This document shows, piece by piece, positions 1 through 64,000 of a DNA stretch of 64,000 nt. The notes beneath the pieces were generated by a model, which saw nothing but the letters and a program-made list of their open reading frames with translations, did no database searches and was not told where the DNA came from. Position 1 is the first letter of the stretch, and each line of letters opens with the position of its first letter. The translations under genes were made by a program, and so were the position numbers. This DNA comes from Arcobacter lacus (lineage in GTDB: Bacteria; Campylobacterota; Campylobacteria; Campylobacterales; Arcobacteraceae), in contig NZ_MUXF01000001.1 of assembly GCF_003063295.1 (NCBI RefSeq), forward strand, positions 248,001 through 312,000, written 5' to 3'.

Positions 1-363
1 AAATGATGAAACTATAACTACACCTTTATTTATAAGTTCATTCACTAAATTTTCTATCTCTTTATAGTTTGTTTTTAAACCTAAACTCATACTAATTACA
101 TCAACTTTTTTATCTTTTAAATAGTTTAATGCTCCAAAAATATGATTTGGAGTAGTTGATAAATTTTCATTAAATACTTGAATGTCATAAATATTTGTGT
201 TTTCATCTTTTATGATGTTTCCAATAACATTTCCATGTTCAAAATTTATATTATTTTGTTTTTTAATTTTTATTCTATTGTTTTCTATATGTATGGCAAT
301 TTTTTCATAAGTTTCAAAACTACAACCACTATCAATAATTGCTACATAAATCTCTTTAGACAT
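1..363 (-). CDS. qhpE: QhpE-like subtilisin-family protease, N-terminal part (runs off left edge)
   Basis: An open frame reads leftward from the ATG at 363-361 to the window edge (121 codons). The translation carries the subtilase Asp motif (VAIIDSG, Asp11), a His motif of the form EHGxxxG (His43) and a VDVISMSLG segment like the one that precedes the substrate-binding strand in S8 proteases. The catalytic Ser region lies beyond the edge. There is no signal peptide, so the enzyme should be cytoplasmic. In known qhp operons QhpE removes the 28-residue leader of the crosslinked gamma subunit, and the position next to qhpF and qhpC fits this. The start overlaps the qhpF stop by 8 nt, which suggests translational coupling. 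The subtilase call is direct from motifs; the QhpE role rests on context. Confidence 0.85.
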   Translation of the reverse strand, partial: MSKEIYVAIIDSGCSFETYEKIAIHIENNRIKIKKQNNINFEHGNVIGNIIKDENTNIYDIQVFNENLSTTPNHIFGALNYLKDKKVDVISMSLGLKTNYKEIENLVNELINKGVVIVSSF

Positions 364-1993
364 TTTTATACTCTTTTAAATTTTTATCTTCAAGTAGATA
401 AACCTCATCAAAATTATTTAACATATTTAGATGATGAGTTATTGCAATAATAGTTGAATCTGGGAAAATTTTTGAAATATTTTCATAAAACCAAAAAGTA
501 TCTTTTTCATCAATAGAAGAGGTAAATTCATCTAAAATGATAATTTTTGGATTTAATAAAATTATTCTTGAAAGAGCTATTCTTTGTTTTTGACCACCAG
601 ATAAATTTGCTCCAGATTCAAAAATATTTGTATCTAATCCATTTTCAAGAGAATTGTACCAATCAAACATACCAGTTTTTTTCAAAGAATTTATCAATTC
701 TTCATCTTTTGCTTTTTCATTTGCTAAAAGAAGATTTCCTCTTAAACTGTCATCAAATATAATTGGAGTTTGTTCAAGTTTTACCAAATATTTTGAAAAG
801 TTTATAAAATCTTTTTTCCCTATTTCTTCATTTCCAATAAATATATTTCCATTTTGAGCTTTTAGAAATCCACAAAGTAAATCTCCAAATGTACTTTTTC
901 CTGCACCATTTTTTCCAATAATCGCAATTTTACTTTTCTCTTTTATATGAAGATTTAATTTTTCAAATATTTTATTATTAGCATAAGAAAAATCTAAATC
1001 TTTTACTACAATCTCAAAATTTGTACTTTTAAAAGTTTCAGTTTTTTCATCTTTTGGTAAAATTTCTAAAACTCTATTTAAACTAACTTTCATTTTTGGA
1101 AGATTATTTACAACTCCTAAGATTGTATGAACTGGTGCTAGAATCATCGTAAAATATGTCAAAAATGCAAAAAGTTCACCAACTTTTAGCTCACCTTGAA
1201 TAGTTAAGTATCCACCATATGCTATGATTATTGTTTTTCCAAGAAGTGAAATAAATGCTGGAATTTGTGAAAAGATTAGATTTATCTTTTTATTTTTTAT
1301 TACAACTTTTTTATAATCATCTTGAATAAAATCTAGCTTTTCTAAAGTTTGTTTTTTTGCTCCAAGATTTTTTAGAACTAATAAATATCTAAAATTTTCA
1401 ATAAAAAATTTTCCAATATTTGAAGTTGATTCTCTCATAGTTTTTGTACTTTTTTGAACATGAGGATAAAGTGGTTTTAAACAAATAAACTCAATTGGCA
1501 AAAATATAAAAATAAGTATCATTAGTTTTATATTATACGAATATATAATACAAGAGATAAATACAAGACTAATGATAGTTGAAAATAGTGAGAAAACACT
1601 ATCAGTATAAAATCTTTGAAGTTCACTAATATCACCTTGAACTCTTGACATCAAATCAGCAGAGTGATATTTGTTTAAAAAAGTTTTATCATGTAAAAAT
1701 AGTCTATTAAAGACAATTCTTCTAAACTCAAACAAAATATTCATAGAGTTTTTTGTGTAATAAATCTCATTTATATAACTTATTATCATAACAAAAACAG
1801 TAAGAAAAAATGAGATAGAAACTAAAAAAATAAGCTGATTTATATTTGAAGCTAGAATAGCATTATCAATTATGTGTTGCATGATATATGGTTGAATCGC
1901 TCCACCAAGAGAGACAAGAATAGAAAATAAAAAAATGACAAAAAATCCTCTCTTATTTTTTCGTAAGAGAGGATATATAATACTTTTAAACAT
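356..1993 (-). CDS. qhpF: ABC exporter, fused membrane and ATPase domains (QhpF-like)
   Basis: This is a 545-residue half-transporter. An N-terminal membrane domain of about 300 residues with roughly six hydrophobic segments is followed by an ABC ATPase with Walker A GKNGAGKST (360-368), signature LSGGQ (464-468), Walker B IIILDE (484-489) and H-loop His520. The ATPase core looks complete, so the protein should be active, probably as a homodimer. It sits 14 nt downstream of qhpB and overlaps qhpE. In the qhp pathway QhpF is thought to carry the crosslinked gamma subunit, which has no classical signal peptide, across the inner membrane. The substrate is inferred from context only. A generic lipid or drug exporter of the MsbA type would look similar in isolation. 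Confidence 0.85.
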   Translation of the reverse strand: MFKSIIYPLLRKNKRGFFVIFLFSILVSLGGAIQPYIMQHIIDNAILASNINQLIFLVSISFFLTVFVMIISYINEIYYTKNSMNILFEFRRIVFNRLFLHDKTFLNKYHSADLMSRVQGDISELQRFYTDSVFSLFSTIISLVFISCIIYSYNIKLMILIFIFLPIEFICLKPLYPHVQKSTKTMRESTSNIGKFFIENFRYLLVLKNLGAKKQTLEKLDFIQDDYKKVVIKNKKINLIFSQIPAFISLLGKTIIIAYGGYLTIQGELKVGELFAFLTYFTMILAPVHTILGVVNNLPKMKVSLNRVLEILPKDEKTETFKSTNFEIVVKDLDFSYANNKIFEKLNLHIKEKSKIAIIGKNGAGKSTFGDLLCGFLKAQNGNIFIGNEEIGKKDFINFSKYLVKLEQTPIIFDDSLRGNLLLANEKAKDEELINSLKKTGMFDWYNSLENGLDTNIFESGANLSGGQKQRIALSRIILLNPKIIILDEFTSSIDEKDTFWFYENISKIFPDSTIIAITHHLNMLNNFDEVYLLEDKNLKEYKNV

Positions 1994-2007
1994 ACTAAAA
2001 AGTTTGC

Positions 2008-3141
2008 CTATTTTGTTTTAAATACTTGAAGAGCTGCTGAACCCATATCTCCAGATAATTGAATTTTTCCAATTTTTTCTAAAGTATTTGCATCATAAAC
2101 AGCAATATCATTTAAACAACCTCCAAGATATAGTTTTTCTCCATCCATTGAAGGAACAACACTATAATATGTATGATCTGTAACAACTCTTTTTAACACT
2201 TTTTGTTCTTTTAAATCAAATTTTGTTAAATCATTTAAAACTCCATACAAAATATTTGAATCTTTTGGACTTCTAATTGCTGTAAACATCAAAGTTTCAT
2301 ACTCTGAAATATTTTGTTGAATTATTTCTCCAGTATTTAGATCAACACTTGTAATTCCCCAATACCAAGTTCCAGCATCTTCAGATGGATTATTTGGATC
2401 ATCATATTTTATAGTTGCATATAAAGCTGTTAAATCTCCTGTTTGTTGCCCAATGATATAGTTTGCAGCAGAATCAAGGTCACTATATCCCTCTTTCCCC
2501 CATTTAACTATTTTTTTTGCAATTTTTATATCTCCACTATTTGCATTTACTTCATATAAATCTGTTCCAACTACATAAACTTTTCCATCTTTTCCAGTTG
2601 AAACAACTGTCGTTTGTCTTGGCATTTCAAAACTTTTAACAGGTTTTGCATCCAATCCATCAGCTACATTATAAACTGAAAAATATGGAGGTAAAACTTT
2701 ATATCTATCATTTAACATCTCTGTTCTATTATAAATTGCATAAACTTTTGAACCATCTTCATTAACTGATAAACCAAACAGAGATTTTGCTCTAATATTT
2801 CCTTGAGTTAAAGAAGTATGAAATACTTTTTTACAAGTTTCTATTTCATAACCAGCAACTTGTTCTCCATATTCACCTAAAATAAATGCAACTTTATTAT
2901 TTGGAGATAAAACAATCGCTCCTGGAGAAAATGCTTCATCTATTTTACATTCATTTATCATTTTATTTGTTTCCAAATCAACTAAAGCAATATTATTTGG
3001 TCTTGTAACAGTAACCAAATAATCGTGATTTGATTTTAATTTAACATTTGCTGCATTTAAATTTGTTGTTAAGCTTGAAGATAAAATCAATGAAAAGCTT
3101 AATAATCCTAAACTACTTTTTAAAAATTTTTTATTTAACAT
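2008..3141 (-). CDS. qhpB: Quinohemoprotein amine dehydrogenase beta subunit (beta-propeller)
   Basis: The 377-residue protein begins with a Sec signal peptide (positively charged start, hydrophobic core, likely cut after NLNA near residue 30). The rest is a series of YVTN-like beta-propeller repeats, with recurring segments such as 'ALVDLETNKM', 'VYVVGTDLYEV' and 'IAVYDANTLEKIG'. This fits the seven-bladed propeller of the QHNDH beta subunit, which holds the gamma subunit against the diheme alpha subunit in the periplasm. It lies 17 nt downstream of the gamma-subunit gene and 14 nt upstream of the exporter gene. Taken alone it could be any amine-dehydrogenase-type or YVTN propeller protein; the adjacent gamma subunit makes the assignment firm. 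Confidence 0.9.
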   Translation of the reverse strand: MLNKKFLKSSLGLLSFSLILSSSLTTNLNAANVKLKSNHDYLVTVTRPNNIALVDLETNKMINECKIDEAFSPGAIVLSPNNKVAFILGEYGEQVAGYEIETCKKVFHTSLTQGNIRAKSLFGLSVNEDGSKVYAIYNRTEMLNDRYKVLPPYFSVYNVADGLDAKPVKSFEMPRQTTVVSTGKDGKVYVVGTDLYEVNANSGDIKIAKKIVKWGKEGYSDLDSAANYIIGQQTGDLTALYATIKYDDPNNPSEDAGTWYWGITSVDLNTGEIIQQNISEYETLMFTAIRSPKDSNILYGVLNDLTKFDLKEQKVLKRVVTDHTYYSVVPSMDGEKLYLGGCLNDIAVYDANTLEKIGKIQLSGDMGSAALQVFKTK

Positions 3142-3158
3142 ATTATCAACCTTTCTAT

Positions 3159-3479
3159 TTATATTTTTGGATATACATGGTCTAATTCTCGCCAGTCATC
3201 TTTTGTTGCAGGAGCTTTTTCACCCCATTTTTTATAACTAGAAGAAGTATCAGGAACTTGAGTTGGCCACCAACAAGGATCTGAACATCCATATAAATCT
3301 GCTTCCATTGGCTGACAAAGACTTGCAACTCCACCATCACTATCTACTTCCCAACCTGGATCAAACGTTGTAACACATCCCACAACACTTGACATTGCAA
3401 CTACTTCATTTGCATTCCCTTCTTTTAAAGCCTCTTCTAAAAGTTTAGCTTTTGGTGTAATTGGTTTTAAATGTTTCAT
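3159..3479 (-). CDS. qhpC: Quinohemoprotein amine dehydrogenase gamma subunit precursor (CTQ-bearing peptide)
   Basis: This 106-residue peptide carries the built-in quinone cofactor. With a 28-residue leader removed (after Ala28), the mature numbering places Cys7-Glu16, Cys27-Asp33 and Cys41-Asp49 (precursor Cys35/Glu44, Cys55/Asp61, Cys69/Asp77) exactly at the three thioether pairs known in QHNDH. Cys37 and Trp43 (precursor Cys65, Trp71) sit at the cysteine tryptophylquinone positions. These are the only four Cys in the protein. Asp33 is also the proposed catalytic base in the family. The leader is hydrophilic and helical, not a Sec signal, as expected for a radical SAM substrate exported by QhpF. 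A clear AAGGA ribosome-binding site precedes the ATG. The exact residue matches make this identification very strong. Confidence 0.97.
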   Translation of the reverse strand: MKHLKPITPKAKLLEEALKEGNANEVVAMSSVVGCVTTFDPGWEVDSDGGVASLCQPMEADLYGCSDPCWWPTQVPDTSSSYKKWGEKAPATKDDWRELDHVYPKI

Positions 3480-3489
3480 TTTCTTTTCC

Positions 3490-4863
3490 TTATTTAAAAT
3501 ATTTTGTAAAAAATTCTGGATTTTTTGCTTTTATTCTTATATATGCTTCTACTGCAAAATCAATCCAATTTCTCATATCATCACAATAATGTAACACTGA
3601 TTTTTCAGGTGTTCCATATTTGATATAACTTTCGTGATAACAGCCACCTGCACATAAATTTCTAATTCTACATGTTTGGCAACTTGTATCTTTTTCATTT
3701 GCTCTTTTTTCTAAAAAACTCCCTAAAGCTTTTTTATCAAGACCTTTTTCTATATTTCCAAAAGATGGATAATCAGAACCTGTAAATCTATGACACAAAT
3801 CTATATCACCTTTATATGAAACTGAAAGTAATCCAACTCCAGCTCCACAAGGTAATTTTTTCTTTCTTCCTTCATGAATATCAATTACTGTTCGATGAAG
3901 ATTTGAAAAACCATTAAAATTACCCTTAATTGCCTCATTTATATAATCTTCACCCAACTCTTTAAATCCTGCAAAAACTTTTTTCAAATCACTATCACTT
4001 AAATTAAAAAAGTCATTATCGCCTGAAGTTGCAGGAGCAAAACCAACCTCTTTAAATTTTAAGTCATATCTTAAGTGATTCCAAATTGTTTTTACATCTG
4101 TAACTCCTCTTGTTAAAGTAACTCTAGCTCCAACTGTTCTATTTTTATAAATATCCAATAGTTTTGCTACATTTTTAGCTACTTTTTCATAACTTCCTTT
4201 TCCATTTTCATATACTCTAGTTTTATTATGAAGTGATTCAGGTCCATCAATACTAATAGTTAAATCAACTTTACTTTCATGTAAATATCTAATAACTTCA
4301 TCAGTTAAAAGTGTTGCATTTGATGTCATCGAATAACCAATTTTTAAACCTTTACTTTCAAAAAAATCATTTGCATAAGCAATAATTTGTTTGATTAAAG
4401 GTAAGTTACTCAAAGGCTCTCCTCCAAAAAAAGTAATTGAATACTCTTTTAAATATGGAGATTCTTTATAAAACATATCAATAGCATCTTTTGCGATTTC
4501 AAAAGTCATTTGACCACTATTTTTTAAAGATGTTAAATCTGCTTTATAGCAATATGTACAACTAAGATTACATCCTGAAGTTACATTTAAAACTAGAGCT
4601 TTTGCAGGAAAATGTTCTATTTTTGTCTCTTCTTCTTTTACAAAAAATCTGCTTCCTACAATGTTTAACTCTTTAAACTCTTCAACTATCTCTTCTTCAT
4701 CTTTTGTTATCTCTTCTTTGTTTTCCATCTTTTTTAGAAGATTTGCACTTTCAGTTGATAACTCAAAAACTGAAGAAGTTGGTATATGAAATAAAAACTC
4801 TTTTGAGTCTATTTCTAAAATATGGTAATTTGTTTTTATTAAACTATAGTTATTGATACTCAT
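3490..4863 (-). CDS. qhpD: Radical SAM/SPASM peptide-crosslinking enzyme QhpD
   Basis: The 457-residue protein has the radical SAM motif CxxxCxxC at Cys98, Cys102 and Cys105 (GCNLSCTYC), then the GGEPL motif. A C-terminal SPASM region carries seven or more Cys, including 'LPCGAG', 'DLCHRF', 'CQTCRIRNLCAGGCYHESY' and a late 'HYCDD'; these bind auxiliary [4Fe-4S] clusters. QhpD forms the three intra-peptidyl Cys-Asp/Glu thioether bonds in the gamma subunit in the cytoplasm. The first 90 residues resemble the peptide-recognition region of SPASM maturases. It starts 9 nt after qhpA and ends 10 nt before its substrate gene qhpC. No strong Shine-Dalgarno is visible, so translation may be coupled to qhpA. 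Confidence 0.95.
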   Translation of the reverse strand: MSINNYSLIKTNYHILEIDSKEFLFHIPTSSVFELSTESANLLKKMENKEEITKDEEEIVEEFKELNIVGSRFFVKEEETKIEHFPAKALVLNVTSGCNLSCTYCYKADLTSLKNSGQMTFEIAKDAIDMFYKESPYLKEYSITFFGGEPLSNLPLIKQIIAYANDFFESKGLKIGYSMTSNATLLTDEVIRYLHESKVDLTISIDGPESLHNKTRVYENGKGSYEKVAKNVAKLLDIYKNRTVGARVTLTRGVTDVKTIWNHLRYDLKFKEVGFAPATSGDNDFFNLSDSDLKKVFAGFKELGEDYINEAIKGNFNGFSNLHRTVIDIHEGRKKKLPCGAGVGLLSVSYKGDIDLCHRFTGSDYPSFGNIEKGLDKKALGSFLEKRANEKDTSCQTCRIRNLCAGGCYHESYIKYGTPEKSVLHYCDDMRNWIDFAVEAYIRIKAKNPEFFTKYFK

Positions 4864-4872
4864 GATAAATTC

Positions 4873-6480
4873 TTAATTAATTGGTGGGTTCACAAATTTA
4901 GGAACTGTTACAATCATATGAGATTTTTCACTTAACTCTTTTTGTCCATCTTTATATGTTGCAACAACACTTATATTTCCAGCATTATTTGTCATCAATT
5001 TTCTTTCTTCATTTGGTCCAGCTATGCTTGGAGTAAATTTTCCTGTATTAACATCTATTTGACCAACATACTCTAAATCTTTATCCTCTTGCGCTTGTTC
5101 ATCGTAAGCTTCTAAACTCCAAGTTGCAGGAACAACACCTAAATTGATATCATCATCTGTATCTTTTTTACCATCTTTTCCAAAAGAATAACCAATTGCT
5201 TCAAAAGTTGCATACTCTTTTAAGATTTTATCTTTTCCTTCTTCTCCACCAATTCTTGAAATTGCATAATCAGGAGTAACTTTTAAATAATCAACTTTGT
5301 CATATACAACTAAACTATTTTTAAATGTTTTTGTACCAATCGAAATATTTCCATCAATAGTTTTTGAAATTTTATTTGCAACAACCTCTAAAATAATCTC
5401 ATTATTTGTATGTTTAATAGTTTTTAAAACTTTTAAACTACTTGGTAATTTAATATCTCCAACTAGATTTGTACCAACAATTGAAATAGTCGATTTTTCT
5501 CCAGCTTTTACAGCTTTTGGATAAACTGCTACTAATGCTGTCTCTTTTGAATCTTTTGCTTTTCCTACTAAAGTTGAACCATTTTCAGGATGAAGTGCTT
5601 CAAACATTCTTCCTTCAAAACTATTTGTTTTTGGATTTAAGTGTAAAGTTTGTCTATATTTAACCCCATTTACTTCAAAAGAAGCTCTAATTTCACTTCC
5701 TCCATAAACTACAGCTATTCCTCTTCCTTTATATTCTTCACCAGAAGCATATTTGTAATCCATCAGCATTGCATAAGATTCATCTGTACTTTTTATTAAA
5801 GTTAAAGTTGCTGTAAAATCACCTAATATTGGAGTATGACCATAAGTAATCCATTTTTTTGGTAATTCATAATTTTTTACTGATTTTATGTATTTATCAA
5901 ATTTTTCTTTGTCTTTCCCAAAATTTTCTGCTAAATATGGTACTACTTCATTTTGAGCTACACCAAACCAATCTCTATCCCTTGCTTGTGCTTGAACTTC
6001 AAAAGAAGGGAATTGTGCAACATGGTAATTTACTAAGCTATTCCATTCATTTGCAGTTCTTCTTTGAAGACCAATTCTTGCTTCCGAGTGACATCTAACA
6101 CACATTTCCGTTAGCAATTCATCTTTGCTTTCTTCTTGAATATTTGGTGTTTTATCTAAAACATATGTGTATGGTTTTATCTCATCAGGAGTTAAACCTT
6201 GGTAGTCTGCTAGATATTTAATAACATTTGTTTCTTCATCTCTTGTGATAGATAAGCCATGTTCTCTTTGCATTCTTTTTACTGTCATATACCAACCTTC
6301 TGGTGTTTTTCTTTGATCAGAAATACGACTTAAGCCCTCTTTTAAATCACCTGTATGACAGGCAATACATTTACTTTCAATAACTTCTTTTCCTTTTTGT
6401 GCATCAACTGCAAATAAAGGTAAAGCAGCTAATAAAACTAAAGATTTCATCCCAAATTTTGATAATCTTTTGTAATTCAA
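4873..6480 (-). CDS. qhpA: Quinohemoprotein amine dehydrogenase alpha subunit (periplasmic diheme cytochrome c)
   Basis: The large subunit accepts electrons from the gamma-subunit quinone and passes them to a periplasmic carrier. I place the start at the TTG at 6480-6478, behind a strong GAGGAG 6 nt upstream. This gives 535 residues with a clean signal peptide (basic start, SLVLLAALPLF core, cut near AVDA). The frame stays open upstream to an ATG at 6552, but that would bury the signal sequence 34 residues in. Two heme c motifs, CIACH (38-42) and CVRCH (127-131), form the diheme domain. About 350 residues of beta-rich, Ig-like sequence follow, as in known alpha subunits with one diheme and three beta domains. 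It is the first gene of the operon, divergent from qhpR. Confidence 0.93.
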   Translation of the reverse strand: MNYKRLSKFGMKSLVLLAALPLFAVDAQKGKEVIESKCIACHTGDLKEGLSRISDQRKTPEGWYMTVKRMQREHGLSITRDEETNVIKYLADYQGLTPDEIKPYTYVLDKTPNIQEESKDELLTEMCVRCHSEARIGLQRRTANEWNSLVNYHVAQFPSFEVQAQARDRDWFGVAQNEVVPYLAENFGKDKEKFDKYIKSVKNYELPKKWITYGHTPILGDFTATLTLIKSTDESYAMLMDYKYASGEEYKGRGIAVVYGGSEIRASFEVNGVKYRQTLHLNPKTNSFEGRMFEALHPENGSTLVGKAKDSKETALVAVYPKAVKAGEKSTISIVGTNLVGDIKLPSSLKVLKTIKHTNNEIILEVVANKISKTIDGNISIGTKTFKNSLVVYDKVDYLKVTPDYAISRIGGEEGKDKILKEYATFEAIGYSFGKDGKKDTDDDINLGVVPATWSLEAYDEQAQEDKDLEYVGQIDVNTGKFTPSIAGPNEERKLMTNNAGNISVVATYKDGQKELSEKSHMIVTVPKFVNPPIN

Positions 6481-6566
6481 CTTTTGCTCCTCAAATAAAA
6501 TTTTTTTAACTAAAAACCTATTATTTAGTTTCAATGGATTATAAATAATCATTCACTTATTTGTAT

Positions 6567-6638
6567 AGTATTAAAACGACATTTGTGTATATAAAATATA
6601 CAAACTGAAGAAATAAATAGTAATGAAAAGTATTAAAA
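6567..6638. promoter_or_regulatory. Divergent qhpA/qhpR control region with possible operator repeats
   Basis: The 181 bp between the two TTG starts hold two exact copies of AGTATTAAAA (6567-6576 and 6629-6638), 62 bp apart on the same strand, about six helical turns. Between them is an imperfect inverted repeat, TTTGTGTATAT / ATATACAAA (6582-6604). AraC-family activators often bind direct repeats, so these are reasonable QhpR-site candidates. In DNA this AT-rich, chance repeats are expected, so the assignment is tentative. Confidence 0.3.
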
Positions 6639-6661
6639 TTCTTTTTTACAAAGGATGAAAT

Positions 6662-7474
6662 TTGTTTCAATTTAAAACTTTTAAACCAAATTACAAATTA
6701 GAAAAATGGGTTAAATCTTATTGGTTTGTTAACTATGAACAAACATTAGATGAAATAGAAAAAGAAAAAGTTATTTTGCCTTATGACAATGTATGTTTAT
6801 TGATGATAATAGATATAAAAAAGAATCTTTCTTATTCAAATAAAACTTTAAATAGAGGTATTTATATATGTCCTCCAAGTTTAAATATACATAATTTAAA
6901 CCTTGATTCAAATATTTACTATATAGATATTTCTTTATTCCCTGGTGTTTTTTATAAACTTTTTGGAATACCTGTATCGAAACTTGAAGATAGAGTTTAT
7001 GAAATAAAAGAGTTATCTTTAAATTTTGATGTTTCTATTCTTGATTTATTGTATGAATTAAAAAATAGTACTTTAAGTTCTTTAGATAAACTCGATGAAT
7101 ACCTATTTAAAATATTTCAAAATATGCAAGAAGATAGTTTATTATCAAATCTTTATGAATTTACTAAAAATCCTAATTTAGAAAATTTTTATAATCAAAA
7201 TAGATTATCTATTAGACAAATTCAAAGAAAAGTAAAAGATTTTACAGGACTTGCTCCTAAATCAATTGAAAAAATAAATAGATTTTATGGAACTTTAAAA
7301 CTTATAAAATCAAATAAAAATAGTATTGATTTTAAAAATATTGCAGTTGAAAATAACTTTTATGATCAATCATCTTTTATAAAAGAGTTCAAGTTTTTTA
7401 CAGGAGTTACTCCAACTCTATTTCTTTTACAAGCAGATGATTTTTTACAATATAAATGTAATATTTTTTGTTAA
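6662..7474 (+). CDS. qhpR: AraC-family transcriptional regulator (QhpR-like)
   Basis: The 270-residue protein ends in an AraC-type double helix-turn-helix: 'RLSIRQIQRKVKDFTGLAPK' is the first helix region and 'FKNIAVENNFYDQSSFIKEF' with 'FTGVTP' the second. The N-terminal 170 residues are a variable sensor domain. The start is the TTG at 6662, 6 nt after AAAGGA; the overlapping ATG at 6655 meets a stop after six codons. It is divergent from qhpA. In known qhp clusters an AraC-type QhpR activates the operon in response to primary amines, and the same role is likely here. The inducer cannot be read from the sequence. A short, unusual tail (FLQYKCNIFC) follows the HTH. Confidence 0.85.
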   Translation: MFQFKTFKPNYKLEKWVKSYWFVNYEQTLDEIEKEKVILPYDNVCLLMIIDIKKNLSYSNKTLNRGIYICPPSLNIHNLNLDSNIYYIDISLFPGVFYKLFGIPVSKLEDRVYEIKELSLNFDVSILDLLYELKNSTLSSLDKLDEYLFKIFQNMQEDSLLSNLYEFTKNPNLENFYNQNRLSIRQIQRKVKDFTGLAPKSIEKINRFYGTLKLIKSNKNSIDFKNIAVENNFYDQSSFIKEFKFFTGVTPTLFLLQADDFLQYKCNIFC

Positions 7475-7484
7475 ATTTTAAAAA

Positions 7485-7756
7485 CTACTCTTTTCTAATA
7501 AAATTCAAAATAAACACTAAAAATATTGATAATATAAATCCAGTTACAAATGAAACTGCTAAAATCAAAGATTTCTTTGGTTTTACAGGATAATCATTTA
7601 CTATATAATCTCCTACGACTTCACTATTTCTAACACTATCATTTGTAAGTTTTAACTTTTCTATCATTAAACTATTTTTTAAATCATCTAATTTCTTCAC
7701 TAAATTTACATTTAATTTGATTTCTTCTTCTCTAATATCTTCTTTTTCTTTATATT
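7485..7756 (-). pseudogene. C-terminal remnant of a Wzz-like polysaccharide chain-length determinant
   Basis: The minus-strand frame is open from 7756 (just after a stop) to 7485, about 90 codons. It has a charged helix followed by 'YPVKPKKSLILAVSFVTGF' and a long hydrophobic segment ending in KE. A Pro-Lys-rich turn leading into a C-terminal membrane helix is the hallmark of the Wzz/chain-length-determinant end. The N-terminal membrane helix and the periplasmic domain (normally more than 200 residues) are missing. The only start within the frame is a GTG at 7700 without a good ribosome-binding site. No polysaccharide genes are nearby. I read it as a decayed fragment; expression as a 71-residue membrane peptide cannot be excluded. 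Confidence 0.6.
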
Positions 7757-7829
7757 ATAGAATTTTTCCTCTTATATAGACTTTATGTATAGATTTTTTC
7801 TTGTTTTAGAGAAGAATAATATATAAAAT

Positions 7830-7846
7830 TTCTACAAAAGGTAGAA
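7830..7846 (+). promoter_or_regulatory. Small inverted repeat over the ribosome-binding site of the XRE-type gene
   Basis: TTCTAC (7830-7835) and GTAGAA (7841-7846) flank a 5-nt loop. The repeat spans the AAAGG ribosome-binding site and ends 3 nt before the ATG at 7849. It may be an autoregulatory operator or a weak RNA hairpin. The short arms keep confidence low. Confidence 0.3.
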
Positions 7847-7848
7847 TT

Positions 7849-8310
7849 ATGGAAATATATGAAAAAATAAATCTATTATTGAAAGAAAAAAGTTTAAATA
7901 AGAAAAATTTTGCTATAAAACTTATTGCACTTGAGCCAAAATTAAAAAGTACTGGAGAAATTCCTACTATAAAAGCAATATATGCTTATTTAAGTGGTGA
8001 TATTGCTTTAAAAGTAGAGTTATTACCATATATTGCAGAAGTGTTAGAAATACCTGAACAAATACTCTTTGATGATAGTAGTCGAACTAGAAAAATCTAT
8101 TTAAAACATATTTTATAAAGTCTCTCAAGTGAAGAAAAAGAGTTGATAAAATCAAAAGTTTGTTCAGAACAAACATCAAAAATAAATATTCCAAAAGATA
8201 GATTTCATCAAATCAATGATTTACTAATCTATGCTCCAGAGATATTTTTAGAAAATTTAGAGAATACTTTAAAAAACTACAAAGATTTAACTTTAAAATT
8301 TACAAAATAA
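7849..8310 (+). pseudogene. XRE-type helix-turn-helix regulator split by an in-frame TAA
   Basis: The first 89 codons encode an XRE/lambda-repressor-like HTH region ('INLLLKEKSLNKKNFAIKL' and 'PTIKAIYAYLSGDIALKVEL', then a predicted helix with EIPEQILF). A TAA stop at 8116-8118 follows. The same frame then continues for 63 sense codons, beginning SLSSEEKELIKSK and ending at TAA 8308-8310, with protein-like content that looks like the regulator's natural C-terminal part. One base change (for example CAA to TAA) would restore a 153-residue protein. Because the stop falls after the DNA-binding domain, the 89-residue product could still bind DNA. A sequencing error is possible. Which genes it controls is not visible. 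Confidence 0.6.
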
Positions 8311-8318
8311 ATAGTTTT

Positions 8319-11297
8319 TTATTTCTCATCAACCATTGTATAATGTAACTCTAAACCTTTAGAAGTTGCAACAAAACCATTTATATTAATAGTTCCATCA
8401 TGTACCATTTTATGATGTTCTTTACAAAGAGGAATTAGATTATATTTATGGTTTGCATTTATATGTCCAATAAAGCCATCTTTATTAGCACGTGCTTGTT
8501 CTTTTATATGATGAACATCATCACAAGCTCGTCCACAAATTACACAGTTTGAAGCAAAAACACTATTATTATATTTTGAAGTTTTCTTTTGAGATAGTCT
8601 TTCTAAAGGATTATAATCATCAGTTAATTTTTTTCGTATTTCATTTGCAATATTTAAAAACTCTTTATCCATATGAAGTGATTTTGCATATTCTAATCCA
8701 TACATAGAAGAACCACTTCCAAAAGCTAATTTTCTATCAAAAATAAGTTTATCTTCATCATCTTTATAAAAAACGGATAAATGTAAAGAAATAATATTTT
8801 TTAGTTTTTGTATCTCTTCAATTTCAGGAAGTTGATGTAAATGTGTAGCAAAAACAAATAAAGCTTCAAGTTTTGCTAATTTTAAAATAGCACTTGCAAC
8901 GATACTTAATCCACTCATAGTTTCTGTACTATGTGAGATTTCGTCACCCAAAATAAGTGAATTTTTACTAGCTCTATTAAAGATATTTTTTAACTCCAAC
9001 ATCTCAACTGCAAAAGATGATAATCCTTTTGCAATATTATCAGCTCCACTAATTCTTGTATAAACTGCATCAAAAATAGAAAATCTCATAGAACGACATG
9101 GTACATAAAATCCAGCTTGTGCTAAAACAACTGCGATTCCAATCGATTTCATCAAAGAAGATTTTCCCGAAGAGTTTATTCCATAAAGTAAAACTCCATG
9201 CATTTTATTATTGTACATATTTACTGGATTTGAATTTTTTATAATTATATTATCTTTGTATTCTTGAGAAGCAAGGCTTAGTTCTCCCAAAATAATGTCA
9301 TTTGGTACATAAATTCCTTGTTCTTCATTTGCTTCAATTATTGGATGTCTTAAATCAATAAGTTCTAAAAAGTTTTCATTCTCTTTTGTTTTTACAATCT
9401 TTGGACAAGTATAGTTATATTTTTTTGCTGTTTTTATATTTGAAACTGTTAAATCTACCTCAGCTATAAACTGTACTAATTCTTGAAGTAAAGTAGCAAA
9501 TTTCTTTTCAAATTCGTGAATTTTTTCTTTAAAAACAAGCTTATTTAACTCTACAATTTTTCGTAAATTATGTACATATTTATCTGAAATATCTTCAGTT
9601 AATTTACAAAAAATCTTTACTGAATTTGTTTGAACTTTTATATTAAAATCTTTAAACAAATACAATTCATCATCAACTATTAAATGAGAATTTAATAACT
9701 CTTTTTTAACTAAGTTAAATCTATTTTTTGTCAAAGTGATAAAAAATCCCTCTTTATCGAGTCTATTTATACTTACAAAATTTGAATCATCACTTTTCAT
9801 AAATGATAAAATATGTGTTCTTAACAATTCTAATTTAGAATATAAAATCTCATTTTGAGCGTTTAATTCGTCAATTTGAGTATTTATTCCAAAACTTATC
9901 ATATTGCTATCAACATCTTTTAACATAAATTTACCACTGATATTTAAATCAAAAGTCGAATCAATAGATTGAATAAATAAAGTTAAATCCGCACTACTAC
10001 AAGGCGGAGTTATAAATTTATAATTCTCCATAAAAGCTACAACTTCTTTGATACTTAAAAGCGAATCATAAAGATAATTTAACTCAAAAGGATGAAGCCT
10101 ATTTAGTTTTATTCTTCTTGTTAATCTTTCAATATCATAAATATTTGCTAATTCATTTTCTATTGGAGAGTGATAATCATATAACTCTTTTGATAAAGCA
10201 TATCTTCTTAACAACTCTTTACTATCTTTAACTGGATGAGTAAGTCTCTCTTTTAAAAGTCTTTTTCCCATTGCTGTTGAAGTGTTGTTTATAAGTTTTA
10301 TCAAACTTGGATTATGAGTTGTTTCAATTATATTTAGTTGTTCAAGTGCATTATTTCCAAGATAAATGTATCTACTAATATCAAGTTTTTGTGGAGTTGA
10401 AAGTTTTTGAATAATATTAGAGTCATGCCCAATTACAAAATCAATCAAAACAGCAAGAGATTCAGTGCTTAAAGGAACTCTTTCCATATCAAGATGTTCA
10501 ATAGAAGTTAGCAAAGACTCAATATTAAATACATTTTTAAAAAGTTCATTTTGATAAGAGATTTTTGGTCTAAAACTTCCAATATGAAAAGTCTTAAGAT
10601 TTAACTCTAAATAATCAATAACCTCTCTTTGATTTATATTTTTATCTGCAAATGTTATAACTACTTCGTTTGTTTTATGCATATTCATATAATTAAACAC
10701 TTCATCAAGTGCAAAAAATTTATCTTCACTTGTTCCATGAACTTCATTGTAATAACACTTTCCAGTAGTTACATCAATAGCACTATAACCAACCAAATAA
10801 ATACCTCTTATTTGATCAATTAAAAGTGAAGTTATATTATTTTCATCTTGGTCTATTACAAAATCAAAGTTTGTTCCAGGACTTACAACCGTATCCAAAT
10901 ATCTACTTACATTTGGAGGAAGTCCTTTTTGTCTGATAATTGCAATAGTATATTTTTGTTCAGATATTATTCTTGCTAAATGCTTTTCAAAAGCAATTGC
11001 TGGAACTCCAGCCATTATTGGATTTTCTTTTGAGTTTTCTAAAATAGATTTATTTTTTCGTGTAAGTTGAATATTAAGAAGTTCTGCTATCTCTTTTGCT
11101 TTTCCTATTTTTTCTTCATCATTATTTACTTCATAAACCTCAAAAAAAGTTCCTATTTCCATAAGAACCAAAGCGTTTGAGCCATATTTTTTTTCAAATA
11201 ACTTTTGAAGTTTAAAATAGGTAATAGTTAGAAGTTCACCCCTATTTTCTAAAAGTTCAGCAACTTCTTCTCTCACTATCTTCGCACTCCTGTCCAA
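8319..11297 (-). CDS. MutS7-type DNA mismatch repair protein with C-terminal HNH nuclease
   Basis: This 992-residue MutS has the mismatch-recognition domain with its Phe-x-Glu-type motif in 'EIGTFFEVYE' (47-56). Core lever/clamp regions lead to an ABC-type ATPase with Walker A GINSSGKSS (706-714), Walker B LILGDE (781-786) and 'FATHLHQLP' (816-824). A C-terminal HNH domain begins near residue 915, with CxxC (Cys918, Cys921), HH (929-930), Asn953, Cys958, HH (961-962) and His966. Fusion of MutS to HNH is the mark of the MutS7 subfamily known from Campylobacterota, giant viruses and octocoral mitochondria. These bacteria generally lack a conventional MutS/MutL pathway, so the fused nuclease may supply nicking activity. 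Its start overlaps the end of the heme-binding gene by 22 nt. Confidence 0.93.
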   Translation of the reverse strand: MDRSAKIVREEVAELLENRGELLTITYFKLQKLFEKKYGSNALVLMEIGTFFEVYEVNNDEEKIGKAKEIAELLNIQLTRKNKSILENSKENPIMAGVPAIAFEKHLARIISEQKYTIAIIRQKGLPPNVSRYLDTVVSPGTNFDFVIDQDENNITSLLIDQIRGIYLVGYSAIDVTTGKCYYNEVHGTSEDKFFALDEVFNYMNMHKTNEVVITFADKNINQREVIDYLELNLKTFHIGSFRPKISYQNELFKNVFNIESLLTSIEHLDMERVPLSTESLAVLIDFVIGHDSNIIQKLSTPQKLDISRYIYLGNNALEQLNIIETTHNPSLIKLINNTSTAMGKRLLKERLTHPVKDSKELLRRYALSKELYDYHSPIENELANIYDIERLTRRIKLNRLHPFELNYLYDSLLSIKEVVAFMENYKFITPPCSSADLTLFIQSIDSTFDLNISGKFMLKDVDSNMISFGINTQIDELNAQNEILYSKLELLRTHILSFMKSDDSNFVSINRLDKEGFFITLTKNRFNLVKKELLNSHLIVDDELYLFKDFNIKVQTNSVKIFCKLTEDISDKYVHNLRKIVELNKLVFKEKIHEFEKKFATLLQELVQFIAEVDLTVSNIKTAKKYNYTCPKIVKTKENENFLELIDLRHPIIEANEEQGIYVPNDIILGELSLASQEYKDNIIIKNSNPVNMYNNKMHGVLLYGINSSGKSSLMKSIGIAVVLAQAGFYVPCRSMRFSIFDAVYTRISGADNIAKGLSSFAVEMLELKNIFNRASKNSLILGDEISHSTETMSGLSIVASAILKLAKLEALFVFATHLHQLPEIEEIQKLKNIISLHLSVFYKDDEDKLIFDRKLAFGSGSSMYGLEYAKSLHMDKEFLNIANEIRKKLTDDYNPLERLSQKKTSKYNNSVFASNCVICGRACDDVHHIKEQARANKDGFIGHINANHKYNLIPLCKEHHKMVHDGTININGFVATSKGLELHYTMVDEK

Positions 11298-11695
11298 TCT
11301 CTTATTACTTTTCTATCTTCAGAGCTGATATTAGCTTTTGTATGTATTAAAAGGTAAGGTTGAAGAGGCATAGCAGCATATATTGTTCTATAAATATCTT
11401 TTAGATGTTCTTCTTTCTCTTTTTCACTATAAGTTTCCCAAATTGAGAAATTTAAAGCTTTTTTTCCTTCATTTACATGTTTTGAAATTGTCCAAGAAAA
11501 AGGAGCAATATATGAATACCAAGGATATACTGTTTCATTTGAATGGCAGTCATAACAAGCTGTTCTTAAAATATCCATGATTCCTTCTTCAGCTGTTATT
11601 TCTAAAGATTTATCTACAACTTCATTTTTTTTATTTGTTGGAATAAGTTGTATAACTAAAAAAAGTCCCAATAAAATTAATAAAAATCTTTTCAT
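11276..11695 (-). CDS. Small membrane-anchored heme-binding (cytochrome c-type) protein
   Basis: The 139-residue protein has an N-terminal hydrophobic segment (signal peptide or anchor, 'RFLLILLGLFLVIQLIP') followed by one heme c motif, CYDCH, in the context 'TACYDCHSNETVYPWYSYIAP'. It ends with 'ISSEDRKVIRDWTG'. This is the signature of the haem-binding-domain family (Pfam Haem_bd type), thought to be periplasmic with a role linked to respiration or redox. It overlaps the thioredoxin-like gene upstream by 4 nt and mutS7 downstream by 22 nt, so the three are probably co-transcribed. A functional link to DNA repair is not implied. The partner redox protein is unknown. Confidence 0.75.
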   Translation of the reverse strand: MKRFLLILLGLFLVIQLIPTNKKNEVVDKSLEITAEEGIMDILRTACYDCHSNETVYPWYSYIAPFSWTISKHVNEGKKALNFSIWETYSEKEKEEHLKDIYRTIYAAMPLQPYLLIHTKANISSEDRKVIRDWTGVRR

Positions 11696-12024
11696 GTACC
11701 ATCCATTAAATTATAAATTCTTCTTATTTCCTCTATAAATAGAGATAAGCTTATATTTCTTCCATATCGTTTGAACTCTTTTTTATCAAAAAGAACAACA
11801 ATTGTAGGAATCGAAAATACGCTAAACTGACTAGAAAGCTCTTTTGAAATATCTGTTTTTATTTCAAAAAGTTTCATTTTAGGAAAGTTTTTTGATACTT
11901 CAGTTTCAATTTTTGGTTTTAAAACTTTACAAACAGAACAATTATCTCCACTAAAATAAAGTATTATAGCTTGATTTTCACTTATAGCTTTTTTTAGTTC
12001 TTTTTCGTTTTCTATTTGTGTCAT
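11692..12024 (-). CDS. Thioredoxin-family protein, cytoplasmic
   Basis: This 110-residue thioredoxin-fold protein has the active-site motif CSVC in 'YFSGDNCSVCKVLKP' and the cis-Pro region 'FSVFSIPTIVVLFDKKE'. The motif differs from classical WCGPC, so it is a thioredoxin-like protein of unknown partner rather than the main Trx. I take the ATG at 12024 as start because GAGG lies 6 nt upstream; the frame extends to a TTG at 12036 with nothing to support it. No signal peptide is seen. Its ribosome-binding site directly abuts the U-tract of the leuA terminator, so it may be expressed by read-through or from a promoter I cannot see. Confidence 0.8.
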   Translation of the reverse strand: MTQIENEKELKKAISENQAIILYFSGDNCSVCKVLKPKIETEVSKNFPKMKLFEIKTDISKELSSQFSVFSIPTIVVLFDKKEFKRYGRNISLSLFIEEIRRIYNLMDGT

Positions 12025-12033
12025 TTTATACCT

Positions 12034-12062
12034 CAAAAAAAAAGATAGCTAAAAAGCTACCT
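12034..12062 (-). terminator. Rho-independent terminator of leuA
   Basis: On the minus strand, AGGTAGCT (12062-12055) and AGCTATCT (12050-12043) form an 8-bp stem with one G-U pair and a 4-nt T loop, followed by a run of about nine T. It lies 2 nt after the leuA stop codon. Confidence 0.85.
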
Positions 12063-12063
12063 T

Positions 12064-13617
12064 TTATACTTGGTGTTCACTACTTTTTGAAAGTCTCTTT
12101 TTCTGAGAAAGATAAGAATTTAAAGCACCAATATATGCTTTTGCTGTTGCAAGCATAGTATCAATACTCAATCCATGTCCTACAAAAGCTGGACTTGTTT
12201 CATCAAAAGAAACCCTTGTTGTTACTTTTGCTAAAGCATCTTTACCTTCTGTTACAGAGATTACTTTATAGTCTTTTAATTCACCACTAAATCCTGTAAT
12301 TCTATCAATCGTTTTAAAAATAGCATCCATTGTTCCATCACCAATTGCAGCATCTTTTATGATTTCATCTTTATATTTGATAGCAACAGCTGCTGTTGGA
12401 ACACCATTTGTACAATCACTAATTTGTAATCCAATTAAATCATAAGTTTTATCGTGATTTAAAGCTTCATCTGTGATTAACATTCTTACATCTTCATCAC
12501 TTATCTCTTTTTTATTATCTGCTAAAACTTTAAATCTTTCAAATGCTGCATTTAACTCATCATCACTTACTTTATCAAACCCTAATTGAACAATTTTATC
12601 TCTAAATGCTGCTCGACCAGAGTGTTTTCCTAAGATTAAAGTACTATCTTTGATAACACCAACATCTTCAGGTTTCATAATTTCATAAGTTTCTTGATGT
12701 TTTAAAACACCATCTTGGTGGATTCCACTTTCATGTGCAAAAGCATTTTTACCAACAATTGCCTTATTTTGTTGTGGCTCAACTCCTGTGATTGTAGCAA
12801 CTAATCTTGAAGTTGCATAAATTTCAGGAGTATTAATAGTTGTATATAAATCTCCAAAAGCATCTTTTCTAGTTTTTATAGCCATTACAGCCTCTTCTAA
12901 AGCTGAATTTCCAGCTCTTTCACCCAATCCATTTATTGTTACTTCTATTTGTCTAGCACCATTTAAAACTGCTGCTAAAGTATTTGCAGTTGCTAATCCT
13001 AAATCATTGTGATTATGTACTGAAATTATCGCTCTATCACCTGCATAAGCACTCAATTCTTTAACCATTGCACCTAACTCTGTTGGTAATCTGTATCCAA
13101 CAGTATCAGGTAAGTTTATAGTTTTTGCACCTGCACCTATAACAGCATCCATAACTTCTTTCATAAAAGGAATTTCACTTCTTCCTGCATCTTCTAAAGA
13201 AAATTCAACATCATCTACAAAAGTTTTTGCATATTCTACTGCTCTTATTGCTCTTTTGATAACTTCATCACCACTCATTTTTAACTTATATTGCATATGA
13301 ATAGGACTTGTTGCTATAAACGTATGAATTCTACTTTTAGCAGCACTTTGAACAGCTAATCCCGCTTGTTTTATATCATTATCAACTGCTCTTGCTAAAG
13401 AACAGATACTTGAGTTTTTTATAATTTGAGCGATTCTACTAACTGCATCAAAGTCACCTGGACTAGCTGCTGCAAATCCAGCTTCAATTACATCAACTCC
13501 TAATTTTTCTAATTGTAAAGCAACTTTAATTTTTTCTTCAGTATTCATCGAACAGCCAGGGCTTTGTTCACCATCTCTTAATGTTGTATCAAATACTATA
13601 ATTTTATTTTTATCCAT
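12064..13617 (-). CDS. leuA: 2-isopropylmalate synthase
   Basis: This enzyme makes the first committed step of leucine synthesis, joining acetyl-CoA and 2-oxoisovalerate. The 517-residue protein has the DRE-TIM metallolyase motif '[11 protein letters not shown]' (11-21) and the metal-binding HNHND (201-205). '[11 protein letters not shown]' and 'HESGIHQDG' follow, then the C-terminal regulatory domain that normally binds leucine for feedback inhibition. Length and order match the bacterial type 1 LeuA. It stands alone, with its own promoter, leader peptide and terminator; leuBCD are not in the window. The leader peptide suggests transcription responds to charged leucyl-tRNA, in addition to allosteric control. 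Confidence 0.97.
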
Positions 13618-13704
13618 TGTAATTTACCTTTAAATATCTTATTTATTATATCTTTTTTTAATTAAAAAAAGAAAAACTGTCGTGTGATTATATGTGTTAA
13701 ATTG

Positions 13705-13725
13705 TAATTATAAAAATTATAATTA
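13705..13725 (-). other. AT-only hairpin in the leuA leader
   Basis: TAATTATAA and TTATAATTA form a perfect 9-bp inverted repeat around a 3-nt loop. It begins at the stop codon of the leader peptide (13725-13723). It may take part in switching the leuA leader fold, although it contains no G-C pairs and is weak by itself. About 25 nt further on is a T-rich run (13653-13676). I could not establish the competing terminator and antiterminator stems by eye. Confidence 0.35.
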
Positions 13726-13800
13726 GAGAGAAAAAGAAAGCAGGAGCAGAGAGTTTACACTTTTAATGAAATGGCTTTTATAAAAATCAAATATTTTCAT
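13723..13800 (-). CDS. leuL: leuA leader peptide (leucine attenuator)
   Basis: A 25-codon ORF begins with ATG at 13800-13798, 4-6 nt after a strong AAAGGAGAG, and stops at 13725-13723, 105 nt before leuA. Its C-terminal part reads SLLLLSFSL: four consecutive Leu codons (CTG CTC CTG CTT) plus a final CTC. CTG and CTC are rare in this AT-rich genome, where TTA predominates, which would make translation especially sensitive to leucyl-tRNA supply. With the near-consensus promoter just upstream, this is the layout of a leucine-responsive leader. The peptide is read directly; its regulatory role is inferred from the Leu run and position. Confidence 0.85.
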   Translation of the reverse strand: MKIFDFYKSHFIKSVNSLLLLSFSL

Positions 13801-13830
13801 ATTACTCTCCTTTGTTTATTTTAATTTTTA

Positions 13831-13859
13831 AGTATAATTAATAAATTTTTATTTGTCAA
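13831..13859 (-). promoter_or_regulatory. Sigma70-type promoter of the leuL-leuA unit
   Basis: On the minus strand TTGACA (13859-13854) is followed after exactly 17 nt by TATACT (13836-13831). This is close to the housekeeping consensus, and a start near 13824 would give a leader RNA of roughly 200 nt before leuA. Confidence 0.85.
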
Positions 13860-13903
13860 TAGCTTGAGTAAAAGTTTTGGAAATTTTTACTCAAATATAA
13901 CTA

Positions 13904-16477
13904 TTATAAATTTATAGGTAATTTTATAATAAAATTTGCCCCTTTTTCTAAATTATACACTTCAATTTTACCATTCATGTTGTTCTCTATAATTATTTTT
14001 GACATATAAAGACCTATTCCAGTACCTTTACCTTCATCTTTTGTTGTAAAATAAGGTTCAAATATTTTATTTACTATATTTTCATCTATTCCATTTGCAT
14101 TATCTTTTATTGAAATACAAATATTGTCATTTTCTATTTTAGTTTCAACAATTACAAGTGGATTAAGAATTTTATTTTCAATTATTGCATCTTTTGCATT
14201 TGTTAATATATTCAATATAACTTGAGAAAATTCATTTGGAAAACCATGGAATTCTAATTCATCTGAAGAAAAATTCTTTTCTAATTTTATATTATGATGT
14301 TCAAAAGTGGATTCAACCAATTCTATGGCTTTATTGACATTTTCATTGATTCCAAATTTTTCTTTTGATTTATTAGGCTTAAAAAAGTTTCTAAAATCAT
14401 CAATAGTTTTTGACATATTTTTTGTAAGCATATCTGCTTTATTTATTGATTTATCCATCATCTTTTCATCTAATTCCCCCATATCATAAGAGAATTTTAA
14501 ATTTTGAAGAACCAATCCTAAAGCATTTAAAGGTTGTCTCCATTGATGAGCAATATTTCCTATCATTTCTCCCATTGCAGCTAATCTTGTTTGTTGAATT
14601 AGAAGTTGTTCTTGCTCTTTTTGTTTTGAAGTTTCTATTTGAACTTTTTGTTCTAAATTACAATTTAATTTTTTTTCTTCTTTTATCAAATCTTCAATTT
14701 TTCCAGCCATTTCGTTAAATGAATTTTCAAGTTGTCCAATTTCATCTTTTGAAGTTACTTTTATTCTATAATCCAATTCATTATTTGCAAATTTTTTTGT
14801 TCCAACTAAAATATTTTCAATTTTTTTACTTAAATAACTTGACATTAATAAAGCTATTACAATCACTAAAATAACCATTGCAAAAGTTATTATTGTTAAT
14901 TCATTAATTAATGCATTTATAAAATCTTTTATTTCTAATTGATTTTCATTCATTATTTCAGACATACTTTCAGTTTGATTATTTAAAATTTTAATTACAT
15001 CTTCTCTTGTTTTATTAGCAGCTGAATGAAAATCATCAACACTTGCACCAATTGCTACAAATCCAAATCCTCTTTTTGTATTGCCGTATTTACCTGTATA
15101 ATAAGGAATTGTTGCGGCTGTTGTTAATTTCCAAACATTACTCCAATTTATTATAAAAGATCCATATCCCCCATTTTGAGTTAACTGCATCCAACCTTCA
15201 CATTGAGGAGCAAAATTTAAATATCTACAATCAAGTCCGACATTTCCATCCTCTTGTAATTGTTTTAGATTCGGTTTTTTTTCTAAACTTTGTTCTTCAA
15301 ATTTTGGATAATCTTTTAAAAATTGATTTATATCTTCATTTGAACTATAAAATTTTTCTGCAACATCAGCACTTAACCATGGCATTACTTTTTCACCACT
15401 ATTTTTATCATATCCAAAGATTGAATAATCTCTTGGATGAGCAATACTTTTTCCTTCATAATCCCAAATAAAAGCATAATTACCTAAAGTTGCATCTGCA
15501 ATATTTTGTTTTAAATTTATACTCGTAGGATTTAATGTATCTGTAAATTCTTGAATATGTCTATGATCTAAAGCCATAGAAATGTAACCTATTTTTTCAT
15601 TATTTTTAAATACAGGTGTAATAAATCGAATAATTCCTTCAAATCTTTTTCCTAAAGGATTTTCAATTCCTGCATATCCATATTTTTCTGGTTCAAACTC
15701 AATTCCAGCTTTTTTTGCTTTCTCTTTTGTAAAAGTTCCTATTATTTTACTTCCTATATATTCACCAATAACATCAGAAACATAAATCTCATTTTTATTT
15801 AATTTTGAAATATCATCAAAATATTTTTCAGCTTTCACATAAGTATTTTTACTATCTGAAACATTTGATTTTTCAGGATTTATTGAAGAAATTTTATATT
15901 TCTCATTTCCATTCAAATCAAAAAAACTTATCTCTTTGTAAATTGGAATATTTTTTGTTTTAAACTCTATTGGGTCAATATAATTAAACTCTTTTTCATT
16001 TTCTTTTAAATTTGCAGTTTTTTTATCTCGTTCAACTTTTTTTATCTCTTCTTTTGTTTTATAAGTATTTGTTTCATCATCATAAAAATATTCATCATGG
16101 ACAATAACATTTCTTGTTTTTGATTCATAAAAATTTTCTAAAATCTTTTGATTTAAATCTAATTTTGATAAAAACAATAAATCTTTATCTCTTTCATATA
16201 AGAAATCAGCAATATTATTTGCAATTTCATAGGAGATTTTTTCTAAAGAATCTTGAGATTTTTTATCCAAATTTTTTATACTATCTTCAATAGATGCATT
16301 TGCAGTATTTATAATAATCTCTTTATTTTGATTAAATAGAAATGTTGTACTTTTGTTTATGTACATATCTAATTTTAAAACACCTTCATAAGCAATATAT
16401 GCAATGAATAATAAAGGAATAATTTTTATTAAAATAAAAATTACAATTAATTTAATTCTAATGCTCAAATTTTTCAT
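13904..16477 (-). CDS. Cache-domain sensor histidine kinase
   Basis: This 857-residue membrane kinase has a transmembrane helix near residues 8-30. A large periplasmic sensor of about 490 residues follows, resembling a double-Cache domain (including 'FIWDYEGKSIAHPRDYSIFG'). Next are a second membrane helix near 525-550, HAMP, a short coiled coil, the H-box 'GNIAHQWRQPLNALG' (His644) and a complete HATPase with N-box 'ILNILTNAKDAI', 'KDNANGID' and 'GKGTGIGLYMSK'. The periplasmic domain suggests sensing of a small molecule such as a carboxylate or amino acid; the ligand is unknown. It starts inside the end of the upstream REC-HD-GYP gene (20-nt overlap), so the two are a coupled pair. The phosphate acceptor is probably that protein's receiver. 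Confidence 0.88.
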   Translation of the reverse strand: MKNLSIRIKLIVIFILIKIIPLLFIAYIAYEGVLKLDMYINKSTTFLFNQNKEIIINTANASIEDSIKNLDKKSQDSLEKISYEIANNIADFLYERDKDLLFLSKLDLNQKILENFYESKTRNVIVHDEYFYDDETNTYKTKEEIKKVERDKKTANLKENEKEFNYIDPIEFKTKNIPIYKEISFFDLNGNEKYKISSINPEKSNVSDSKNTYVKAEKYFDDISKLNKNEIYVSDVIGEYIGSKIIGTFTKEKAKKAGIEFEPEKYGYAGIENPLGKRFEGIIRFITPVFKNNEKIGYISMALDHRHIQEFTDTLNPTSINLKQNIADATLGNYAFIWDYEGKSIAHPRDYSIFGYDKNSGEKVMPWLSADVAEKFYSSNEDINQFLKDYPKFEEQSLEKKPNLKQLQEDGNVGLDCRYLNFAPQCEGWMQLTQNGGYGSFIINWSNVWKLTTAATIPYYTGKYGNTKRGFGFVAIGASVDDFHSAANKTREDVIKILNNQTESMSEIMNENQLEIKDFINALINELTIITFAMVILVIVIALLMSSYLSKKIENILVGTKKFANNELDYRIKVTSKDEIGQLENSFNEMAGKIEDLIKEEKKLNCNLEQKVQIETSKQKEQEQLLIQQTRLAAMGEMIGNIAHQWRQPLNALGLVLQNLKFSYDMGELDEKMMDKSINKADMLTKNMSKTIDDFRNFFKPNKSKEKFGINENVNKAIELVESTFEHHNIKLEKNFSSDELEFHGFPNEFSQVILNILTNAKDAIIENKILNPLVIVETKIENDNICISIKDNANGIDENIVNKIFEPYFTTKDEGKGTGIGLYMSKIIIENNMNGKIEVYNLEKGANFIIKLPINL

Positions 16478-18287
16478 GTAGGTCCTTATATTTTTCTTTT
16501 ATTATTAAAAATTCATCTAAATTATTCATAAAAATATTTATCAAATTTGGATCAAAATGTTTTCCCTTTTCTTCATCAAAAAGTTCAAGTATTTTTTCTA
16601 TACTCCAAGCTTTTTTATAAACTCTTTCACTACTTAAAGCATCGAAAACATCTGCTATTGCAGTAATTCTTCCAAATATATGTATTTCTTCACCTTTTAA
16701 TCCTAAAGGATATCCTGTTCCATCCCATCTTTCATGATGAGTATAAGAAACAATGCCTGCTGCTTTTAAAGTTTCTCTTTTTGAATTTTTTAAAATATTA
16801 AAACCTATTTGAGTATGTGTTTTCATAATTTCCCATTCTTCAGCAGTTAATTTTCCAGGTTTATTTAATATTGCATCAGGAATACCTATTTTTCCGATAT
16901 CATGCATAGGTGAAGCCATAAAAAGTATATTTACATCTTTATAATCCAAACCTGATTTCTGTGCTAAAAGTTTTGAGTATTCGGCAACTCTTTTTACATG
17001 ATATCCTGTTTCAGAACTTCTCGTTTCTCCAATTTCGCCTAGCTTATATATTATTTCTCTTTGTGTATCTTCTAACTCATCATGTAAATTCTCAATTTCT
17101 GTTATATCATGACTTATTGCCATATATTCAATTACTCTATTTTCTTTATCTTTTAAAGGAAATATCGTCATATTTAAATGAAAAATTTGTTTATTTTTAT
17201 TCAAATATGAATTTTCACCTTTCCAAATCTTCTCATCAAACATTTCATCTGCTTTTGATTTTTTCTGTTTTAATAAATTTATATATTCAAAAATAAAATA
17301 ATTTTTTCCTATTAATTCATCTTTTGTAAATCCACTAATATTATAAAAAGCTTCATTTGCATAAGTTATATTTTTGTTAAGATCCATTCTAAGAATAATA
17401 TTACTTTCATCTATTGCTTCTTTATAGGCGTTTACAGTTCTAATTGATTCATTTAAATCTGAAACACTTTTTTGTGTTAAATTTTCAAAATAATTTTTTG
17501 ATATTTCTAAATCTGTTATGTCATTTGATAAAGATATAAACTCTAAGATATTTTCATCTAAATCTAAAATTGGTTTTACTATTAAATCAACAAAATATTC
17601 TCTTCCATCTTTAGAAATATTCTTTATACGACCTTGCCAAGATTTTTTTTCACCTTTTATTTTTTTCCACATATCTTTAAAAATAGTTTTATCCATTAAA
17701 GGATGATTTATAATGCTGTGTGGTTTTCCTAAAATTTCTTCTTTTGTATATCCAGAAATTTTTTCAAAAGGTTCATTAATATATGTTATAATTCCATCAA
17801 TTGTAGCTTTTGATATAATTGATCTTTCATCTACAATATCTTTATACTGTTTTAAAGTATTGTAAATTTCTTTATTTTCTTTTTCTAAATATATATTTTT
17901 TGAGATACTAAAAAGTGTTTCACTTAAAGCATAAAGATTTAGTGGTTTAGTTAAATATCCTGCTACATTTAATTTAATTGCTTCGAATAAATAATCCGTG
18001 TCATTAAATGCTGTCACAAAAACAATAGGAATATTTGAATTTATTTCCTTAATTGCTTCGACCATTTTTATACCATTCATAATAGGCATTTGAATATCAG
18101 CTATAATCAAATCAGGTTGATTTTCTTTGAATAAATCAAGTCCTTCTTGTCCATTTTTTGCAACAAATAGTCTTTCAACTTTTCTTTCTAAAAAATACTC
18201 TAATTCCTCTCTTGTATTATCATTATCTTCAACATATAGAACTTTTGTTTTTTTTAAATAGAAAAAATAATCTTGAGTTTTTTTCAT
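16458..18287 (-). CDS. Response regulator with two PAS domains and HD-GYP c-di-GMP phosphodiesterase
   Basis: The 609-residue cytoplasmic protein has, in order: a receiver domain (phospho-acceptor Asp64 in 'LIIADIQMP', Lys in 'YLTKPL'), PAS 1 (about 155-265), PAS 2 (about 290-400) and an HD-GYP domain. The last has 'MHDIGKIGIP' and 'HHERWDGTGYPLG', which hold the metal ligands and the GYP signature. Such proteins hydrolyse cyclic di-GMP and typically affect motility, biofilm or sensory output. It overlaps the Cache kinase gene by 20 nt, which argues that phosphorylation by that kinase controls the phosphodiesterase. All visible active-site residues are intact. The PAS ligands are unknown. Confidence 0.9.
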   Translation of the reverse strand: MKKTQDYFFYLKKTKVLYVEDNDNTREELEYFLERKVERLFVAKNGQEGLDLFKENQPDLIIADIQMPIMNGIKMVEAIKEINSNIPIVFVTAFNDTDYLFEAIKLNVAGYLTKPLNLYALSETLFSISKNIYLEKENKEIYNTLKQYKDIVDERSIISKATIDGIITYINEPFEKISGYTKEEILGKPHSIINHPLMDKTIFKDMWKKIKGEKKSWQGRIKNISKDGREYFVDLIVKPILDLDENILEFISLSNDITDLEISKNYFENLTQKSVSDLNESIRTVNAYKEAIDESNIILRMDLNKNITYANEAFYNISGFTKDELIGKNYFIFEYINLLKQKKSKADEMFDEKIWKGENSYLNKNKQIFHLNMTIFPLKDKENRVIEYMAISHDITEIENLHDELEDTQREIIYKLGEIGETRSSETGYHVKRVAEYSKLLAQKSGLDYKDVNILFMASPMHDIGKIGIPDAILNKPGKLTAEEWEIMKTHTQIGFNILKNSKRETLKAAGIVSYTHHERWDGTGYPLGLKGEEIHIFGRITAIADVFDALSSERVYKKAWSIEKILELFDEEKGKHFDPNLINIFMNNLDEFLIIKEKYKDLHEKFEH

Positions 18288-18367
18288 ATTTGACCTTAAT
18301 TATAAATGCTCTTTTAAGATTATTATACAACAATTATAACTAAAAATATGGAAAAATAATTTTGATA

Positions 18368-18398
18368 GAAAAAAGTTAGGTAATTATTTACCTAACTT
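18368..18398 (-). terminator. Rho-independent terminator of ftsH
   Basis: A perfect 11-bp stem, AAGTTAGGTAA / TTACCTAACTT (18373-18383 and 18388-18398) with a 4-nt loop, is followed on the minus strand by a T run. It lies just after the ftsH stop at 18407. Confidence 0.88.
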
Positions 18399-18406
18399 AA
18401 AATATA

Positions 18407-20398
18407 TTATTCTTTTGTCTCTTCTTCTTTTACATCTTCATCTTTGATAGCTTCAGTATGTAAGTCTTCATCTTCAAAAACAGTTCCACCATTTTCTTTG
18501 ATAATTTCTCTTACTCTTTCACCTGTAATTACTTCTATATCTAATAATTCTGCTGTCATTTGCTCAATTGCTGCACTATTATCTCTTAATGCTTGTAAAA
18601 CAATTTCATATCTTTCATTTAATACTGTTTTTACGTGAGTATCAAGTTCTTTTGCCATAGCATCTGAATAATCTTTTTGAGTTTGTCCACCTAAAAATTG
18701 ATTTGTTCTTTTTTCTAAAACCATCAATCCAGCAATATCACTCATACCATAAATAGTTGCCATTGATTTTATAATTCCAGTTGCTCTTTCTAAGTCATTT
18801 CCAGCACCAGTACTAATTTCACCAATAAACACTTGTTCTGCTGCTCGTCCACCTAATAAAACATCAACTTCAGCAAGTAATTCATGTTTTTGCATCAAAT
18901 ATTTATTCTCTTCTGGAGTATTAAGTGTATATCCAAGTGCAGCAAGTCCTCTTGGAACAATAGATACTTTATTTACTTTATTTGCACCTTTTGTAATCTC
19001 AGCAATTAAAGCATGTCCACTTTCGTGATATGCTACGATCTTTCTCTCTTTTGGAGAAATTCTTCTTGATTTTTTTTCAAGTCCAGCAATTTGTCTTTCA
19101 ACTGCTTCTTTAAAATCTTCTGGTCCTACTTCATTTTTTGAAGCACGTCCAGCTAAAAGAGCAGCTTCATTTACAATATTTGCTAAGTCAGCTCCTGCAA
19201 GTCCAGCTGTCATTTTTGCAACTTCTTTTAAATCTACATTTTTACCTAATTTTACATCTTTGATATGTACATTTAAAATTTCAATTCTTCCTTCATAATC
19301 AGGTTTATCAACTAAAACTTGTCTATCAAATCTTCCTGGTCTTAAAAGTGCTGGGTCAAGAACTTCTGGTCTATTTGTTGCAGCTAATACAATAACAGGT
19401 GCATGTTCAGTTGAGAATCCATCCATTTCAGCTAAAAGCTGATTTAATGTTTGCTCTCTTTCATCATTTCCACCCATTGGTCCACCACTTGCTCTACTTT
19501 TACCAATAGCATCAATCTCATCTATAAATATAATTGCAGGAGCAACTTTTTTAGCTTGTTCAAATAAATCTCGTACTCTTGAAGCTCCAACTCCAACAAA
19601 CATCTCTATAAATGCTGAACCAGAAACTGATAAAAATTCAACATTTGCTTCACCTGCAACTGCTTTTGCTAAAAGTGTTTTCCCTGTACCTGGAGGTCCT
19701 ACTAATAAAACACCTTTTGGAATTTGAGCTCCAAGTCTTACATATCTATCTGGAGATTTTAAGAAATCAACAACTTCTTGAACTTCTTCTTTTGCTTCTT
19801 TATTTCCAGCCATATCATCAAATTTTACATTTGGTTTTTCAGAATTTATCATCTTTTTTGATGAACCAATTCCAAGGATTCCTCCTGAACCACCACCCAT
19901 AGATTTTTGCATTCTTTTTGCAATAAACATCCAAATAGCAAAGAAAATAAAGATTGGTAAAACCCAACCGAATAAAATATCAGCTAGAATATTTTCTTCA
20001 TTTATTCCACCATAACCAATATTGTTTTTTTCTAATTCAGTAATCAAAGTTTCATCAGGTATTACTCGTCTAGCTGTATAAGTTATAACTTGTCCACCTT
20101 CATTTTTAGAAATTGCTCTAATTTGAGTATTTCCAATACCTACATATTCAATTTTTCCTGCACTAATTAATTTTTTCAAATCTGAATAAGCAATTGTTTT
20201 ATTTGAACTTTGACCAAATGCTTGAACATTAGAGTTTGACACTCCCATAGTTTCGTCAGAAAAAATAGTTTTAAATGCAAATATTGTAACTATTGCAAAA
20301 ATTACAAATATTAAAATTGGATTATTGTTAAAAAAATTATTGTTATTATCGTTGTTATTGATATTGTTATTATCATTTTGTTGTTGTTTTTTTGACAT
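18407..20398 (-). CDS. ftsH: ATP-dependent zinc metalloprotease FtsH
   Basis: FtsH is the membrane-anchored AAA+ protease that degrades misfolded membrane proteins and selected regulators. The 663-residue protein has two membrane helices (about 28-46 and 140-160) around a periplasmic domain. The AAA module has Walker A GPPGTGKT (234-241), Walker B FIDEIDA and the second region of homology. The peptidase has HESGH (458-462). Length is typical. An odd feature is the Asn-rich N-terminus: of residues 8-26, fourteen are Asn, encoded by AAT/AAC repeats that could vary in length by slippage. It lies 4 nt downstream of prmA in an apparent operon and has a strong terminator. Confidence 0.98.
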
Positions 20399-20402
20399 TT
20401 AA

Positions 20403-21221
20403 CTAAGACTCCTTATTCTTTTTAAATATTGCAGTTATCCATTCATTTTTATGAATAACTTTTATAACTTCTAAATCTTTAAATTTATTTAATACTCTAT
20501 TCTCATGTTTATCTAAAATACCTGAAATAATCAGTAAGCCATCAGGATTTAAAGATTTTTTTAAATCATTTGCTATCATAACTAAAACATCTGCTACTAT
20601 ATTTGCTATTACAACATCATAAGTTTTTGTTGATTTATTTATAGAACCAACCCAACTATCATTAAATTTAGTATTATTTAATTCAAAATTTGATTTTGTA
20701 TCTACTATACAAACTTCATCTGTATCACAAATATCAACTACACAACCTTTTTTAGCTGCAGCAATTGCTAAAATACCACTTCCAGTTCCTACATCTAAAA
20801 CCGTTTGTTTTTCTTTCACAAATTCATCTATTGCTTCTATACAAGAAGAAGTTGTTTCATGATGTCCTGAACCAAAAGATAATGCAGGGTCAATTATAAT
20901 ATCAATTTTATTATCTTTTTTTTCTTCCCAAGACGGACGAATAAAAAAATTCCCAACTTCAACTGATTTAACAGATTTTTGGTACTCTTTTATCCAATCA
21001 ATATTCTCTTTTTTTTCATAAATTATTTCACATTTTACATCTAAAGCTTCAGAAAATCTCTCTATTCCAAACTTTAAATCATCTAGTTCATCTTCACTTC
21101 TAATAATTATACAACCATCATTTTCTTCAAAAGCATCTTCAGTTAATGACTCAAGTAGTTCTAAAAAAAGTTCGTAATTTTTTTTTGGTTTAAGCACCAA
21201 TTCAAAATAGTATTTAGACAA
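20403..21221 (-). CDS. prmA: Ribosomal protein L11 methyltransferase
   Basis: PrmA trimethylates ribosomal protein L11 using S-adenosylmethionine. The 272-residue protein has an N-terminal L11-binding domain and a class I methyltransferase core with the SAM motif 'VLDVGTGSGILAIAAAKKG', preceded by the PrmA-typical 'DPALSFGSGHHETTSSCIEA' and followed by 'DVVIANIVADVL' (acceptor-site N-I-x-A). Length is slightly below that of the enterobacterial enzyme. The gene is 4 nt upstream of ftsH; the two are probably co-transcribed. Confidence 0.95.
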   Translation of the reverse strand: MSKYYFELVLKPKKNYELFLELLESLTEDAFEENDGCIIIRSEDELDDLKFGIERFSEALDVKCEIIYEKKENIDWIKEYQKSVKSVEVGNFFIRPSWEEKKDNKIDIIIDPALSFGSGHHETTSSCIEAIDEFVKEKQTVLDVGTGSGILAIAAAKKGCVVDICDTDEVCIVDTKSNFELNNTKFNDSWVGSINKSTKTYDVVIANIVADVLVMIANDLKKSLNPDGLLIISGILDKHENRVLNKFKDLEVIKVIHKNEWITAIFKKNKES

Positions 21222-21302
21222 ATATTTCCTTTACAAAATACATTTTTACTTTTAAAAAGTGCAATATTCTATCGAAATAACTTTTTAATTCAATTAAAGT
21301 TA

Positions 21303-22232
21303 TTAAAAAAAGTTTTCTATCATATCTCTCATAACATCAACTTCACTAACTTTGTTTACAATATCTCGAAACTCATTAGCTCCTGTGTAACCTTTTGAAT
21401 ATGAATGTAAAAGTTTTCTAAACATTATAGCACCATGATTCCCATGAAAATTTATCATAGAATCAAAATGTTCTAAAATAATCTCTTTTTTCATTTCATT
21501 TGAGATATCTTCAATTCCATGTTTTAGTTGATAAAATACCCAAGGTTTTCCAATAGCACCTCGTCCTATCATCACTCCGTTTGCTTTTGTATATTCTAAA
21601 ACTTCTTTAGCTTTTGCATAATCTTTAATATCACCATTTGCAATAACTGGAATTGAAATAGCTTCTTTCATCTGTTTTATTGCATCATAATCAACTGGAG
21701 CTTTATATTTCCCAGCTCGTGTTCTTCCATGAACAGATACAAAATCAACACCACAAGCTTCAACTGCTTTTCCAATTTCAACTGGAATTTTTTCATTTAC
21801 TCCAAGTCTTACTTTTGCACTTGTATATTGTTTTTTAGAGTATTTTTTTACTGTACTTAAAATCTCTTCAAGTTTTTTTAAATCTCCTAAAAGATTTGAA
21901 CCAGAGCCATGATTAAAAACTTTTGGAGCAGGACATCCACAATTTAAATCAATTCCATCAATGCCTTCAACATCATTTAAAATTTCAACTGCAGCTTTAA
22001 CTAAATCAACACTATTTCCTGCAATTTGTACAAAATATGGATCTTCAGTAGGAGATTTTTCTACCATTTTAAGTGTTCTTGCACTTTTATATACTAAAGC
22101 ATTTGAACTAATCATTTCTGAAATAGTTAAATCAGCACCAAATTTTTTAACAACACTTCTAAAAGGTAAATCTGTATAACCTGCAAGTGGTGCTAACACC
22201 ACTAAAGGTCTTGTAAAGTCGAGTTTATTCAT
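21303..22232 (-). CDS. dusB: tRNA-dihydrouridine synthase (DusB-like)
   Basis: This FMN-dependent enzyme reduces specific uridines of tRNA to dihydrouridine. The 309-residue protein has 'PLAGYTDLPFR' at the N-terminus, the catalytic Cys in 'GIDLNCGCPAPKV', 'VHGRTRAGKY' and the FMN-binding 'IPVIANGDI' with 'GVMIGRGAIGKPW'. Campylobacterota usually carry one Dus of the B type, so I assign DusB, though the exact target position is not readable from sequence. It starts immediately (1 nt) after the stop of the upstream membrane-protein gene, suggesting one transcript. Confidence 0.92.
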   Translation of the reverse strand: MNKLDFTRPLVVLAPLAGYTDLPFRSVVKKFGADLTISEMISSNALVYKSARTLKMVEKSPTEDPYFVQIAGNSVDLVKAAVEILNDVEGIDGIDLNCGCPAPKVFNHGSGSNLLGDLKKLEEILSTVKKYSKKQYTSAKVRLGVNEKIPVEIGKAVEACGVDFVSVHGRTRAGKYKAPVDYDAIKQMKEAISIPVIANGDIKDYAKAKEVLEYTKANGVMIGRGAIGKPWVFYQLKHGIEDISNEMKKEIILEHFDSMINFHGNHGAIMFRKLLHSYSKGYTGANEFRDIVNKVSEVDVMRDMIENFF

Positions 22233-23240
22233 TTATTTATATGATAGAGTTTCTACATTATATTTTTTTCCAGCATCTTTTAAATCTAAAAGTGCTTTAA
22301 AAGGAAGGAACTCATTTTCTTGTGTATTTGCTAATACTTCTCTTAATTTATCAATCATTTCAAACTCACATAAGACATGTAAATATGCTGTAGTTGCTTC
22401 ATCATTTTCAGATGATAGTTTTTCGAAAATTGAGATGATTTCATCTGGATTTAATATTTTTTCATAAGTTTTTGCTAAATTTAAATAATCTTTTTTATCA
22501 AAATTAAGCTCTTTTACTAATGCTAAAATTTCTTCTTGAGTAAACCCAAATTCATTATTTAAAGCATCTTTTTCAAAAAGTTTTTGAGCTAACTCTTTAT
22601 CTAATTTAATATTTTTATAAAGTTTTTTAATTGTAGTCATAGTTTTTTCACTTAAAACTTTTAAGAAAGCTTTTTTAACTACATCAAAAGAGTAATTTTC
22701 TGGTTTTTTTATAACATCAACTGCAAAATCAACTTGTTCTTCTATTTTATTTAAAAGATTTTGTTTTGCTAAATCAGAATTTTCATTTAATTTTACAGAT
22801 TTAACAAATTTTCCTTTATTTATATCTTGTACAGCTGCAACAGTTTTATTTAAATCTTCATTTAAAGAAGTAAAAGTTTCAGATTTAACAGATATATTAA
22901 GTTGAGATAAAACAGCAAATAATTCTTTGAATTTTTTTGTTCTAAATTTTGCATTATTATCTTTTCCAAGTAATTGAGAATTTATAAACTCTATCATTGT
23001 TTCATGGTCTTTTGATACTGCCCATTTTTTAAAGAAATCGCATGCAGCATAAAAAAATAAATGTAAATATGTAGCTATTGCTAAAAACAAGAATGGTAAA
23101 ATAATCCAAACTGAAACTGGTAAAATTTGACTATATCCAAATAGTGAAATTTCGTAATCACCTAACTCTAAACTATATAAAAATCCAAATAACAAAATAG
23201 CTAAAATTACAGTAGAAACAATATATCTTTTAAGCCCCAT
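22233..23240 (-). CDS. Two-helix membrane protein of unknown function
   Basis: I do not recognise this 335-residue protein. It has two membrane segments near the N-terminus (about 8-25 and 42-68) and then a roughly 260-residue hydrophilic, Lys/Glu-rich, mostly helical cytoplasmic domain with no catalytic motif I can see. The soluble part has repeated helix pairs ('FEKDALNNEFGFTQEEILA', 'IISIFEKLSSENDEATTAYL') that suggest a scaffold or TPR-like fold. It has an AAGGAGA ribosome-binding site and directly precedes dusB with no gap. It is likely a lineage-specific conserved protein, but its role is open. Confidence 0.7.
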   Translation of the reverse strand: MGLKRYIVSTVILAILLFGFLYSLELGDYEISLFGYSQILPVSVWIILPFLFLAIATYLHLFFYAACDFFKKWAVSKDHETMIEFINSQLLGKDNNAKFRTKKFKELFAVLSQLNISVKSETFTSLNEDLNKTVAAVQDINKGKFVKSVKLNENSDLAKQNLLNKIEEQVDFAVDVIKKPENYSFDVVKKAFLKVLSEKTMTTIKKLYKNIKLDKELAQKLFEKDALNNEFGFTQEEILALVKELNFDKKDYLNLAKTYEKILNPDEIISIFEKLSSENDEATTAYLHVLCEFEMIDKLREVLANTQENEFLPFKALLDLKDAGKKYNVETLSYK

Positions 23241-23299
23241 CTTATCTCCTTTTAGAACTTCTTTTTTTTAAGTTTTGATTATACAAAAATGTTTATAAA

Positions 23300-23755
23300 T
23301 TACTTATGATATGGATGATTATTTTGAATACATAAGCTTCTAAATATCTGCTCAGTTAAAACAACATTTGCCACTTTATGAGCCATTGTTAAATCACTTA
23401 GTGAAATTACACTATCACACTTATTTAAAAACTCTCTTTGAAATCCATACGCACCACCAATAAAAAAATTAACTTCATTTTTATTATCAATTAATGATGA
23501 AAAGGCATAAGTATCAACTCTTTTGCCTAAAACATCAAGTGCAATGTTATAACCTTTTAACAAAGGTTCATATGTTTGAGAATATGCAAGTTGAGACTCT
23601 TTTTCTCCAATAGTTTGGGCTTTTGCTATATTTTTATTAAATATATAATGAACTTCAACTTTTGCATATTTTGACGACATTTTTATAAACTCTTTTATAA
23701 TTTGGTCAAAATTATCAGCTGTTGGTTTTAATATTGCATAAATATTAATTTTCAT
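23300..23755 (-). CDS. rlmH: 23S rRNA (pseudouridine1915-N3)-methyltransferase
   Basis: RlmH methylates pseudouridine 1915 in helix 69 of 23S rRNA. I set the start at the ATG 23755-23753 (MKINIYAIL), which gives 151 residues, the usual family length. It overlaps the thiE stop by 11 nt; the frame extends upstream to 23779 without a better signal. SPOUT-fold motifs are present: 'NFFIGGAYGFQREFLNKCD' (SAM-binding knot, slightly divergent) and the C-terminal 'RSLCIQNNHPYHK', highly typical of RlmH. It is the last gene of an accD-thiE-rlmH group. Confidence 0.94.
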   Translation of the reverse strand: MKINIYAILKPTADNFDQIIKEFIKMSSKYAKVEVHYIFNKNIAKAQTIGEKESQLAYSQTYEPLLKGYNIALDVLGKRVDTYAFSSLIDNKNEVNFFIGGAYGFQREFLNKCDSVISLSDLTMAHKVANVVLTEQIFRSLCIQNNHPYHK

Positions 23756-24356
23756 CAAAAAATCCACTTCCAACAACATTAAATTTTACATTTAAAATCT
23801 TATCTTCTATTTTTACGCCACCAATAGCACAAACTGAATGTTTAGAAATTTTTGCTAAATAACTGATTTTTTCACCTAAAATATTGCTTACATCTTTTGT
23901 ATTAGTTTGTTTATAAGCTCCAAGACCAATCATATCTAAGTTCAATTCATTTGCTTCTAAAATCTCTATTTCATTGTGAGTTGAAAGTCCAAGTAGTTTA
24001 TCTTTGATTTTAATTCTTACAAGTTTTATAGCAAGATTTTTATCTTTATGAATTTTTTCTAAGTCTTCTTGACCTAAGTGTAAACCATCTGCAAAATCTA
24101 TAAGTTCTATTTTATCATTTACAATTATTGGGATATTCAATTTTGATTTAAAATATAAAAGATTTATTTTTTGTTCTTCCAAAGATGAAATTTTATCTCT
24201 ATATTGGATAATTTTTACATCTTTTTTTCTACATAAATCAACAAAAGTTTCTAAAGAAATATTTTTTTTAAGTAGCGTTTCATAATCACATAAAACATAT
24301 AAGTAGTTGAAAGCTTCAAGTTTAAAACCCAAAGCTTTTTCTAAATTTGAAATCAT
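23745..24356 (-). CDS. thiE: Thiamine-phosphate synthase family protein
   Basis: ThiE joins the pyrimidine and thiazole phosphates to make thiamine phosphate. The 203-residue TIM-barrel protein has 'KIIQYRDKISS' (pyrophosphate contact), 'IPIIVNDKIELIDFADGLHLGQED' and 'VCAIGGVKIED', all ThiE/TenI motifs in order. Because ThiE and the thiazole tautomerase TenI share these, the exact activity is less certain; the VND...GLHLGQ pattern favours ThiE. It lies 3 nt after accD and overlaps rlmH by 11 nt. No TPP riboswitch is visible upstream. Confidence 0.8.
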   Translation of the reverse strand: MISNLEKALGFKLEAFNYLYVLCDYETLLKKNISLETFVDLCRKKDVKIIQYRDKISSLEEQKINLLYFKSKLNIPIIVNDKIELIDFADGLHLGQEDLEKIHKDKNLAIKLVRIKIKDKLLGLSTHNEIEILEANELNLDMIGLGAYKQTNTKDVSNILGEKISYLAKISKHSVCAIGGVKIEDKILNVKFNVVGSGFFDEN

Positions 24357-24359
24357 TTA

Positions 24360-25223
24360 TTAACTAATTTTTTCTCTTTGAAACATTGTTAATAAATCTG
24401 TCAAAGTTTGCTTCATCTTAGATCTATTAACAACCATATCAATAGAACCTTTTTCAAGTAAAAATTCTGCTCTTTGGAAACCTTCTGGTAAATCTGCACC
24501 AATTGTTTGCTTAATAACTCTTTGTCCTGCAAATCCAATTAATGCTCCTGGCTCAGCCATAATAATATCACCTAAAAAAGCAAATGAAGCAGAAACTCCT
24601 CCCATTGTAGGATCTGTTAAAATAGAGATATATGGAAGTTTTGCATGATCAAGTTTTTTAAGTGCTGCAGAAGTTTTTGCCATTTGCATTAAAGCAAAAG
24701 TTGATTCTTGCATTCTAGCTCCTCCAGAAGCTGATACAATAATTAAACCTTGCTCTTTTTCAATAGCTCTATTTACAGCTCTTACTATCTTCTCACCTTC
24801 AACACTTCCTAAACTTCCACCCATAAAAGAAAAATCAAAAACTACCATTTGAACAGGAATTGAATTTATAGTACATTCTCCACTTACAACAGAAGATGTT
24901 CTTCCTGTTTTATCAAAAGCTTCCTCAACTCTTTTTTTATAAGAAGTTTTATCTACAAATTTTAAAGGGTCATTTGGTTTTAAATCTGCATCAAATTCAA
25001 CAAAACTATTTTCATCAGATAGAATTTCTATTCTTCTTTTTGCACCAATTCTCATATGGAAACTACATTTGGGGCAAACATTATCTTGATTTTCTACCTC
25101 TTTAAAAAACATTAATGCACTACAATTTGGACATTTTATCCAGTGAGTTGGTGCATCTTTTTTTGTTGGTTGTTCTTTTTTACTATCAAAAGATATTTTG
25201 CTAAACAAGTTTTTTAAATCCAT
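24360..25223 (-). CDS. accD: Acetyl-CoA carboxylase carboxyltransferase subunit beta
   Basis: AccD pairs with AccA to move the carboxyl group from biotin to acetyl-CoA, the first step of fatty acid synthesis. I choose the ATG at 25223-25221, 5 nt after AAAGGAG, giving 287 residues; an upstream ATG at 25250 would lie inside the hairpin element and is unlikely. A four-Cys zinc ribbon, '[12 protein letters not shown]' and 'VCPKCSFHM', is followed by the crotonase-like core with '[10 protein letters not shown]', '[12 protein letters not shown]' and 'GFAGQRVI'. The family match is clear. The ribosome-binding site is part of a perfect 13-bp inverted repeat, which suggests translational control. Confidence 0.97.
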
Positions 25224-25230
25224 ATATACT

Positions 25231-25263
25231 CCTTTTAAATTGGTTCCCAATTTAAAAGGAACC
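25231..25263 (-). repeat. Palindromic leader element before accD (copy 1)
   Basis: CCTTTTAAATTGG (25231-25243) and CCAATTTAAAAGG (25247-25259) form a perfect 13-bp inverted repeat with a 3-nt loop, flanked by GGAACC (25258-25263). On the minus-strand RNA the 3' arm includes the accD Shine-Dalgarno. A second, nearly identical copy lies at 47881-47911 before ubiE. No T run follows, so it is not a classical terminator. Confidence 0.75.
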
Positions 25264-25284
25264 TTTCTTTTTTTACTATTTTAT

Positions 25285-26493
25285 TTAAAGATTTTTAAAT
25301 TTCTCTAATTCATCTAATTTTTCCCAAGGATAATCACTTTGTCCTACTTGTCCACGTGCAGCAACATCTGCATAAAGGAAAGTATCAACACTTGGTTTAT
25401 CCAAAGCAAATTTTTGTGTAATCCATCTTGGTGTTAATGGGAAATTTTCCATAACAAAAGCTGATAATACATCATCATTATGTTTTGTATAAGTTCCCAT
25501 TGTATCAACAGCAACTGATGTTGGACGTGCAACTCCAATAGCATAAGATATTTGAACTATTGCTTTTTTAGCAAGTCCAGAAGCAACTATATGTTTTGCT
25601 ATCCATCTTGCAGCATAAAGTCCACTTCTATCAACTTTAGTGTAATCTTTACTACTTTGTGCTCCACCACCAATAGGTGCATATCCACCAAAAGAATCAA
25701 CAATCAGTTTTCTTCCTGTTAAACCACTATCATGTAATGATGAGTGATTTACATATCTTCCTGTTGGATTTATATGAATAATTGTACTATTTTTATCATA
25801 CAATTTATCAGGTAATCCAGAGTTGTCAATTAAGCCTTGAATCAATGTTCTTACTTCTTCAATTGGCATTCCTTCAACAGAAGGAGCACTTACAACTATT
25901 GTATGAATTTTTTGTGGTTTACAATTTTCAAAATTCTCTTTTGTACCATAATCAACAGTAACTTGAGTTTTTATATCAACCCCTAATTTTTGATTATTTT
26001 TTAAAGCATAATTATAAACTGTATCACAAAGTTTTCTTGCATAAACTATTGCTGCAGGCATAAATTCATCTGCTTCATTTGAAGCAAATCCAAACATAAT
26101 TCCTTGATCACCTGCTCCAATTTCTCCAGTTGTTTGGTCAACTCCTTGAGAAATATCAGGACTTTGCTGATTTAATAAAACTTGTACTTTTACATCATCA
26201 GGATGAAGTGCTTGTTCTTTTGTAAATGCACTTTTTCCGTCATATCCAATTTTTGCTAATGCATCTTTTACTATTTTTTCATAATCATTTTGTGATAATT
26301 TTGCATTAGATTTTACTTCACCACCAATAACTATGTGTTTTCCAGCTACAAAAACTTCACTTGCAACTCTACTATTATTATCTTCTATTATTAATCTATC
26401 AACTATTGAATCTGCAATAATATCAGCACATTTATCAGGGTGTCCAGGGCTTACTACTTCACTTGTAAATAAGTATTGAGATTTTTTTTCCAT
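25285..26493 (-). CDS. metK: S-adenosylmethionine synthetase
   Basis: MetK makes S-adenosylmethionine from ATP and methionine. From the ATG at 26493-26491 the protein has 402 residues and begins MEKKSQYLFTSEVVSPGHPD, the normal N-terminus. The frame stays open to ATGs at 26505 and 26544, adding up to 17 residues (including KACGK) not expected in the family, so I prefer the inner start, which has GGA 7 nt upstream. Family motifs 'GAGDQGIMFGFA' and 'GGGAQSSKDYTKVDRSG' are present. The upstream region carries four copies of a 10-bp repeat around a small hairpin. It precedes accD by 61 nt. Confidence 0.96.
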   Translation of the reverse strand: MEKKSQYLFTSEVVSPGHPDKCADIIADSIVDRLIIEDNNSRVASEVFVAGKHIVIGGEVKSNAKLSQNDYEKIVKDALAKIGYDGKSAFTKEQALHPDDVKVQVLLNQQSPDISQGVDQTTGEIGAGDQGIMFGFASNEADEFMPAAIVYARKLCDTVYNYALKNNQKLGVDIKTQVTVDYGTKENFENCKPQKIHTIVVSAPSVEGMPIEEVRTLIQGLIDNSGLPDKLYDKNSTIIHINPTGRYVNHSSLHDSGLTGRKLIVDSFGGYAPIGGGAQSSKDYTKVDRSGLYAARWIAKHIVASGLAKKAIVQISYAIGVARPTSVAVDTMGTYTKHNDDVLSAFVMENFPLTPRWITQKFALDKPSVDTFLYADVAARGQVGQSDYPWEKLDELEKFKNL

Positions 26494-26494
26494 T

Positions 26495-26557
26495 TTGTTT
26501 TCCATCCTTTGTTTTCCACAAGCTTTGCTTGAGTTGTTTTCCATCTTTTGTTTTCCA
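26495..26557 (-). repeat. Four TGGAAAACAA repeats and a hairpin at the metK start
   Basis: TTGTTTTCCA (TGGAAAACAA on the coding strand) occurs exactly at 26495-26504, 26509-26518, 26534-26543 and 26548-26557. Each pair is spaced 14 nt apart, so the layout looks like a 39-bp unit present twice. The hairpin CAAGC-TTT-GCTTG (26519-26531) sits between the pairs. Three repeats carry an ATG, so they supply alternative starts near metK. It may be a small duplication or a regulatory leader; no known SAM riboswitch is recognised. Confidence 0.6.
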
Positions 26558-26672
26558 TTTTTTTATCTCTTATAATTGTTAAGAAAATTAAAATAAAAAT
26601 TTAAAGAATTCAATTTCCCCAAAAGGGAAAAAGTTTCTTATTTTAACGAAATTTAACTTATATGTTTTATAT

Positions 26673-28475
26673 TTATTCGACAGTCACAGATTTAGCCAAA
26701 TTTCTTGGCATATCTACGTCATTCCCAAGTCTTATTGAAATTTCCATAGATAAAAGTTGTAAAACAACCAACATTTCAAAAAACTCTAACATATAGTGTT
26801 CTGATTTATTTATTTTTATAAAATCATCAGCCAAATCAAAATCAAGTGCAGAAATAGCACAAATAGTACTATCTCTAGCACTAAGTTCTTCTACGTTTGA
26901 TTTAATTTTATCATAAAGTAAATTTTGTGGCATAAGTGCGATTGTAAAAAGTTCTGGGTCTGCAAGAGCAATAGGACCATGTTTCATTTCACCTGCTGGA
27001 TAACCTTCTGCATGTAAATAAGAAATCTCTTTTAGTTTTAAAGCACCTTCTAAAGCCAATGGATAAAATACATCTCTTCCAATGAAGAAAAATCCATGTC
27101 CATGTAAATATCTTTTTGATAATCTTCTTGTTTTTTCATGTATTTTGTCACTAATACAAAGTGATTTTGGAACTTCTCTTAAAGTGTGAAGTTCAACTTC
27201 TAATTTTTCATTTGAAATTACATTTTTTACTTTTGCAAAATATAAAGATAACATCCAAAGAACAACTGTTTGAGTAGAAAATGCTTTTGTTGAAGCAACA
27301 CCTTTTTCAATTCCAGCTCTTGTAAGAATAGTAAAATCAGCCGTTCTTGTCATAGAAGAGTTATCAACATTACAAATTACTAAAGTTTTTAATCCTGCAT
27401 TTTTTGCCATTTTTAAAGCTTCTAAAGTATCAGCAGTTTCACCACTTTGAGAAATAACTATAAATAAAGTATCTTTAGTTAAAAGTGGTTCTTTATATCT
27501 AAATTCACTTGCTACTTCAACACTACATTTTATTTTAGAAATTCTCTCAAATAAATATGAAGAAGTAAGAGCAGCGTGATATGAAGTACCACAAGCACAA
27601 ATTTTTATCTCATTTATTCCATCAATTATTGATTTATCAATTTCATCAAATAAAATTTCATTATCTTTTATTCTTCCCAACATACAATCACTAACTACAC
27701 TACTTTGCTCATAAATTTCTTTTTCCATAAAAAATCTATATCCATCTTTTTGAGCAAACTGTTTTGATGTTGGTAATGTACTCCATTTATGATTATCACT
27801 GAAAAATTCTATACCTGAAGCAGTTGCAACTCCACCAACTTTGTCTTCTAAATAAACAACATCATTTGCTAAACCAATAAGTGGAGCATCAGATGAAGCA
27901 AATAAAACTTCATTTTCTTCAATTCCTCGTGCAACGATTAAAGGACTTCCTAGTTTATAGAAAAATATTTTTTTAGGTTCTGCTTTTGAGATTAGAAGAA
28001 TTGAAAAAGCACCTTCAAGTCTTGAAACTGTGTTTTGAAAAGCTTTTGTAGCGTCATTTAATTGGTTATTATAATTTTCAAAAAGATGAACTATAACTTC
28101 TGTATCTGTTTGAGAAACAAATTTATGTCCTTTTTGTGTTAACTCATCTTTTAACTCTTTATAGTTTTCAATTATTCCATTATGAACTACATAAGAATAC
28201 TCTCCTAAATGTGGATGAGCATTTAGTTCTGTTGGTTTACCATGAGTTGCCCATCTTGTATGTCCAATTCCTAAATCATAATCTTTAGAAGGTACACTAT
28301 TTACTTTTTCTTCTAAATTTACAAGTTTTCCTAAAGCTTTAAAAACATCAATATTATCATCTTTAAGTACAGCGATTCCAGCACTATCATAACCTCTATA
28401 CTCTAACTCTTTTAAACCATCTAATAATAATTTTGTAGTATTTTTTTTACCTATATATCCAACTATTCCACACAT
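26673..28475 (-). CDS. glmS: Glutamine-fructose-6-phosphate aminotransferase (isomerizing)
   Basis: GlmS makes glucosamine-6-phosphate for cell wall and lipopolysaccharide synthesis. The 600-residue protein starts MCGIVGYIG, so Cys2 is the glutaminase nucleophile after Met removal. It has 'GHTRWATHG' in the glutaminase domain and two SIS sugar-isomerase domains ('CGTSYHAAL', 'SQSGETADTLEAL' and 'EGALKLKEISYLHAEGYPAGE'), ending in the family's PRNLAKSVTVE. Length is typical. The hairpin TTTCCCC/GGGAAA region just downstream (26618-26632) separates it from metK. No glmS ribozyme is visible upstream. Confidence 0.98.
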   Translation of the reverse strand: MCGIVGYIGKKNTTKLLLDGLKELEYRGYDSAGIAVLKDDNIDVFKALGKLVNLEEKVNSVPSKDYDLGIGHTRWATHGKPTELNAHPHLGEYSYVVHNGIIENYKELKDELTQKGHKFVSQTDTEVIVHLFENYNNQLNDATKAFQNTVSRLEGAFSILLISKAEPKKIFFYKLGSPLIVARGIEENEVLFASSDAPLIGLANDVVYLEDKVGGVATASGIEFFSDNHKWSTLPTSKQFAQKDGYRFFMEKEIYEQSSVVSDCMLGRIKDNEILFDEIDKSIIDGINEIKICACGTSYHAALTSSYLFERISKIKCSVEVASEFRYKEPLLTKDTLFIVISQSGETADTLEALKMAKNAGLKTLVICNVDNSSMTRTADFTILTRAGIEKGVASTKAFSTQTVVLWMLSLYFAKVKNVISNEKLEVELHTLREVPKSLCISDKIHEKTRRLSKRYLHGHGFFFIGRDVFYPLALEGALKLKEISYLHAEGYPAGEMKHGPIALADPELFTIALMPQNLLYDKIKSNVEELSARDSTICAISALDFDLADDFIKINKSEHYMLEFFEMLVVLQLLSMEISIRLGNDVDMPRNLAKSVTVE

Positions 28476-28524
28476 TCTATAAAACCTTTATATATTTTTC
28501 AAGATTGATTATATTGAATAATCA

Positions 28525-29298
28525 CTAAATATTTAGTTTTTCAATTAATTTATTATGTATTTTTCCATTTGTTGCCACTATATATTTATCTTCAAATAAA
28601 TTATACTCTCCACCACTTATATTCGTGATTCTTCCACCTGCTTCACTTAAAATTAAAACTCCAGCACTTACATCCCAAGGTTTTAAATTCATCTCATAAT
28701 ATCCCTCAAAAGTTCCTCTTGCAACAAGGCATAAGTCAATAGAAGCACTTCCTAATCTTCTTAAATCTTGACAAAAAGGTAAAACATCTTTTATTTTTTT
28801 CAAAATATCTTTTAAATCACTTTCATTTGAACCACTTGTATATGGAAATCCTGTAGCAATAAGTGATTTTTGTAAATCTTCTTCATTACTTACTTTTAAT
28901 TTTTTACCATTTAAAAAAGCACCTTTTCCCGCTCTAGCAAAATATAACTCATCTAAAATTGGATTATAAACAACAGCTAAAAAAGGTTTTTTGTTTTTAT
29001 AAACTCCAACAGATATAGCTGTATGTGGAACACCATTTACAAAATTTGTAGTTCCATCTATTGGATCAATTATAATTGAATTATTAAACTCTACTTTTGA
29101 GTTATCTGACTCTTCAGCTATGATATTAAACTCTTGAAAATGTTTACTAAAATGTTTTTTTAGATAGTTTTCAACAGCAATATCATATTTTGTCACTAAA
29201 TCTTTTTTTGCTTTAAAAGATACTTCTTTATCTGAATAATAACCATTTTTAAGTATTTTTCCAGCTTTTTTTATAATTTTTATTAATTTCTTTTTCAT
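28525..29298 (-). CDS. Inositol monophosphatase family phosphatase (SuhB-like)
   Basis: The 257-residue protein belongs to the Mg-dependent inositol-monophosphatase superfamily. It has 'IIAEESD', the metal-binding 'IIDPIDGTTNFVNG' and 'KPWDVSAGVLILSEAGG'. Bacterial members hydrolyse sugar or nucleotide phosphates, and SuhB also acts in rRNA antitermination; which applies here is not readable. It lies 49 nt upstream of glmS on the same strand and may share a transcript. It has an AGGA ribosome-binding site. Active-site residues look complete. Confidence 0.88.
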   Translation of the reverse strand: MKKKLIKIIKKAGKILKNGYYSDKEVSFKAKKDLVTKYDIAVENYLKKHFSKHFQEFNIIAEESDNSKVEFNNSIIIDPIDGTTNFVNGVPHTAISVGVYKNKKPFLAVVYNPILDELYFARAGKGAFLNGKKLKVSNEEDLQKSLIATGFPYTSGSNESDLKDILKKIKDVLPFCQDLRRLGSASIDLCLVARGTFEGYYEMNLKPWDVSAGVLILSEAGGRITNISGGEYNLFEDKYIVATNGKIHNKLIEKLNI

Positions 29299-29362
29299 AG
29301 GATTTCCTAAATTTTTTCAGTATTTTATCTAATTGAAACAAAATATATGTAAAATCCTTTTT

Positions 29363-29926
29363 ATGAAAGATTTTATTCCTACTTTAAATCAAAACTTTAC
29401 TTTTGGAAATTGTAAAAATTGTCAAGCACATTGTTGTAGTGGTTTATATGGAAGCATATATTCTCAAATCTTAAAAGAAGAGTTTGAATCCGTTTATAAA
29501 AATTTTCCTATATTATTTATATTTGGAACTTTAGGTTTTATAAAACCTGTTATTTTGTTGTCTAATGGCTTTGATTTTTGCCCACATTTAAAAAACTTTA
29601 AATGTACGATTTATGAAAATCGTCCAATTGTATGTAAAACTTATCCTTTAAGTCCAAATTTAGATAATCAAATTTATATAGATAGTTCTTGCCCTGAAAT
29701 AAATAAAGGAGAAGAGCCTTTTAAGTTTGAAGAAAGTTATTTTAAAAACTATCAAGAAAAATATATAGAGACTCATTTTGAATTTGAAAATCTTAAAAAA
29801 GAAGATTTTCAACTCGTTTATAATATAAAAAATGAAAATTTTTATAAATACATAGGAAATGAAAATTCTAGTTATTTAAAACTACATATACTTTCACTTA
29901 AAAACTTACACAAATTAGAGCTTTAA
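29363..29926 (+). CDS. YkgJ-type cysteine-cluster protein
   Basis: The 187-residue protein has the Cys-cluster pattern 'CKNCQAHCCSG', then 'FDFCPHLKNFKCTIYENRPIVCKTYPLSP' with a further Cys in 'SSCPE'. This is the zinc- or iron-sulfur-binding CxxCxxCC family (YkgJ/UPF0153), whose biochemical role is unknown. I use the ATG at 29363; an in-frame TTG at 29333 would add ten residues ahead of the domain. It is a single plus-strand gene between two minus-strand blocks, convergent with the diguanylate cyclase gene. Confidence 0.75.
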   Translation: MKDFIPTLNQNFTFGNCKNCQAHCCSGLYGSIYSQILKEEFESVYKNFPILFIFGTLGFIKPVILLSNGFDFCPHLKNFKCTIYENRPIVCKTYPLSPNLDNQIYIDSSCPEINKGEEPFKFEESYFKNYQEKYIETHFEFENLKKEDFQLVYNIKNENFYKYIGNENSSYLKLHILSLKNLHKLEL

Positions 29927-29951
29927 AATATAAAAAAATTATTTATATTTT
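29925..29951. terminator. Possible bidirectional terminator, AT-only hairpin
   Basis: AAAATATAAA (29925-29934) and TTTATATTTT (29942-29951) form a 10-bp A-T stem with a 7-nt loop between two convergent genes, overlapping both 3' ends. There are no G-C pairs, so strength is doubtful. Confidence 0.35.
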
Positions 29952-32591
29952 AATTATTACTTGATTTCTACCTTTTTCTTTTGCGTTATATAAAGCTTCA
30001 TCTGCTCTTTGAAATATATCTTCTGTTTTTTCGTTTTGTTTATAAATCGTTGCACCAATAGAGCAAGTTATATGTTCAACTTCTTCAAAATGATTTTCTT
30101 CAATAGCTTTTCTAATATTTTCTAAAACTTTTCTTGCATTATGTGTAGTTTTAACTTTTAAAAGTAAAATAAACTCTTCTCCTCCCCAACGAATCAATAA
30201 ATCATCATTTCTTGAAGATTTTTTAATAACATTTACAAACTCTTTTAAAACTTTATCACCTGTATTGTGTCCATAAGTATCATTTACTTTTTTGAAAAAA
30301 TCAATATCCAATATAGCAAAAACTAATATATCTTCTTTTGTGTACTCTTTTACAATCAATTTAAAATGTGATTCATAATATTCTCTATTAAATGCACCAG
30401 TTAATTTATCATGGTTTGTTTTATCTTCTAATAATATTTGTTTTAAAATAGTATCACTTATATCAGTAAGAGATATCAAATATTTTTCATTTTCCAATTC
30501 AACTACTGAAATATTAAATACTTTTTTTGTTTCTGTTAAAGGATGAATAATAGAAACTATTCTTTTTTCTAAATCTAAGTTTAAAATATTTTCAATCCAA
30601 CTAGAATCATTTTTGATTTTTCCTAAATGAAAAAACAACTCTTCTTGTAAAAAAGTATATATTAAACATTGGTGTTTATCTTGAAACTCTTTCAAATCTT
30701 TACAATCAAAAAATTCAAGAAAAAATTTATTTGCAAAAATAGGTCCAAAATCATTTATAATAAAAATCATATTTGGTTGAATATCTAAAATTGTATTAAT
30801 AAATTTTTTCTGTTCAGATAATCTTCTATTTAAAAATTTTAATTTCACGTAAAAAAATAAAATAAACAAAAAAATCACTATAAATGGTAAAATTATTTGC
30901 CATAATAAAACATAATCTATATCTTTTTCATATATAGTATATGCCCATTTATCTATCAACTCTTTGATTTGGCTAGAAGGTATTGCATTTATTGTTTTTT
31001 GTAAAACATCAAATAATATTCTGTCATCTTTATTTATACCAGATACAAACTCTATTTCATCACTTGTTTTTCCTGCAATTTTCAAATGACTTGAATATTC
31101 TGTTTGAATCTTATATGCAACACTATATAAAGAACCAATAAATGCGTAAATTTTGCCTTCTTTTAGTTGTTTTAAACCCTCTTTTGTATTTTCAACTTCA
31201 ATAATATTTAAATTTGAATATTTATTTCTAAAATAATCAATATTTACATAATCTTTTGAAATTGCTATTTTTTTATTTTTTATATCTTCAATTTTATTAA
31301 TAAAAGAGACATCAAGTTTTGTAGCGATTACTAAAGGAACTTTAAAAATAGTACTTGTAAGTTTTAACTCATTTTCAGTTTTTGGTGTTTTAATAACTAA
31401 AGATGAAAAATCACATTTTTTATTTTTAATAAATTCTATTGTTTCATCCTGAGAAGTCGTTTTTACTACTTCAAATTTTGTTGATAAATGTTTTTCTACT
31501 ATACTAAAATAATCAGCTCCAATTCCTGTATATTTGTTATTTGCATCCAATTTTTCATAAGGATTCCAATCAGAATCTATACACATTTTTATAGGTTGTT
31601 TATCTTCTAAATAGGCTTCCTCTTTCATATTCAAATCAAATTCATTTATACTTAAATCATTAAAAATAATATTTGTAAAATCTATTGTATTTTGTGCTAA
31701 TCCTAAAACTTTATAAATACTAAAAATTTTTTCTAGTTTTTCTGGTGTTATTTTTCCTATTTCATTTGTGTTATGATAAGCCAATTTTTTTAGTTCATTT
31801 GCTTCATAAATCAAAGCTTCTTTTGATTTATTTTGAGAATTATATTTTTTATAAATTATTTCAACTGTTTCATTTATATTTGAAAAAGCATAATCCCAAC
31901 CTTTTAAAGATGCTTCTTTAAATCTTTTTACCTCATCTTTTTGATTTTCTGAATATTTTTTACTTGTAGCTAAAATATCACTATAAAAATCAAACCCAAA
32001 ATCTTTTGGATTAAAAATCACTGGATTTCCACCTAACTCTTTTAAAACATAAGGTTCATTTGAAATATATGATGCAATTAAATCTGTTTTACCATCTAAT
32101 AAATCTTTTGTATTAAATGATGGTGTTTGAATTATTAAATCTTTGAGTTTTAAACCTTGAGAAAATATCATAGATAAAAGAGAAACGTCTGCACTTAAAT
32201 CACCTGAAGTCATAACTCGTTTATTTTTTAATTCGCTTAATGATGTAATATTTGAACTTTTATCAACAAGTAACACTAAAGGACTTGATTGAAAAATTGT
32301 TGCTAAATAAATCAACTCTTTTCCTTTTGAAATATCAATCATAGAAGTTGGTCGAAGAACAGCATATTCTATTTTTCCATTATCTAAGTTTTCAATTGTA
32401 TTTAAGTTTTCTTGCCACTCTTTTAAATCAACATCTAAACCCGAATCTTTATAAAAACCTTTTTCTTTCGCGATTATATATCCTGCAAATTGGAATTGAT
32501 ATTTCCAAGGAAGTTGTAAAGTTACATTTTTTTGCTCATTTGAAATTAATGAAGTGCATATAAAAATAATTATTAGAAATATTTTTTTCAT
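29943..32591 (-). CDS. Membrane diguanylate cyclase with two periplasmic substrate-binding domains
   Basis: This 882-residue sensor has a signal peptide or first membrane helix. An NMT1/ThiY-like binding domain follows (about 22-300; 'LPWKYQFQFAGYIIAKEKGFYKDSG'), then an amino-acid-type SBP_bac_3 domain (about 330-555; 'IKMCIDSDWNPYEKLDANNKYTG'). A membrane helix near 570, a PAS-like region and a GGDEF domain end the protein. The catalytic motif is GGEEF, and RNDD five residues upstream of it is the inhibitory I-site. It should make cyclic di-GMP in response to periplasmic ligands such as pyrimidine precursors or amino acids (inferred from domain families). It is not part of an ABC transporter, since the binding domains are fused to the cyclase. 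Confidence 0.9.
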   Translation of the reverse strand: MKKIFLIIIFICTSLISNEQKNVTLQLPWKYQFQFAGYIIAKEKGFYKDSGLDVDLKEWQENLNTIENLDNGKIEYAVLRPTSMIDISKGKELIYLATIFQSSPLVLLVDKSSNITSLSELKNKRVMTSGDLSADVSLLSMIFSQGLKLKDLIIQTPSFNTKDLLDGKTDLIASYISNEPYVLKELGGNPVIFNPKDFGFDFYSDILATSKKYSENQKDEVKRFKEASLKGWDYAFSNINETVEIIYKKYNSQNKSKEALIYEANELKKLAYHNTNEIGKITPEKLEKIFSIYKVLGLAQNTIDFTNIIFNDLSINEFDLNMKEEAYLEDKQPIKMCIDSDWNPYEKLDANNKYTGIGADYFSIVEKHLSTKFEVVKTTSQDETIEFIKNKKCDFSSLVIKTPKTENELKLTSTIFKVPLVIATKLDVSFINKIEDIKNKKIAISKDYVNIDYFRNKYSNLNIIEVENTKEGLKQLKEGKIYAFIGSLYSVAYKIQTEYSSHLKIAGKTSDEIEFVSGINKDDRILFDVLQKTINAIPSSQIKELIDKWAYTIYEKDIDYVLLWQIILPFIVIFLFILFFYVKLKFLNRRLSEQKKFINTILDIQPNMIFIINDFGPIFANKFFLEFFDCKDLKEFQDKHQCLIYTFLQEELFFHLGKIKNDSSWIENILNLDLEKRIVSIIHPLTETKKVFNISVVELENEKYLISLTDISDTILKQILLEDKTNHDKLTGAFNREYYESHFKLIVKEYTKEDILVFAILDIDFFKKVNDTYGHNTGDKVLKEFVNVIKKSSRNDDLLIRWGGEEFILLLKVKTTHNARKVLENIRKAIEENHFEEVEHITCSIGATIYKQNEKTEDIFQRADEALYNAKEKGRNQVIIKI

Positions 32592-32790
32592 TTAGACTTT
32601 AACCTTTTAAATTGCGAATTATTTGGATTTTTATATTTTTGTAGAATAAAAATAAAACGATAATAATACTTTAATAATAATTAATTATTAATTACTCAAA
32701 ATATTATTATTATGAACAAAAATTCATATTTAATTCATCATATATTCATATTCAAAGATTAAACTTTCAAAAAATAAGAAAGGAGTTATC
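32592..32790. promoter_or_regulatory. Upstream region of the ABC/heme-copper-like operon with 11-bp-spaced TTCAT repeats
   Basis: This 199-bp divergent region has three TTCAT boxes on the plus strand at 32723-32727, 32734-32738 and 32745-32749, exactly 11 bp apart, with a TTCAA at 32751. Direct repeats at one-turn spacing are typical of OmpR/PhoB-type response regulators, and such a regulator (38702-39379) is encoded in this operon. The rest is very AT-rich, with a TAAT-type palindrome near 32670-32695. A ribosome-binding site AAAGGAG lies at 32779-32785. Confidence 0.45.
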
Positions 32791-33873
32791 TTGGTTTCAT
32801 ATGCTTTTAAAGCACTATTTGCAAATAAACTAAAAACCTTTTTAATCGTTTTAAGTCTGATTTTTTCGATAGTTTCTATATTTTTGATTAGTTCTATTTC
32901 AAATGGAGTTATCTCTATGTATTCAACACTTCTAAAAAGTGATGGAGATATTATAGTTACTCAAGCAAAAATATCTGATACATTTTTTTCAAATGTAAAT
33001 ATCAACTTAATTGAACAAATAAATAACTTAAAAGATATAAAAGATACATCAGCGATGATTGTAGGAGCAAGTCCTGTTGAAAAACTTCCAATCATTGCAG
33101 TTTATGGAGTAACGCAAAATAGATTTAAAAATTACACTTTAACACAAGGAAAATATCCATCACAAAATGAAGTAATTATTGGAAAATCAATATTTGAACA
33201 ACTAGTAAATAAAAATGAGATTCAAATTGCAAATAAAAGTTTCAAAATCTCTGGAGTTTTTAAAAGTGAAATTGGTTTTGAAAATGGTGGTGTTGTTTTA
33301 AATATAGATGATGCTGGAAAGATTTTTAATAAATCAGCTTCAATGATTTTAGTAAACACAACTTTAAATGCAGATGTTGAAAATATTATAAAAGAGATTA
33401 AAAATTTATCAGAAGATATTGATGTTAAATCAACACAAAATTTTGTAGATAACTACAACCAATTTAAAATCATAAAAACTTCATCAAATGTTATTTCATT
33501 TATTGCTTTTTCTATGGGTTTACTTGGAATTGTAAGCCTTATGAGCATCACAATAAATCAAAGAAAAGCTGAATTTGGAATAAAAAGAGCTTTAGGAATA
33601 AAAACTTCAAAAATCGTTTATTCAATAATGATTGAGAGTTTTTTACTTGGAGTTTTTAGTTTTATTTGTGCCTTTATTATTTCAAATGTAACTTTGTATT
33701 TTGTAAAAAATGCAAAAACTCTACAAGGTTATGTAAATGGAGAAATATCTGTTGAACTAGCTTTTTATATCTTTGTTACTTCTATTTTAATGGCGATTAT
33801 TGGTTCAATAATTCCAGCTTTAAATGCTGCAAAAACTGATCCAGTTGAGCTTATTCAAGGAAATAAAATATGA
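32791..33873 (+). CDS. MacB/FtsX-like ABC transporter permease
   Basis: The 360-residue protein has an N-terminal membrane helix (about 15-38), a 200-residue extracytoplasmic MacB-type core domain and three C-terminal helices, ending with 'IIPALNAAKTDPVELIQGNKI'. This is the layout of type VII ABC permeases (LolCE, MacB, FtsX). The start is a TTG at 32791, five nt after AAAGGAG; no nearby ATG fits. The stop overlaps the ATPase gene by 4 nt (ATGA). Members of this class act mechanically on periplasmic substrates such as lipoproteins or peptides. Substrate is unknown here. Confidence 0.88.
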   Translation: MVSYAFKALFANKLKTFLIVLSLIFSIVSIFLISSISNGVISMYSTLLKSDGDIIVTQAKISDTFFSNVNINLIEQINNLKDIKDTSAMIVGASPVEKLPIIAVYGVTQNRFKNYTLTQGKYPSQNEVIIGKSIFEQLVNKNEIQIANKSFKISGVFKSEIGFENGGVVLNIDDAGKIFNKSASMILVNTTLNADVENIIKEIKNLSEDIDVKSTQNFVDNYNQFKIIKTSSNVISFIAFSMGLLGIVSLMSITINQRKAEFGIKRALGIKTSKIVYSIMIESFLLGVFSFICAFIISNVTLYFVKNAKTLQGYVNGEISVELAFYIFVTSILMAIIGSIIPALNAAKTDPVELIQGNKI

Positions 33874-34493
33874 TAAAAGCAGTTCATTTAACACACTATT
33901 ATAATAAAGATTTAGCTTTAGAAAATATAAATTTACAAATAAACAAAGGAGAATTTATATGTTTAGTAGGTGAAAGCGGAAGTGGAAAATCTACACTTTT
34001 ATCACTTTTATCTACACTTTTAAAACAAACAAGTGGTCAACTTTTTTTTGAAGGAAAGAATTATAAAGATATAGAAGATATCGATAGTTTTAGAAGAACA
34101 AATATCGGTTTTATCTTTCAATTTCATTATTTAATAAACTATTTAACAGTTAAAGAAAATATAAAACTCGCAAAAGAAAAAGCAACACATGAGGAAATTT
34201 ATAATCTATTAAAAATTTTGAAAATAGAAAATCTAATAGATAAATATCCAAACGAAATTTCAGGAGGTCAAAAACAAAGAGTTGCAATAGCAAGAGCTTT
34301 GATAAACAAACCAAAAGTAATAATCGCAGATGAACCAACAGGAAATTTAGATTCAAAAAACTCTTTAAACGTTTTTGAAATCTTTAAAAAATTAAGTGAA
34401 AGTGGAACAACAATAATAGTTGCTACACATGATAAAGATTTAGCAAAGTTTGCAAATAAAATTTATGAGGTGAAAGATGGAAAAATCAGTTAA
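33870..34493 (+). CDS. LolD/MacB-type ABC transporter ATPase
   Basis: The 207-residue ATPase has Walker A GESGSGKST, 'FIFQFHYLINYLTVKENI' around the Q-loop, signature 'ISGGQKQRVAIARALI', Walker B 'VIIADEPTGNLDSKNS' and H-loop 'VATHD'. The 'ADEPTGNLDS' pattern is characteristic of the LolD/MacB/FtsE group and matches the permease encoded immediately upstream (4-nt overlap). The two should form a homodimeric transporter. The 3' end overlaps the next gene by 17 nt, indicating tight coupling with the heme-copper-like protein. Confidence 0.92.
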   Translation: MIKAVHLTHYYNKDLALENINLQINKGEFICLVGESGSGKSTLLSLLSTLLKQTSGQLFFEGKNYKDIEDIDSFRRTNIGFIFQFHYLINYLTVKENIKLAKEKATHEEIYNLLKILKIENLIDKYPNEISGGQKQRVAIARALINKPKVIIADEPTGNLDSKNSLNVFEIFKKLSESGTTIIVATHDKDLAKFANKIYEVKDGKIS

Positions 34494-36048
34494 TTTTGAA
34501 CAATTTATCAATAGACATTTTAAAATATCTATTGCTTTTTTTGCAATAGGATTATTTTTTGGAATTGTTTATTCATTAAACTTATTAGGATTTATTATAG
34601 ATTCTGAAACTTTAAATCCTGTGAATATGAGAGCAATTCATATAAGTTTAATGCTTTATGGTTTTGTTCCTTTAATGCTTTCATATTTACCTTTTTTGCT
34701 TATAAATAAAGAAGCTGGAATTTCAAATGAAGGACTTAGATACTTAAATCTTTATACTCTTATTTGGTATATATTTTTGGTTTTTATGGTTATGTCTTTA
34801 CTTTTAGGTAAAAATAGAGGTTTAGCTTTTTATGATTTTGCTTATGAATTAAATTTTTTATTAGCATTTGCTGGACTATTTTATATCTTGGCTTTATACA
34901 AATTTATCAAACTTTATAAAGTTCTTCCTTTATGGATAAAAGTGTGTTTAAGAGTTGTAACAATTGCTCCATTTACACTTTTGATTTTGATGAATCCAAC
35001 AATTGGACAAGTTGAAAGTACAATATCTGGACCTCATGGAGATAATACACTTGGAATGAGTTTAGCTTTAATTCCTATTTATTATTTAATCATCAAACTA
35101 TTAAATGAGGGTGAATTCAAAGCTAGATGGAATATTTTATGGATTATTCCAACAATTTTTTATTTTAGTTCAGTTTTATACAGAATTTTTATTGGTCATC
35201 TATCATACAACCAAGAGTGGTTTTTACAATATCTAACTCTTTTATATGTTCCACTTTTATATAGATGGTACAAAGATAGTAATATCAGTGATGTTGCTAA
35301 AAAAGCTCTATTAGTTTCTATTTTAGCTTTTTTATTTGTTGATGTTGAAGGAAATATTTTGTTCATTCCTGAAATTAGATGGATATTTCATAGAAATGAT
35401 TTAATAGTTGCTCATGCACATGTCGCTATGGGAATTGGAGTATTTTTTATGGTTATTTCAATGTTTATAAATCATATAAAAGAACTACATAAAAATATAT
35501 TTTTAAAAATTTATCTAATTGGTATTTTAGGAATTTTTACAGCTTTAAGTATTTCAGGATTTACACAAGCTGGATTTAATTTACTTGAAACTCATACATT
35601 ATGGATTTTTAGATCTTTATTTGGAGTTGTTGCATTTAGTTTTATATTTGCTTTTATAAAAATAAATACTTCTTACTCAAAACTTCGATTATACAATCTA
35701 ATAGGAATTTTAAGTGATGGAATTGGAGGAGTAATTTTAATTCTACTAGCAAGTTTTTTATATCCGATTTTAGGTTTTAGCTTTAGTGGAGTTTATGAAT
35801 ATGTTGTTTTTACTTTTGTAAGTACGACAGGAATTATTCACTACTTAGCTTTAAAAAATGAAAGTTATGAACAGCTATTAACAAATTTATCTGTGATTAT
35901 TAGAGTATTTGCAAGTTCTATGTTTTTTGCCTTATATTCAAGTGATAAACTTGGAATTGAAGCTCTTGCAATTTGCCTTTTTGATTTATCTTTTGTTTTC
36001 ATTTATTTAATTTTTATTCAAAAAAAGGAGTTTTTATGCAAAGATTAA
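34477..36048 (+). CDS. Divergent heme-copper-oxidase subunit I-like membrane protein
   Basis: The 523-residue protein has about 12-14 membrane helices. His55 in 'RAIHISLMLYGF' fits the helix-II low-spin heme ligand, and 'VAHAHVAMGIG' (His313, His315) fits the helix-X His-x-His that binds both hemes in NorB/CcoN-type subunits. His187 in 'GPHGDNTLGMS' is placed like the helix-VI Cu ligand. Helix VII, however, has 'GHLSYN' (His241) where oxidases have a His-His pair, so one Cu-B ligand appears to be missing. No subunit II or cytochrome subunit is adjacent. It may be a non-oxidase heme protein or an unusual NO/O2-reactive enzyme. It starts inside the ATPase gene (GAGG 7 nt upstream) and overlaps the next gene by 13 nt. 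Confidence 0.65.
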   Translation: MEKSVNFEQFINRHFKISIAFFAIGLFFGIVYSLNLLGFIIDSETLNPVNMRAIHISLMLYGFVPLMLSYLPFLLINKEAGISNEGLRYLNLYTLIWYIFLVFMVMSLLLGKNRGLAFYDFAYELNFLLAFAGLFYILALYKFIKLYKVLPLWIKVCLRVVTIAPFTLLILMNPTIGQVESTISGPHGDNTLGMSLALIPIYYLIIKLLNEGEFKARWNILWIIPTIFYFSSVLYRIFIGHLSYNQEWFLQYLTLLYVPLLYRWYKDSNISDVAKKALLVSILAFLFVDVEGNILFIPEIRWIFHRNDLIVAHAHVAMGIGVFFMVISMFINHIKELHKNIFLKIYLIGILGIFTALSISGFTQAGFNLLETHTLWIFRSLFGVVAFSFIFAFIKINTSYSKLRLYNLIGILSDGIGGVILILLASFLYPILGFSFSGVYEYVVFTFVSTTGIIHYLALKNESYEQLLTNLSVIIRVFASSMFFALYSSDKLGIEALAICLFDLSFVFIYLIFIQKKEFLCKD

Positions 36049-37001
36049 TTTTGATATTTTTTATTGCAAGTGAGTTATGTTATTACTTACTTATAGCACA
36101 AACTGGAATTGTTGAATATTTTTCATCAAACTTATTTTTAATAGCTCCTCTTCCAATTGGTGGAGTTATAGGTTCATTATTAGTTTCATATATAAAAATA
36201 AAAAATAAAGTTTCACTATTTTTAGTTGCACAACTAATTTTAAGTTTTATGTATCCACATTACAATTTATTAACACTTTTTATTTTAGGTTTTGTTGTTG
36301 GAAGTATGGCTCCACTGATTATAAATGAAGTTAAAAAAACTACATTTTTAGAACTTGGTCTTGCATTAAGTTTATCTTATGTTACAGGAACAATGCTTTT
36401 TAATTATGAAGTTTCTCAAAGAGAGATTATTGCAGTAACTCTTACGATGATAACTCTATTTTGTTCTTTATTTTTAAATTTTATGAAAGAAGGAGAAAAA
36501 CTAAATACAACAAGTCACTCTTTATTGATGATGATTTTATGGGTATTTTTAGATTCTGCGCTATTTGAATCACTTTCAAGAGATTTAGCTGTTTCAATTT
36601 GGAGAGGTGGTTTTACTTTTGAAATTGCATTATTTCATGTAATTGGTGTATTTAGTGCATTGTTCTTTAAAATTGAAAAAAATCAAAAAGAGTTATTAAT
36701 ACTTACTCTTTTTGCACTTTCATATCTATTTTATTTTTTAAGGGAGGGTTTTATTTTATCATTGATTTACCCATTTGTAATTTCATATTACAATGTAGTA
36801 ATTCTTCAATCTATAAAAAAATTAGATTTTAGAACAATCTCATTTTATATGATATTTATAGGTTGGATGGCTTCAGGTGCTGGACTTTCTATAGCTTTAG
36901 CTAATTTGATATTCTTTGTTCCAATTACTCTTTTATTTGCAATTTTTAGAGTAATGAGTAAAGAATATTTACCAAATAACAAGGAGATTAAATATGTTTA
37001 A
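36036..37001 (+). CDS. Polytopic membrane protein of unknown function
   Basis: I do not recognise this 321-residue protein. It is almost entirely hydrophobic, with roughly nine or ten membrane helices joined by short loops, and has no metal- or heme-binding His cluster. A central 'REIIAVTLTMITLFCSLFLN' segment and a Lys/Glu-rich loop near 150 recall half of an MFS carrier, but no clear MFS signature is seen. It overlaps the heme-copper-like gene by 13 nt and the YceI gene by 8 nt. Tight spacing suggests it works with one of those proteins, for example as a membrane partner. Confidence 0.65.
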   Translation: MQRLILIFFIASELCYYLLIAQTGIVEYFSSNLFLIAPLPIGGVIGSLLVSYIKIKNKVSLFLVAQLILSFMYPHYNLLTLFILGFVVGSMAPLIINEVKKTTFLELGLALSLSYVTGTMLFNYEVSQREIIAVTLTMITLFCSLFLNFMKEGEKLNTTSHSLLMMILWVFLDSALFESLSRDLAVSIWRGGFTFEIALFHVIGVFSALFFKIEKNQKELLILTLFALSYLFYFLREGFILSLIYPFVISYYNVVILQSIKKLDFRTISFYMIFIGWMASGAGLSIALANLIFFVPITLLFAIFRVMSKEYLPNNKEIKYV

Positions 37002-37518
37002 AAAAATAGTTCTTTTAATAATTTTGAGTTTTAGTTTGTATGCAAACAACTTATCAGTAGTAACAGGTGAGATAAAAGGTCATACAGAAGTTTTTGGTGA
37101 TAGCGAAATCAACCCAACAACAAAAGAGGTAAAAGCTAATTTAACAGTTGAAAATAGTTTAGAATCAATAAAAGGTCAAATATTTTTCGATACATTAAGT
37201 TTAATTAGCGAAAAAAAAGATAGAGATGCTCATATGTACGAATTACTAAATGAACCAAAATTTAAAACTATCTCTTTTGATATAAAAAATATTGTAAAAA
37301 ATGGTATAAATTACGATATTAAGGGTGTTCTTGTTTTAAATGGTGTTTCAAAAGATATTACAGTAAAAAGCAATATAAGTGAGCAAAATAATCAAATTTT
37401 ATTTGATGGAGGATTTTCATTTAATCTAACTGATTTTAATTTAGAACCACCAACAATGTTCTTTTTAACAGTTAGAAATCAAATTGATGTTACTTATAAA
37501 ATTGATTTAAAAAGATAA
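36994..37518 (+). CDS. YceI-family periplasmic protein
   Basis: The 174-residue protein has a signal peptide (cut near LYA-NN) and the YceI beta-barrel pattern, with 'SVVTGEIKGHTEVFGDSEIN', 'DAHMYELLNEPKFKTISFDI' and 'GVSKDITVKSNI'. YceI proteins are lipocalin-like and bind isoprenoid-type lipids such as polyprenyls or quinones; they often sit beside cytochrome b561 or other quinone-linked membrane redox proteins. Here it follows a heme-copper-like subunit and a polytopic membrane protein, which supports a quinone or isoprenoid link for the operon. Ligand and role are inferred. Confidence 0.85.
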   Translation: MFKKIVLLIILSFSLYANNLSVVTGEIKGHTEVFGDSEINPTTKEVKANLTVENSLESIKGQIFFDTLSLISEKKDRDAHMYELLNEPKFKTISFDIKNIVKNGINYDIKGVLVLNGVSKDITVKSNISEQNNQILFDGGFSFNLTDFNLEPPTMFFLTVRNQIDVTYKIDLKR

Positions 37519-37521
37519 AAA

Positions 37522-37977
37522 ATGATAAAACAACTTATATTATCAATAATTTTTGTAAATTCTTTATTTGCAGTAAATCTCAAAATTGAAGATAAAATAA
37601 GTAATTTTTCTTTAACAGATCAATTTGATAAAATTCATACAATTTCGAATGATATAAAAATTATAATTGTAACTTTTCAAAAAGATACACTTTTGATGGT
37701 AAATAATTTTTTATCATCAAAAAGTTCAGATTTTTTAGAAAATCATAAAGCAATAGTTATAAATGATATTTCTTCAACTCCAAATATAATTACAAAGATG
37801 TTTACTTTGCCAAAACTAAGGGATTATAAATATAGTATTTTGTTAATTTATGATGAAAACAATACAAAATTTACAAAACAAACTGGAAAAATAACTACTT
37901 ATTCTTTGGAAAATGGTGTAATAAAAGATATTAAATTTTTATCTTCTACATATGAACTTGAGGAATTTTTAAAATGA
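37522..37977 (+). CDS. Exported thioredoxin-fold protein without an active-site CxxC
   Basis: The 151-residue protein has a short signal peptide (cut near LFA-VN). 'KISNFSLTDQFDKIHTIS' resembles the start of AhpC/TlpA-type redoxins, and 'IKIIIVTFQKD' sits where the redox CxxC strand-helix would be. No Cys is present anywhere in the protein, so it cannot be a thiol oxidoreductase. It may be a chaperone-like or binding relative of the redoxins. It lies 3 nt after the YceI gene and overlaps the phosphoesterase gene by 4 nt (ATGA). Confidence 0.6.
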   Translation: MIKQLILSIIFVNSLFAVNLKIEDKISNFSLTDQFDKIHTISNDIKIIIVTFQKDTLLMVNNFLSSKSSDFLENHKAIVINDISSTPNIITKMFTLPKLRDYKYSILLIYDENNTKFTKQTGKITTYSLENGVIKDIKFLSSTYELEEFLK

Positions 37978-38705
37978 ATTTAACTAAACATTTTCAAATC
38001 ATTAATATAGAAGTAGAAGATAAAAAATTAGATGATTTAAAGATTCTTCATTTAAGTGATTTACACATAAATAAAAAAACTTCAATAGAAAAAATTTTAG
38101 AACTTGTAAATTTTTGTAATAGTTTAGAATTTGACTTTTGTATTATCACTGGAGATATAATCGATACAAAAGTAAAATTTATAAAAAAACAACTTGAAAT
38201 TTTAAACTCATTGAAAAAAGAGGTTTTTTATATAAGTGGAAATCACGATTTAGTTTATGGATTAGAAGATTTAAAAAAAGAGTTAACAAATTTTATTTTT
38301 ATGGATAATAAAACTTTTAAAATTAATTATAAAAATGAGATTATTCATCTAGCAGGACTTCCAGATAGATTTTCAAAGTTTTTTAAAATAAAAAGAGAAG
38401 AAAAAGTAGTAGAAGATTTTTTGAAAAACTCTCCATCTATTTTTATCTCACACCAACCAAAAGATTATAAAATTGCGTTAAATTCAAATACAAATCTATT
38501 TTTGTGTGGACATACACACGGTGGTCAAATCTATCCTTTTCACTATTTAGTAAAGTTAGTTCAACCTTTTTTAGCTGGACTTTTTTATAAAAATAAAACA
38601 GCAATTTATGTAAATAAAGGAATAGGCACTTGGGGAGTTGATTTTAGATATAAAGCAAATGCAGAAATTACAATATTGAAATTAATAACAAAAAGTGTAA
38701 AATGA
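37974..38705 (+). CDS. Calcineurin-like metallophosphoesterase (YkuE/YaeI type)
   Basis: The 243-residue protein has the five phosphoesterase motifs in order: 'LHLSDLHI', 'ITGDIID', 'SGNHDL', 'ISHQPKD' and 'CGHTHGGQIYP'. These bind the two metal ions. Members of the YaeI/YkuE group include membrane-associated phosphodiesterases acting on lipid or cell-wall substrates. No signal peptide is seen, so it is probably cytoplasmic or loosely membrane-bound. It is coupled to its neighbours on both sides by 4-nt ATGA overlaps. Its substrate is not known. Confidence 0.87.
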   Translation: MNLTKHFQIINIEVEDKKLDDLKILHLSDLHINKKTSIEKILELVNFCNSLEFDFCIITGDIIDTKVKFIKKQLEILNSLKKEVFYISGNHDLVYGLEDLKKELTNFIFMDNKTFKINYKNEIIHLAGLPDRFSKFFKIKREEKVVEDFLKNSPSIFISHQPKDYKIALNSNTNLFLCGHTHGGQIYPFHYLVKLVQPFLAGLFYKNKTAIYVNKGIGTWGVDFRYKANAEITILKLITKSVK

Positions 38706-39379
38706 TTTTTATGAAGATACTAATAATTGAAGATGATTTAAAAATCATAAACTTTTTAAAAAAAGGTTTAGAAGAAGAGTGTTATGTTGTGGACTTTTCT
38801 ACAAATGGTGATGAGGGATTATATCTAGCTAGTGTTAACTCTTATGATTTGATTTTACTTGATATTATGCTTCCAATAAAAGATGGAATAGAAGTATGTA
38901 AAAGTTTAAGAAGCTCAAATATTCAAACTCCTATTATTATGTTAACAGCAAAAGATTCTATTGAAGATAAAATCAAAGGTTTAGATATTGGAGCAAATGA
39001 TTATTTAGCAAAACCATTCTCTTTTGCAGAATTACTTGCAAGAATCAGAGTCCAATTAAGAGTAACAGCAACAACTCAAACAAAACTATCTATTGCAGAT
39101 TTAGAGCTTGATTTACTAAATAAAACAGCTTCAAGAGCAAATCAAAATATAGTTTTAACAGCCAAAGAGTTTTCACTTTTAGAGTATCTAATAAAAAATA
39201 AAAATAGAGTTTTAAGTGAAACAACAATAAATGAAGCACTTTCATCATTTGAAGATTCAAATATCAGTAATATTGTAAATGTTTATATTTATAGATTAAG
39301 AAACAAAATCGATAAAAATTTTGAAAATAAACTAATAAAAACAGTAAGAGGAATAGGATTTAAAATCAGTGAAGATTAA
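38702..39379 (+). CDS. OmpR-family response regulator
   Basis: The 225-residue protein has a receiver domain ('ILIIEDD', phospho-acceptor Asp in 'LILLDIMLP', Lys in 'YLAKPF') and a C-terminal winged helix with 'LTAKEFSLLEYL' and 'VNVYIYRLRNKIDK'. Start is taken at 38702 (ATGA overlap with the preceding stop); the ATG at 38711 (MKILIIEDD) gives a more typical N-terminus. It overlaps the kinase gene by 11 nt and is its likely partner. TTCAT repeats 11 bp apart before the operon are candidate binding sites, implying autoregulation. Confidence 0.92.
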   Translation: MIFMKILIIEDDLKIINFLKKGLEEECYVVDFSTNGDEGLYLASVNSYDLILLDIMLPIKDGIEVCKSLRSSNIQTPIIMLTAKDSIEDKIKGLDIGANDYLAKPFSFAELLARIRVQLRVTATTQTKLSIADLELDLLNKTASRANQNIVLTAKEFSLLEYLIKNKNRVLSETTINEALSSFEDSNISNIVNVYIYRLRNKIDKNFENKLIKTVRGIGFKISED

Positions 39380-40745
39380 TTTATCAATCAAAAAGAAACT
39401 TTTATTTTATAGTTTTTTTATTCAAACTATTATCTTAGTAATTTTTTCTTTTTCTTTATATAAAGCATTAGAAATTTCAACTGTTGATAAACTTGAAGCA
39501 ACTTTGAAAGTAATAGTTCTTGATATAACAGATGATGTACTTGAAAAAAATAAAATTACAGATAATATTTTAGATGAAGAAAATGAATATAAATTTGAAC
39601 CTCTTTATATTAGAATTTTAAATAGCAAAAATCATGAAAAAATAACTCAAACAGAGAATTTTCCTGACGATATTGAAGATAATGACAATTATTTGAATAA
39701 TTTAAAAGAAAATGTTATAACTTTTGAAGAACAAAACAACTACTTTGTAAGCAGAATTAAAATAGATTTTCATGGGGAACAAAGCATCATTATTGAAGCA
39801 GTTACAACAAAAGATATTTTAACTTCAACTTTAGAAAATCTTCTTTATATTTTAGGATTTATTCTTCCAATTATTCTTATTTTTGCTGTTATTGGAGGAA
39901 ATTTTATAATCTACAAATCATTTTTACCAATTGAAAATATTTTAGTTGAACTAAAACAGATAAATGCAAATGATTTATCAGCAAGATTAAAAACAACAAA
40001 ATCAAAAGATGAAATAAACCAACTAATAAATGAAATTAATTCTTTATTATCAAGACTTGAAAACTCTTTTGAAAGAATGTCCCAATTTAGTTCAGATGCT
40101 TCTCACGAACTAAAAACTCCTCTTACAATTATAAAAGGTGAAATCGAAGTAACTTTAAGAAAAGATAGAACGATAAATGAATATAAAGAAGCTTTAAAAA
40201 CATCTTTAGAAGAGATAGCAGGAATTGAACAAACCATAAATGATTTACTATTTTTAGCTAAAAATGAACAAGAGTTAATTGTAGATAAACAAGAAGAGTT
40301 TTATTTAGATGAACTTGCAGATGAAGCAATAAATGAACTTAAAAATTTTGCAAAACTTCATAAAATAAAAATATCTTTGATAGTAGAAGATAGCTTAGAG
40401 ATGAAAGGATTTGCAAGTTTATTAAAAATTGCAATAAAAAATATTTTGAAAAATGCTATTCAATTTAGTTATGAAAATAAAGAAGTTATAGTAAAAATAT
40501 TTAAAGAAAATGATTTTTTAAATATCTCTATTGAAGATTTTGGGATTGGAATTCCTGCAAATGAACAAGAAAAAATTTATGAAAAGTTTTATAGGACAGA
40601 TAAAAGTAGAAATAAAAATAGTGGAGGAACTGGTCTTGGAATGTCGATTATGAAAAAAATTGTAGATATTCACAAAGGAAAAATTTCTTTAATAAGCCAA
40701 GAGAATATAGGAACAAAAATAACTCTCTCTTTTTCTATTAAATAA
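39369..40745 (+). CDS. Membrane sensor histidine kinase
   Basis: The 458-residue kinase has two membrane helices (about 9-30 and 158-180) around a 125-residue periplasmic sensor rich in acidic residues. HAMP, the H-box 'SSDASHELKTPLTIIKGEI' and a complete HATPase ('KIAIKNILKNAIQFS', 'EDFGIGIP', 'GGTGLGMSIMKK') follow. The start is GTG at 39369, overlapping the regulator gene. It is the last gene of the operon. The organisation resembles metal- or envelope-stress systems of the CusS type, but the periplasmic domain has no obvious metal motif. Confidence 0.92.
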   Translation: MKINLSIKKKLLFYSFFIQTIILVIFSFSLYKALEISTVDKLEATLKVIVLDITDDVLEKNKITDNILDEENEYKFEPLYIRILNSKNHEKITQTENFPDDIEDNDNYLNNLKENVITFEEQNNYFVSRIKIDFHGEQSIIIEAVTTKDILTSTLENLLYILGFILPIILIFAVIGGNFIIYKSFLPIENILVELKQINANDLSARLKTTKSKDEINQLINEINSLLSRLENSFERMSQFSSDASHELKTPLTIIKGEIEVTLRKDRTINEYKEALKTSLEEIAGIEQTINDLLFLAKNEQELIVDKQEEFYLDELADEAINELKNFAKLHKIKISLIVEDSLEMKGFASLLKIAIKNILKNAIQFSYENKEVIVKIFKENDFLNISIEDFGIGIPANEQEKIYEKFYRTDKSRNKNSGGTGLGMSIMKKIVDIHKGKISLISQENIGTKITLSFSIK

Positions 40746-40784
40746 TTTTATAAAATTTCAGTTTGTTTTAATTTAAAAAGATGT

Positions 40785-40790
40785 TATAAT
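40785..40790 (+). promoter_or_regulatory. Candidate promoter -10 box of the small transcript
   Basis: TATAAT at 40785-40790 is a perfect -10 hexamer, with a weak TTGTTT (40763-40768) 16 nt upstream as -35. Transcription would begin near 40797, about 14 nt before the AGGAGG ribosome-binding site. Confidence 0.5.
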
Positions 40791-40821
40791 TACATTATCT
40801 TTAAGATTATAGGAGGTTCAA

Positions 40822-40860
40822 TTGACGAAAACTTCACCTTTTATAACTGTTAACTTTTAA
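40822..40860 (+). CDS. Possible 12-residue peptide inside the small transcript
   Basis: TTG at 40822-40824 lies 5 nt after a perfect AGGAGG and opens a 12-codon frame (MTKTSPFITVNF) ending at TAA 40858-40860. The start codon is in the loop of the hairpin that hides the ribosome-binding site. This is the best ribosome-binding site of the region, which argues for translation, but the peptide is short and unknown. It may be a regulatory ORF rather than a functional peptide. Confidence 0.35.
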   Translation: MTKTSPFITVNF

Positions 40861-40930
40861 TTTAAGCTATAAGTTTATTTCAAAGTAAGCTTGATAAATA
40901 AAGGTCTTATTTATCGAAAAATAATTTTTA

Positions 40931-40959
40931 AAAGAGCTCTTTCGCGGAGCTCTTTTTTT
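40931..40959 (+). terminator. Rho-independent terminator of the small transcript
   Basis: AAAGAGCTC (40931-40939) and GAGCTCTTT (40947-40955) form a perfect 9-bp stem with a 7-nt loop, followed by a T run to 40959. It may also end the two-component operon by read-through. Confidence 0.9.
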
Positions 40960-41036
40960 ACTTAAAATAATATCTATTTCGTTTATAATCTTCCTATTAA
41001 TTTCATAACCATTTAGATTTTTATTAATTATAAATT

Positions 41037-41065
41037 AAAAAACCGCACCTTAAAAAGGTACGGTT
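41037..41065 (-). terminator. Rho-independent terminator of groESL
   Basis: On the minus strand AACCGTACCTT (41065-41055) pairs with AAGGTGCGGTT (41051-41041) through 11 positions (one G-U) with a 3-nt loop, followed by a T run. It lies about 30 nt after the groEL stop. Confidence 0.9.
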
Positions 41066-41093
41066 AAGAAAAACTAACAATTTTAGATAATTG

Positions 41094-42985
<1,892 letters not shown>

Positions 42986-43032
42986 ACTATTTCCTTATTA
43001 TTAAATTAATTTTATATTTTTGAACTTATAAA

Positions 43033-43059
43033 TTAGCACTCTAATTTTATAAGTGCTAA
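43033..43059 (-). promoter_or_regulatory. CIRCE operator (HrcA binding site)
   Basis: TTAGCACTC (43033-43041), nine spacer bases, then AAGTGCTAA (43051-43059). This matches the CIRCE consensus TTAGCACTC-N9-GAGTGCTAA except for one base (A for G). It lies just downstream of the -10 box, over the expected transcription start, so bound HrcA repressor should block groESL until heat shock. Confidence 0.95.
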
Positions 43060-43088
43060 ATTTTAATAAATTTTAAATTATTTGTCAA
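43060..43088 (-). promoter_or_regulatory. Sigma70-type promoter of groESL
   Basis: On the minus strand TTGACA (43088-43083) is followed after 17 nt by TAAAAT (43065-43060). The adjacent CIRCE element supports this as the regulated groESL promoter. Confidence 0.82.
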
Positions 43089-43121
43089 TATATTTGAGTC
43101 AAATTAACTAAGAGTTTAAAA

Positions 43122-43982
43122 TTATTTGTGTCTATTTATATATTTTAGAAGTAACTCTTCTAAAGATTTTTTTAAATTTTCTTCAAAAGTATTAAGAGAA
43201 TCTATACATTTTAAAGCTAAATCATCAGCACTTTTTTTTGCACCATCAAGTCCTAATAAATTTACAAAAGAGTTTTTAAATCCATCATTTTGTGTAGTTT
43301 TACCAGCTTCTTCTTCAGTACAAGTTTCATCAATAATATCATCTTGAATTTGGAATAACAGTCCTAAATCTATACCAAAATTATAAAGTTTTTCTTGTGT
43401 TTGCAAATCATATTCACTTATAATTGCACCCATTTTAAGGCTAGCTGCGATTAGTCTTGCCGTTTTATGAATATGTAAAAACTCTAATTGATTTAACTGT
43501 ATTTTTTGTTTTTCAAAATGACAATCTATTGCTTGACCTATAATCATACCATTTATTCCACCATTATGTGCCAAACATTTGATAAGTTCAACTTTTATAT
43601 CATTATGTAAAGAAGCATTTGCTATTAGGTTGAATGCTTCAGTGTTTAAAGCATCTCCAACTAAAATAGCTGTTACTTCATCATATTTTTTATGTAAAGT
43701 TTGAAATCCTCTTCTTAAATCAGAGTTATCCATAGCTGGCAAATCATCATGAATTAAAGAATATGTATGTAAAAATTCAACTCCTAATGCTACACTCATT
43801 GCATTTGGAACTAATAAAGATTTATTTGATTTTACAACAGATAATAAAAGCATCGGACGAAATCTTTTTCCACCTGCTTTTAACATATCTGCTAAAGCAT
43901 CTTCAAAGTGAGGATGAAATGTTTTTGAGATAGGAAGATTTTTTAGTAAATAATCTTCAAAAGAATTTAATAAATCTTTCAT
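43122..43982 (-). CDS. ispA: Polyprenyl (farnesyl/geranyl) diphosphate synthase
   Basis: The enzyme condenses isopentenyl diphosphate with allylic diphosphates to make C15 (or C10/C20) precursors. I choose the ATG at 43982 (286 residues); the frame runs to a TTG at 44000 that overlaps the YbaB gene. The first Asp-rich motif is 'LIHDDLPAMDNSD' and the second 'FQIQDDIIDETC', with 'GGKRFRPMLL' at the N-terminal side. Both Mg-binding motifs are complete. Chain length is not certain from sequence, but the length and 'HTYSLIHDDLPAMDN' context fit IspA-type farnesyl diphosphate synthase. Confidence 0.9.
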   Translation of the reverse strand: MKDLLNSFEDYLLKNLPISKTFHPHFEDALADMLKAGGKRFRPMLLLSVVKSNKSLLVPNAMSVALGVEFLHTYSLIHDDLPAMDNSDLRRGFQTLHKKYDEVTAILVGDALNTEAFNLIANASLHNDIKVELIKCLAHNGGINGMIIGQAIDCHFEKQKIQLNQLEFLHIHKTARLIAASLKMGAIISEYDLQTQEKLYNFGIDLGLLFQIQDDIIDETCTEEEAGKTTQNDGFKNSFVNLLGLDGAKKSADDLALKCIDSLNTFEENLKKSLEELLLKYINRHK

Positions 43983-43986
43983 CAAA

Positions 43987-44307
43987 TCACTTTTGTCCAA
44001 ATGAGCCTAAACCACCCATTAAGTTCATAGCCATCATTTTTTTATTTTCATCGCTTTGTTTAATTACATCATTCATACAAGAGATAAGTAAAATTTGTAA
44101 AGAGTCTTTATCTTCTAAAAGAGAATCATCAATTTTTAAATCAACAACTTCTGAATTTCCATTGATTGATATTTCTATCATTCCTCCACCAGCTTTTGAA
44201 GTAAAAATTCTTGAAGCATTTTCATTTTGTGCACTTTTTGCCATATCTTGAAATTGGTTTAACATATCACCCAAATTCAAATTTTTTAAATCAAGTCCAT
44301 CAAACAT
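43987..44307 (-). CDS. YbaB/EbfC-family nucleoid-associated protein
   Basis: The 106-residue protein has the YbaB pattern: an N-terminal helix ('[20 protein letters not shown]'), then '[20 protein letters not shown]' and '[20 protein letters not shown]'. YbaB proteins are dimeric DNA-binding nucleoid factors. The usual partner genes dnaX and recR are not adjacent here. It overlaps panD by 8 nt at its start and lies 4 nt before ispA, so panD, this gene and ispA probably form one operon. Confidence 0.85.
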
Positions 44308-44683
44308 ATTTACCTCCTTCTAATTCATGAGTTATTAATTCAATATTATTTTTATCATCAACTAAAACAACTGTTGGTTTATAGTTTTCAAGTTCTGTTT
44401 CACTAAAAGTTGCATAAGCAATAACGATAATTTTATCGCCAATTTCTACTTTTCTAGCTGCTGCTCCATTTAAGCACATATCTTTAGAGCCTGCTTGCCC
44501 TTTTATAATATAAGTTTGAAATCTTTCACCATTATTAATATTTACAATATCAACTTTTTGACCAACTCTTAAATTAGCTGCTTTCATCAAATCTTCATCT
44601 ATTGTAATCGAACCAACATAATTCAGATTTGCGTCACTTACAGTTGCTCTATGAATTTTGCTGTATAACATTTCAAATGTCAT
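44300..44683 (-). CDS. panD: Aspartate 1-decarboxylase precursor
   Basis: PanD makes beta-alanine for pantothenate and coenzyme A. The 127-residue proenzyme cleaves itself between Gly24 and Ser25 ('[11 protein letters not shown]'), leaving a pyruvoyl group on Ser25. '[20 protein letters not shown]', '[14 protein letters not shown]' and '[19 protein letters not shown]' are all family motifs. Length is standard. It is the first gene of the panD-ybaB-ispA group and is divergent from the cyclophilin gene. Confidence 0.97.
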
Positions 44684-44836
44684 TTATAAGCCTTTTATTT
44701 TTTTATATTTAATAGTTAATAATTTTGTGCATTTTAACACTTTTTTTTTAAAGTATTATAAAATATCTTTTTTATCTTTTTTTAAATCTAATACACTATA
44801 CTAATTTACTAAAAAATCTACAAAAAAGGCAATTTT

Positions 44837-45370
44837 ATGAAAAGAATTCTATTTATTCTTTGTTGTTTTACACTATTTTTAAATGCTGCTAATCCAATAG
44901 CTACATTTAAAACTTCAAAAGGTGATATTGAAGTTGAATTAAGACCAGACTTAGCTCCAAAGGCTGTTGAAAATTTTGTAACTCATGCAAAAAATGGATA
45001 TTACAATGGTCAAATTTTTCATAGAGTTATTAAAAACTTTATGATTCAAGGTGGTGATCCAACAGGAACTGGAGCTGGTGGAGAATCTATTTGGAAAGAA
45101 GATTTTGCAGATGAGTTTGCAAAAAATGCTGTTTTTGATAAACCTGGAATTTTAGCTATGGCAAATAAAGGTCCAAATACAAACAATAGTCAATTTTTCA
45201 TAACAACTGTTCCAACTTATTGGTTAAATGGTTATCACACTATTTTTGGATATGTTATAAATGGATTTGATGTAGTAAAAGCAATAGAAAACGTAAGAAC
45301 AAATGGAAAATATAATGGAGATAAACCTTTAGAAGATGTAAAAATTATCTCTATATCTATAAAAGAGTAA
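44837..45370 (+). CDS. Secreted cyclophilin-type peptidyl-prolyl isomerase
   Basis: The 177-residue protein has a signal peptide (cut near LNA-AN), so it acts in the periplasm. The cyclophilin domain has '[22 protein letters not shown]', '[20 protein letters not shown]' and '[21 protein letters not shown]', with active-site Arg, Phe and Gln residues present. It speeds cis-trans isomerisation of Pro bonds during folding of exported proteins. It is a single-gene unit with an AAAAAGG ribosome-binding site and a hairpin over its stop codon. Confidence 0.94.
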
Positions 45371-45391
45371 ATCAAGAGATTCTTGATTTAC
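45367..45391. terminator. Hairpin between convergent cyclophilin and cheW genes
   Basis: GTAAATCAAGA (45367-45377) and TCTTGATTTAC (45381-45391) form a perfect 11-bp stem with a 3-nt loop that includes the cyclophilin stop codon. T runs on either side are weak (CTCTTTTA on the minus strand), so it is a likely but not strong bidirectional terminator. Confidence 0.6.
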
Positions 45392-45397
45392 TTAAAA

Positions 45398-45877
45398 TCA
45401 GTCTTGTAACTCTTCTTTATCAACAACTCTTTCGATATCCATGATTACAAGCATTTGGTTATTATCAAGTCTAACATAACCTTTTAAATATTTAGGAGGA
45501 ATCGCTGAACCCATCTCTGCAACTTGTGCTAACATACTAGTATCAAGTTTTTGAACATCATCAACTAAATCTACAACTATTCCTATCATTCTTTTATCTT
45601 CAGTAATAACTGTAATAATAGAAGTATTTTCATCATAAACAGCAGGTCCTGTGTTGAACTTTATTCTAATATCTAAAATAGGAACAACTTCTCCTCTTGA
45701 ATTAATCAAACCTTTTACCCATTTTGAAGTATTTGGTAAAGTTGTAATATTATCTGGATAAGTTAAAATTTCTTTAATCTTTGGCAACTCAATTGCGTAC
45801 TTCATTGCCCCTAACTCAAATGTCATAAACTCAGTAATCTTTGAAGAACTTACAGCTTTATCACGATTATTTTCCAT
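45398..45877 (-). CDS. cheW: Chemotaxis coupling protein CheW
   Basis: CheW links methyl-accepting chemoreceptors to the CheA kinase. The 159-residue protein has the CheW double SH3-like barrel sequence: 'FMTFELGAMKYAIELPKIKE', 'VKGLINSRGEVVPILDIRIK' with the conserved G-L-I-N-x-R-G, and 'IGIVVDLVDDVQKLD'. cheA is not in the window. It stands alone between the cyclophilin gene and xseA, and is followed by a convergent hairpin. The soluble CZB chemoreceptor in this window is one possible partner. Confidence 0.95.
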   Translation of the reverse strand: MENNRDKAVSSSKITEFMTFELGAMKYAIELPKIKEILTYPDNITTLPNTSKWVKGLINSRGEVVPILDIRIKFNTGPAVYDENTSIITVITEDKRMIGIVVDLVDDVQKLDTSMLAQVAEMGSAIPPKYLKGYVRLDNNQMLVIMDIERVVDKEELQD

Positions 45878-45950
45878 TAATATTCCCTCTCTATTAGATA
45901 TGTATAAATTAAACGAATTTTCATTATTTTATCTATACTAAACTTAAATT

Positions 45951-47138
45951 CTATTGTTTTAGTAATTTATTTAAAGTACAACTTGCAATATACTTTGGAG
46001 TTTGTAACTCTATTTCATCTCCAATTTTTAAATCTGCTAAATTTATAACTTTATTGCTTTTGCTAATTTGTACAAAACCATTTTTCTCTTTTTTATCTGG
46101 ATGATTTGATAAATAATTTGATTTTAGTAAATCTATTTGATTTTGATAACTTAAAAATTTTTGATTCAAATTTATTTTCAATGATGACTTTATAAAATTA
46201 ATTTGAGTTTGTATGAAATTGAATTTTGTTTCAATAGAGTTTTGTTCAAATAATTTTTTCATATTTTTTAACTCTTGTTCTTTATTGAATAAAATATTTT
46301 TAAATCTATTTGTAATTTCATTTTCTAAAGAATCAAGGTAAATTCTATGTTCATTTATATCTGGAAGTGCTATTTCAATTGCATTTGATGGAGTTGCAGC
46401 TCGAATATCAGCAACAAAATCTGAAATTAAATAATCAACTTCATGTCCAACTGCTGAAATAATTGGAGTTTTTGCTTCATAAATTGCATTTGCAACAATC
46501 TCTTCATTAAAAGCCCACAAGTCTTCTATACTTCCTCCACCTCGTCCAACAATCATAATATCACAGTTTAATTTATCAGCATATTTTATAGAATTTGCTA
46601 TGTCTAAACTTGCCCCCTCACCTTGAACTAAAGTTGGGATTAATATAAACTCTACTAAAGACCAACGATGAGTTGCTACTTTTTTCATATCTTCTATTGC
46701 AGCACCAGTTGGAGAAGTTACTATTGCTATTTTTTTAGGATATCTTGGTAAAGTTTTTTTTCTGCTTCTTTCAAAGTAACCTTTTGCTTCAAGTTTAATT
46801 TTTAATTGTTCAAAAGCTAAAGATAAACTTCCTATTCCAGAAGGTTCTATTTTATTACATAAAAGTTGATAATTTCCTCTTGGAGCATAAACTGTTAAAC
46901 TTCCTGTAATTACTATTTTTAAACCATTTTCAAGTTGAAATTTTAGATATTTTGTATTCCCTTTAAACATTACACAAGAAAGTGTAGAATTTTCATCTTT
47001 TATTGAAAAATATATATGTCCTGAGTTATGATAAGTAAGATTTGAAATCTCACCTTCTACATAAACTTGAATAAATGTAGTTTCAAGTAAAGATTTAATT
47101 TGAAGATTTAAAGTTGATACAGAAATTGGTGAGTTCAA
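45951..47138 (-). CDS. xseA: Exodeoxyribonuclease VII large subunit
   Basis: XseA with XseB degrades single-stranded DNA to small oligonucleotides. The 395-residue protein has the N-terminal OB fold ('VYVEGEISNLTYHNSGHIYFS'), the catalytic region ('TSPTGAAIEDM', 'IMIVGRGGGSIEDLWAFNEE', 'PIISAVGHEVDYLISDFVAD') and a C-terminal coiled coil. All family motifs are present; it is shorter than the E. coli protein, mainly in the coiled coil. xseB is not adjacent. It follows ubiE by 25 nt. Confidence 0.96.
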   Translation of the reverse strand: MNSPISVSTLNLQIKSLLETTFIQVYVEGEISNLTYHNSGHIYFSIKDENSTLSCVMFKGNTKYLKFQLENGLKIVITGSLTVYAPRGNYQLLCNKIEPSGIGSLSLAFEQLKIKLEAKGYFERSRKKTLPRYPKKIAIVTSPTGAAIEDMKKVATHRWSLVEFILIPTLVQGEGASLDIANSIKYADKLNCDIMIVGRGGGSIEDLWAFNEEIVANAIYEAKTPIISAVGHEVDYLISDFVADIRAATPSNAIEIALPDINEHRIYLDSLENEITNRFKNILFNKEQELKNMKKLFEQNSIETKFNFIQTQINFIKSSLKINLNQKFLSYQNQIDLLKSNYLSNHPDKKEKNGFVQISKSNKVINLADLKIGDEIELQTPKYIASCTLNKLLKQ

Positions 47139-47163
47139 AATTTACCTTTATTATTGCAAAAAA

Positions 47164-47874
47164 CTATATTTTTTTTGCAATAATTAAAGTTGAAATATTC
47201 ATAGAAAAAGCTTTCACATAAACTGGCTCTAAACCTGATTGTTTTAACTCTTTACATAAATTCTCAGTTGTTAAAAACTCATCAATTGAATCAGGTAAAT
47301 ATCTGTAAGCTTCTTTATTTTTAGAGATTAATCCACCTAAAACTGGAAGAACTTTGTTTAAATAAAAATCAGTTAAATGATCAAGTAAATTCTCTTTTTT
47401 ATTTTTAGTAAATTCATTTATTACAACTAAACCATCTTTTTTCAAAACTCTTGCAAACTCATCAAAAGCTTCTTGTCTTTGAACTACATTTCTAATACCA
47501 TAAGAAATAGAGATAATATCTGCACTTTTATCAATCAAAGGCATTTGTGTAGCATAAGCTTCTATAAATTCAACATCAGGAAGTTTTTTCTTACCAACTT
47601 CCATCATACCAACGCTTGGATCAACACCAATAATATTTTTTAAATTTATACCATTTTCTTTTGCGACTTGTTGCCAAAAAAGTATCATATCACCTGTTCC
47701 ACAAGCAACATCAACTATCTTTTCTATATCTTTTTTTGCATACAATTCAAAAGTTTTATTACAAGCTTTATTTCTCCAAGATTTATCAATTCCCATTGAT
47801 AAAACTCTATTTGCTATATCATAAGTTCCTGCTATATTATTAAACATCGATACAATTTTTTCTTGTTTTTCCAT
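47164..47874 (-). CDS. ubiE: Demethylmenaquinone/ubiquinone methyltransferase
   Basis: UbiE/MenG carries out the C-methylation of menaquinone (or ubiquinone) precursors. The 236-residue protein has 'MFNNIAGTYDIANRVLSMGID', the SAM motif 'VDVACGTGDMIL', 'ISYGIRNV' and 'GLVVINEFTK', all typical. Campylobacterota use menaquinones, so the menaquinone reaction is the likely one (gene also called menG). The ribosome-binding site is AAAGGA, lying inside the palindromic element shared with accD. Confidence 0.93.
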   Translation of the reverse strand: MEKQEKIVSMFNNIAGTYDIANRVLSMGIDKSWRNKACNKTFELYAKKDIEKIVDVACGTGDMILFWQQVAKENGINLKNIIGVDPSVGMMEVGKKKLPDVEFIEAYATQMPLIDKSADIISISYGIRNVVQRQEAFDEFARVLKKDGLVVINEFTKNKKENLLDHLTDFYLNKVLPVLGGLISKNKEAYRYLPDSIDEFLTTENLCKELKQSGLEPVYVKAFSMNISTLIIAKKI

Positions 47875-47880
47875 AATTTT

Positions 47881-47911
47881 CCTTTTAAATGATTCCCATT
47901 AAAAAGGAACC
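47881..47911 (-). repeat. Palindromic leader element before ubiE (copy 2)
   Basis: CCTTTTAAATG (47881-47891) and CATTAAAAAGG (47897-47907) form an 11-bp inverted repeat with one mismatch and a 5-nt loop, flanked by GGAACC (47906-47911). The sequence nearly matches the copy at 25231-25263, with two single-base gaps and a few substitutions. As before accD, the 3' arm on the RNA contains the ribosome-binding site of the next gene. Confidence 0.75.
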
Positions 47912-47959
47912 GTTTTATTTAATAACAACTTTTAGAACAAAGTCTAAATTTTAATTTTT

Positions 47960-48208
47960 TTATAAAAGATATTTTCCAATTAATAAACCAATAATCAAAC
48001 CAATATTTCCAGCAACTAAAATTGCCATAATTGATAACTTTTTATCAGCATAAGGAAGTCTATTTATAATATCTTCTTGGTGTTTTAAAGTCTCTTCAAA
48101 GTTTTGTGATGATTTTTCTAAATTTTCCATTGCTTTATTTATAGCAATTTCAGAAAATTCCATTCTTTCAACTAGCTCTTTGGCTTGTTTGAAACTCATA
48201 TCACTCAT
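47960..48208 (-). CDS. Small coiled-coil protein with C-terminal membrane anchor
   Basis: I do not recognise this 82-residue protein. Residues 1-55 are a charged helical, probably coiled-coil stretch ('FKQAKELVERMEFSEIAINK', 'NLEKSSQNFEETLKHQED'). Residues 59-82 form a single membrane helix rich in Gly and Ile (MAILVAGNIGLIIGLLIGKYLL), so it is tail-anchored with its N-terminus in the cytoplasm. Its start overlaps the ParA-like gene by 4 nt, which suggests that it is the membrane partner of that ATPase. Confidence 0.65.
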   Translation of the reverse strand: MSDMSFKQAKELVERMEFSEIAINKAMENLEKSSQNFEETLKHQEDIINRLPYADKKLSIMAILVAGNIGLIIGLLIGKYLL

Positions 48209-48999
48209 TTTTTAATTTCTATCCATTTATCTAAATCACAAAAAATTCTATTTAAAGTATTTAATACATAATCTTTTGCTTCTGTTTGTATTCTTCTAAA
48301 AAAGAGATATTTTCTTGCTGCTTCAATATCTCCTAATTCTTTTGCACTCATAGCTTTTGCTGCAAAATCAGTATTATTATAAGCCATTTCCCAAACAGTA
48401 CTTCCTAAATATCTACTCATTGTTATAATCTTGTCATTTTTAACTGGAAAATATTTTGGATCTTTTACAAAATCACAAATTACAGAATTTGAATCAAGAT
48501 ATTTATGTCCGAAAAAATTAATAAATTGCTCATTATAATAATCTTCATCCATAGAAATAGCTCTTGTTAATGCAAAGATTAGATTATCTTCTGGATTTTT
48601 TTCAATTTTTTTAATTTTTTTCATAGTTGCAATTGCATTTTTTCCATCAAGCTCACCATCACCTAAAGGAATAATCCATTTTACATTTCCAAATGAACCA
48701 ACTTTTTTTATCTCATCAAGAACTAAAGAAGATGTTTTATTTCCACCAACATCAACTATAACTTCATGTTTATCATCCATTAAGATTAGTTCATCTAAAT
48801 CTGTTATTTTGTTTGTTCCAAGCATTCTTTTATCTACAATTTCTGTTCTTGTAAAAGATCTTGAATCATTATTTTCATCATCAATTTCTATGTAAGTTAT
48901 CTTTTTACCATGCTTTTTATATAAATAAGGTGCGATTACTTGCATAGCAACTGTGGATTTTCCAACGCCACCTTTTGTTTGAGGAATTATTATCATCAA
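48205..48999 (-). CDS. ParA/MinD-like P-loop ATPase
   Basis: The 264-residue protein has the deviant Walker A 'KGGVGKST' (9-16) with the signature Lys, 'EIDDENNDSR' at the switch I region and 'EVIVDVGGNKT' as Walker B. This places it in the ParA/MinD superfamily. The second half diverges from chromosomal ParA and is not a plasmid-type ParA. There is no ParB gene or parS site nearby. It is coupled by a 4-nt overlap to a tail-anchored coiled-coil protein. ATPases of this class position cellular machines; the cargo here is unknown. Plasmid mobilisation proteins of the TraL type are a distant alternative. Confidence 0.75.
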   Translation of the reverse strand: MMIIIPQTKGGVGKSTVAMQVIAPYLYKKHGKKITYIEIDDENNDSRSFTRTEIVDKRMLGTNKITDLDELILMDDKHEVIVDVGGNKTSSLVLDEIKKVGSFGNVKWIIPLGDGELDGKNAIATMKKIKKIEKNPEDNLIFALTRAISMDEDYYNEQFINFFGHKYLDSNSVICDFVKDPKYFPVKNDKIITMSRYLGSTVWEMAYNNTDFAAKAMSAKELGDIEAARKYLFFRRIQTEAKDYVLNTLNRIFCDLDKWIEIKK

Positions 49000-49045
49000 T
49001 TAAACCTTTTTTAGCAATAATGTACTGATTTTATCGTAAATATTA

Positions 49046-49858
49046 TTAAATAATAATTGCTTGAGTGATTATCAAATCTGAACTATTACAATATTTTTTT
49101 ATCTTAAAACTATTTTTTGCAATACCATCTTCAATATCAACAACCATCATTTGTAAAATCGATTTACATGAGTTTGGAACTTCAAAATGTCCACTTATAC
49201 CTGTCGTTACTTTTTGTATAGGAATTTTTGCATCCATTCCAATAACATTATCATAACAACCTGTCAATCCAATATCTGTTAAATATGCTGTATTTTCAAA
49301 GATTTGTAAATCATCTGTTCCAACATGAGTATGAGTTCCACAAATAGCACTTACTTGATTTTTTAACATCATTAACATTATTCTTTTTTCACTTGTTGCT
49401 TCAGCATGAAAATCTATAAAAATATTTTTAATATTTTCTTCTTGAAGTTTTGAAATTAATTTTTTTGCCCAATTAAAAGGATTTTCAACAATTGGCATAC
49501 CATATTGTCCCATTAAATTTATAACTGCAAGTTTTTCATCTTTTATTTCACAAATTTTTACTCCACTTCCAACTAAACCTTCTGGATAATTATCTGGTCT
49601 TAAAACATTTGAAGTTTCAAGTAAAGCTAACATATCTTTTTTCTTATCAAAACTATGATTTCCACCAGTTATTAAATCTATTCCACTTTTAAAAAGCTCT
49701 TTAGCACTGTCAACAGTTAATCCAAAACCATGACTTGCATTTTCTCCATTTGCTATTATAAAATCTATATTAAACTCAGCTTTTATTTTTATCAAATTTT
49801 CTTTTATAATTTTTCTTCCAGGTCGTCCAACAATATCGCCTATAAATCCTATTCTCAT
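49046..49858 (-). CDS. YmdB-family phosphodiesterase
   Basis: The 270-residue metallophosphoesterase (TIGR00282 type) has 'MRIGFIGDIVGRPGRK', 'IANGENASHGFG', 'GGNHSFDKK', 'IDFHAEATSEK' and 'CGTHTHVGTDD', which together hold two metal ions, plus 'DIGLTGCYDNVIGMD'. The Bacillus YmdB hydrolyses cyclic nucleotides such as 2',3'-cAMP and influences biofilm and motility decisions. It starts immediately after the stop of the kinase gene at 49859. Its place beside a sensory cluster suggests co-expression, not necessarily shared function. Confidence 0.9.
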   Translation of the reverse strand: MRIGFIGDIVGRPGRKIIKENLIKIKAEFNIDFIIANGENASHGFGLTVDSAKELFKSGIDLITGGNHSFDKKKDMLALLETSNVLRPDNYPEGLVGSGVKICEIKDEKLAVINLMGQYGMPIVENPFNWAKKLISKLQEENIKNIFIDFHAEATSEKRIMLMMLKNQVSAICGTHTHVGTDDLQIFENTAYLTDIGLTGCYDNVIGMDAKIPIQKVTTGISGHFEVPNSCKSILQMMVVDIEDGIAKNSFKIKKYCNSSDLIITQAIII

Positions 49859-52282
49859 TTATCTACTTTCATCTATATATTTTTTTAATTTTATTTCAAA
49901 AACTGCACCTTCATCTTCATTATATGCTGTTATAGTTCCATTTTGTTCTTCTATAATTTTTTTAGCTATATTTAAACCAATTCCCATTCCACTGTGATCT
50001 TTTGATGATACAAATGGTTCAAAGATATCATTTATTATATCTTCTTTTATTCCTCCTGCATTATCTTTAAATTTTACAATTATTTCATTTTCTTCTTCAT
50101 ATAAGAAAATATTTAAATTTCTATTTTCATAATTTTCAATTTTTATTAACTCATCAAGAGCATTATTTATAACTATAACCCAAACTTGTTCTATTCTTTG
50201 TTTTTGCACTTTACTAAAAAATGAAAACTGATTTTTATCTATATTATTTATATCAAACTGCTCATTATTTAAGTAAATTCTACTTATTTGTTTTGAGCGA
50301 TTGTGTACCATTGTTAAAGAAGTTATTAAAGTGCTATAAATATTTGTTTTTTCTTTTACTTCTTTGCTACTTTGAGCCATTTCTCTCATTGATTCAACAA
50401 TATTTGCAATTCTATTTATTCCCTCTTTCATTTTTTCACTATCAAGTAACATTCTATCTTTTATATCTCCATCTGGTAAATCCAAAATATCATAAGACAT
50501 CATTTCAAGGTTACCTTTTATATAAGTAAGTGGAGTATTTATTTCATGTGTAATTCCAGCGGCTAATGATCCAATATAAGTCAATTTTGCATTTTTTAGT
50601 TGTTCTTGTTGATGGAACTTATCTTTTTGAATATTTTTTTCAACTTCTTGTTTAATTTTTTCTGCCAAATCTAAATTTAACTCTTGTAATTTTCTTTTAT
50701 CTTCCAAAGAATTTATCACAAAAACAACTCTTTGTTTATCACTTAAAAGACTTAAAGAAAGCTCTAAATGAATCGGTGTTTTATCTTTTTTAATAAATAT
50801 TTTTTCCAATTTTGAGATATTTCCTATGTCATCTATCTCTTTTAATATTTTGTCTAAAATAGTTTTTGAGTCATCTTCTACAACATCTATACAAGTCATT
50901 GTCAACAATTCATAACTTGTATAACCTAGAAGTTCACCCATTTTACTATTTAGTTTCACAAATTTTCCATCTAAATCAATCAAAGCAATTCCACTATGAA
51001 CATTTTCAAAAATAGCATCATATTCATCAATTTGATTATTTAAATTATTATATAAATTTTCTATTTTTTTCTTGTTTGTTCTATCTGTACAAATTATATT
51101 ATAAGAATCAATTTGATCATTTTCAAAAATTACTTCAATAAGTAAATCAACCCAAAAAAGTTCACCATCTTTTTTTGCACCTTTTATTTCATTTAAATGA
51201 AAAATTTTTTCATTTAATCGTTTTCTTACCATTCGTCCCAATTTTTTTATATCTTTATGAATTAATATTTTATAATCATGTCCTATCAATTCAGCTTCAG
51301 AAAAACCTAAAAAATAGCAAAAAGCTTTACTTACTTTTGTTATAAATCCATTTTTATCTATACGAATAAACATAATATGATTATCCATAATTTCTTGATT
51401 TTCATTTAGTTTTAAATATTTTTCTTTTATATTTAAATCTAATTTTTTATTGTCTTCTTCAATATTCCTATTTAATTTAGAAATTATTACTGAAAAAATC
51501 AAAGCTATAAAAAAAGCTATAAAAAATCCTGAAATTATAATAGATTTGTGATATTGTTCTATAAAATCTTTTTTTGATTCACTTTTTTTCTTTATTAAAA
51601 AAGTAAAATATTTTTTATTATCAATATAAACTTTTTTTGAAAAATAATCTTCTTCTTTAAATGAACTTGATTTGAAATCATTTAAAAATGTCCCTTTAGG
51701 ATCAAGTATTAAAGTTTTTTTAGAAAAATCACTAGATAAACTTTGTAGAATATTTTCCAAGTCAATTTTTAAAATATAAAAATCATCTTTATTTCTAATA
51801 ATAAAGTTGATAGTTTTTGAGATATCTTCATCGCAGTGAAATAAAACTTCTTTGTATTTTAAAACTCGCATCTCTTTAAAATAACTTTTAGAAAATAAAT
51901 TCTTTAATCGATAATCTTTATCTGATTTTGTATTTTTTTGATTAAATAATTTCAATATTTCTTTAGAGTCTAAAGCTACTACTTTAAAAGCTATTATATT
52001 TTCATCTTCAAAAACTACATTTTCAATAAAATTTTTAATTTCATTTTGATTTTTAAACTCTGGAATAATAGATTGAATAAGCAACAATTTTTCATTATAT
52101 TTTTTTAAATATGATAAAAACTTATCTTCTTGCTGATTTAAAATATTTTGACTAATTTGACTATCTTGTTTATTATCATAAATAGTATAAAAATTATTAA
52201 AAAGATAACTAATAAATCCTAATATAAGAGTAGCAAATAAAATAAATGCTAAAAATAATTTTATATAAAACGAAACTCTCAT
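49859..52282 (-). CDS. PAS-domain membrane sensor histidine kinase
   Basis: The 807-residue kinase has two membrane helices (about 5-30 and 245-268) flanking a 210-residue periplasmic domain. Two PAS domains (about 305-410 and 425-530) and a coiled coil lead to the H-box 'LAAGITHEINTPLTYIKGNL' and HATPase with 'VWVIVINNALDELI', 'KFKDNAGGIKED' and 'SGMGIGLNIAKK'. All kinase motifs are intact. It overlaps the upstream PAS-kinase-like gene by 4 nt and belongs to the chemoreceptor-receiver-kinase cluster, whose lone receiver (54319-54696) is a likely phosphate acceptor. Confidence 0.9.
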   Translation of the reverse strand: MRVSFYIKLFLAFILFATLILGFISYLFNNFYTIYDNKQDSQISQNILNQQEDKFLSYLKKYNEKLLLIQSIIPEFKNQNEIKNFIENVVFEDENIIAFKVVALDSKEILKLFNQKNTKSDKDYRLKNLFSKSYFKEMRVLKYKEVLFHCDEDISKTINFIIRNKDDFYILKIDLENILQSLSSDFSKKTLILDPKGTFLNDFKSSSFKEEDYFSKKVYIDNKKYFTFLIKKKSESKKDFIEQYHKSIIISGFFIAFFIALIFSVIISKLNRNIEEDNKKLDLNIKEKYLKLNENQEIMDNHIMFIRIDKNGFITKVSKAFCYFLGFSEAELIGHDYKILIHKDIKKLGRMVRKRLNEKIFHLNEIKGAKKDGELFWVDLLIEVIFENDQIDSYNIICTDRTNKKKIENLYNNLNNQIDEYDAIFENVHSGIALIDLDGKFVKLNSKMGELLGYTSYELLTMTCIDVVEDDSKTILDKILKEIDDIGNISKLEKIFIKKDKTPIHLELSLSLLSDKQRVVFVINSLEDKRKLQELNLDLAEKIKQEVEKNIQKDKFHQQEQLKNAKLTYIGSLAAGITHEINTPLTYIKGNLEMMSYDILDLPDGDIKDRMLLDSEKMKEGINRIANIVESMREMAQSSKEVKEKTNIYSTLITSLTMVHNRSKQISRIYLNNEQFDINNIDKNQFSFFSKVQKQRIEQVWVIVINNALDELIKIENYENRNLNIFLYEEENEIIVKFKDNAGGIKEDIINDIFEPFVSSKDHSGMGIGLNIAKKIIEEQNGTITAYNEDEGAVFEIKLKKYIDESR

Positions 52283-54318
52283 TTAATCTCTTTTGTTAGT
52301 TTTATATAATATTTAGTTTCATCTTCACTATTTTTACACCAAAATAATCCACTGTTTTTTTCAATAAGTAATTTAGCCAAGTATATAGATGTATCAAAAT
52401 ATTTTTCTTCTGAAGATAGTATTTCATCAAGTATAATTTTTTTATTTTTGCTTTTTATATTATCTTCTATTTTAATAAGAATATTATCATTCATATTCTC
52501 ATAAATTGCACTTACGCATATTTTTACATTTTCAACTCTATTTAAATCTACTTGTTCAATACAATTTTTTAATATATTTATTATTATATTTTTTAACTCA
52601 GCAAATAAGATGTTTATATGAATTTCTTTATCAATATCTAATTTCACTTCTATATTATGTTTTTCTAATTCATTTTTTAAGTAGCTAAGTGACTCATTTG
52701 CAACAGCTAAAAGATTTGAATTTTCACTTTTTCTTGGATTAAAAATATATTTAATTTCATTTAAGATATCTGATAAACTTTTTAGTTCTGATTCTATATT
52801 TTTTTCAATATCTCTTAGATTCTTTTCTGAAATGTCATCTTTTTTAAGATTTTTTAATCTTAGTATTTCAAAAAATATTCTTGAAATTGGAACTTTCCAT
52901 TGGTGTCCTAAAGAGTCTAAAATTTTTGACATTAAAGCAACTTTTGCACTTTCTACTAAATTTTTATCTCTCACTTTTATGTCATTTAATTTATTTGATA
53001 AATCTTCTTTTAACAGTTTATTTATTTTTTCAAACTGCTTAGTATCAGTTATATCTGTTCTTATTGAACTATATCCTACTATTTCATTTTTTAGATTATA
53101 TCTTGGGAAAATAATAGATTTTATCCAATATGTATTTCCAAATTTATCTCTATTTTTTATTTCACCTTGCCAATATCCTTCAATTTTTAGAGTTTCCCAA
53201 AGGTTTTTAAAGAACATATTCGACATATCTGGATGTCTTAAAAGATTTATATTTTTTCCTATAATCTCTTCTTGCGAATATCCAGAAACTTTATAAAAAC
53301 TTTTAGTTGCAAAAACAACATTTCCTTGTAAATCCAAATCAACTTTTATAATATAATTATCAACTTGTTCAAAAATATTTTCATACTTTTTATTTATAAA
53401 ATCTCTTTGTGATTTAATATTTACCATTTTATAAATAATAAAAATTATAAAAAATGCTATTAAATTTAGAATTACCAATAATTTATTGTAAAAACTATTT
53501 ATCTTCTCTATTTGATTTTTTTTATCTAAATCATAACTCATTAAATAGATACTATTTTTATAAAAATCAGAATAAAAAATTGGTATAAAAACTACTGGAA
53601 TATTTGTATATCTATCTTCAATAATTAAACTAACTTCTTTTTTATTACCAAAGTTATTTATTAACTCTTTTTTTTGTTGTTCAGATATTTTGATAATATT
53701 TTCAAAATTAAAGTCATTTGAAATAATCTCTTTATATTCAATATGATTATCTTTTTTCATATTTTTTATTAAAGTTTCTAACTTAAATTCTATATTTACT
53801 ACACCTAAAAAATTTAGTTTTTCATCAAAAATTGGTTTTGAAAATAGAATATAAATATTTTTTTCAAGAATTTTAAAACTAACTTCTTCTTTTTTATTTA
53901 AAACAACTTTTTGTACAACTTTTGATGTAAAGTTATCTTTTAAATTATCTTTTAAACTAAAAATCAACTCTTCTTTAGGATTATAAATACTTAATTCATC
54001 TAAATCTAAAATTGAATAAAAAGATAAACTGAGTTCAAGTTCTTCATAAAACTCTTTTTTCAGTGAAGCCAAATCTAAATTACTTTTTAATATTTTTATA
54101 GTTTTTTTGTTTTTTATGAATTCATTAAAATAAATTAGTTCAGAATTGTTCATATAAGTATTGTAATAGTTCAAATACTCTTTATATGTATTTTGTTTAT
54201 AATTTTTCAAAGAAGTTTCAAACTCTTTTTCTTTAAAAAAATCTAAAAATAGAATTATTAAAAAAAAAGAGATTAAAAAATAGAAAAAATACCTAAAAAA
54301 TAGGTTTTTGTCATTCAT
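52279..54318 (-). CDS. PAS sensor histidine kinase-like protein with degenerate ATPase domain
   Basis: The 679-residue protein has two membrane helices around a periplasmic sensor of about 240 residues, one PAS domain (about 310-430), an H-box-like 'LDSLGHQWKVPISRI' and a recognisable N-box ('ELKNIIINILKNCIEQVD'). The expected ATP-lid motifs are lost: 'IKIEDNIKSKNKK' has no Gly-x-Gly, and there is no GxGxGL box before 'YLAKLLIE'. It may be unable to hydrolyse ATP and act as a sensor partner for the intact kinase encoded next to it (4-nt overlap). It starts just after the receiver gene. Confidence 0.8.
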   Translation of the reverse strand: MNDKNLFFRYFFYFLISFFLIILFLDFFKEKEFETSLKNYKQNTYKEYLNYYNTYMNNSELIYFNEFIKNKKTIKILKSNLDLASLKKEFYEELELSLSFYSILDLDELSIYNPKEELIFSLKDNLKDNFTSKVVQKVVLNKKEEVSFKILEKNIYILFSKPIFDEKLNFLGVVNIEFKLETLIKNMKKDNHIEYKEIISNDFNFENIIKISEQQKKELINNFGNKKEVSLIIEDRYTNIPVVFIPIFYSDFYKNSIYLMSYDLDKKNQIEKINSFYNKLLVILNLIAFFIIFIIYKMVNIKSQRDFINKKYENIFEQVDNYIIKVDLDLQGNVVFATKSFYKVSGYSQEEIIGKNINLLRHPDMSNMFFKNLWETLKIEGYWQGEIKNRDKFGNTYWIKSIIFPRYNLKNEIVGYSSIRTDITDTKQFEKINKLLKEDLSNKLNDIKVRDKNLVESAKVALMSKILDSLGHQWKVPISRIFFEILRLKNLKKDDISEKNLRDIEKNIESELKSLSDILNEIKYIFNPRKSENSNLLAVANESLSYLKNELEKHNIEVKLDIDKEIHINILFAELKNIIINILKNCIEQVDLNRVENVKICVSAIYENMNDNILIKIEDNIKSKNKKIILDEILSSEEKYFDTSIYLAKLLIEKNSGLFWCKNSEDETKYYIKLTKEIK

Positions 54319-54696
54319 TTAGTGTTTCTCTAAAATATCTATTATCTTTTTTTCTAAATGTTGTAAAGAATCAAAAGGTTTCATAACATAATTCGTAGCA
54401 CCCTCTTTATGAGACTTTAGAACCTTATCTAAAGTTGAATATGCTGTCATCATAATAACTTTTTGATTTTCATTTTTTTCTTTTATTTTTTCAAGAACTT
54501 CTAATCCGTTCATTTGTGGCATCATAATATCTAATAAGATAATATCATAATTATTGATATTCAAAGATTCCAATGCAGCAAGAGGATTTGCATAACTTGC
54601 TACTGAGAATTTTGGATTTCTACTTAAAAATCTACTTAGAAGATTTAAAATTTCTACTTCATCATCGATGATAGCTATTGAATATTTTTTATCCAT
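54319..54696 (-). CDS. Single-domain response regulator
   Basis: The 125-residue protein is a receiver domain alone: acidic 'IIDDE' near residue 10, phospho-acceptor Asp in '[13 protein letters not shown]', Thr in 'MMTAYST' and Lys in 'YVMKPFD'. It has no output domain and so probably acts by protein contact, in the manner of CheY, or in a phosphorelay. It overlaps the CZB chemoreceptor gene by 8 nt and is followed directly by two kinases, which makes a local signalling unit likely. Confidence 0.92.
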
Positions 54697-56101
54697 TTGT
54701 TTTTTCTCCTTCGAATAATGTTTTAGCTGCTTCTTTCATAATTAAATCACTTTTTTCATCTAAAATCTTATCTAAGTATATAAATACTTGTTCACTTGCT
54801 TTTTCTACTAACTCAATTTTATCTTCTATTAATTGTTTTGAACAAGAAACTTTATTTCCTGAACACTCATTTGCCAATAAGTTTGCTTCATGATGTACAG
54901 TATGGTGATATTTTTCTAAAGCTTTATAAGATGGAACAACACTAAATTGCTCTCTTCCTAAACCTGTATCATACCATTTCCCTAATCTACAATTATGATG
55001 ATCTACTGGTTTAAAGTTATGTTCTCCTCCAAAAATCAATTGGTAAAGATTATTTTTATAAATAACATGGTCAAGTTTTGCAAGATTTATAAAAATTCTA
55101 TTTGAAATACTTTCAACTTCATAAACTCCTCTATTAGAATTTTTTTGGAAAGTATTCATCAATTTACTTAAAACACCAATTCTTGATTTAGTTTCATTTA
55201 CTACACTTGATACTGTTTCTGAACTTTGTTTAATTTTTTCTGTTTCACTTTGAATCAGATTTACAACATCTTTTATCTGTTTTGCAGCATCTGCACTTCT
55301 TGTTGCTAAGTTTCTTACCTCTTGAGCAACAACAGAGAATCCTTTTCCAGCTTCACCAGCAGTTGCAGCTTCAACAGCTGCATTTAAAGATAAAATATTT
55401 GTTTGGAATGCTATTTCTTGAATTATATTTATTACTTGCGCAATATCTTTACTTTTTGAAACTAAAGAGACTACAACTTCATTTTCAAGCTCTATTTCTT
55501 TGTGTAAATTGTCTGTATCATAAACTATCTCATTAATTAAATTTAATCCTTGAGTTGAGCCATTTGCTGTTTCTTTAGACTCTTTAGACATATCTTGTAA
55601 TTCATCTAATAAAGTTAAATATGTTTGTTGTGTACCATTTAAAGATTTTGTCATATTTATATTGTGTCTTGATAATAAACCACCGTCTTTGTTATCGTGA
55701 ATTGAAGTTTTTTTAAGTGAAACTATTTTTTTATTTTCATAACTTTTTACTTCTATGTGTGCTTCACAATCTTCTAAAACTAAACTAGGTTTTTCATTTA
55801 AAACAGCATCTAACACAATAGAAAAATCTTTTATATTTGATTTTGATAAATTATTTGCAAAAAATAATTCATTTTTTTCATCAAAAACAACTAAACCTTC
55901 TTCTTGAGAAAAAGATGCTATTTGTTTGTATAATTCTACATCTTTTGAATTTTTTTCTAAAGCACTCTCAAGTTTAAAAGAGTAATTTTTTTCAATCTCT
56001 TCAATTTGTTTATCTTTTTGTAGTAATTGATTTTTTAAATCTTCAATTTCTTTGTCTAAATAAGCAACTTTTTCTTCTAAATTTTTATTTCCAAAAAACA
56101 T
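54689..56101 (-). CDS. Soluble chemoreceptor with C-terminal CZB zinc domain (TlpD-like)
   Basis: The 470-residue receptor has no membrane helix. An N-terminal coiled coil precedes a small PAS-like domain and a cytoplasmic signalling hairpin ('[20 protein letters not shown]' and '[20 protein letters not shown]'). A CZB domain at the end has '[14 protein letters not shown]' and '[11 protein letters not shown]', which supply the His and Cys that bind zinc. In Helicobacter, TlpD of this architecture senses oxidants such as HOCl and energy stress through the zinc thiol. It is first in a cluster with a receiver and two kinases. Confidence 0.92.
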
Positions 56102-56152
56102 AAAATACCCTCTATTGATATCATTTAATAATATATGATAACTAAGATAATC

Positions 56153-57301
56153 TTATATATTATTTAGGTACAAAGAACAACTATGTGCTTGACTAAATAC
56201 TATTTGAAAATTAAAGCCACCGAGTTCTCCTGTTATATCTAAACATTCTCCTATAAAAAAGAGATTTTTTTGTTTTAAACTCTCAAAAGAAAGATGATTT
56301 ATCTCATCTGTATTAATTCCACCTTTTGTAACTTCTGCTTTTGTAAAACCAAAATTTCCTGCTGGTGAGAATTCATAATTTTTTAATAATTTTAATTTTT
56401 CTATCTCATCTTGTGTTAATTTTGAAATTGCTTTATCTTCTAAGTTCTGTGAGACTAAAAATTCTTGAATAAATCTTTTGGCTAAGGGAAAAGATGATGA
56501 GATATTTTTATTTCCAGTTAAAAACTTTTCAATTTTTTTATTTGGTAAAAAATCAAGTACAATTTTTCCTTTTTTCCAATACAAAGATGTAGTTAAAATA
56601 AGTGGACCAGAACATCCTTTATGTGCAAATAAAAGCGAACCTTCAAAAGTTTTATCTTCTACAAAAGCTTTTGCAGGGAGTGAAACTCCTGATAAATTTT
56701 TAAACCAAAATTGTTCTTTTTGTACAGTAAATCCTACAAGTGCAGGTTCTAATTTTTTAATTGTGTGTCCAAATTTTTGCGCAATATCAAAAGCAATTGA
56801 ACTTGCACCTAAAAGTGGAAAAGACAGTCCTCCACTTGCAACTACAAGTTTTTTTGCTTCAATAATTTTTGAATCAGTTTTTATTTTATAAAACTCATCA
56901 AAACTTACATCTAAAACTCTTGTTTCAAGATACTTTTTTACATGAGTTGTAAGTTTTGAAAACATATCAATAACATCTTGGCTAGAGTTACAAAAATATG
57001 TTCCTTTTACAATTTTTGGATTAACTTTTGGGAAAACTTGATTTTTATTTAAAAAAGACAATAAATCATCTTTTGAAAATCTTTCTAAAATAGCTTTTAT
57101 AAAATTTTCATCACCTAAATAATTTTTATAAGTTACAAATTCATTTGTGATATTGCATTTTGCACCACCTGAAACTTTGACTTTTGGTGCTAGAGTTTTC
57201 GAACTTTCAATCAAACATATATTTTTATATTTTTTTTTATCTAATTTAGAAGCTAGCATTAAACCACTAGCTCCTGCTCCAATAATTGCTATATCGTAAA
57301 T
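56153..57301 (-). CDS. BaiN/RdsA-family NAD(P)/FAD-dependent oxidoreductase, probable ATT start
   Basis: The protein needs a dinucleotide-binding motif at its N-terminus. 'IAIIGAGASGLMLASKLD' is encoded in frame but upstream of the first ATG (57259). An in-frame TAA at 57307-57305 ends the possible extension, leaving only AAG and ATT ahead of it. ATT at 57301-57299 lies 6 nt after AAAGGA and gives a normal 382-residue protein (I/M-YDIAIIGAGASG). I therefore infer an ATT start. Other motifs are 'VSGGAKCNITN' and 'GECLDITGELGGFNFQIVFSQA'. Flavoproteins of this family act as reductases or dehydrogenases; the substrate is unknown. Confidence 0.8.
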   Translation of the reverse strand: MYDIAIIGAGASGLMLASKLDKKKYKNICLIESSKTLAPKVKVSGGAKCNITNEFVTYKNYLGDENFIKAILERFSKDDLLSFLNKNQVFPKVNPKIVKGTYFCNSSQDVIDMFSKLTTHVKKYLETRVLDVSFDEFYKIKTDSKIIEAKKLVVASGGLSFPLLGASSIAFDIAQKFGHTIKKLEPALVGFTVQKEQFWFKNLSGVSLPAKAFVEDKTFEGSLLFAHKGCSGPLILTTSLYWKKGKIVLDFLPNKKIEKFLTGNKNISSSFPLAKRFIQEFLVSQNLEDKAISKLTQDEIEKLKLLKNYEFSPAGNFGFTKAEVTKGGINTDEINHLSFESLKQKNLFFIGECLDITGELGGFNFQIVFSQAHSCSLYLNNI

Positions 57302-57304
57302 CTT

Positions 57305-58540
57305 TTATCCTTTTTTACAAATAAATCTATTCAAACCATCAATATATTCATAATCCAAAATATAACCGTTTGCTTTAAAAATATTGTAAACAATATATAA
57401 ACCTAAACCAAAAGAGTTTTTTGATTTATCTTCACTTGAAAAAAATGGTTCAAAATATTTTTCAAAAGGAGCCTCTAATTTTTTTCCACTATTCTCAAAA
57501 ATTATATTCTCATTTTCTACTTTAATTACTACTTCTCTATTTGGGGAGTATTTAACTGCATTGTCTATTAAATTTTTCATTGCAATAGAAAAAAGTTTAA
57601 AATTTACTTCTATTTTTTTATTTTCATAATTTTGAATAACTCTTTCATCTTCTATCATCAAAATATCTTTTGCATTATCTATAATATCATCTAAAAAATA
57701 AACTTTTTTTTCTATATTTTTTGTCGAAGAGATAAGTTCTTCTATTGTTGCAAACTCATTTATGAGAGATTCTAATCTATCAAATACTGATTTTAATTTT
57801 TCATTATTTTCTTCATTTTGTTCTAATTGAGTTAAGAATTTACCTTTTGTAATAGGAGTTTTTAGTTCATGCATAATATTTCTAATAAAAACATTTCTAG
57901 CTTCTTTTAGATTTTTCAATTTTGAACTCGTTTTTTTAAACTCCATAGCAAGTTGAGAAACTTCATCTTTTGCTTCAATATTTTTATATTCAAAATCAAA
58001 ATTTTCATCACCTAAACTTTTCACTTTATCTTTTAAAATTTTTAAAGGTATCAACTTTTTTAAAGACATCAAATATAAAATTGTAATTGTAATAAGTAAA
58101 ATAGAAAAAACTAAAATGATATATATTTGTCTATTACTATTAAATCCATTTTCATCTTTCACTAAAACTTCATTATCTTTAACTTTCATATATAAATAGT
58201 AGTCAGTATTGTTTTTTAAAATTCTAAAAATATCTCCATGTTTAGGGTGAATTCTTTCTGAATAAACTTCCATTTTTTTGTCATTGATAATTTTATTTAT
58301 TTGCTTTTCGTCAACATATAGTTTATAATTCATCTCTTCAAAATTTTTTATAATCTCTTCATTAAAATCAAACTCAATTCTATTTATCATTTTTGAAATA
58401 GGTATATATCTATCATAGATTTGTTCTTCTTGTGCTTTATAACTATTTGCTAAAATAATTATAAAACTAATGATTACCAATAAAATAGAAATAATAAAAC
58501 TTATTAGAATAGTAAAAAAAATTGATTGTCTATTTATCAT
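57305..58540 (-). CDS. ArsS/CpxA-like membrane sensor histidine kinase
   Basis: The 411-residue kinase has two membrane helices (about 8-32 and 140-160) around a periplasmic domain of about 105 residues, then a HAMP-like linker, the H-box 'FIRNIMHELKTPITKGKF' typical of epsilonproteobacterial ArsS kinases, and an ATPase domain with 'IAMKNLIDNAVKYSPN' and 'NSFGLGLYIVYN'. The G1 box is short ('IIFENSGKKLE'), as seen in this family. It overlaps the response-regulator gene by 4 nt. With the Spy-like gene upstream it resembles a Cpx-type envelope or acid/metal stress system. Confidence 0.88.
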   Translation of the reverse strand: MINRQSIFFTILISFIISILLVIISFIIILANSYKAQEEQIYDRYIPISKMINRIEFDFNEEIIKNFEEMNYKLYVDEKQINKIINDKKMEVYSERIHPKHGDIFRILKNNTDYYLYMKVKDNEVLVKDENGFNSNRQIYIILVFSILLITITILYLMSLKKLIPLKILKDKVKSLGDENFDFEYKNIEAKDEVSQLAMEFKKTSSKLKNLKEARNVFIRNIMHELKTPITKGKFLTQLEQNEENNEKLKSVFDRLESLINEFATIEELISSTKNIEKKVYFLDDIIDNAKDILMIEDERVIQNYENKKIEVNFKLFSIAMKNLIDNAVKYSPNREVVIKVENENIIFENSGKKLEAPFEKYFEPFFSSEDKSKNSFGLGLYIVYNIFKANGYILDYEYIDGLNRFICKKG

Positions 58541-59217
58541 TGTATAAATTTATATCCCATTCCTCTAATTGTATGTAAATATTTTGATTCTTTTGAATTA
58601 TCTTCTATTTTATGTCTAATTCTATTTATAATAACAGCTAAAGAACCTGAACTTTCATAATCTTGATTTAAAAGATCAGAATTTTCAAATATATCTTCTC
58701 TACTTATTACAAAACCTTCTCTTTTTATCAATAAAGATAAAACTTCAAATTCAGCAGCAGTCAGTTTTATAAACTTACCATCTTTTGTTATCTCTTTTTT
58801 TTCTTCATTTAATCTAAAAATTTTACCTTTTGTATCTTCTTCACTACTTTGAGAGTTATTAAATCTTCGTAAAATTGTTTTAATTCGCACTTCAAGTTCT
58901 CTTGGATCATAAGGTTTTGGCAAATAATCATCAGCTCCAAGTTTAAGTGCTGTTACTTTATCTGCAATATCACTTCTTGCACTTGAAATAATAATAGGGA
59001 TATTAAAACTTTTAACTATCTCTTTACAAACATCTAATCCATCCATTCCAGGTAGTGTTAAATCTAAAATTATTAAATCATATTTGTTTACTTTTAAAGC
59101 AGAAAGAGCCAAATATGGCTCTTCGTAATTTGTAACTTCAATGTTAAATTGCTTTAAATATTGACATAGAACTTCTGCTAACTCTAAATCATCTTCTATC
59201 ATTGCAATTTTTATCAA
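58537..59217 (-). CDS. OmpR-family response regulator (ArsR/CpxR-like)
   Basis: The 226-residue protein has a receiver domain ('IAMIEDDLEL', phospho-acceptor in 'LIILDLTLPGMDG', 'YLPKPYDP') and a C-terminal winged helix ('KLTAAEFEVLSLLIKREG' and 'AVIINRIRHKIED'). It lies 82 nt downstream of the Spy-like gene and is coupled to the kinase gene by a 4-nt overlap. Candidate binding sites are the GATTAA repeats before the Spy-like gene, which would make an autoregulated stress response. Confidence 0.93.
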   Translation of the reverse strand: MIKIAMIEDDLELAEVLCQYLKQFNIEVTNYEEPYLALSALKVNKYDLIILDLTLPGMDGLDVCKEIVKSFNIPIIISSARSDIADKVTALKLGADDYLPKPYDPRELEVRIKTILRRFNNSQSSEEDTKGKIFRLNEEKKEITKDGKFIKLTAAEFEVLSLLIKREGFVISREDIFENSDLLNQDYESSGSLAVIINRIRHKIEDNSKESKYLHTIRGMGYKFIQ

Positions 59218-59282
59218 AATTTATCCTTTTCAATTTACTTTGAATGGTGTTTATAAAAATATCTAAAGTAAACAAATTCTAA

Positions 59283-59301
59283 AAGGCTTCAAAAAAGCCT
59301 T
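59283..59301 (-). terminator. Hairpin at the end of the Spy-like gene
   Basis: AAGGCTT (59283-59289) and AAGCCTT (59295-59301) form a perfect 7-bp stem with a 5-nt T-rich loop and a short TT tail on the minus strand. It overlaps the stop codon of the Spy-like gene and may weaken, but not fully stop, read-through into the two-component genes. Confidence 0.55.
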
Positions 59302-59746
59302 ATTTTTTATTTATTTTTTCTTTTTTTAAATCAATTAGTACTTTTAGTTGCTCTTTTTGTTTACTATCTAAAACTGCATAAGTTTTTTCGATAACTTCAG
59401 CTCTTGATTTTAGCATAGAATCTCTTTTTTCATTCTCAATTTGAATAAATTTTGCTTTATCAAATCCATCTTTTGTAAATGCATCTAGTGGATTTTTTTC
59501 AGTATTTCTACTTTCATCCATAATTTTTTTGATATCTTCTTTTTGTTTAGTAGTTAAATTTAATTCATGAATTAATCCAAAAATATCATTTCCACCTCTA
59601 TTTTCTTTACCTTTAAAATCACCTTTTTGATGCATACAATTTGGTCCATCAAATCTTTTATCATCTTTTTTCATTTCACCATTTGCAGCAAAAAGTGCTC
59701 CTGCAACTAAACCTGTTATAACTAAACTTGAAACTATTTTTTTCAT
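59300..59746 (-). CDS. Spy/CpxP-family periplasmic protein
   Basis: The 148-residue protein has a signal peptide ('SSLVITGLVAGALFA' core) and then a helical, charged chain with two LTxxQ-type motifs, 'LNLTTKQKEDIKKIMDE' and 'LDSKQKEQLKVLIDL', which define the Spy/CpxP family. A single Cys in 'GPNCMHQKG' and several His may bind metal. Family members are periplasmic chaperones or negative regulators of a sensor kinase. Its place upstream of the response regulator and kinase supports a CpxP-like feedback role. It has an AAAGGAG ribosome-binding site. Confidence 0.85.
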   Translation of the reverse strand: MKKIVSSLVITGLVAGALFAANGEMKKDDKRFDGPNCMHQKGDFKGKENRGGNDIFGLIHELNLTTKQKEDIKKIMDESRNTEKNPLDAFTKDGFDKAKFIQIENEKRDSMLKSRAEVIEKTYAVLDSKQKEQLKVLIDLKKEKINKK

Positions 59747-59849
59747 TTTCTACTCCTTTTTTAAAGTATGAAATTATTACATTGTGCTTTTAATCATTTT
59801 TAAATTTTATATTAATCAAAACTTAACAATCTTTGGCTAACATATCAGA
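59747..59849. promoter_or_regulatory. Divergent promoter region of the Spy-like and EEP-family genes
   Basis: On the minus strand GATTAA occurs at 59817-59812 and 59795-59790, exactly 22 nt apart, with weaker ATTTAA- and GTTAA-like boxes at the intermediate 11-nt positions. This is the spacing expected for an OmpR-family dimer array. The sites would suit control of the Spy-like gene by the adjacent regulator. AT-rich background makes chance matches possible. Confidence 0.35.
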
Positions 59850-60791
59850 ATGAAAATAAGAGTCGGAACATTTAACCTTTTTCAATTTTGCTCTCCACCA
59901 TTCTCTTTTTATACAAAAAAAGAAAAATTCACACTTGACGAATGGAATGAAAAGATAGCTTGGTGTAAAAATCAACTAAATCTTATGAATTGTGATATTG
60001 TAGGATTTCAAGAAGTTTTTTCTAATGATGAACTAAAAAATTTATGTTTAGAACTTGGATTTAAGTACTTTGAAGTTGTGGATTTTGCAAAAGTTGATAA
60101 AAAAAATGAAAAAATTTATATAACTACAACAGTTGCAATTGCTTCAAAATTTCCAATAGTAAATATAGAAAAAATAGATACAAAAAGTTTTAAGTTTGCA
60201 AGAATTCCAATAAAAGCCATAATTTCTCTACCAAATGAAAAAAATATAACAGTTTATATAACACATCTAAAATCAAACAGAGAAAATGAATTTGAATATA
60301 TTTTTACAAAAAATGATACTTTAGAAGATAAACTAAAAAAAGTTGAAGTTGCTTTAAAAGATAACTATTCTTTATCTTTAAAACAAAGAATTAATGAAGC
60401 TAAAATACTTTTTTATGATATAAAATCAAATAAAACTCCTACGATTTTAATGTGCGACTTAAATGACAAAGAGTTTTCTATAACAATTGATGCTCTTACA
60501 AATAAACGATTTTATAATAAAAATTTAAAAAAAGATGACTATTTACTCTTTGATGCTTACTATTTACATAAACCAAAGATTTATAATCCTCATCCAGAAT
60601 TTAAAGGAATAAAAAGAACTCCTACAAGCTATTTTGCTGGAAAAGGAAATATTTTGGATTATATTTTTGTATCAAAAGAACTTCAAAAAATCAGTTCTTA
60701 TGAAGTTTTTGATAAACATTTACAAAAAAATCACAATGGAAGTTTAAAACAAAGTGATCATGCTCAAGTTGTTTGTGAGATTGAAGTTTAA
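59850..60791 (+). CDS. Endonuclease/exonuclease/phosphatase-family hydrolase
   Basis: The 313-residue protein has the EEP-fold active-site motifs: 'RVGTFNLFQF' (Asn), 'VGFQEVF' (metal-binding Glu), 'THLKSNRENE', 'TILMCDLNDKEFS' (Asp-x-Asn) and the final 'QSDHAQVVCEI' (Asp-His). Members are nucleases or phosphodiesterases, and the sequence alone does not tell which. No signal peptide is seen. It is a lone plus-strand gene; its 3' end overlaps the convergent GNAT gene by 4 nt. Confidence 0.85.
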   Translation: MKIRVGTFNLFQFCSPPFSFYTKKEKFTLDEWNEKIAWCKNQLNLMNCDIVGFQEVFSNDELKNLCLELGFKYFEVVDFAKVDKKNEKIYITTTVAIASKFPIVNIEKIDTKSFKFARIPIKAIISLPNEKNITVYITHLKSNRENEFEYIFTKNDTLEDKLKKVEVALKDNYSLSLKQRINEAKILFYDIKSNKTPTILMCDLNDKEFSITIDALTNKRFYNKNLKKDDYLLFDAYYLHKPKIYNPHPEFKGIKRTPTSYFAGKGNILDYIFVSKELQKISSYEVFDKHLQKNHNGSLKQSDHAQVVCEIEV

Positions 60792-61306
60792 ATAGTTTTT
60801 TTCAATACTAAAAGTTTAAGTTCTTCATTTGTATTTGGTGTCCAATATTCTGATTTTGGAAACTCTATAAAACTATTTGTATTTTGGTATCCTCTTCTTA
60901 TGTAATAGTTGATAAGTTCAGTTCTAGAAGAAATTACTTCCATTATAAAAGTAGATTTCTGCCAAAGTTTTGATGAACTATTTTCTGCAAATTCTAAAAG
61001 TTTTTTTCCTATTCCACTTGCTTGTGATTTTGTATCAACAGCAAAAAGTCCAATATGAATACTTTCACCATCAAGTTTGGATTGAATAGTTCCAACTATT
61101 TTATTATCAACTTTTGCAATATAAGTTTTAGTATTTTTTTCTTCTAAAATCTTTTTCATCATATCTTCATTTACTCTAATTCCATCTAATATATGAGATT
61201 CAGTTGTCCAAACTTTATCTTTTTTTTCTCCTCGATAAGCTTCATTTATCAAAAGAATAACTTCTTTTATATCTTCTTTTTGTAATTCTTTAAATTGCAA
61301 GTTCAT
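60788..61306 (-). CDS. GNAT-family N-acetyltransferase
   Basis: The 172-residue protein has the GNAT fold: 'ITEAYRG'-like start ('INEAYRGEKKDKVWTTES'), the acetyl-CoA pocket 'LFAVDTKSQASGIGKKLLEF' (motif A, Q/R-x-x-G-x-G/A variant) and the late 'IMEVISSRTELINYYIRRGY'. The substrate is unknown. It lies 11 nt downstream of mfd on the same strand and is probably co-transcribed. Its end overlaps the EEP-family gene from the other strand. Confidence 0.85.
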   Translation of the reverse strand: MNLQFKELQKEDIKEVILLINEAYRGEKKDKVWTTESHILDGIRVNEDMMKKILEEKNTKTYIAKVDNKIVGTIQSKLDGESIHIGLFAVDTKSQASGIGKKLLEFAENSSSKLWQKSTFIMEVISSRTELINYYIRRGYQNTNSFIEFPKSEYWTPNTNEELKLLVLKKTI

Positions 61307-61317
61307 CGTTTCTTCTT

Positions 61318-64000
61318 TTATTTTCTCAAATATCTTAAAGTTGTATTTATAATATCATCATCATCTTTTGATGGTGATTTTATACTCTCTTTTGTATCAT
61401 CAGCTTTTGTAAATGTAATATTCATCTCATAAGAACTAATAGTTTGAATTCCAAGTTTTAAAGCTAAAATTTTTATGATAATCAACTCAATAAACTGTTT
61501 TGTAACAATATCAGGCTTTCCAAATCTATCTTCCATCTCTTCTTCGATACTATAAACTTCTTGAATATCACTTGCTTTACTTAATCTTCTATAAAGTTCA
61601 AGTCTAACTCTATCTTCACTAATGTATTCATCACTTATATATGCTGAAATAGCTAGTTTTATATCAACTGTTTTCTTTTCACTTTTTTCATCACCACTTA
61701 AAGTTGCAAGAGTATCTTCCAACATTTTAAGATATAAACCATAACCTATTTGTTTGATATGTCCACTTTGTGCTTCACCTATGATATTTCCACCACCTCT
61801 GATTTCTAAATCTTGATGAGCTAAAGCAGTTCCACTTCCTAAATATGAGTTTGACTCTAAAGCAACAAGTCTTTTTACAGCATCATCTGTAATTGATTTT
61901 TTATCTTCAACTACATAATAACAATATCCCTCTTTATTACTTCGTCCAACTCGACCTCGAAGTTGATGTAAATCAGCAATTCCAAATCTATCTGCACCAT
62001 CAATTATAATAGAGTTTGCATTTGGTAAGTGAATTCCTGATTCAACAATAGAAGTTGCAAGTAAAATATCAAACTCTTTGTTTTCAAAGGCTTCTATGAT
62101 TTTTTCAGCCTGTTCTGGTTTTATTTGAGAGTGAATAATATCTATTTTGATATTTGGAACAATAGCTTCTATATCTTTTTTCTTTGCTTCAATTGATGCT
62201 ATGTTGTTGTGAACATAAAATAGTTGTCCACCTCTTCTTTTTTCTCTTAAAATTATCTCTTTGATTAGTTTTTCGCTGTACTCTTTTACATAAGTTCTCA
62301 CTCCCAATCTTTCACTAGGAGGCGTAAGAAGTGAACTCATACCTTTTAGTTTTGATAAAGCTAAGTTTAAAGTTCTTGGAATTGGAGTTGCACTCATAGA
62401 AAAAATATGTACATCTTCTCTTAATTGTTTTAATTTCTCTTTTTGTTTTACTCCAAATTTATGCTCTTCATCGATGATAACTAAAGCTAAATTAGAAGTT
62501 TTTATATCAAGTAAAGAGTGTGTTCCAATAACAAGTTTTATATCACCATTTTCTAAACCTTTTTTGATACTTGTTTTTTCTTTGGCTGTTGTTTTTCCAT
62601 CAAGCTTAGCAACTCTTATTCCAAAACTTTCAAGTCTTTTTTGAATACTATGATAGTGTTGAGTTGCCAAAAGTGTTGTCGGACATACAAATATAGTTTG
62701 ATAACCGTCTAAAATAACTGCCAATAAAGCATTCATAGCAACTTCTGTTTTTCCAAAACCAACATCACCTGAAAGAAGTCTATCCATAACTCGACCGCTA
62801 CTTAAATCATCAAAAATCTCTTTGATACTTCTTTTTTGGTCTTTTGTATATTCAAAACCTGCACTTTTTTGGAAATCTTCAAGAACTTTTTTATCTGTAT
62901 TGATTTTAATACCATTTACAAGTTCCCTTGCAGCTGCTAGTTTGATAATATCATTTGCAATAGCAAAAAGTTTATCTTTTACTTTCTCTTTTAGTTTTGC
63001 AAAACTTCCTTTTCCAAGCTTATCAACAACAGCATAAGAACTTCCATCAGCAACATATCTATCTATTAAATCAAGATTTTCAACAGGAACTAAAAGTTTA
63101 TCTTCTCCTTGATATTGAATAATTACAAAATCTCTTTTTGCACCCATTACAGTAACTGGTTCAATTCCTTTATATTGACCAATTCCATATTTTTCATGTA
63201 CCACAAAATCATTATATTGTAACTCATCAAGAACAAGTTTTACTTTTTTCTTTCTTCGTTTTTTTACTTCTTTATTTAAAGAGATTATTACTTCGTCATC
63301 TGAAACTAAATTTAAAATATAGTTTTCAAAAACATAATTAATATTTTTATCACTTAAATCTAAATCATAACCTTTTACTTTTGCTTCACTTCCACTAATT
63401 ATTGTGATTTTTTTATCATTATGAAAAGAGATAAACTCTTTTACATTTGCTGGATTTATCTCTTGATAATTTTTGCTATTGTAAATCTGAGGTGTAAGTA
63501 AAAACTTATCTTTATTTACTCTTTTTTCTTCAAAAACATAAACTTCTTCAAGCTCATCTAAAGCATCTTGAGTGATAAATGAACTCATTTTTTGAGGTAA
63601 ATACTCTCCAAGTTCTCCTAAATACCAAAATCCTAAAGAGTGAATATCTTTGATAAAAGCATCACTTGAAACAGTTTGAATTTGTTCATTTATCTCTTCA
63701 AAAGTTGCTTCATCAAGAGCAAGAAAAGCTGGATTTATAGAAAAGCTTTCAATCTCTTCTTTTGAAGATTTTTGGTCTTCAATATCAAACTTTCTGATAC
63801 TTTCAACCTCATCATCAAACAAACTTACTCTATATCCAAAATCACTTCCTAAAGGACAAATATCTAAAATATCACCACGAAGTGAAACTTCACCTTCACT
63901 TGTAACAATATCTACAAAATAGTATCCCCAATTGTATAGTTTACTTTTTAACTCTTCAAGATTTAATCTATCTGCAAAATTTATAGTAAAACTTTCAAAA
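61318..64000 (-). CDS. mfd: Transcription-repair coupling factor Mfd (runs off right edge)
   Basis: Mfd displaces stalled RNA polymerase and recruits UvrA to start repair. The frame is open from 61318 to the window edge, about 893 codons; the usual protein is about 1,000 residues or more, so the N-terminus is missing. The UvrB-like N-terminal region ('GEVSLRGDILDICPLG') is followed by the RNA-polymerase-binding CarD-like domain ('NDFVVHEKYGIGQYKGIE'). Next are the translocase with 'LLSGDVGFGKTEVAMNALLA', 'IDEEHKFGVKQKE', 'MSATPIPRTLNLAL' and 'HQLRGRVGRSNKEGYCYY', and the C-terminal TRCF domain. A TTG at 63822 is internal and not the start. Confidence 0.95.
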   Translation of the reverse strand, partial: FESFTINFADRLNLEELKSKLYNWGYYFVDIVTSEGEVSLRGDILDICPLGSDFGYRVSLFDDEVESIRKFDIEDQKSSKEEIESFSINPAFLALDEATFEEINEQIQTVSSDAFIKDIHSLGFWYLGELGEYLPQKMSSFITQDALDELEEVYVFEEKRVNKDKFLLTPQIYNSKNYQEINPANVKEFISFHNDKKITIISGSEAKVKGYDLDLSDKNINYVFENYILNLVSDDEVIISLNKEVKKRRKKKVKLVLDELQYNDFVVHEKYGIGQYKGIEPVTVMGAKRDFVIIQYQGEDKLLVPVENLDLIDRYVADGSSYAVVDKLGKGSFAKLKEKVKDKLFAIANDIIKLAAARELVNGIKINTDKKVLEDFQKSAGFEYTKDQKRSIKEIFDDLSSGRVMDRLLSGDVGFGKTEVAMNALLAVILDGYQTIFVCPTTLLATQHYHSIQKRLESFGIRVAKLDGKTTAKEKTSIKKGLENGDIKLVIGTHSLLDIKTSNLALVIIDEEHKFGVKQKEKLKQLREDVHIFSMSATPIPRTLNLALSKLKGMSSLLTPPSERLGVRTYVKEYSEKLIKEIILREKRRGGQLFYVHNNIASIEAKKKDIEAIVPNIKIDIIHSQIKPEQAEKIIEAFENKEFDILLATSIVESGIHLPNANSIIIDGADRFGIADLHQLRGRVGRSNKEGYCYYVVEDKKSITDDAVKRLVALESNSYLGSGTALAHQDLEIRGGGNIIGEAQSGHIKQIGYGLYLKMLEDTLATLSGDEKSEKKTVDIKLAISAYISDEYISEDRVRLELYRRLSKASDIQEVYSIEEEMEDRFGKPDIVTKQFIELIIIKILALKLGIQTISSYEMNITFTKADDTKESIKSPSKDDDDIINTTLRYLRK

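Follow-up and report, generated by a model that had tools for sequence, protein, structure and literature searches.

In the window, the 64,000-nucleotide stretch of DNA analyzed here, two short palindromic elements lie directly before genes on the reverse strand. The first separates a metK-like gene (25285..26544, (-), with Pfam S-adenosylmethionine synthetase domains) from accD (24360..25223, (-), ATG at 25223). The latter encodes the acetyl-CoA carboxylase carboxyltransferase beta subunit with the Pfam domains Carboxyl_trans and Zn_ribbon_ACC, and an identical protein in genome G003 passes the NCBIfam accD cut-off. The initial annotation correctly located a palindrome at 25231-25263. On the coding strand the element, GGTTCCTTTTAAATTGGGAACCAATTTAAAAGGA, spans 25230..25263 (-) and reads GGTTCC-TTTTAAATTG-GGAACC-AATTTAAAAGGA, with perfectly complementary arms of 14 nt. 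The 3' arm (25230..25243, (-)) holds the Shine-Dalgarno (SD) sequence AAAAGGA at 25230-25236, and the 5' arm (25247..25260, (-)) forms the anti-SD side of a stem termed helix A. A second helix, termed B, can form between the segment GGTTCC (P; 25258..25263, (-)) as 5' strand and the loop segment GGAACC (25242..25247, (-)) as 3' strand. A terminator function of the element for metK was rejected because the coding strand continues with GTATATATG after the hairpin, rather than with a U-run.

The second element precedes ubiE (47164..47874, (-), Pfam Ubie_methyltran family) and occupies 47880..47911 (-), with the coding strand GGTTCC-TTTTTAATG-GGAATC-ATTTAAAAGGA. The near-copy announced by the initial annotation thus exists and follows the same design, though its arms are imperfect and its loop segment is GGAATC (47891..47896, (-)), which introduces a G-U pair in helix B with the P segment GGTTCC (47906..47911, (-)). 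The 3' arm was also rightly said to hide the ribosome-binding site, as AAAAGGA lies in the 3' arm of both elements (47880..47886, (-), for ubiE), 6 nt from the ATG in accD and 5 nt in ubiE. The exact pattern proposed in the initial annotation occurs once in the window against an expectation of 0.00 in 100 dinucleotide-preserving shuffles, and GGTTCC and GGAACC strings are confined to the two elements within the 64 kb. The accD leader folds at -16.3 kcal/mol, with z-scores of -3.1 (81 nt) and -4.3 (46 nt). The ubiE leader folds at -13.0 kcal/mol (z -1.6, 91 nt) or -9.9 kcal/mol (z -2.3, 51 nt), and is therefore by itself only mildly unusual. By stem length, a crude measure, accD ranks second and ubiE fourth among 57 gene starts of the window, with an unrelated hairpin before xseA ranking first and a hairpin folding at just -2.7 kcal/mol ranking third. 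What distinguishes the two hairpins is their shared sequence and their relatives elsewhere, not the length of their stems.

Relatives of the elements are widespread in the Arcobacteraceae. A loose pattern of the hairpin, termed H2, matches in 12 of the 31 genomes of the genus Aliarcobacter. A covariance model (R1) was built from 13 copies having H2, an additional upstream hairpin (H1) and the SD, and counts obtained with it favor copies of this kind. The model matches the window at both genes (E 5.8e-5 over 25231-25312 for accD; E 8.4e-8 over 47880-47947 for ubiE). At E <=0.1, it matches in 31/31 Aliarcobacter genomes with 1 to 18 matches each, and in 78 of 104 Arcobacteraceae genomes covering 16 of 20 genera, with up to 22 matches per genome; a small number of reverse-strand images and of tandem copies enter these per-genome counts. 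No R1 match was found in the remaining 26 of the 104 genomes. When 298 genomes from the order were scanned at E <=0.01, 27 of 30 family genomes matched, compared to 3 of 268 others, and these three have one match per genome at E >=0.0019, which is about the chance expectation. A strict H2 pattern search of genome contigs retrieved 18 stretches, at least 11 of them from other phyla or unrelated groups, which look like plain palindromes.

The alignment of H2 copies revealed that the elements belong to a larger leader of ~125 nt with three hairpins. The order is a hairpin T, a CUUUAG linker, H1, an A-rich spacer of ~12 nt, H2 and, after 5-8 nt, the start codon. H1 has the form CUACUUUU ... AAAAGUAG with a variable inner stem, corresponding to CTACTTTTA-stem-GNTAAAAAGTAG as a DNA pattern. 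Upstream of H1, T takes forms such as GGCTTTGTTCTCAAAGCC or GGCAACTCGTTGCC; CTTTAG and then a short U-run come next. Among the matches listed, 159 copies were analyzed (160 were fetched, 100 from Aliarcobacter and 60 from the rest of the family). The linker was recognized in 126 of these 159, and T forms a helix of at least 6 pairs in 128 of the 149 copies with an anchorable linker-like word. Some copies have an extra variable hairpin in or beside T, for instance CUUUAGAGUUUUCGCAAAGAGAGUUCUAAAG, in the regions upstream of H1 at loci L122 and L143. Recurrent unpaired sequence, judged by eye, is limited to the internal loop of H1 (A / GNUA) and the CUUUAG linker.

An intrinsic terminator or attenuator would be a GC-rich hairpin running directly into a U-run; T usually precedes CUUUAG plus a short U-run. 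Most leaders without a same-strand stop within 150 nt carry T, which therefore looks like a part of the leader and not merely the end of the upstream gene. A TATAAT-like box lies within 95 nt upstream of H1 in 19 of 29 such leaders, a count without an AT-matched control. Three loci (L056, L061 and L070) have H1 but no recognizable H2, with SD and start codon following directly after H1; one of them precedes a gene whose protein begins like adk. Together with the window copies, which retain H2 only, these leaders indicate that the modules are separable. Separable modules would suit a constitutive leader, in which T and H1 would serve mRNA protection or processing (through cleavage in the U-rich linker) and H2 would only hold translation at a low fixed level or link it to that of the gene upstream. 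Coupling would also fit the gene neighborhood, since in 139 of the 159 copies among the matches listed the closest ORF upstream lies on the leader's own strand, with a median of 42 nt between its stop and H1. However, 14 of the 159 copies have a divergent upstream neighbor (6 are unclear), where coupling would be needless.

The window copies themselves appear to be worn-down versions of this larger leader RNA. H1 is absent from both, while H2 is retained with its A and B pairings. In genome G003, H1 is present in shortened form in the accD leader, and the ubiE leader keeps all of T, linker, H1 and H2. Comparison with G003 indicates that H1 and the upstream parts of both leaders were lost through deletions in the window genome. 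Other copies in the window genome retain H1, among others those before hom, urtE and hypA. Copies in this genome also precede urtE and UAAP1, both associated with urea use, and hypA (C8:65207-68248; C19).

Leader copies are nearly confined to gene starts. Among the matches listed, 155/159 copies are followed within 25 nt by the start of an ORF of 60 codons or more, and in 142 of those 155 the distance to the start codon is 5-8 nt. Because R1 includes the SD, a pattern restricted to H1 served as a check blind to H2 and SD. With one locus (the first) taken per genome, 22 of 29 have an SD plus the start of an ORF 20-60 nt downstream in one orientation only, 0 in both and 7 in neither. Some of the seven failures (L062, L067 and L069) consist of a recurrent sequence devoid of leader features.

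Base pairing in T, H1 and the SD-hiding helix covaries strongly across copies, as judged by sequence comparison. In helix A, CCUUUUAAAU pairs with AUUUAAAAGG and covers the SD. An alignment of 103 distinct rows to R1 (A2), which is fitted to helix A and outer H1 and so favors this structure, has changes on both sides in 20 of 21 pairs. Double-change cells number 193, compared to 43.0 (sd 7.8) in shuffled versions, and 94.9% of cells are paired compared to 48-71% in slid versions. Swap tests, which are alignment-free and exclude swaps within gene clusters but retain other relatedness, gave a mean Watson-Crick run of 5.28 for T against a highest value of 3.87 in 200 swaps, and of 6.18 for inner H1 against a highest value of 4.16 in 200 swaps. 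Mismatches in helix A are few, and GU outnumbers AC by 14 to 5 in 102 distinct copies, which leans towards selection acting on RNA. The accD arms at L261, in another genus, are compensated (CCUAUAAAUU / AAUUUAUAGG). The initial annotation would have taken many copies away from gene starts (a sign of a neutral repeat), or a lack of conserved pairing in relatives, as refuting its reading. Neither was found, given the compensated arms and the confinement of copies to gene starts.

Helix B is formed by GGUUCC or GGUCCC in P, just upstream, and GGAAC(C) or GGGAC in the loop. The two helices are mutually exclusive because the CC of the 5' arm is common to both. Helix B was assessed in 115 distinct copies, after 17 of the 159 were dropped for a poorly parsed helix A. 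P and loop segments change together, with GUCCC facing GGGAC in 36/41 cases, GUUCC facing GGAAC or GGGAAC in 33/38, GUUUCC facing GGAAAC in 4/5 and GGUUACC facing GGUAACC in 2/2. The mean Watson-Crick run of 5.43 exceeds the swapped mean of 4.33 and the highest of 200 swaps (4.66), as well as the value from same-genome swaps (4.81). Within the groups g1 and g9, the runs of 5.61 and 5.16 exceed the highest of 500 swaps (5.00 and 4.87, respectively).

On the covariance model alignment, the evidence for helix B is narrower. Changes on both sides occur in 3 of 6 pairs, which shuffles equalled in 282 of 500 cases. Double-change cells (28 vs 14.9) and the covariation score (0.188 vs 0.150) beat 500/500 shuffles, with the excess residing mainly at one position, which is U-A in 52 rows and C-G in 24. 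This position is independent of helix A, since the helix A partner is an A in 23 of 25 C-G rows and could pair with U only. Helix B cells are paired in 86.8% of cases, though a slide of -2 pairs 91.3% of its 207 cells. Helix B covaries as well, on narrower evidence than helix A. Both the upstream hairpins and this competing, covarying second helix escaped the initial annotation.

The calculated energies of the two folds are close. A helix A of at least 8 bp and a helix B of at least 5 bp are both possible in 109 of the 115 distinct copies, with median energies of -10.5 and -8.3 kcal/mol, respectively. In constrained ensembles at 37 C, the median advantage of A is 2.2 kcal/mol; A is favored in 79% of 127 copies, and temperature has little effect. 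In the window, helix A reaches -16.3 compared to -8.1 kcal/mol for B in accD, and -9.9 compared to -5.6 kcal/mol in ubiE. The equilibrium dominance of helix A would also be expected of the constitutive leader outlined above, but a fixed damper leaves both the co-variation of P and loop and the energy balance of A and B unexplained. We consider such a constitutive role unlikely, though still deserving some weight. The AU-rich stem that hides the SD might also recall an RNA thermometer, in which helix A would melt upon warming. Yet the calculated opening of the SD (median of 127 copies) is ~0.00 at 5 C and reaches no more than 0.05 at 42 C, or 0.10 at 50 C, and a thermometer would leave helix B, T and H1 unexplained, making this a very improbable explanation.

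We suggest that the hairpins are the 3' module of a family-specific, cis-acting leader RNA that controls translation of the downstream gene through two rival folds (probability roughly 0.6). The position at gene starts, the covariation of T, H1 and helix A, the narrower covariation of helix B and the close calculated energies are read directly from the sequences. From these features we infer that A would repress, B would activate, and T and H1 would sense a signal. The U-rich arm of helix A would cover the SD and turn translation off, and pairing of GGUCC or GGUUCC with GGGAC or GGAAC in the loop would leave the SD free and turn translation on. In nascent folds, helix B is complete once the loop is transcribed and before the SD is made, so the leader could start open and close later. 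It would then relax to the closed state, with helix A being ~2 kcal/mol more stable once the SD has been made. A trans factor, either a protein or a small molecule, might bind T and H1, set the winning state and possibly hold the leader open. Having lost H1, the window copies before accD and ubiE would act as fixed translational dampers. Of the initial annotation's reading, the recurrence of the hairpin and the hidden SD are supported, and the pairing is conserved in relatives. The hairpin turned out to be just the 3' part of a three-hairpin leader, and co-regulation of accD and ubiE would be conjectural, both copies in the window genome lacking H1.

The genes served by the leader are diverse. 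Grouping the 155 downstream proteins by similarity gives 74 clusters of unrelated function, 14 of which span more than one genus, so that the lipid- or quinone-specific control envisaged earlier does not hold. One protein per cluster was scanned against NCBIfam for the 40 clusters with at least two members (the other 34 have a single member), and 26 of the 40 passed a curated cut-off. These are cysK, urtE, hom, thrB, a DJ-1 family protein, hypA, sufC, adk, cysD, thrC, hisA, kdsA, transaldolase, hypB, ddl, thiD, truD, yajQ, metE, the urea amidolyase-associated UAAP1, a tautomerase, accD, aroQ, hemE, a thiol peroxidase and ilvD. Many are biosynthetic, and no single pathway stands out. Given the sparse conservation of unpaired sequence and genes without an obvious common function, no signal suggests itself. 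Tandem pairs of leaders occur before thrB (G017:C57:5156-5361), a gene of the HIT type (G081:C1:42794-42990) and hemE (L228, 890-1086); the upstream copy of the G081 pair lacks the AAGGA end.

Several copies per genome at unrelated genes, and the occurrence of tandem copies, could point to a mobile palindromic repeat similar to REP or MITE elements, inserted at ribosome-binding sites and bringing its own SD. The history of the accD copies could be read in the same way. The family has 104 accD genes, and among the 30 leaders read, the element is present in four (the window genome, G000, as well as G003, G005 and G013), while the other 26 lack it, in most cases with metK and accD close together and a plain SD. 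In a different genus, G065 also carries the element, and its arms are compensated. A supported clade of the accD tree comprises G000, G003, G005, G013, G027 and G030; four of these six genomes have the element, and at least four gains or losses are required overall. Most simply, these would be one gain and two losses in the clade and a separate case in G065.

However, the similarity of copies argues against recent mobility. The mean score for copies at a shared gene is 67.6 when both come from one genus and 55.8 across genera, whereas copies at different genes score 37.9 in the same genome, hardly above the 36.4 across different genomes of the genus. The nearest-scoring copy, determined for 106 copies, is at the same gene elsewhere in 82 cases, at another gene elsewhere in 23 and at another gene of the same genome in a single case. 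Copies hence track their gene and not their genome. In addition, the arms vary in sequence with compensation, where a mobile repeat would have conserved ends, and position and orientation are fixed in the 155 of 159 copies noted above. A mobile repeat is thus quite improbable. As to the small dispersed palindromic repeat considered in the initial annotation, the element does recur, but it is not a repeat that spread recently.

Turning back to the leader RNA with two rival folds, the wider proposal is that a single bistable three-hairpin leader acts as a family-wide, plug-in translation switch. Through leader acquisition, it would tie dozens of unrelated biosynthetic and maintenance genes, varying among species, to one global signal in lineages lacking CsrA. 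We hold this wider proposal tentatively, at slightly below even odds. GGA is found both in a loop and within the SD of CsrA-regulated leaders, and most H2 loops and the SD of the leader contain GGA as well. A CsrA/RsmA target, with a CsrA dimer bridging both GGA sites, would account for this likeness. The CsrA domain PF02599, the sole regulator sought, was absent from all 104 Arcobacteraceae genomes searched, whereas the same search was positive for E. coli, B. subtilis and T. maritima among 14 named controls. In some loops, moreover, GGA is missing although the B pairing is preserved (GGUUACC with GGUAACC). CsrA itself is therefore refuted, and a target of this kind retains next to no credibility; another GGA-binding protein may take its place.

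Translational riboswitches likewise decide access to the SD by a pair of sequestor and anti-sequestor helices, and share with the leader a short length and a location directly before the gene. Unlike in riboswitches, the genes served are incoherent, unpaired conservation is sparse, there is no known ligand, and two to three simple hairpins confined to one bacterial family replace a complex aptamer. REP, BOX and Correia/NEMIS elements are short palindromic dispersed repeats with several intergenic copies, a feature in common with the leader. In contrast to such repeats, leader copies track genes, keep the position of the SD and their orientation, and differ by compensating changes.

Rfam returned 0 matches at the gathering score in the window, and 2 matches at E <=0.5 across 12 loci with copies, both away from the element. 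No description of the element was found in the open-access literature, with a possible lead in the passages available from Stav et al. 2019 (PMC6429828). The study reports HRC-4 as a relatively small structured motif from Arcobacter sp. L, and describes most of its other Arcobacter finds as rare and genus-restricted. By description, HRC-4 and the leader are both small structured motifs of the Arcobacter group, and they may or may not be identical in sequence. The HRC-4 passages in PMC6429828 give no mechanism, gene set or bistable fold, in contrast to the leader described here.

Our best reading is that of an uncatalogued translational leader switch, which would be unusual for serving many unrelated genes within one family. 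If true, it would constitute a family-wide post-transcriptional regulon discovered from sequence alone, and its near-balanced folds would offer a ready test system for co-transcriptional switching. The leader could help to find a global regulator that binds RNA in bacteria devoid of CsrA, and account for the long and ordered stretches between genes in the AT-rich Arcobacteraceae genomes. It would also exemplify how one leader is adopted by genes of unrelated function and subsequently degenerates, the window being a case in point.

A further long hairpin in the window, at 47144-47190 (-), is unrelated to the leader (-16.1 kcal/mol, z -3.8). It pairs the 3' end of ubiE with an AAAGG stretch just before the start of xseA (TTG, 47138), and likely represents a translational-coupling hairpin.
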